Positions 1 through 20,443 of a DNA stretch of 20,443 bases are shown in pieces. This stretch comes from a virus. The stretch lies in the IMG/VR virus record IMGVR_UViG_3300044491_002239, positions 1-20,443 of that record. The stretch is one strand, 5' to 3'. A program made the position numbers and the translations under genes. The notes under the pieces are model-generated. The model was not told the DNA's origin and ran no database searches. It worked only from the letters and a program-made list of their open reading frames with translations. Each line of letters opens with the position of its first letter. Position 1 is the stretch's first letter.

Positions 1-75
1 GTAGAGGGAGTTGCTCTTTCTATATTTGGATATTATTTTGGCTCTGCAGTTAAAAAAGATAATAAAAATGGCTAA
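1..75 (+). CDS. C-terminal end of a small membrane-protein gene (partial)
   Basis: Frame 1 is open from the window edge to a TAA at 73-75 and gives 24 residues. They contain a hydrophobic stretch, ALSIFGYYFGSAV, followed by a charged tail, KKDNKNG. The other two forward frames hit stops early. A last transmembrane helix followed by a short lysine-rich tail is common in small phage membrane proteins such as holins, and the position just before the packaging genes would suit lysis. Too little is present to assign a family, so the holin idea is a guess. Confidence 0.5.
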   Translation, partial: VEGVALSIFGYYFGSAVKKDNKNG

Positions 76-99
76 AGGTCAAGGGCATTAAATATTTAT

Positions 100-107
100 T
101 ATATTTG
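100..107 (+). promoter_or_regulatory. Possible Bacteroidota-type promoter -7 element (TATATTTG)
   Basis: TATATTTG matches the Bacteroidota housekeeping -7 consensus TAnnTTTG. It lies in the only non-coding gap before the packaging block and would put transcription start a few bases downstream, shortly before the ATG at 128. I see no convincing TTTG -33 element about 20 bases upstream, so it is a partial match. Confidence 0.35.
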
Positions 108-127
108 TATATAATAAATTAAATGTA

Positions 128-352
128 ATGGACATAAGAAAAATATCCGTAGGAGCAGACTACAAGCTAAGCGCTATGCACTATATTGTAGGTCAAGATG
201 TTTTAGGAGGTACTCATTATATTCATTTAATAAAGTATAGCGAACAAAAAGGTTCTGTCTTAATTTGGATTCAGAAAGATAATGAGGTTTTTTTGTGGAA
301 AGAATTTAATTCTAATATGCCTATTTCAATTGAATATAATATAAATTTTTAA
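128..352 (+). CDS. Small conserved phage protein of unknown function, upstream of the terminase
   Basis: This ORF encodes 74 aa. An ATG at 122 is followed at once by a stop, so the start is the ATG at 128. The motif KISVGADYKLSAMHYIVGQ near the N-terminus looks like one I associate with short proteins beside the terminase in marine Bacteroidota phages, but I cannot name a function. The remainder is a mix of predicted beta strands ending in ISIEYNINF. There is no signal peptide, transmembrane segment or cysteine. The next gene starts on the base after this stop codon, which implies co-translation with the packaging genes. Confidence 0.75.
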   Translation: MDIRKISVGADYKLSAMHYIVGQDVLGGTHYIHLIKYSEQKGSVLIWIQKDNEVFLWKEFNSNMPISIEYNINF

Positions 353-916
353 ATGAAGTCTCCTTTTTATTTTATAGTAAAACCTATAAATGGTAAGCGT
401 TATAATAATTCCAAAAAAATAAGTGGATTAGATTTTATAACAAGTACTTCTGAAGAAAATCATTTAGCCTCCAATAGAGAGGCTATTGTTGTTTCAACAC
501 CGCTGGGGTATGAAGGCAATATAGAAAAAGGCGATACCCTTCTTGTTCATCATAATGTTTTTAAATATTACAATGACATGAGGGGTAGGCAGCAAAGCGG
601 CAGGAGTTATTTTAAGGATGATTTATTCTTTATTGACAACGAGCAGTTTTTTATGTACAAAAAAAATGACGAATGGTATTGCCATGACCGTTATTGTTTT
701 GTAGAACCTATTCCTGTTACTGAATCATTTATTGATAAGCCATTTAAAGAAGAACCTTTGATGGGTAAATTAAAATACATAAACAAATATTTAAAAGACT
801 TTGGCTTAAAATCAGGAGACTTAATTACCTTTAAGCCTGATAGTGAATATGAGTTTACTGTAGATGATGAAAAACTTTACAGAATGTTTGACCATCAAAT
901 AACAATGTCTTTATGA
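353..916 (+). CDS. GroES-like (Cpn10-fold) protein, candidate phage co-chaperonin
   Basis: This 187-aa protein has its ATG directly after the preceding stop codon (TAAATG). Residues 43-70 (REAIVVSTPLGYEG, then IEKGDTLLVHHNVF) resemble the GroES core pattern in which a variable segment is followed by 'VKxGDxVLF'. Residues about 93-118 (DNEQFFMYKKNDEW, then CFVEP) fit the following strand that ends Cpn10 domains, where GroES has 'DILA'. The N-terminal IVKPINGKR fits the first GroES strand. Phages including T4 (gp31) encode co-chaperonins that help the host GroEL fold the capsid protein, so a place beside head genes makes sense. The insertion around residues 70-90 would match the mobile or roof region. 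The fold call comes from motif reading only. The C-terminal 65 residues (LMGKLKYINKYLKDFGLKSG onwards) are an extension I do not recognise. Confidence 0.6.
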   Translation: MKSPFYFIVKPINGKRYNNSKKISGLDFITSTSEENHLASNREAIVVSTPLGYEGNIEKGDTLLVHHNVFKYYNDMRGRQQSGRSYFKDDLFFIDNEQFFMYKKNDEWYCHDRYCFVEPIPVTESFIDKPFKEEPLMGKLKYINKYLKDFGLKSGDLITFKPDSEYEFTVDDEKLYRMFDHQITMSL

Positions 917-1194
917 CCTCGGAAGAATTAAAAGTAAAAATTATAGAAGCAGGCAGAAAAGCAGTAGAAGAACTTATTAGAGTTGCTAAAGAGGATATTA
1001 TAAAGCCAGGGCCTGAAGATGAATTAGCTGCTGATAGATTAAAGAATGCTGCGGCAACTAAGAAGCTAGCTATATTTGATGCTTTCGATATTTTAAATAA
1101 AATAGACGCGGAGCAAGAGAGTATTAATCTAGCTAATAATTTTGACAGTAAAGTAGAAACCAAACAAGGATTTGCAGAAAGACGTTCAAGATAA
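913..1194 (+). CDS. Small pre-terminase protein, candidate terminase small subunit
   Basis: This ORF encodes 93 aa and overlaps the previous gene by four bases (ATGA), a sign of translational coupling. It appears almost entirely helical: an N-terminal amphipathic helix (SEELKVKIIEAGRKAVEEL), an acidic linker (PGPEDEL), then DRLKNAAATKKLAIFDAFDI and a second acidic helix. Position immediately before TerL, size and helical character suit a small terminase subunit. However, I see no clear helix-turn-helix, so that function rests on synteny. Its last 23 bases overlap the start of TerL in another frame. Confidence 0.7.
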   Translation: MTSEELKVKIIEAGRKAVEELIRVAKEDIIKPGPEDELAADRLKNAAATKKLAIFDAFDILNKIDAEQESINLANNFDSKVETKQGFAERRSR

Positions 1195-3418
1195 GATATA
1201 TCAGGTTATAGAAGACTATATTCCAAAGGGAGTTTTGAATAATAAAAACAAAGCTCGAACTTGGGAATATGGCTATAACGAAAAATATAACATAATTGTT
1301 ATATCAAAAAACGGAACTCTAGGTGAAGTTGTAAGTATATCAGGATTAAAAATAGGCTTGCCATTATCTCCTAAAAATATTATTACCAGAAATTCTAAAC
1401 GTTCAGAACAATATTGGGAACGTCACGAACTTCCAAAAGAACTTAGTAAAGTGCATTCTATTTTTCAATGGAATGAGATGCCGTCAAACTTTAAAGCTAA
1501 ATGGGTAGACTATATAGAAACTGAATTTGACAGGAGGGAAGACGGACACTGGTTTATGAATAATGGAACTCCTTCTTATATTACTGGAGCACATTATATG
1601 TATCTTCAGTGGTCTAGTATTGATATTGGTTATCCAGACTTTAGGGAAGCTAATAGAATATTTTTTATATTTTGGGAAGCTTGCAAAGCAGATAATAGAT
1701 GTTTTGGAATGGTTTATTTAAAAATAAGACGTTCTGGATTTTCTTTTATGGGTTCTTCTGAATGCGTAAACACTGGTACTCTTGCAAAAGATGCTAGGGT
1801 TGGAATACTTTCTAAAACTGGTTCGGATTCTAAAAAAATGTTTACAGACAAAGTTGTTCCTATTGCTAATAGGCTTCCATTCTTTTTCAAGCCTATTCAA
1901 GATGGTATGGATAAACCTAAAACGGAATTAGCGTTTAGGATTCCAGCTTCTAAGATTACAAAAAAGAATATGTATGATTCTTTAAGTGAAGAACTTTTAG
2001 GATTAGACACTACTATTGACTGGAAAAATACAGATGACAACTCTTATGATGGTGAAAAGCTATTACTGCTTGTACATGATGAAAGTGGTAAGTGGATTAA
2101 ACCAAATAACATACTAAACAACTGGAGGGTTACTAAAACTTGTTTGCGTTTGGGAAGCAAGATTATTGGAAAATGCATGATGGGTTCAACATCAAACGCT
2201 TTAGATAAAGGAGGTGATAATTTCAAAAAGCTATACGAGGATTCTAATATTCAAACAAGAAACGCCAATGGTCAGACTAAAAGCGGAATGTATTCACTTT
2301 TCATCCCTATGGAGTGGAATATGGAAGGGTTTATAGACATTCACGGCATGCCGGTATTAAGAGTTCCAAGTGAAAAAATAAAGGGAGTAGATAATCAATG
2401 GATAAAAAATGGCGCTATAGATTACTGGGAGGCTGAAGTAGACTCATTAAAGTCTGACGCTGATGCTTTAAATGAATTTTACAGACAGTTTCCTAGAACT
2501 GAATCACATGCATTTAGAGATGAAAGTAAACAATCTTTATTTAATTTAACTAAGATATACCAACAAATAGATTATAATGATTCTTTAATATCGGAACATC
2601 ATTTAACAAGAGGTAATTTTTACTGGGAAAGCGGCATAAAAGATAGGAAGGTTGCTTTTAGCCCAGATAAAAGAGGAAGGTTTTTGGTTAATTGGATACC
2701 ACCTAAACACTTGCAAAATAAAGTTATAGAAAGAAATGGATTAAAATATCCCGGCAATGAACATATAGGAGCTTTTGGTTGTGATAGTTATGATATATCA
2801 GGTACTGTAGGAGGTGGAGGTTCTAACGGAGCTTTGCACGGTCTTACTAAATTTAATATGGAGGACGCTCCTTCTAATCAGTTTTTTTTAGAATACGTAG
2901 CTAGACCTCAAACAGCAGAAATATTTTTTGAAGAAGTATTAATGGCTTGCGTTTTTTACGGAATGCCTATACTTATTGAAAATAACAAGCCTAGATTGCT
3001 TTATCATTTTAAGAATAGAGGCTATAGACCTTACTCTATAAATAGACCGGATAAACAATTATCAAAACTTTCTAAGACAGAAAGAGAACTTGGGGGCATC
3101 CCAAATAGTTCTGAAGATGTTAAGCAGTCTCATGCTGCCGCTATTGAGTCTTATATTGAAAAGTACGTTGGATTAGATATGGATGGGGCATTTAGAGAAT
3201 CAGACGACATGGGTTCCATGCTGTTTACTAGGACGTTAGAAGATTGGGCTAGATTTGACATAACTAATAGAACTAAGTTTGATGCTAGTATTAGCTCGGG
3301 TTTAGCAATTATGGCAACACAGAAACATATGTACTTGACAGAGAAAAAACAATCAAAAATAAACCTTAACTTTGCGAGGTACGCAAACAAAGGAAATTTA
3401 AGTGAATTAATTAGATAG
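1172..3418 (+). CDS. terL: Large terminase subunit (TerL), DNA-packaging ATPase and nuclease
   Basis: TerL powers genome packaging into the prohead and cuts the concatemer. The 748-aa length fits crAss-like and related TerL proteins. The ATPase half shows a deviant Walker A at K184-IRRSG-F190 (viral terminases often have R-rich P-loops rather than GKT) and a Walker B at LLLVHDE with D303 and E304. The RNase H-like nuclease half shows D538 in GCDSYD, E603 in ILIENN, and D649 with H654 in DVKQSH. The frame opens after a stop at 1154-1156. The first in-frame ATG codes for a Met about 100 residues in, past well-folded sequence, so I take the TTG at 1172 as the start, 23 bases inside the previous gene. 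The portal gene begins on the base after its stop. Confidence 0.93.
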   Translation: MQKDVQDKIYQVIEDYIPKGVLNNKNKARTWEYGYNEKYNIIVISKNGTLGEVVSISGLKIGLPLSPKNIITRNSKRSEQYWERHELPKELSKVHSIFQWNEMPSNFKAKWVDYIETEFDRREDGHWFMNNGTPSYITGAHYMYLQWSSIDIGYPDFREANRIFFIFWEACKADNRCFGMVYLKIRRSGFSFMGSSECVNTGTLAKDARVGILSKTGSDSKKMFTDKVVPIANRLPFFFKPIQDGMDKPKTELAFRIPASKITKKNMYDSLSEELLGLDTTIDWKNTDDNSYDGEKLLLLVHDESGKWIKPNNILNNWRVTKTCLRLGSKIIGKCMMGSTSNALDKGGDNFKKLYEDSNIQTRNANGQTKSGMYSLFIPMEWNMEGFIDIHGMPVLRVPSEKIKGVDNQWIKNGAIDYWEAEVDSLKSDADALNEFYRQFPRTESHAFRDESKQSLFNLTKIYQQIDYNDSLISEHHLTRGNFYWESGIKDRKVAFSPDKRGRFLVNWIPPKHLQNKVIERNGLKYPGNEHIGAFGCDSYDISGTVGGGGSNGALHGLTKFNMEDAPSNQFFLEYVARPQTAEIFFEEVLMACVFYGMPILIENNKPRLLYHFKNRGYRPYSINRPDKQLSKLSKTERELGGIPNSSEDVKQSHAAAIESYIEKYVGLDMDGAFRESDDMGSMLFTRTLEDWARFDITNRTKFDASISSGLAIMATQKHMYLTEKKQSKINLNFARYANKGNLSELIR

Positions 3419-5854
3419 ATGAGAGACGTTAAAATAGATATTTCATCTGCGGGATTTCCAAGTCAATTTGTTTCAGATGCTCAAAAAGCAACTGATGAAT
3501 TTGGCTTACAAATTGGACAGGCTATTCAATACGAGTGGTTTAAAAAAGACGGGAATCAATGCAGGTATTATAATCAATGGAGAGACTTTCATAGACTACG
3601 ACTTTACGCTAGAGGTGAGCAGTCTATAGCGAAGTATAAAAATGAGTTAGCGATTGATGGTGACTTGTCTTACCTTAATCTCGATTGGACCCCAGTTCCT
3701 ATTCTACCAAAGTTTGTGGACATTGTGGTAAACGGTATGCAAGACCGTGAGTTCAAAGTTAAGGCTTATGCTCAGGATGCATTATCTCAATCTAAAAGAA
3801 GTAAGTACCAAGACATGATAGAGGGTCAGATGGCCGCTAAAGATATTTTGGAAAACCTTCAAAAACAAACAGGTGTTGACCCTTTTATTATGAATCCTGA
3901 TGAACTTCCGGCTTCTGATGAAGAGCTTTCATTGTACATGAACCTCAACTACAAGCCAGCTATTGAGATAGCTGAAGAGGAGGCTATTGACACTATGTTT
4001 TCAGAAAACCATTATGACGATATACGTAAACGGTTAGATTATGATTTAACTGTTATTGGTATGTCTGTAGCCAAGCATGAATTTTTACCAGGCTCTGGAG
4101 TTGAAGTATCTTATGTTGACCCAGCTAATGTGGTTTACAGCTACACTGAAGACCCTCACTTTAAAGATTGTTTTTATTGGGGTGAAATTAAAACTTTACC
4201 AATAACTGAGTTATCAAAAATAGACCCTACCATTACTAAGGATGATTTAGAGGAAATATCTAAATACAGTCAGAGTTGGTTTGATTATTATAATGTAGCT
4301 CAATTTTATGAAAACGATATTTTTTATCGCGACACTTGTACTTTAATGTATTTTAATTATAAGACCACTAAGAAAATGGTTTATAAGAAAAGAATACTAG
4401 AAGGTGGTGGTTCTAAAATAATAGAAAAAGATGATTCATTTAACCCTCCGGCAGAAATGATGGAAGAGGGAAGGTTTGAAAAAATAGAAAAAACTATTGA
4501 TGTATGGTATAACGGAGTTATGGTTATGGGTACTAATATTATTCTTAAGTGGGAGCTTGCGGAAAATATGGTAAGACCTAAATCATCATCTCAACACGCT
4601 ATACCAAATTACGTAGCTGTAGCCCCTAGAATGTATAAGGGTGTTATTGAGTCTTTAGTTAGAAGAATGGTTCCTTTTGCTGATTTAATTCAAATAACGC
4701 ATTTAAAGCTTCAACAAGTTATTGCAAGAACAGTCCCCGATGGTGTATATATTGATGCGGATGGACTTAATGAAGTTGATTTAGGAACTGGCGCTTCTTA
4801 CGACCCCTCAGATGCTTTGAAATTATATTTTCAAACCGGTAGTGTTGTAGGTAGGAGTTATACTCAAGATGGAGAATACAATCAAGGAAGGGTTCCTATA
4901 CAGCAGCTTACAAGCAATTCAGGGGCTTCTAAGACACAAATGCTTATAGCTAACTATAATCACTACCTAGATATGATTCGCTCTGTAACAGGCTTAAATG
5001 AAGCCAGGGACGGTTCTACCCCATCTCCAGATGCTTTAGTGGGTGTTCAAAAATTAGCTGCATTAAATTCAAATACTGCTACTCGCCATATATTAGACGG
5101 AAGTCTTTACATATATCGTACGTTAGCAGAAGCTTTAACCTATAGGATAGCAGATATTTTGCAGTATTCTGATTTTAAAGAAGACTTTGTAAATAAAATA
5201 GGTAAGTACAATGTTAGTATACTGGGAGAAATAAGTGATTTATACATTTATGATTTTGGGGTATTTATAGAGCTTTCTCCAGACGAAGAGCAAAAAGCAA
5301 TGCTTGAGCAAAATATTCAAATGGCTTTATCTAAAGCAGACATTAATCTTGAAGATGCTATTGATATTAGAGAAATTAGAAACTTGAAATTAGCAAACCA
5401 ATTATTAAAAGTAAAAAGGTTGGCTAAACAAGATAGGGATGAAAAAATGGAAATGCAAAAGCAGGCCATGGTTTCACAGCAACAACTTAAGTCTCAAGAA
5501 ATGGCTGGACAAATGTCTCTTCAAAAAATAAACATGGAGACTGAGTCTAAGATAAAAGTAAAACAAGCTGAGATTGCTTTTGAAATAGAAAAAAATAAAA
5601 CAGAAGCAATGCTTAAGGCTCAACTTATGGAGCAAGAGTTTAATTACAACTTGCAGCTTCGTGGTATAGATGAAAACGCCCTATCTCAAAGGGAAGACCA
5701 AAGAGAGAAAGCAAAAAGCAGTAGAATTAGCCAACAGAATACTGAGCAGTCTAAATTAATTACACAACGTAAAAATAATTTACCACCTCAAAATTTTGAG
5801 TCTAATGAAGATAGCTTAGATGGTTTCGACTTAGCTGAGTTTGAACCTAGATAG
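3419..5854 (+). CDS. Portal protein (head-tail vertex)
   Basis: The portal forms the dodecameric ring through which DNA enters and to which the tail attaches. At 811 aa it is in the size range of crAss-like portals. Supporting features are its place directly after TerL and the residue 410-580 region (RRMVPFADLIQITHLKLQ, later SVTGLNEARDG, then LVGVQKLAALNSN), the helical stem/wing pattern seen in this portal family. From about residue 640 to 750 the chain is a long Gln/Glu/Lys/Met-rich coiled coil, which probably forms the barrel lining the capsid interior. The last 45 residues are acidic and Ser/Asn-rich and look disordered. No frameshift or internal stop is present. The assignment rests on synteny and remembered family features. 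Confidence 0.88.
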   Translation: MRDVKIDISSAGFPSQFVSDAQKATDEFGLQIGQAIQYEWFKKDGNQCRYYNQWRDFHRLRLYARGEQSIAKYKNELAIDGDLSYLNLDWTPVPILPKFVDIVVNGMQDREFKVKAYAQDALSQSKRSKYQDMIEGQMAAKDILENLQKQTGVDPFIMNPDELPASDEELSLYMNLNYKPAIEIAEEEAIDTMFSENHYDDIRKRLDYDLTVIGMSVAKHEFLPGSGVEVSYVDPANVVYSYTEDPHFKDCFYWGEIKTLPITELSKIDPTITKDDLEEISKYSQSWFDYYNVAQFYENDIFYRDTCTLMYFNYKTTKKMVYKKRILEGGGSKIIEKDDSFNPPAEMMEEGRFEKIEKTIDVWYNGVMVMGTNIILKWELAENMVRPKSSSQHAIPNYVAVAPRMYKGVIESLVRRMVPFADLIQITHLKLQQVIARTVPDGVYIDADGLNEVDLGTGASYDPSDALKLYFQTGSVVGRSYTQDGEYNQGRVPIQQLTSNSGASKTQMLIANYNHYLDMIRSVTGLNEARDGSTPSPDALVGVQKLAALNSNTATRHILDGSLYIYRTLAEALTYRIADILQYSDFKEDFVNKIGKYNVSILGEISDLYIYDFGVFIELSPDEEQKAMLEQNIQMALSKADINLEDAIDIREIRNLKLANQLLKVKRLAKQDRDEKMEMQKQAMVSQQQLKSQEMAGQMSLQKINMETESKIKVKQAEIAFEIEKNKTEAMLKAQLMEQEFNYNLQLRGIDENALSQREDQREKAKSSRISQQNTEQSKLITQRKNNLPPQNFESNEDSLDGFDLAEFEPR

Positions 5855-5890
5855 GCTTAATAAAATAAATTTTAATTTAAATTATATCTA

Positions 5891-7018
5891 ATGGAAATGA
5901 AAGTAAGAGCCTTAGACGGCCCAGAAGCAAAATCAATTCAAGAAGTAGAGCAAGAATTGCTTGAAAAGCATGAAGAAAAATTTTCAGACACTGAAGTTAA
6001 TGATGAAGTTGTTTTAACTGAAGAGCCTAAAAACGAAACTGTACAAGAAACTGTACAAGAAACTGTACAAGAAACTGTACAGGAGAGTGAATTACAGGAA
6101 GAAGATGTTCTTTCATATATTGGAAAAAGATACGGTAAAGAAATTAATTCAATTGAAGAATTAATTGCGGAACGCGAAACGGCCGAAGAAATGCCCGAAG
6201 ATGTTGCCGCTTACTTTAAGTATAAAAAAGATACAGGAAGAGGAATTGAAGACTATGTAAAATTACAAAGAGACTTTGATTCTATGAATCCTGATGCTTT
6301 GTTAAAAGAATATTTATTAGCGACTGAAGAAGGTTTAGATTTAGAAGATATTGATTCTCTTATGGAGGATTATTCTTATGATGAAGATTTAGATGAAGAA
6401 TCGGTAATTAAAAAAGTTAAATTAACAAAGAAGAAAGCTATTGCTAAAGCTAAAAAATACTTTAACGAGCAGAAAGAACTTTATAAGCAGCCCCTTGAGT
6501 CAAGACAGGCTGTTAGTTCAGAAGGCGAAACTGAAGAATTTAAAGCTTATAAGCAATATTTAGAATCGGCTAAAAGCCAGCAAGAGGAAAATGAAGCAAA
6601 ACGACAGTGGTTTTCAAAAAAGACCAATGAAGTGTTTGACGGTGATTTCAAAGGTTTTGATTTCGCAATTGACGGAAAACAAATGTATTTTTCTCCAGGC
6701 GATGCGCAAGCTTTGAAAAAAGCTCAGGAAACTCCCATGAATTTTGTCAATAAATATATTGACGAAAATGGTTTAGTTAATGATGCCGCAGGTTACCACA
6801 AGGCCTTAGCAGTCGCAATGAATCCTGATAAGTTTGCCCAGTTCTTTTACGAGCAAGGTAAATCAGAAGCTACTGAAGATGTAATGCGTAAAACTAAGAA
6901 TATAAACATGAGTGAGCGCAGAGCACCAGAAGTAACTAATAAAGGAGGAATGCAAGTAAAGTCAGTTAACCCTGATTCGGGACGAGGCTTAAAAATTAGA
7001 AGTATAAAAAAAGTTTAA
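5891..7018 (+). CDS. Acidic scaffold-like protein preceding the capsid gene
   Basis: This 375-aa protein sits between portal and major capsid protein, the usual place for a head scaffolding protein that is removed on maturation. Composition supports this. The first 200 residues are very acidic and apparently disordered or coiled, with the repeat ETVQ x4 at residues 49-64. A Lys/Glu helical region follows (KKVKLTKKKAIAKAKKY), then a more ordered region (residues about 255-335) and a basic, Gly/Ser-rich tail ending RSIKKV. Basic C-terminal tails in scaffolds often contact the capsid protein. I see no protease motif. An internal virion protein is the main alternative. The leader at 5855-5890 is pure A/T-rich sequence with no Shine-Dalgarno. 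Confidence 0.7.
   Translation: MEMKVRALDGPEAKSIQEVEQELLEKHEEKFSDTEVNDEVVLTEEPKNETVQETVQETVQETVQESELQEEDVLSYIGKRYGKEINSIEELIAERETAEEMPEDVAAYFKYKKDTGRGIEDYVKLQRDFDSMNPDALLKEYLLATEEGLDLEDIDSLMEDYSYDEDLDEESVIKKVKLTKKKAIAKAKKYFNEQKELYKQPLESRQAVSSEGETEEFKAYKQYLESAKSQQEENEAKRQWFSKKTNEVFDGDFKGFDFAIDGKQMYFSPGDAQALKKAQETPMNFVNKYIDENGLVNDAAGYHKALAVAMNPDKFAQFFYEQGKSEATEDVMRKTKNINMSERRAPEVTNKGGMQVKSVNPDSGRGLKIRSIKKV
6035..6082 (+). repeat. Four tandem 12-bp units encoding (ETVQ)4
   Basis: The unit GAAACTGTACAA occurs four times in a row, with the last copy ending CAG instead of CAA. It is in frame in the acidic N-terminal region of the scaffold-like gene. Near identity at the DNA level suggests recent slippage expansion, tolerated because the region is disordered. 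Confidence 0.95.
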
Positions 7019-7036
7019 AATTTAAAATTAAAAATT

Positions 7037-8458
7037 ATGGCAGGAGCTGTTCAAGCAACCCCAGGGTTTGCACTACAGCCAAGCGCAGAACAAGTGCCCT
7101 TGGCTTCAAATTACATTACAAATTTCGATTTCTTAAATCAGTACTTACCTGATACTTATGAAAAAGAATTTGAAAGATACGGTAATCGTACCGTAGCATC
7201 GTTCTTACGTATGGTAGGAGCTGAAATGCCTTCTAATTCTGACCTTATTAAATGGGCGGAACAAGGAAGATTACACACTAAGTACACTAATTGTGCATCT
7301 AACGGAGCTGCTGGAGCAGATACCGCTACTATTACAGTTAATGATACTTTAATTCCAGGTACTGGCTCAATTGCTATTAGAGTAGGACAAACTATTGTTG
7401 TTTCTGATAATGCTGGAGCTGGGCTAAACAAAGGTATTGTTACTGCTGTAAATACTGCGGCTGGTACTTTTGATGTTGCTTACTACGAGGCTGCTGGTCA
7501 AATAGGAGGAGCAGGTCTTACTTATACTGTATTTATTTACGGTTCTGAGTTTAAAAAAGGAACTAACGGAATGGAAGGTTCTTTAGAAGCTGATGACGTA
7601 TTCTTTGAAAACTCTCCAATTATCATTAAAGACAAATACGCTGTTAGCGGGTCTGATATGGCACAAATTGGATGGGTAGAAGTAACTACTGAAAATGGAG
7701 CTTCTGGGTACTTATGGTATTTAAAATCTGAGCATGAAACTAGATTGCGTTTTGACGACTATCTTGAAACTGCAATGATTGAGGCTGTACCAGCTGAAGC
7801 TGCTTCTGGAGCAATTGCTGCTGCTGGAGATGTAGGAAACAAAGGTTCTGAAGGTATCTTCTACGTAGTAGAAAACAGAGGAAACGTATGGGGCGGAGGA
7901 AATCCTGCTGCACTTGCTGACTTTGATGCAATCATTTCTCGTTTAGATAAGCAAGGTTCTATTGAAGAAAATGTTATTTTCGTAGATAGAGAATTTGGAT
8001 TTGACATCGATGATATGTTAGCTTCTCAGAACTCTTACGGAGCTGGTGGTACGTCTTATGGTTTATTTGACAATGACAAAGACATGGCATTAAACCTTGG
8101 ATTTACAGGATTCAGAAGAGGGTATGATTTCTACAAGTCTGATTGGAAATACTTAAATGACCCAACAATGAGAGGTGGTTTGCCTACTGGAGCTAATTCA
8201 GGGCGTGTAAACGGATTATTAGTACCTGCTGGTTCTACTACCGTATACGACCAGATTTTAGGTAAAAACGCTAAGAGACCTTTCTTACATGTTAGATATA
8301 GAGCTTCTGAAACAGAAGACAGACGTTACAAAACTTGGATTACAGGTTCTGCTGGCGGTGCACAAACTTCAAGCTTAGATGCTATGGAAGTTCACTTCTT
8401 GTCAGAAAGAGCTGTATGTACATTAGGTGCAAACAACTTCTTCTTATTCCAAGAGTAG
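7037..8458 (+). CDS. Major capsid protein (HK97-fold type)
   Basis: This 473-aa protein builds the icosahedral shell. It follows the scaffold-like gene and is closed by a strong terminator, as expected for a highly expressed capsid gene. The N-terminal region (NYITNFDFLNQYLPDTYEKE, then RTVASFLRMVGAE) and later features (FVDREFGFDIDD, GLFDNDKDMALNLGF, the C-terminal FLSERAVCTLGANNFFLFQE) match what I know of major capsid proteins in crAss-like and marine Bacteroidota phages. Residues about 88-168 are a Gly/Ala/Thr/Val-rich stretch of predicted beta strands, probably an insertion (I-type) domain on the basic fold. The leader TTTAAAATTAAAAATT is an A/T-rich Bacteroidota-style initiation region. 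Codons look more even (GTA, TCT, GGA, few rare ones), consistent with high expression. Confidence 0.9.
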   Translation: MAGAVQATPGFALQPSAEQVPLASNYITNFDFLNQYLPDTYEKEFERYGNRTVASFLRMVGAEMPSNSDLIKWAEQGRLHTKYTNCASNGAAGADTATITVNDTLIPGTGSIAIRVGQTIVVSDNAGAGLNKGIVTAVNTAAGTFDVAYYEAAGQIGGAGLTYTVFIYGSEFKKGTNGMEGSLEADDVFFENSPIIIKDKYAVSGSDMAQIGWVEVTTENGASGYLWYLKSEHETRLRFDDYLETAMIEAVPAEAASGAIAAAGDVGNKGSEGIFYVVENRGNVWGGGNPAALADFDAIISRLDKQGSIEENVIFVDREFGFDIDDMLASQNSYGAGGTSYGLFDNDKDMALNLGFTGFRRGYDFYKSDWKYLNDPTMRGGLPTGANSGRVNGLLVPAGSTTVYDQILGKNAKRPFLHVRYRASETEDRRYKTWITGSAGGAQTSSLDAMEVHFLSERAVCTLGANNFFLFQE

Positions 8459-8466
8459 TATTTATT

Positions 8467-8497
8467 AAGGGAGGTTTAACCGCCTCCCTTTTTTTTT
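8467..8497 (+). terminator. Intrinsic terminator after the capsid gene
   Basis: An 8-bp perfect stem (AAGGGAGG at 8467-8474 with CCTCCCTT at 8483-8490) closes an 8-base loop and is followed by a run of nine T ending at 8497. It lies 8 bases after the capsid stop codon. This is the clearest rho-independent terminator in the window and should end or attenuate the head transcript. Confidence 0.92.
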
Positions 8498-8519
8498 AAA
8501 TTTAATTAAATTTTATATA

Positions 8520-9269
8520 ATGAAAAAAACAAAAACATTAGTAGATAAAGTCTACAAGCTTACTAGAAACTCAGTTCCATTGAGTTTTATGTTACCCACA
8601 AGAAATTCAAGAAGATACCCATTACTTTGGTTTGATGAAGAAGCTGGCGTAAACAGAGTTTTGCGATATGCTAGAAATCAACGCTCTCCTTTTGAGGATG
8701 AGCAAGATGGAAATGCTGTTATGGAGCCTATTATTTTTGAAGATGGATTCTTAAGAGTTTCCAGAACAAACCCAGTATTGCAGGAGTTTTTATATTACCA
8801 CCCATTAAATGGTAAAAAATTCGTTGAAGTAAACGAAGAAAAAGATGCTGAACAAATTGTTGAGCAATTAAACTTAGAGGTTGATGCTTTGATTGAAGCT
8901 AAATCTTTAAGTATAGACCAATTAGAAGCTGTAGCTAGAGTTCTTTTAGGTAAGGATACTTCTAAGGTTAGTACTGCGGAATTAAAAAGAGATATTTTAA
9001 TTTTTGCAAAGCAAGACCCTAAGACGTTTATGAGTTTAGTAAATGACCCTATGCTTAAATTACAATCTACTGTTAAATTATTTTTTGATAAAAATTTAAT
9101 TGGTTTTAGAAATAAGCAAAAAGAAGTATGGTTTACTACACCTACTAATAAAACTAAGATGCTAACTGTTCCTTTTGGAGAAGACCCAGTTTTTATTGTT
9201 TCTTCATATTTACAGAGCGATGATGGTATTGAAAGTTTAAAAATGCTAGAGAAATTACTTAAAGAATAA
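8520..9269 (+). CDS. Post-capsid virion-associated protein, function unknown
   Basis: This 249-aa protein lies alone between two intrinsic terminators, so it is probably made from read-through of the capsid transcript. The N-terminus is basic (MKKTKTLVDKVYKLTRN), followed by a beta-rich segment (RRYPLLWFDEEAGVNRVLRY, then IIFEDGFLRVS). Around residues 115-170 there is a helical SAP/Rho-N-like pattern (SIDQLEAVARVLLGKD, then TAELKRDILIFAKQ), which in other proteins binds nucleic acid. That reading is tentative. The C-terminal part (KEVWFTTPTNKTKMLTVPFG) resembles a small beta unit. Position suggests a minor head, head-completion or internal protein. No transmembrane helix or enzyme motif is visible. 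Confidence 0.75.
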   Translation: MKKTKTLVDKVYKLTRNSVPLSFMLPTRNSRRYPLLWFDEEAGVNRVLRYARNQRSPFEDEQDGNAVMEPIIFEDGFLRVSRTNPVLQEFLYYHPLNGKKFVEVNEEKDAEQIVEQLNLEVDALIEAKSLSIDQLEAVARVLLGKDTSKVSTAELKRDILIFAKQDPKTFMSLVNDPMLKLQSTVKLFFDKNLIGFRNKQKEVWFTTPTNKTKMLTVPFGEDPVFIVSSYLQSDDGIESLKMLEKLLKE

Positions 9270-9293
9270 TCTTTATTAGTTTAACAATAAGAG

Positions 9294-9324
9294 AGAGGTC
9301 AAATTTAATGACCTCTTTTTTTTT
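9294..9324 (+). terminator. Intrinsic terminator after the post-capsid gene
   Basis: The stem AGAGGTCA (9294-9301) pairs with TGACCTCT (9309-9316) across a 7-base loop and runs into nine T (9316-9324). It begins 24 bases after the stop of the preceding gene. A possible ATG at 9308 lies inside this hairpin, which argues against using it as the next gene's start. Confidence 0.9.
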
Positions 9325-9327
9325 GCT

Positions 9328-9335
9328 TATCTTTG
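9328..9335 (+). promoter_or_regulatory. Bacteroidota-type promoter -7 element (TATCTTTG)
   Basis: TATCTTTG fits TAnnTTTG exactly and begins three bases after the preceding terminator's T-run, with TTTA at 9304-9307 as a weak -33 candidate (20-base spacing). Transcription would start near 9340, giving only about ten leader bases before the ATG at 9350. Terminator followed at once by promoter is a plausible boundary between the head and tail transcripts. Confidence 0.5.
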
Positions 9336-9349
9336 TAAAAAAGAAACTA

Positions 9350-10075
9350 ATGATAAATGCTGTTAGAAATACGGTCTTAGCCATATTAAATAAAAACAAC
9401 TATGGCTATATATCTCCTTCAGACTTTAATCTATTTGCTAAACAAGCTCAATTAGATATTTTTGATGAATATTTTGTTAATTACAATAGTCAAATAAATA
9501 AAGAAAACGCTAGAGTATCTGGAACTGAATATGCTGATATAAGAAAAGGCATAGAAGAAGTTATAGACTATTTTTCTATTACAAGCACATTGATTCAAAA
9601 TTCTGGTAATATTTATTTTTTGCCATCACCTACGACCACTGGATACGATTATTATTTAATAAATAAAGTACTATGTTATTCAAGTGGAGTTTTTAAAGGC
9701 GAGGCTGAAAAGGTAAATCATAGTAAAATTACTATGCTTAATAATTCCTTATTAACGAAACCATCTGAAATATACCCAGCGTACACGCAAGAGGCGGGTT
9801 TAATTACAATATATCCAAACACTTTTAATGCTGCTGGAAATGTTGTGTCTCAATATATTAGATACCCAAGAGACCCTAAGTGGACTTACATAAGCGTCTC
9901 GTCAGGAGAACCAATATTTGACCAAACACAAGTAGATTACCAAGATTTTGAGTTACCCATAGAAGACGAGACTAGATTGGTAAATAGAATATTACAATAC
10001 GCAGGGATGTCTATTAGAGAGATTCAAGCTATACAATTTGCAATTGGAGAAGAACAACAAGAAAATCAATCATAA
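9350..10075 (+). CDS. Head-tail connector / ring-type structural protein
   Basis: Starting at the ATG at 9350, this is 241 aa. An upstream in-frame ATG at 9308 lies within a terminator hairpin and would add a 14-residue peptide before it, so I reject it. The N-terminal motif NNYGYISPSDFNLFAKQAQLDIFDEYF looks like one found near the connector genes of crAss-like and marine Bacteroidota phages, though I cannot recall an individual protein. The middle is beta-rich (ITIYPNTFN, then VSQYIRYPRDPKW) and the end is helical (ETRLVNRILQYAGMSIREIQ). It ends with a one-base overlap onto the next connector-like gene, so both are probably made together. Role as a ring between portal and tail is inferred from position. 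Confidence 0.75.
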   Translation: MINAVRNTVLAILNKNNYGYISPSDFNLFAKQAQLDIFDEYFVNYNSQINKENARVSGTEYADIRKGIEEVIDYFSITSTLIQNSGNIYFLPSPTTTGYDYYLINKVLCYSSGVFKGEAEKVNHSKITMLNNSLLTKPSEIYPAYTQEAGLITIYPNTFNAAGNVVSQYIRYPRDPKWTYISVSSGEPIFDQTQVDYQDFELPIEDETRLVNRILQYAGMSIREIQAIQFAIGEEQQENQS

Positions 10076-10992
10076 TGGCATACTTATCTCAATATCAATA
10101 TTATGAAAATGCTGGTACAGCTCCTACTAATGAAAATTGGGGGTCATATCAGTATGTAAGTTTACAGGATGTAGTAAATAACTTTTTGTTAATGTACTCT
10201 GGTAATCATTCTTTAGTTAATAACGAAGAAAGATATAAAGTATTATTTCATGCAAAAAGAGCTATTCAAGAATTAAATTACGATGCATTTAAAGAAATAA
10301 AAGCTTTAGAGTTAACTGTATTTTCTAATTTAACTTTTGTATTACCTTCTGATTATGTAAGTTGGGTTAGAATATCTTTATACAAAGATGGATGGCTAAG
10401 ACCGCTTAATGAAAATATACAGGTAAATTCAGCTATTTCTTATCTTCAAAGTAGCACGGGAACATTGACTTTTAATGTCGACGGTACTGTAGTTACTGAT
10501 GAATCTACTTTAGATACAGAAAGAAAAGATGGACAACAAAAAAGTATTTATTTAAATAAAGAAAATAATTCTTCAGAAAATTCTGGAAATAGCGATGCTA
10601 ATTGGTATTCAGAATATAGTATAGGAGCTAGATATGGTTTAAATACTGAGACCGCAAATATAAATCCTACATTTAGAATAGATAAAAAAGCTGGCGTTAT
10701 TAATTTTGATTCTACAATGCTTAATGAAAATTGTGTATTAGAATACATATCTGATGGAATGGAAGGCGGAAATGAATCTAAGATTAGTGTAAATAAATTA
10801 TTTGAAGAATATATTTATGCGGCTATAAAATATGAATTATTAAATAGCAAATTTAATGTTCAAGAGTACGTAGTAAATAGAGCTAAAAAAGACAAATCAG
10901 CGTTATTAAGAAACGCAAAAATTAGATTAAGCAATATTCATCCTGGTAGATTATTAATGAATCTAAGGGGTGATAATAAGTGGCTAAAGTAA
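10075..10992 (+). CDS. Second head-tail connector / tail tube-type protein
   Basis: This 305-aa protein overlaps the previous stop by one base (TAATG). It has an early helical part (RYKVLFHAKRAIQELNYDAF), then strands (LELTVFSNLTFVLPSDYVSW, then RISLYKDGWLRPLNE) and a C-terminal helical part with many basic residues (VVNRAKKDKSALLRNAKIRL). The 'LPSDYVSWVRI' motif and the pairing with the preceding gene match what I expect for a podoviral connector/tube assembly. The Ser/Asn/Glu-rich stretch at residues about 155-180 looks like an exposed loop. No catalytic motif is visible. The gene stops one base before the tail hub gene begins. Confidence 0.75.
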   Translation: MAYLSQYQYYENAGTAPTNENWGSYQYVSLQDVVNNFLLMYSGNHSLVNNEERYKVLFHAKRAIQELNYDAFKEIKALELTVFSNLTFVLPSDYVSWVRISLYKDGWLRPLNENIQVNSAISYLQSSTGTLTFNVDGTVVTDESTLDTERKDGQQKSIYLNKENNSSENSGNSDANWYSEYSIGARYGLNTETANINPTFRIDKKAGVINFDSTMLNENCVLEYISDGMEGGNESKISVNKLFEEYIYAAIKYELLNSKFNVQEYVVNRAKKDKSALLRNAKIRLSNIHPGRLLMNLRGDNKWLK

Positions 10993-10993
10993 A

Positions 10994-11932
10994 ATGGCAA
11001 ATATTAAAAGAAATTTTATTGCCGGTCGTATGAACAAAAGCCTTGATGAAAGGCTTTTACCAAATGGTGAATATGTAGATGCGTTAAATGTTAGGTTAGG
11101 CTCTACAGAAGATTCTGAAATAGGCTCTGTTGAAAACTCAAAGGGTAATATCCCTTTAACTTCTATACAATTTATAGACGGAACTACATTAACCGCTAAT
11201 GCTAAATGTATAGGTGCTTTTCAAGATGGAGCTAACAATACTGTTTATTGGTTTATTCACGATTCTTCATTTGTACAAGGGGATACTGGTAAATTAGATT
11301 TAATAGTATCTTACAACGCTACTACGTCCACAACAACATATCACGTTATTAGTATTGATGATGGAGGTGGCGTAAACACTACATTAAATTTTAATCCATC
11401 ATATTTAATAACTGGAGTAAACTTAATTGATAATTCATTATTATTTTTTACAGATAATTATAATCCTCCAAGATTTTTAAATATAAATAAAAACTATCCT
11501 AATCCTATTTTAGTAACACCTACGCCCGCACCTGTGCCGGTTCCTGCAACACCAGTGCCGGTTCCTATACCAACACCTGTACCGGTTCCTATACCAACTC
11601 CAGTGCCAGTTCCCGTACCTACTCCAGTTGGTTGTAGTTGTATTACGGTAGATGTAGAAAATACTCAATTAACAAGTGGTGGATTAGACTTGTATTATAT
11701 TCTAAACCAATGCGGTTCAGGAGCAACTGATATTAATTTAACCATAACACTTGGAACTGAATCTGGAGGTTCAACATATTTTGGTTTCTGCAACACGGGA
11801 AGTCAAAGTAATATATTTAAATACGGACCTAGTGGTTCACCATTTGTAGGATTGCCTGGAATGAACGTTAATCCAAACGCAACAAGCTGTTCGGTAAACG
11901 GAGATTGTCTCCCTGTATTACCTACACCATAA
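10994..11932 (+). CDS. Tail hub/stabilisation protein, N-terminal part, ending in a proline array and Cys-rich module
   Basis: This ORF encodes 312 aa. Residues 1-172 (IKRNFIAGRMNKSLDERLLP, then GEYVDALNVRLGSTED, and finally FFTDNYNPPRFLNINKNYPN) look like the start of the large tail protein common in crAss-like and marine Bacteroidota phages. In that family, as I remember it, the chain continues straight into a segment resembling FSEESLLVIKKPP. Here that segment sits at the start of the next ORF. Instead, residues 176-211 form a (V/I/T/A)-Pro array and about 100 residues follow with six cysteines (GCSC, NQC, GFC, TSC, GDC), ending PVLPTP. So this looks like the first piece of a split gene carrying an added surface module. 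The split is inferred and the two ORFs are seen directly. Confidence 0.8.
   Translation: MANIKRNFIAGRMNKSLDERLLPNGEYVDALNVRLGSTEDSEIGSVENSKGNIPLTSIQFIDGTTLTANAKCIGAFQDGANNTVYWFIHDSSFVQGDTGKLDLIVSYNATTSTTTYHVISIDDGGGVNTTLNFNPSYLITGVNLIDNSLLFFTDNYNPPRFLNINKNYPNPILVTPTPAPVPVPATPVPVPIPTPVPVPIPTPVPVPVPTPVGCSCITVDVENTQLTSGGLDLYYILNQCGSGATDINLTITLGTESGGSTYFGFCNTGSQSNIFKYGPSGSPFVGLPGMNVNPNATSCSVNGDCLPVLPTP
11519..11626 (+). repeat. X-Pro dipeptide array in the hub N-terminal ORF
   Basis: Thirty-six codons (residues 176-211) encode near-perfect alternation of Pro with Val, Ile, Thr or Ala, such as PVPVPIPTPVPVP. Codons for Pro and Val vary (CCT, CCA, CCG, CCC; GTG, GTT, GTA), so the protein pattern is conserved better than the DNA. 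Alternating Pro sequences form stiff polyproline-II rods. Confidence 0.95.
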
Positions 11933-11951
11933 TATAAAATAACAACAAAGA

Positions 11952-14900
11952 ATGGCTACATATTTAGACCAATTTTCTGAAGAATCTTTACTGGTTATAA
12001 AAAAACCTCCTATAAGCGCGCCTGTAGTTCAATCAATAAAAACAGCAGGAGAGGATGATTTTTTAGAAGAAAGATTTATTTGTTTTGCTTATAGATATAG
12101 GTACGCTGATGGCGAGTATTCCGCCACTTCACAATTTAGCGAGCCTTCATTTATTCCAGAACCATTTGACTTTAGCTTTGATAGTTTTTTAAATGAGGGA
12201 ATGGTTAACTCAACTAACGCCGCTATTATTACTTTTAATAGTGGAGGCCCATTGGTTGTTGGTATAGATTTATTATTTAAAGAATCAAATAATTTTACAA
12301 TTAAAGTAATTGAGAAATTAAATAAGTCTAACCTAGGCTATGCAGATAATCAAAATTATACTTATACATTTAATAATAGTAAAATATTTACTTTATTACC
12401 TGAGTCTGAAATATTAAGACTTTACGACAATGTTCCATTAACAGCCAAATCACAAACTGTAATGGGTAATAGATTGGTGTATGGAAATTATACCGAAGGA
12501 TATGATTTAAAAGATAGCAACAATAATCCTGTTAAATTTGAATATGATGCTAATTTAGTAAGCGAAAGTATAGGTCAAGAAAACATTGATACGTCTACTG
12601 ATTCTGGTCAATATTCAATTAATTCATCAGAGACTATTCCTGATTCTGTATTTTACGTAGATTTAGATGGTCTTGATTTAACTCAAGGCGCTTCTTTTAC
12701 TATTGATTTTAAAATAGAACATAATTCTTTTAGTGGAGACACTCCATTTCCAGCTGAAACCACATCAAGTATAGATTTTGCTTTTACTTATGTTTTACCT
12801 AGTACATATAATTCTGTTTATGAATTATCTATAAGCCCAGAATTTATACAAAGAATAGGAGGCTCTGCAATAGAGCCTGTTGCTACGGCTTGTGATGGTA
12901 CTACTCTTACAGACCAAATAAATTGTGCTTTACCACAAAATTTAGATTCGTTAATAAAAAACACAAGTGGTATAACTGGTGTCGGTCAATCTATATCAAT
13001 AATCTCTACTCCTTCAAGTAATCAAATAGGTTTTCAGATTGTTGCAATGAATTATGTTGACGATATTGTTACTCCTACTCAAAATGTTTATGAGTATTAT
13101 TCTATAATATTCTCTGAAGCTGTATACCAAAAGATAGCAAATACTTCTAGTCTTCATAGCAATAGAGGGTATGAAATAGGAATAATATATATGGATGAGT
13201 TTAATCGCTCCTCTACAGCTCTTGTAAGCCCTAATAATACGGTTCAAATACCATGCGCTAACTCAGCTGATAAAAACACAATACGGGTATCTATACCAAC
13301 CTCTCAGATAGCTCCTTCATGGGCTTCAAAGTATAAATTTGTAATTAAGCCAGATGAGGATAGTTATGAAACAATTTATAGCAATATATTCTTTGAAGAC
13401 CCGGCTAGTAATGCTGCTTATTTTTTATTGGAAGGAGAAAATGCTGCAAAAATACAAGATGGTGATAGGCTTATTGTAAAATCAGACATAAGCGGTCCTA
13501 CACAAAATTGTGTGTATACTACTGTTTTAGAAAAAGAAGTAAAAGTAGAAGGGTTTTTAACTATTCCTACTGGAGAAGATGATTCGGAAGGTCAGCCTAT
13601 AAATATATATGTTCCTTCTGGACCGTATATGAAATTAAATCCTAGTAATTTTTCTATTGTAACAGACACAAGCACTGGAGGTCCTTTTGTTGTTCCTGGG
13701 CCAAGGCAAGATACCGCTGATAGAAATGGAGATAATCCATTTGTAGCATACCCAGTTAATATAACAAATCCTTCAGGCACTGGAGCTACTAGTTATGTTG
13801 ATTATACTATTCCAGAAGGAAGTAGAATAAACATAGATATAACTCAAAAAAGAACAGGTAAGGGTAGTTGCCCTTCACGTTCTAATGTTTTTAGAGCTAA
13901 TTTTGTATCCACTCAAGATTATGTTGATTTTAAATCTTGGTGGGATGGAGATAACATTGGGGATATTCTTATTAATGATAGTATTATTTCTCCTGAATCA
14001 TACACTAATGAGTATGTTTCTACAATGGTTTCTGGCGCTGTAGACCCTACTATTTCTAATATATCTACAAGTGACACTATAAACTATTATCAATTTTACA
14101 CAAATACAGCTACTGGACAAAAGTTCCTTATGGTTACAGGTCCAGATGCTTGCGCAAGCGCTAGATATAGTGCTGACAGAAAAGCCACTGTAAGCGTGAA
14201 TATAGAAGTAATAAGGTATTCTAGCACAATTGTTTTTGAAACAATTCCAAGTGATGCATTGCCTGATGTTTGGTATGAAAATAATTTATCTTTTAATATA
14301 GGCCCTAATGGAGAGCATTATGGTAATGTCCAAAATCAAAACTTATCTTTATCTATACCTGGTATTGTCAGCACTGGATTTTTTAATTGTTTTGCTTTTG
14401 GAAATGGAGTAGAAAGCTATAAAATTAGAGATTCTATTTCAGCCAAATCATTTAATTTAGGAAATAGAGTCACTACAACTTCAGCTGTAGATTACAAAAG
14501 AGCTGATAGATTTGCAGACCTTACTTATAGTGGTGTATTTAATGACGAGACCAATGTAAATAAACTTAATGAATTTAACGTTGGTTTATTAAACTTTAAA
14601 CCTCTTGAAGAATCTTTTGGTTCTATTCAAATGTTATTTTCAAGACAAACAGATATACTTACTTTACAAGAGGATAAAATATCTTATGTATTAGCAGGAA
14701 AAAATTTACTTTCAGATGCGGCTGGAGAGAGTGTTCTTACTTCAGTTCCAGAAGTGCTTGGCTTACAAATTGCTCGTATAGAGAATTACGGTATTAGTTT
14801 AAACCCAGAAAGCTTTGTTGCTTGGGGATATGACAAATATTTTACAGATTCAAAACGAGGAGCTTTAATTCAATTACAGGGAACTTCTTTTAAGGATGAA

Positions 14901-16247
14901 AACTTAAATATAATTTCTGAAGCAGGAATGAGGTCTTGGTTTAGAGATTTATTCTTAGATTTTCCAGACACTCAAAAACTTGGAGCTTTTGACCCTTACA
15001 TGAATGAGTATGTTTTGTCTTCAAACAATTACTCACTGCCTATAGTTGAAACATGTATTGCTTGCGGTATAGATAAAAATTTATCTGTTTCATTAGGAAA
15101 CAGTGTTTCTTATTGTGTTGATTTATCACAGCTTGTTGGCGATGTAACAATAGATTACGTAATACCATTTGAAGGTACTGACAATGTTATTACTGAATTA
15201 ATTTCTGCTGATACAATTACTGAAGTAGGTTTTGATATTGTTTCTGAAGCTCCGTTTGCGGGAAGAAGATACACAATAACGGCTGTATACAATGGAATAA
15301 CTTACACTACTGGAGAGGTATTAGTTAGCGGAAGTTTTACGTTTCCTAAAAATATAGTTGGTATTACTGAGGCTGTTATTACGGTATCTACTGATTCTGT
15401 AGATATAGATACAGTTAAGGTAACTGTAAATTGTCCTTTAGCGGCAGAGTTGACTCTTTATAATATAGCTATAACAAGTAACAATAAAGGCGGTCAATTT
15501 ATACATAATGAATATAGGTGGCAAGATGGCGCATTTGCTTCTCCTCTACATTCTAATTTAGTAGAATTTTCTACAGGAACAAACCAACCTTTAGTGTCTC
15601 AATACTCTAGCGTATCTGGACCTCAAGGCGCTGGTATTATACCTGCTGATGCAGCTGTAGTAACTTTATTTAGCAATAAATTAAATACTGATGATTTTGT
15701 ATTTAATACTACATACAATAAATTTAAATATTTAAGAAGCAATACATTATATCAAAATAACAGTATTGATATTCAGGCTTTATTAGCAGCTTCTGCAGAT
15801 GCCACTCCAATAATAACAACAGGAGCTCCAGATGTTTATTCTGCTAATTTTACAATGCCTAGTACTGGAAATAAATTATATTTGATATGGGACTACAGAG
15901 AGTCAACTGAATTATCTCTTTGTTATTCTACTTTAAATATAACTGATGCTTGTTGTAGTTGCGTTATTCCTCCAGTGCCAGTGCCTGTACCGGTGCCTGT
16001 CCCGGTAGCTCCTACTAATTATAGGATTGAAGATTGTAATGGGGCTGGTTCTTATAATGTAGCAAAAGTAGGTTGTGTTTTTGAGATAAGTGATGTTGTT
16101 CAGTATATAAGAAACACAGACCCTAATACTATTTATTGTGGAACTGTGACAAGCACAACTTTTCCATCTGGTTCAGAGGATGCCACACTGTTTAGTTGTA
16201 ATGCTTATAGTTGTGATGACTTTATACATTGCAATGTAAACATATAA
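11952..16247 (+). CDS. Giant tail hub/stabilisation protein, main part, with C-terminal Cys module
   Basis: This 1431-aa protein starts with an ATG in a different frame from the preceding ORF, 19 bases after its stop, with an A-rich leader. Residues 1-200 (SEESLLVIKKPPISAP, DFLEERFICFAYRYRYADG, GGPLVVGIDLLFKES, RLYDNVPLTAKSQTVMGNRL) look like the continuation of the tail protein begun upstream. The rest is very beta-rich, with repeated Ig-like stretches, suiting a multi-domain tail hub or baseplate protein. Late features are a CxxC (C1035, C1038), a segment LYLIWDYRESTELSLCYSTL, and CCSC at 1334-1337. After that come a short PVP array (1340-1354) and a module YRIEDCNGAGSYNV...IYCGTVTS that resembles one in the next gene. 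No enzyme motif or signal peptide is visible. It is probably an exposed virion component in contact with the fibre. Confidence 0.82.
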   Translation: MATYLDQFSEESLLVIKKPPISAPVVQSIKTAGEDDFLEERFICFAYRYRYADGEYSATSQFSEPSFIPEPFDFSFDSFLNEGMVNSTNAAIITFNSGGPLVVGIDLLFKESNNFTIKVIEKLNKSNLGYADNQNYTYTFNNSKIFTLLPESEILRLYDNVPLTAKSQTVMGNRLVYGNYTEGYDLKDSNNNPVKFEYDANLVSESIGQENIDTSTDSGQYSINSSETIPDSVFYVDLDGLDLTQGASFTIDFKIEHNSFSGDTPFPAETTSSIDFAFTYVLPSTYNSVYELSISPEFIQRIGGSAIEPVATACDGTTLTDQINCALPQNLDSLIKNTSGITGVGQSISIISTPSSNQIGFQIVAMNYVDDIVTPTQNVYEYYSIIFSEAVYQKIANTSSLHSNRGYEIGIIYMDEFNRSSTALVSPNNTVQIPCANSADKNTIRVSIPTSQIAPSWASKYKFVIKPDEDSYETIYSNIFFEDPASNAAYFLLEGENAAKIQDGDRLIVKSDISGPTQNCVYTTVLEKEVKVEGFLTIPTGEDDSEGQPINIYVPSGPYMKLNPSNFSIVTDTSTGGPFVVPGPRQDTADRNGDNPFVAYPVNITNPSGTGATSYVDYTIPEGSRINIDITQKRTGKGSCPSRSNVFRANFVSTQDYVDFKSWWDGDNIGDILINDSIISPESYTNEYVSTMVSGAVDPTISNISTSDTINYYQFYTNTATGQKFLMVTGPDACASARYSADRKATVSVNIEVIRYSSTIVFETIPSDALPDVWYENNLSFNIGPNGEHYGNVQNQNLSLSIPGIVSTGFFNCFAFGNGVESYKIRDSISAKSFNLGNRVTTTSAVDYKRADRFADLTYSGVFNDETNVNKLNEFNVGLLNFKPLEESFGSIQMLFSRQTDILTLQEDKISYVLAGKNLLSDAAGESVLTSVPEVLGLQIARIENYGISLNPESFVAWGYDKYFTDSKRGALIQLQGTSFKDENLNIISEAGMRSWFRDLFLDFPDTQKLGAFDPYMNEYVLSSNNYSLPIVETCIACGIDKNLSVSLGNSVSYCVDLSQLVGDVTIDYVIPFEGTDNVITELISADTITEVGFDIVSEAPFAGRRYTITAVYNGITYTTGEVLVSGSFTFPKNIVGITEAVITVSTDSVDIDTVKVTVNCPLAAELTLYNIAITSNNKGGQFIHNEYRWQDGAFASPLHSNLVEFSTGTNQPLVSQYSSVSGPQGAGIIPADAAVVTLFSNKLNTDDFVFNTTYNKFKYLRSNTLYQNNSIDIQALLAASADATPIITTGAPDVYSANFTMPSTGNKLYLIWDYRESTELSLCYSTLNITDACCSCVIPPVPVPVPVPVPVAPTNYRIEDCNGAGSYNVAKVGCVFEISDVVQYIRNTDPNTIYCGTVTSTTFPSGSEDATLFSCNAYSCDDFIHCNVNI
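15969..16013 (+). repeat. Short (Val-Pro)n linker before a Cys module
   Basis: Fifteen codons (residues 1340-1354) alternate Pro and Val directly after the CCSC motif and before the YRIEDC module. It is the shortest of the five X-Pro arrays and looks like a rigid spacer joining a hub end to a surface module. Confidence 0.92.
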
Positions 16248-16267
16248 AATAAAATAAGTTTAAAAAA

Positions 16268-17905
16268 ATGGGATTAGTTACAATATATATTGACACTGCA
16301 AACTTTACTGATGCAACAGCTGTTTTTAGTGATGCAAGTTTAAGTATTTGTGCTCCTGATGGATTTTATTCAGACGGAGTAGTAGTAAGAGAGCAAGTTA
16401 GCTGTGTTTTATTGCCAGCTCAAACATGCCCATCTTGCCCTACACCTGTGCCAGTGCCAGTGCCTGTACCAAGTGCACCTACTCCTGTTCCTGTACCAAG
16501 CGTACCTACTCCTACTCCTGTTCCTGTACCAAGTGCACCTACTCCTGTTCCTGTACCAAGTGCACCTACTCCTGTTCCTGTACCAAGTGCACCTACTCCT
16601 ACTCCTATACCAGTGCCAAGCGTACCTACTCCTACTCCTATACCAGTGCCAAGCGTACCTACTCCTACTCCTATACCAGTGCCAAGCGTACCTACTCCTA
16701 CTCCTATACCAGTTCCAAGTGTACCTACACCAGTTCCAGTGCCTATACCAGTTCCAAGTGTACCTACACCAGTTCCAGTGCCGGTGCCTATTCCGCCTAC
16801 CTATAATTATTATTTTGCCGAGCCTTGCGAAGGAGGTTTTGTGGTTTACTTTAGAAGTGTTAGTTTATTTAGTGCTGGAGAATCTGTTAAAATATCAGGT
16901 TATGGAGATACTTGTTTCGATGTAGGAGCAATAGGAGCTCCTTCAAATACCAATGATTGGACAGAAGCTTTCCCAGATTGCTCAGCTTGTCTACCAACTC
17001 CTCCTCCTGACCCGCCGGCGCCTGTACCAGTGCCTATTCCAGTTCCTGTACCAGTTCCGGTGCCTGTTCCAGTACCTGTACCAATACCGGTTCCTGTACC
17101 AATACCGGTTCCTGTACCAGTTCCGGTGCCTGTCCCAGTACCTGTACCAGTTCCAACACCAATAGTAGTATGTGATAATAATATAGTGGCTGGAAATAAT
17201 AATCCTTTATCTGATAGAGGTTATTGGAGAGGTGATTTTAACATTGGAACAATAGATACTAATGCTTATACTATAGACCCATCTTGGACAATTATAAGAT
17301 TTACTTACAGTAACTCAAATGACTCTAATACATTATGGTTAGAGAAGAGTGGAACAGACCAACCTTGGACATCAGTATTTGATTCGTTAACAGTTACATC
17401 TCCTCAAGGCAGTGTTGTATTAACACCAGCGAACTCTAATAGTGGCTTATCAGGAGTAACTAATGTAGGGGGGAATACGGTAGTATTCTATACTTGGGAT
17501 ACACTAGATGTAGCAATTAATAATGGAGATGATGTATGCTTAGAATGGTCTGGCACCACACCTACGCCGTCTCCTACACCGAGTCCTACACCGAGTCCGA
17601 CTCCTAGTCCAACGCCTCCAGTTTTAGTAACATTAGGTGGTTCAAGTAGAAGTGAAGACAATGGTTCAGCAACTGACGACCAATGTTTTCAATTTTTAAC
17701 TGACAATATTTGGTATGAAGGCGATTTTGTAACAGATGCCACTAAAGTTGGCGGCAGATGGTATTCAGACTCTGGAGGCAGCAATCCTTTTAGTGGGGCG
17801 TTTTTATGGTATGGAGTTGGTAGACCAGAAACAACTTTTGCGGCAGAATACCAAGTTCAAATAAGCGACGCTGGTATTGTTGTAGCGCAAAGAAACGCTT
17901 GCTAA
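16268..17905 (+). CDS. Modular tail fibre/adhesin with three proline-rich rods
   Basis: This 545-aa protein follows the tail hub after a 20-base A-rich gap. Domains in order: residues 1-57, a compact N-terminal module ([17 protein letters not shown] type, ending CPSC) that may bind the hub; 58-177, an X-Pro array of 120 residues; 178-242, a module starting [14 protein letters not shown] with several cysteines; 243-298, a second array, mostly (V/I)P; 299-431, a beta-rich domain ([29 protein letters not shown]); 432-451, a SPTP array; 452-545, a C-terminal domain ([19 protein letters not shown] to the final Cys) that is a candidate receptor-binding tip. Alternating Pro gives polyproline-II rods, so this looks like beads on stiff stalks. 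A prolyl-hydroxylase-like gene follows immediately, suggesting the rods may be modified. The domain identities are not recognised. Confidence 0.83.
16439..16798 (+). repeat. Main X-Pro array (120 codons)
   Basis: Residues 58-177 of the fibre alternate Pro with Val, Thr, Ile, Ser or Ala in units such as PTPVPVPSA and [11 protein letters not shown]. The DNA shows nested tandem units of 27 and 33 bp as well as freer codon variation. If fully extended as a polyproline-II helix (about 0.31 nm per residue) it would span roughly 37 nm. Confidence 0.96.
16592..16723 (+). repeat. Four tandem 33-bp units in the main array
   Basis: The unit CCTACTCCTACTCCTATACC plus 13 more bases starts at 16592, 16625, 16658 and 16691. 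Copies 1-3 are identical and copy 4 differs at two third-codon positions. Each unit encodes 11 residues ([11 protein letters not shown]). Related 27-bp units precede it from 16478. The identity of copies points to recent unequal recombination or slippage that keeps frame. Confidence 0.93.
16994..17161 (+). repeat. Second fibre array, mostly (Val/Ile-Pro)n
   Basis: Residues 243-298 begin [10 protein letters not shown] and then alternate Pro with Val or Ile for about 46 residues. Codons are mixed, with a loosely repeating GTTCCTGTACCAATACCG (two adjacent copies from about 17070). It joins the YYFAEPC module to the next beta-rich domain. Confidence 0.94.
17561..17620 (+). repeat. Third fibre array, SPTP type
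   Basis: Twenty codons (residues 432-451) encode [11 protein letters not shown]-type sequence ending TPP. This array has Ser/Thr rather than Val between prolines, so it differs in chemistry from the other two rods and could also be O-glycosylated on Ser or Thr. Confidence 0.93.
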
Positions 17906-17932
17906 AATTAAATTAAATTAAATTAAATTAAA
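17906..17932 (+). promoter_or_regulatory. (AATTA)5 leader of the hydroxylase gene
   Basis: The whole 27-base gap between fibre and hydroxylase is five tandem AATTA units plus AA. It contains no Shine-Dalgarno motif and resembles the A/T-rich, unstructured initiation regions typical of Bacteroidota. Copy-number change here could alter expression of the downstream modification genes, which is speculation. Confidence 0.6.
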
Positions 17933-19102
17933 ATGAATCAAATTAAAAATTTTCTAAGCAAAGAAGAGTGCCTAGAGTTAATGAGTATGATAGATGCTAA
18001 TCATCAACCCTCAGCAGTAGTTGAGGGTGGATACGAAGTAAGTACTGTATCAAAGACAAGAACATCAAGTACTTGTAATTTAGACCCAAAAAATGAAACG
18101 GTCATTGGTATTCATAAAAAGATAGCTAGTCGTTTAGGTATAGATTTATCTAAAGGAGAGCAGCTTCAGGGTCAGCTTTATGAAGAAGGACAGTATTTTA
18201 AACCTCATCAAGATTTTTTTAGCGGACCAGCTTATGACAAGCATTGCCTAAGCTCTGGCAATCGCACTGATACATTTATGATATACCTTAATGATGATTT
18301 TGATGGCGGCGGAACAAATTTTCCTAAATTAGAAAAAACTATTACACCTGAAAGTGGTAAAGCGGTTTATTGGAAAAATATGATTGATGGTGTATGTCAA
18401 GACAATTCTATGCACGAAGGTATGCCTATCTCTAAAGGAAAAAAATATATTATTACATCTTGGTGGAGGGAGAATAATTGGAATGGAGCTGAAGACGCTT
18501 ATCTTTATAGTAGTAAACCAAAAAAGTACACAAGTAAAGAACAAATACCAAAGCTAACTGAAAAAGGATTTAAAGTTGTTAAGTGTCCAAATGAAACTTG
18601 GTCTATAATAAAAGAAGCTTATGAAATTTTAAAAAGTAAAAAAACTGAAGAAATTTTTCCAGGCAAAGAAAATATAATTATAGGAGGCGGAAGCGATATA
18701 TATTCTTTTGAGCATTTAACTAGCATAAGGTCTTTAATACACAAACAATTGCAGCCTATTCACGAGGAGTTTTGCAATCAAAAAATAGAGCCCACTTTTA
18801 TTTACGGCATAAGGTCATATAAAAAAGGAGCTACTTTAATTAAACACGTAGACAGAGTAGAGACGCATCACATTAGTAGTATAATAATAGTAGATAAAGA
18901 TTTAAGCTGTGGATGTGGTTATAAGGAGTTTGGAGCTGATTGGCCTTTAGATATTCAATCGCATGATGGAGAGTGGCATAAAGTGTATGCCGAACCTGGA
19001 GATATGATATTATATGAAAGCGCTATCTGTGAGCACGGAAGAGAAGAACCATTTGAAGGTAAAAGTTTTGATAATTTTTATGTACATTATAAATTAATAT
19101 GA
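17933..19102 (+). CDS. Tandem-domain 2-oxoglutarate/Fe(II) dioxygenase, prolyl 4-hydroxylase type
   Basis: This 389-aa protein holds two different oxygenase domains. Domain 1 (residues 1-185) shows the iron ligands H92-Q-D94 in YFKPHQDFF and H161 in HEGMPISKGKKY, with K171 as 2-oxoglutarate anchor, and ends SWWRE, close to the KWIRE end of prolyl 4-hydroxylases. The segment FDGGGTNFP is also typical. Domain 2 (about 280-389) has H305-V-D307 in KHVDR and H368 in YESAICEHGREEPFEGKSF, a pattern I know from algal and giant-virus prolyl-hydroxylase-like proteins. These enzymes couple 2-oxoglutarate decarboxylation to hydroxylation, classically of peptidyl proline. Following a fibre with long Pro arrays, a likely substrate is those arrays, but this is inferred. 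The next gene overlaps by four bases (ATGA). Confidence 0.9.
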   Translation: MNQIKNFLSKEECLELMSMIDANHQPSAVVEGGYEVSTVSKTRTSSTCNLDPKNETVIGIHKKIASRLGIDLSKGEQLQGQLYEEGQYFKPHQDFFSGPAYDKHCLSSGNRTDTFMIYLNDDFDGGGTNFPKLEKTITPESGKAVYWKNMIDGVCQDNSMHEGMPISKGKKYIITSWWRENNWNGAEDAYLYSSKPKKYTSKEQIPKLTEKGFKVVKCPNETWSIIKEAYEILKSKKTEEIFPGKENIIIGGGSDIYSFEHLTSIRSLIHKQLQPIHEEFCNQKIEPTFIYGIRSYKKGATLIKHVDRVETHHISSIIIVDKDLSCGCGYKEFGADWPLDIQSHDGEWHKVYAEPGDMILYESAICEHGREEPFEGKSFDNFYVHYKLI

Positions 19103-19929
19103 TTTCAATCCCTTGCACAGTAGCTAATGCTTATTTTAAAAAGCAAATTTCTTTTTTTCAATTTCAACATTTAGAGGTTTACGGAGAGCAGGCTACAAAT
19201 AAAGCTATTATTCCTATAGTTAAGTATAATCATTTTAATGAGACTCCAGTAGAAGATGTTGATTGGGATATGAAGCTTCCTTATAGGATGGTTAATTCCG
19301 TATACGACTACATAGATAGCGATAAACAATGGCACATTCCTATTAATGTTTTTACAGCAGCAAAACAAATTATAGAAACATTAAATGATGACGAGGTTGT
19401 TGAAATTATAGACGCTGATTTAGTTCATTTAAAACCACATCCATTAATTTATGACCATATAGATTATGACGTTGTAATTGCTGATGCTATATATGAGAAT
19501 TGGCACATGCATATATCATCTCCAAATGGAGCTAATAGGATGGTTTTAAGCGAGTATCTCACTCATTCTGATGAAGGATATATTAATGGTGGTTTTAACG
19601 TAATAGGAAGGGTTAAAACGATTAAAAAAATAATAGATGACGTAATAAAGTATTCGTCATTAATAACAGAAAAAGAACAGGGCAATCAACACTCCTGGTG
19701 GTGTGCAATGCATGGTTTAAATATAGCTTGTCATAATCATAGAATAAAAATGATTGATGATAAAAATTGTTATTATCCAAATATAAATCAACTAGATGAA
19801 AAACATTACATAGCTCATTATAGTTGTGACCCAATATTTAACAAGCATAAAATTCCAAATATAGATACATCTATCTTTCCTGATAATTTATTTTATAATC
19901 AAGCTAAAAAATGGATTGCTCAGTTGTAA
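19099..19929 (+). CDS. Glycosyltransferase-like protein resembling hydroxyproline O-arabinosyltransferase/SGT families
   Basis: This 276-aa protein overlaps the hydroxylase by four bases, so it is probably translationally coupled. The region EIIDADLVHLKPHP has D105-A-D107 as a likely metal/nucleotide-sugar site. Later GNQHSWWCAMHGLNIACHN and, near the end, YIAHYSCD with H240 resemble the order seen in plant hydroxyproline O-arabinosyltransferase (GT95) and peptidyl-serine galactosyltransferase (GT96) proteins: an acidic 'EPDH' site, a long helix ending 'ASALHG', then 'HYTYGCDY'. This similarity is recalled by eye. There is no signal peptide or membrane segment, as expected for a cytoplasmic enzyme acting before virion assembly. 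Other GT-A glycosyltransferases remain possible. Confidence 0.72.
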   Translation: MISIPCTVANAYFKKQISFFQFQHLEVYGEQATNKAIIPIVKYNHFNETPVEDVDWDMKLPYRMVNSVYDYIDSDKQWHIPINVFTAAKQIIETLNDDEVVEIIDADLVHLKPHPLIYDHIDYDVVIADAIYENWHMHISSPNGANRMVLSEYLTHSDEGYINGGFNVIGRVKTIKKIIDDVIKYSSLITEKEQGNQHSWWCAMHGLNIACHNHRIKMIDDKNCYYPNINQLDEKHYIAHYSCDPIFNKHKIPNIDTSIFPDNLFYNQAKKWIAQL

Positions 19930-20443
19930 CTTGTGTAACAGGTAATTTTAATAAAGTTCACTATACAGACGTTGATAGCGCTTTTGTTTGCACCACAATA
20001 ATAGACGATTCATTTAAATCTCATGCAAATTCTAATGGATGGGAAATAAAGCAATTGCCTTTTAACCATACTTATGATTTAAAAGAAGGAACTAGACAAT
20101 CTAAATATGTTAAATTTTTAAAGTTTTTTGTTCCTGAAACAAAGTATGTTATATACGCAGACCACAAATATAAAGTATTAAAAGAACATCTTCCTTTATT
20201 AATTAATGTTTTGGGTGATAATTCTTTTTTGTCTTTTACAAATTCAAAAGATATATATAGAGAATTTTTTGATTCTTTAAGCTTTGATAGGTATAAAAAA
20301 GATTTAGACGAAATGATAAGAACATTAAAAGACCATGCTCATATTAATTCATCTGCTTTAGATTTATTTTATGGAGGTTTAATTATGTATAATACTCATC
20401 ATGAAAAATTTAATGTTTTAAGAAAAAAGATGGAAGATTATAC
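19911..20443 (+). CDS. DUF616/TOD1-like glycosyltransferase, N-terminal part (cut by window end)
   Basis: An ATG at 19911, 19 bases inside the preceding gene, opens a frame that runs to the window end without a stop (177 codons so far). It begins MDCSVVTCVTGNFNK. The central TRQSKYVKFLKFFVPETKYV followed by IYADHKYKV (D84-H-K) matches the DUF616 pattern I recall (an R, then K and a P-containing helix, then 'siwiDgk'), a family that includes plant TOD1 and MUCI70 glycosyltransferase-like proteins. Later it has a helical stretch (YKKDLDEMIRTLKD) and YGGLIMYNTHHE. It appears to be the third gene of the hydroxylase/glycosyltransferase run. The donor and acceptor cannot be told from this fragment. 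Confidence 0.75.
   Translation, partial: MDCSVVTCVTGNFNKVHYTDVDSAFVCTTIIDDSFKSHANSNGWEIKQLPFNHTYDLKEGTRQSKYVKFLKFFVPETKYVIYADHKYKVLKEHLPLLINVLGDNSFLSFTNSKDIYREFFDSLSFDRYKKDLDEMIRTLKDHAHINSSALDLFYGGLIMYNTHHEKFNVLRKKMEDY

What the first reader, a model, noticed from the sequence alone, without database searches (positions are those of the whole stretch)
16268..20443. Candidate phage-encoded proline hydroxylation and hydroxyproline glycosylation system for tail fibres
Seen in sequence: a fibre with 120-, 56- and 20-residue X-Pro arrays is followed immediately by a protein with two prolyl-4-hydroxylase-type domains, a glycosyltransferase-like protein and a DUF616-like glycosyltransferase, the last three overlapping. 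Established: in plants and green algae, (Ala/Ser/Thr/Val)-Pro repeats are hydroxylated by prolyl 4-hydroxylases, and the hydroxyproline is then O-glycosylated (arabinogalactan and extensin proteins, GT95 and related families). Inference: this phage has assembled the bacterial-virus counterpart, making stiff, sugar-coated stalks that could protect against proteases, change receptor binding or hide the virion. I know of no described phage system of this kind.
Basis: partly seen in the sequence, partly recalled or inferred. Interest (0 to 1): 0.93.

Follow-up and report, generated by a model that had tools for sequence, protein, structure and literature searches.

The report
Phage proline-stalk hydroxylation and glycosylation cassette
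A crAss-like phage, like dozens of its relatives and several unrelated phages, carries beside the gene for a proline-rich tail fibre the enzymes that in plants hydroxylate proline and then attach sugars to it, so these phages probably build stiff, sugar-coated stalks in a way not described before for bacterial viruses.

Summary
The window is a crAss-like phage fragment. Its post-muzzle fibre has three Pro arrays (127, 60, 24 residues), followed by a tandem 2OG oxygenase, an overlapping glycosyltransferase (GTh) and a third gene cut by the contig end. The first oxygenase domain is a genuine prolyl-4-hydroxylase: its best structural match is the algal P4H solved with (Ser-Pro)5, Z 24.8. GTh folds as GT-A. 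Pfam HPAT (hydroxyproline O-arabinosyltransferase) matches GTh relatives above its cut-off in 12 of 22 viral records and 0 of 14 control genomes; the window's own copy is below detection. In 45 of 46 dereplicated relatives of the hydroxylase, a Pro-array gene is among the two genes upstream, against 4 of 181 background genes. Cellular homologues and four other phage P4Hs have no such neighbour. Unrelated jumbo, siphovirus-type and other phages repeat the arrangement; one fuses GTh to two 2OG domains. The glycosyltransferase slot is swapped among at least four families. Limits: in the crAss-like tree the hydroxylase label needs only two changes; some distant relatives of both enzymes lack nearby Pro arrays; hydroxyproline, sugar and virion function are untested. 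The DUF616 label was not confirmed.

The parts
16268..17905 (+). Fibre with X-Pro stalks (545 aa), presumed substrate
   Evidence: Pro arrays and shuffle test; position directly after the muzzle and N-domain shared with relatives
16268..16441 (+). Fibre N-terminal domain (aa 1-58), conserved in crAss-like relatives with and without arrays
16424..16804 (+). Pro array 1 (aa 53-179, 57 Pro)
16988..17167 (+). Pro array 2 (aa 241-300, 30 Pro, nearly all Val-Pro/Ile-Pro, 2 Ser/Thr)
17555..17626 (+). Pro array 3 (aa 430-453, Ser-Pro/Thr-Pro)
17627..17902 (+). Fibre C-terminal domain (aa 454-545), 64-68% identical to the end of a tail protein in non-crAss phages L016/L017
17933..19102 (+). Tandem 2OG-Fe(II) oxygenase (389 aa)
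17933..18517 (+). N-terminal domain, prolyl 4-hydroxylase
   Evidence: PF13640; PDB P4H sequences E down to 9e-32; algal P4H-(Ser-Pro)5 Z 24.8
18524..19099 (+). C-terminal 2OG domain, HxD...HGR, reaction unassigned; stands alone before GTh in L018-L028
19099..19929 (+). GTh: GT-A glycosyltransferase related to the HPAT family
   Evidence: model pLDDT 93.5; GT-A matches; HPAT matches in relatives
19911..20443 (+). Third gene, GT-like by context, family unassigned, cut by the contig end
   Evidence: relatives next to GTh
11516..11626 (+). X-Pro stretch in the muzzle N-terminal gene (aa 175-211), possible second substrate
15975..16004 (+). X-Pro stretch near the muzzle C-terminus (aa 1342-1351), possible substrate

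Best explanation
The genes form a virion-modification cassette. The fibre after the muzzle (and probably the Pro stretches of the muzzle) has long X-Pro stalks that would form polyproline-II rods. The P4H domain hydroxylates prolines in these stalks. GTh, an HPAT-type glycosyltransferase, then attaches a sugar to the hydroxyproline, and further glycosyltransferases (here the cut third gene; in relatives GT60, O-FucT-like or GT32-like enzymes, sometimes with nucleotide-sugar enzymes) extend or replace it. The result would be stiff, glycosylated spikes. SHOWN: gene order, arrays, P4H fold (predicted model), GT-A fold (predicted model), HPAT relationship of the family, linkage to arrays in many phages. 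INFERRED: that the arrays are the substrate, that hydroxyproline is the glycosylated residue, which sugar, and what it does for the virion.
For: Linkage: 45/46 dereplicated P4H loci have a Pro-array gene within two genes upstream against 4/181 background genes (Fisher 1e-41, not corrected for phylogeny). Same order in crAss-like and in non-crAss phages, in jumbo-phage loci L029/L241 and in L257, where GTh is fused to two 2OG domains downstream of a Pro-rich fibre. P4H identity and the algal P4H-(Ser-Pro)5 match. HPAT matches above cut-off in 12/22 viral records, 0/14 controls. In the same gene slot: P4H 4/4 arrays, GT60 only 4/13, neither 0/17. The window's P4H is closest to that of non-crAss L016/L017 (77-78%), with which it also shares the fibre C-terminus, as if fibre end and P4H travelled together. 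X is Thr, Ser, Val, Ala or Gly in 95% of positions of strict arrays, the set found in plant glycomodules.
Against: No chemistry. The window's own GTh has no Pfam match. Within the crAss-like tree the P4H label needs only 2 changes, so those counts are few events. Distant relatives lack local arrays: cyanophage contigs L437-L452, podovirus-type lineage L238/L253/L255/L460-L464, L234, and GTh occurs without a detected P4H in L242-L252. Only 2 of 145 strict arrays are free of Ser/Thr, so Ser/Thr glycosylation is open. The search that gave the 45/46 kept the best 80 of 311 relatives.
Confidence: 0.65

Rival explanations
1. P4H hydroxylates the stalk, but the sugar goes on Ser/Thr (mucin-like) or elsewhere on the fibre; hydroxyproline only stiffens the polyproline helix.
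For: Thr and Ser make up 69% of X in strict arrays and only 2 of 145 arrays lack them. GT60-type genes sit in the same slot with Thr-Pro-rich fibres and no P4H in L084, L085, L088 and L093. From my knowledge, GT95 is related to GT96, a serine galactosyltransferase family; the review says so too (PMC8012813).
Against: HPAT, not another GT family, is the Pfam model that the GTh family matches. The window's second array has 30 Pro and 2 Ser/Thr in 60 residues.
Confidence: 0.18
2. The enzymes modify host targets (for example EF-Tu, known as a P4H target in bacteria, or cell-surface glycans); the neighbouring arrays are merely linkers.
For: Bacterial P4Hs solved with or modifying EF-Tu are among the structural matches. 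Cellular homologues have no Pro-array neighbours. Authors of S-SCSM1 read its 2OG oxygenases as host reprogramming (PMC9602691).
Against: The tight linkage to array genes in unrelated phages and the loss of arrays in P4H-less relatives are unexplained.
Confidence: 0.1
3. Pro arrays and enzymes are independent passengers of a hypervariable receptor-binding cassette that moves as one block; linkage is hitch-hiking.
For: The crAss-like distribution needs few events; fibre end and P4H appear to move together.
Against: Linkage recurs in unrelated phages with different fibre proteins, and GTh-2OG fusion ties the enzymes together. The GT changes between close relatives while array and P4H stay.
Confidence: 0.07

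Closest known systems
Hydroxyproline-rich glycoprotein pathway of plants and green algae (P4H, then HPAT of family GT95; extensins, arabinogalactan proteins)
   Same: X-Pro repeats with X = Ala/Ser/Thr/Val, a P4H closest in structure to the algal enzyme, and a glycosyltransferase family that matches the HPAT model.
   Different: Encoded by phages, presumably cytosolic and without a secretory pathway; tandem 2OG protein; GT swapped among families; plant HPATs act mainly on contiguous Hyp (PMC8012813), whereas these arrays are alternating. Activity untested.
Prolyl hydroxylase of Chlorella virus PBCV-1 (vCPH)
   Same: Viral P4H, among the best structural matches (5c5t, Z 21.7).
   Different: Virus of a eukaryotic alga; I know of no linked array gene and hydroxyproline-glycosyltransferase cassette there (own knowledge).
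Glycosylated virions of mycobacteriophages (Freeman et al. 2023, cited in PMC12619734)
   Same: Phage-encoded glycosyltransferases modify structural proteins.
   Different: Glycans reported at C-termini of capsid and tail-tube subunits; no proline hydroxylation.
2OG-Fe(II) oxygenases of marine phages (phrog_61; 'P4HA' auxiliary gene)
   Same: Same superfamily; P4HA is reported among the commonest Baltic Sea viral auxiliary genes, use 'cryptic' (PMC9301287).
   Different: No substrate was given there; four other phage P4H-type genes examined here have no Pro-array neighbour.

Membership tests
Prolyl 4-hydroxylase (2OG-Fe(II) oxygenase) | Sequence profile and double-stranded beta-helix fold of P4H | tested here: met
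   N-domain: PF13640 E 2e-16, PDB P4H sequences E 9e-32, 3gze Z 24.8 rmsd 2.2 over 181 aa
Prolyl 4-hydroxylase (2OG-Fe(II) oxygenase) | HxD...H iron site and 2OG-binding basic residue | tested here: met
   H92-x-D94, H161 and Lys in the N-domain; H305-x-D307, H368, R370 in the C-domain
Prolyl 4-hydroxylase (2OG-Fe(II) oxygenase) | C-terminal domain is itself a P4H | tested here: inconclusive
   Only a sub-threshold PF13661 match; iron site kept
Prolyl 4-hydroxylase (2OG-Fe(II) oxygenase) | Hydroxylates peptidyl proline | not testable with these tools
   needs biochemistry
HPAT / GT95 hydroxyproline O-arabinosyltransferase | Match to Pfam HPAT (PF23452) above its cut-off | tested here: inconclusive
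   Met by 12 of 22 viral records with family members, including L016 and L022; not met by the window's own protein
HPAT / GT95 hydroxyproline O-arabinosyltransferase | GT-A fold with DxD-type motif | tested here: met
   model pLDDT 93.5, glycogenin Z 15.3; D105-x-D107 invariant
HPAT / GT95 hydroxyproline O-arabinosyltransferase | Transfers arabinofuranose to hydroxyproline | not testable with these tools
   needs biochemistry; sugar unknown
Hydroxyproline-rich glycoprotein pathway (works like) | X-Pro substrate with P4H and Hyp glycosyltransferase acting on it | tested here: inconclusive
   Genes present and linked; action on the arrays not testable here
DUF616 glycosyltransferase (third gene) | Match to Pfam DUF616 | tested here: not met
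   No DUF616 match for the window ORF or five relatives at E up to 10
Crassvirales (crAss-like phage) | crAss muzzle protein with terminase, portal and capsid relatives in order | tested here: met
   PF25731 above cut-off; phrog_14478, 6681, 6547, 13704

The most novel reading that the evidence does not exclude
A widespread, modular hydroxyproline-glycoprotein system of tailed phages: a constant core of X-Pro stalk plus tandem hydroxylase, and an exchangeable glycan module (HPAT-like, GT60, O-FucT with carbamoyltransferase and nucleotide-sugar enzymes, GT32), spread among unrelated phages as a way to build and vary glycosylated spikes. It would be the first hydroxyproline-linked glycosylation in bacterial viruses.
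Probability: 0.5. Interest if true: 0.95.

Novelty: new variant of a known kind. Interest (0 to 1): 0.9.

Why it matters
Prolyl 4-hydroxylase is reported among the commonest auxiliary genes of Baltic Sea viruses, and how viruses use it was called cryptic (PMC9301287); phage 2OG oxygenases are otherwise read as altering host metabolism (PMC9602691). The linkage found here gives one clade of them a concrete, testable substrate, the proline stalks of virion fibres, and explains why glycosyltransferases follow. It would carry the logic of plant and algal hydroxyproline-rich glycoproteins into bacterial viruses. Because P4H needs O2, it also predicts that such stalks are confined to phages of oxic habitats. 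Swapped glycosyltransferases suggest a way to vary virion glycans.

Tried and rejected
A collection scan for (Pro-Val)n DNA returned mostly out-of-frame repeats: 18 of 120 loci had a plausible X-Pro ORF and none had the modelled enzymes. But one of these (L219) has a (PV)n protein followed by a weak O-FucT match and a nucleotide-sugar enzyme, and L145 has a muzzle array followed by a protein with a sub-threshold HPAT score, so the scan is uninformative rather than negative. A scan with the fibre N-domain alignment could not be run. GTh was sought in GTDB genomes and not found; that does not prove absence. Two-domain 2OG homologues were found in proteobacteria without Pro-array neighbours, so this enzyme architecture is not a phage invention. 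No PDB sequence is a convincing relative of GTh and no HPAT structure appeared among the fold matches shown. DUF616 membership was not upheld. I did not treat the crAss-like Fisher test as independent evidence after the tree showed only two changes. The out-of-sample scans with distant relatives gave no local arrays and are reported as a limit.
Full report
WHAT IS THERE. The window is a crAss-like phage fragment: terminase 1172-3418, portal 3419-5854, capsid 7037-8458 and a muzzle protein split into 10994-11932 and 11952-16247. Directly after the muzzle comes the 545-aa fibre with Pro arrays at aa 53-179, 241-300 and 430-453. The longest strict X-Pro run is 24 units; shuffling the protein gives at most 7. 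Pro codons vary at the third base and hardly at the first two. The muzzle itself carries two shorter X-Pro stretches. Three genes follow, the last three overlapping: the tandem 2OG protein, GTh, and a third gene cut by the contig end.

THE ENZYMES. The N-terminal 2OG domain is a prolyl-4-hydroxylase by Pfam, by profile search of PDB sequences (E 9e-32) and by structure: the best match of its model is the algal P4H solved with a (Ser-Pro)5 peptide (Z 24.8, rmsd 2.2 over 181 residues), followed by other P4Hs including the Chlorella-virus enzyme. The C-terminal domain keeps HxD...HGR, invariant across relatives, but its reaction is unassigned; in L018-L028 it stands alone directly before GTh. GTh is predicted with high confidence (pLDDT 93.5) as a GT-A fold. 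Pfam's HPAT model matches 11 of 24 GTh proteins and passes its curated cut-off in 12 of 22 viral records and 0 of 14 control genomes. The window's own GTh is below detection, so the relationship is by family: it is 58-60% identical to L016 and L022, which pass the cut-off. The third gene matches no known family convincingly.

LINKAGE. Searching viral contigs with GTh gave the same order, Pro-array gene, 2OG enzyme, GTh, in crAss-like phages and in phages without crAss markers, one of them with a tape-measure gene before the array protein. Searching with the C-terminal 2OG domain enlarged the set. After dereplication at 95% identity, 45 of 46 loci with upstream sequence have a Pro array in one of the two genes before the hydroxylase, against 4 of 181 other genes in the same loci; at 85% it is 32 of 33 against 3 of 142. 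The exception is L234, whose record, read for the most part, holds only a short IPNP-type repeat elsewhere. Jumbo-phage loci L029/L241 have a TPTP-rich fibre just before a GTh fusion and a P4H just after it. L257 fuses GTh to two 2OG domains downstream of a PPVVPVVPP-type fibre.

A NATURAL EXPERIMENT IN ONE GENE SLOT. The gene after the muzzle keeps the same N-terminal domain across crAss-like relatives. In a sample anchored on a neighbouring structural gene rather than on the enzymes, loci with P4H have arrays in 4/4, loci with only a GT60-type gene in 4/13, and loci with neither in 0/17. A tree of 67 muzzle sequences needs only two changes of the P4H label. The crAss-like counts are therefore few evolutionary events, and the independent weight comes from the separate phage lineages. 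On the same tree the P4H rows all have arrays (31/31), while the glycosyltransferase changes between close relatives, for example L279 (GTh) and L287 (GT60), or L315 (GTh) and L317 (GT60).

GLYCAN MODULES. Downstream of the hydroxylase are GTh (20 of 50), GT60 (12), GTh with the third-gene family (6), GTh with GT60 (1) and others (11). Examined examples of the others are GT32-like (L264, L270) and O-FucT-like genes (L280, L321), with carbamoyltransferase or nucleotide-sugar enzymes in some. The cultured cyanophage S-SCSM1 has a related 2OG / O-FucT / 2OG triad and a virion protein with a 55-unit X-Pro run.

CONTROLS AND LIMITS. Cellular homologues of the hydroxylase in proteobacteria have no Pro-array neighbours. 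Four other phage P4H-type genes have none. Distant relatives in cyanophage contigs have no array within 10 kb or in ten partial records. A lineage with GTh and 2OG genes in a terminase-portal-capsid block (L238, L253, L255) has none in the sequence available. The tight linkage therefore belongs to the P4H clade of this window plus the jumbo and fusion cases, not to every relative of either enzyme. X in the strict arrays is Thr 46%, Ser 23%, Val 14%, Ala 9%, Gly 3%, which fits plant glycomodules but leaves Ser/Thr glycosylation open.

LITERATURE. No paper found in the library describes hydroxyproline or its glycosylation in a phage virion. P4HA is noted as one of the commonest Baltic viral auxiliary genes with cryptic use (PMC9301287); the 24 2OG oxygenases of S-SCSM1 were read as host reprogramming (PMC9602691). 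The library holds open-licence papers only, so prior description elsewhere cannot be excluded.

VERDICT. Observation confirmed; interpretation supported as a genomic inference; chemistry open. The parts belong to known families, but the pathway placed on phage stalks, with exchangeable glycosyltransferases, is a new variant.

Noticed in passing
window 10994-11932 and 11952-16247: The crAss muzzle gene is split in two; an X-Pro stretch and a small Cys-containing domain end the first part. Other relatives have it whole (L002, L007, L012) or split (L003, L005, L079, L084).
   Followed up: partly
window 17905-17947: Pentanucleotide AAATT repeat (8.6 copies) just before the hydroxylase start codon; shorter in some relatives. 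Possibly length-variable expression.
   Followed up: partly
L084, L085, L088, L055-L079 (gene after the fibre): P4H-less crAss-like relatives carry a PF11397 (GlcNAc transferase, GT60-type) gene in the same slot; the family includes a hydroxyproline GlcNAc transferase of Skp1 (own knowledge).
   Followed up: partly
L258 10261-12675 (Synechococcus phage S-SCSM1) and L437-L452: Conserved cyanophage triad 2OG / O-FucT / 2OG, in S-SCSM1 near carbamoyltransferase and GDP-sugar genes; target unknown.
   Followed up: partly
L238 5292-7282, L253, L254, L255 8865-10849, L460-L464: Podovirus-type lineage with a two-domain 2OG protein in a terminase-portal-capsid block, with GTh directly after it in L238 and L253-L255, without Pro arrays.
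   Followed up: partly
L246, L248, L252: GTh relatives without P4H, each directly after related 340-380 aa proteins; these records may be viruses of eukaryotes.
   Followed up: no
L418-L431: Two-domain 2OG proteins of about 450-480 aa, or single C-type domains, in SAR86, Pseudomonas and other proteobacteria, away from Pro-rich genes; function unknown.
   Followed up: partly
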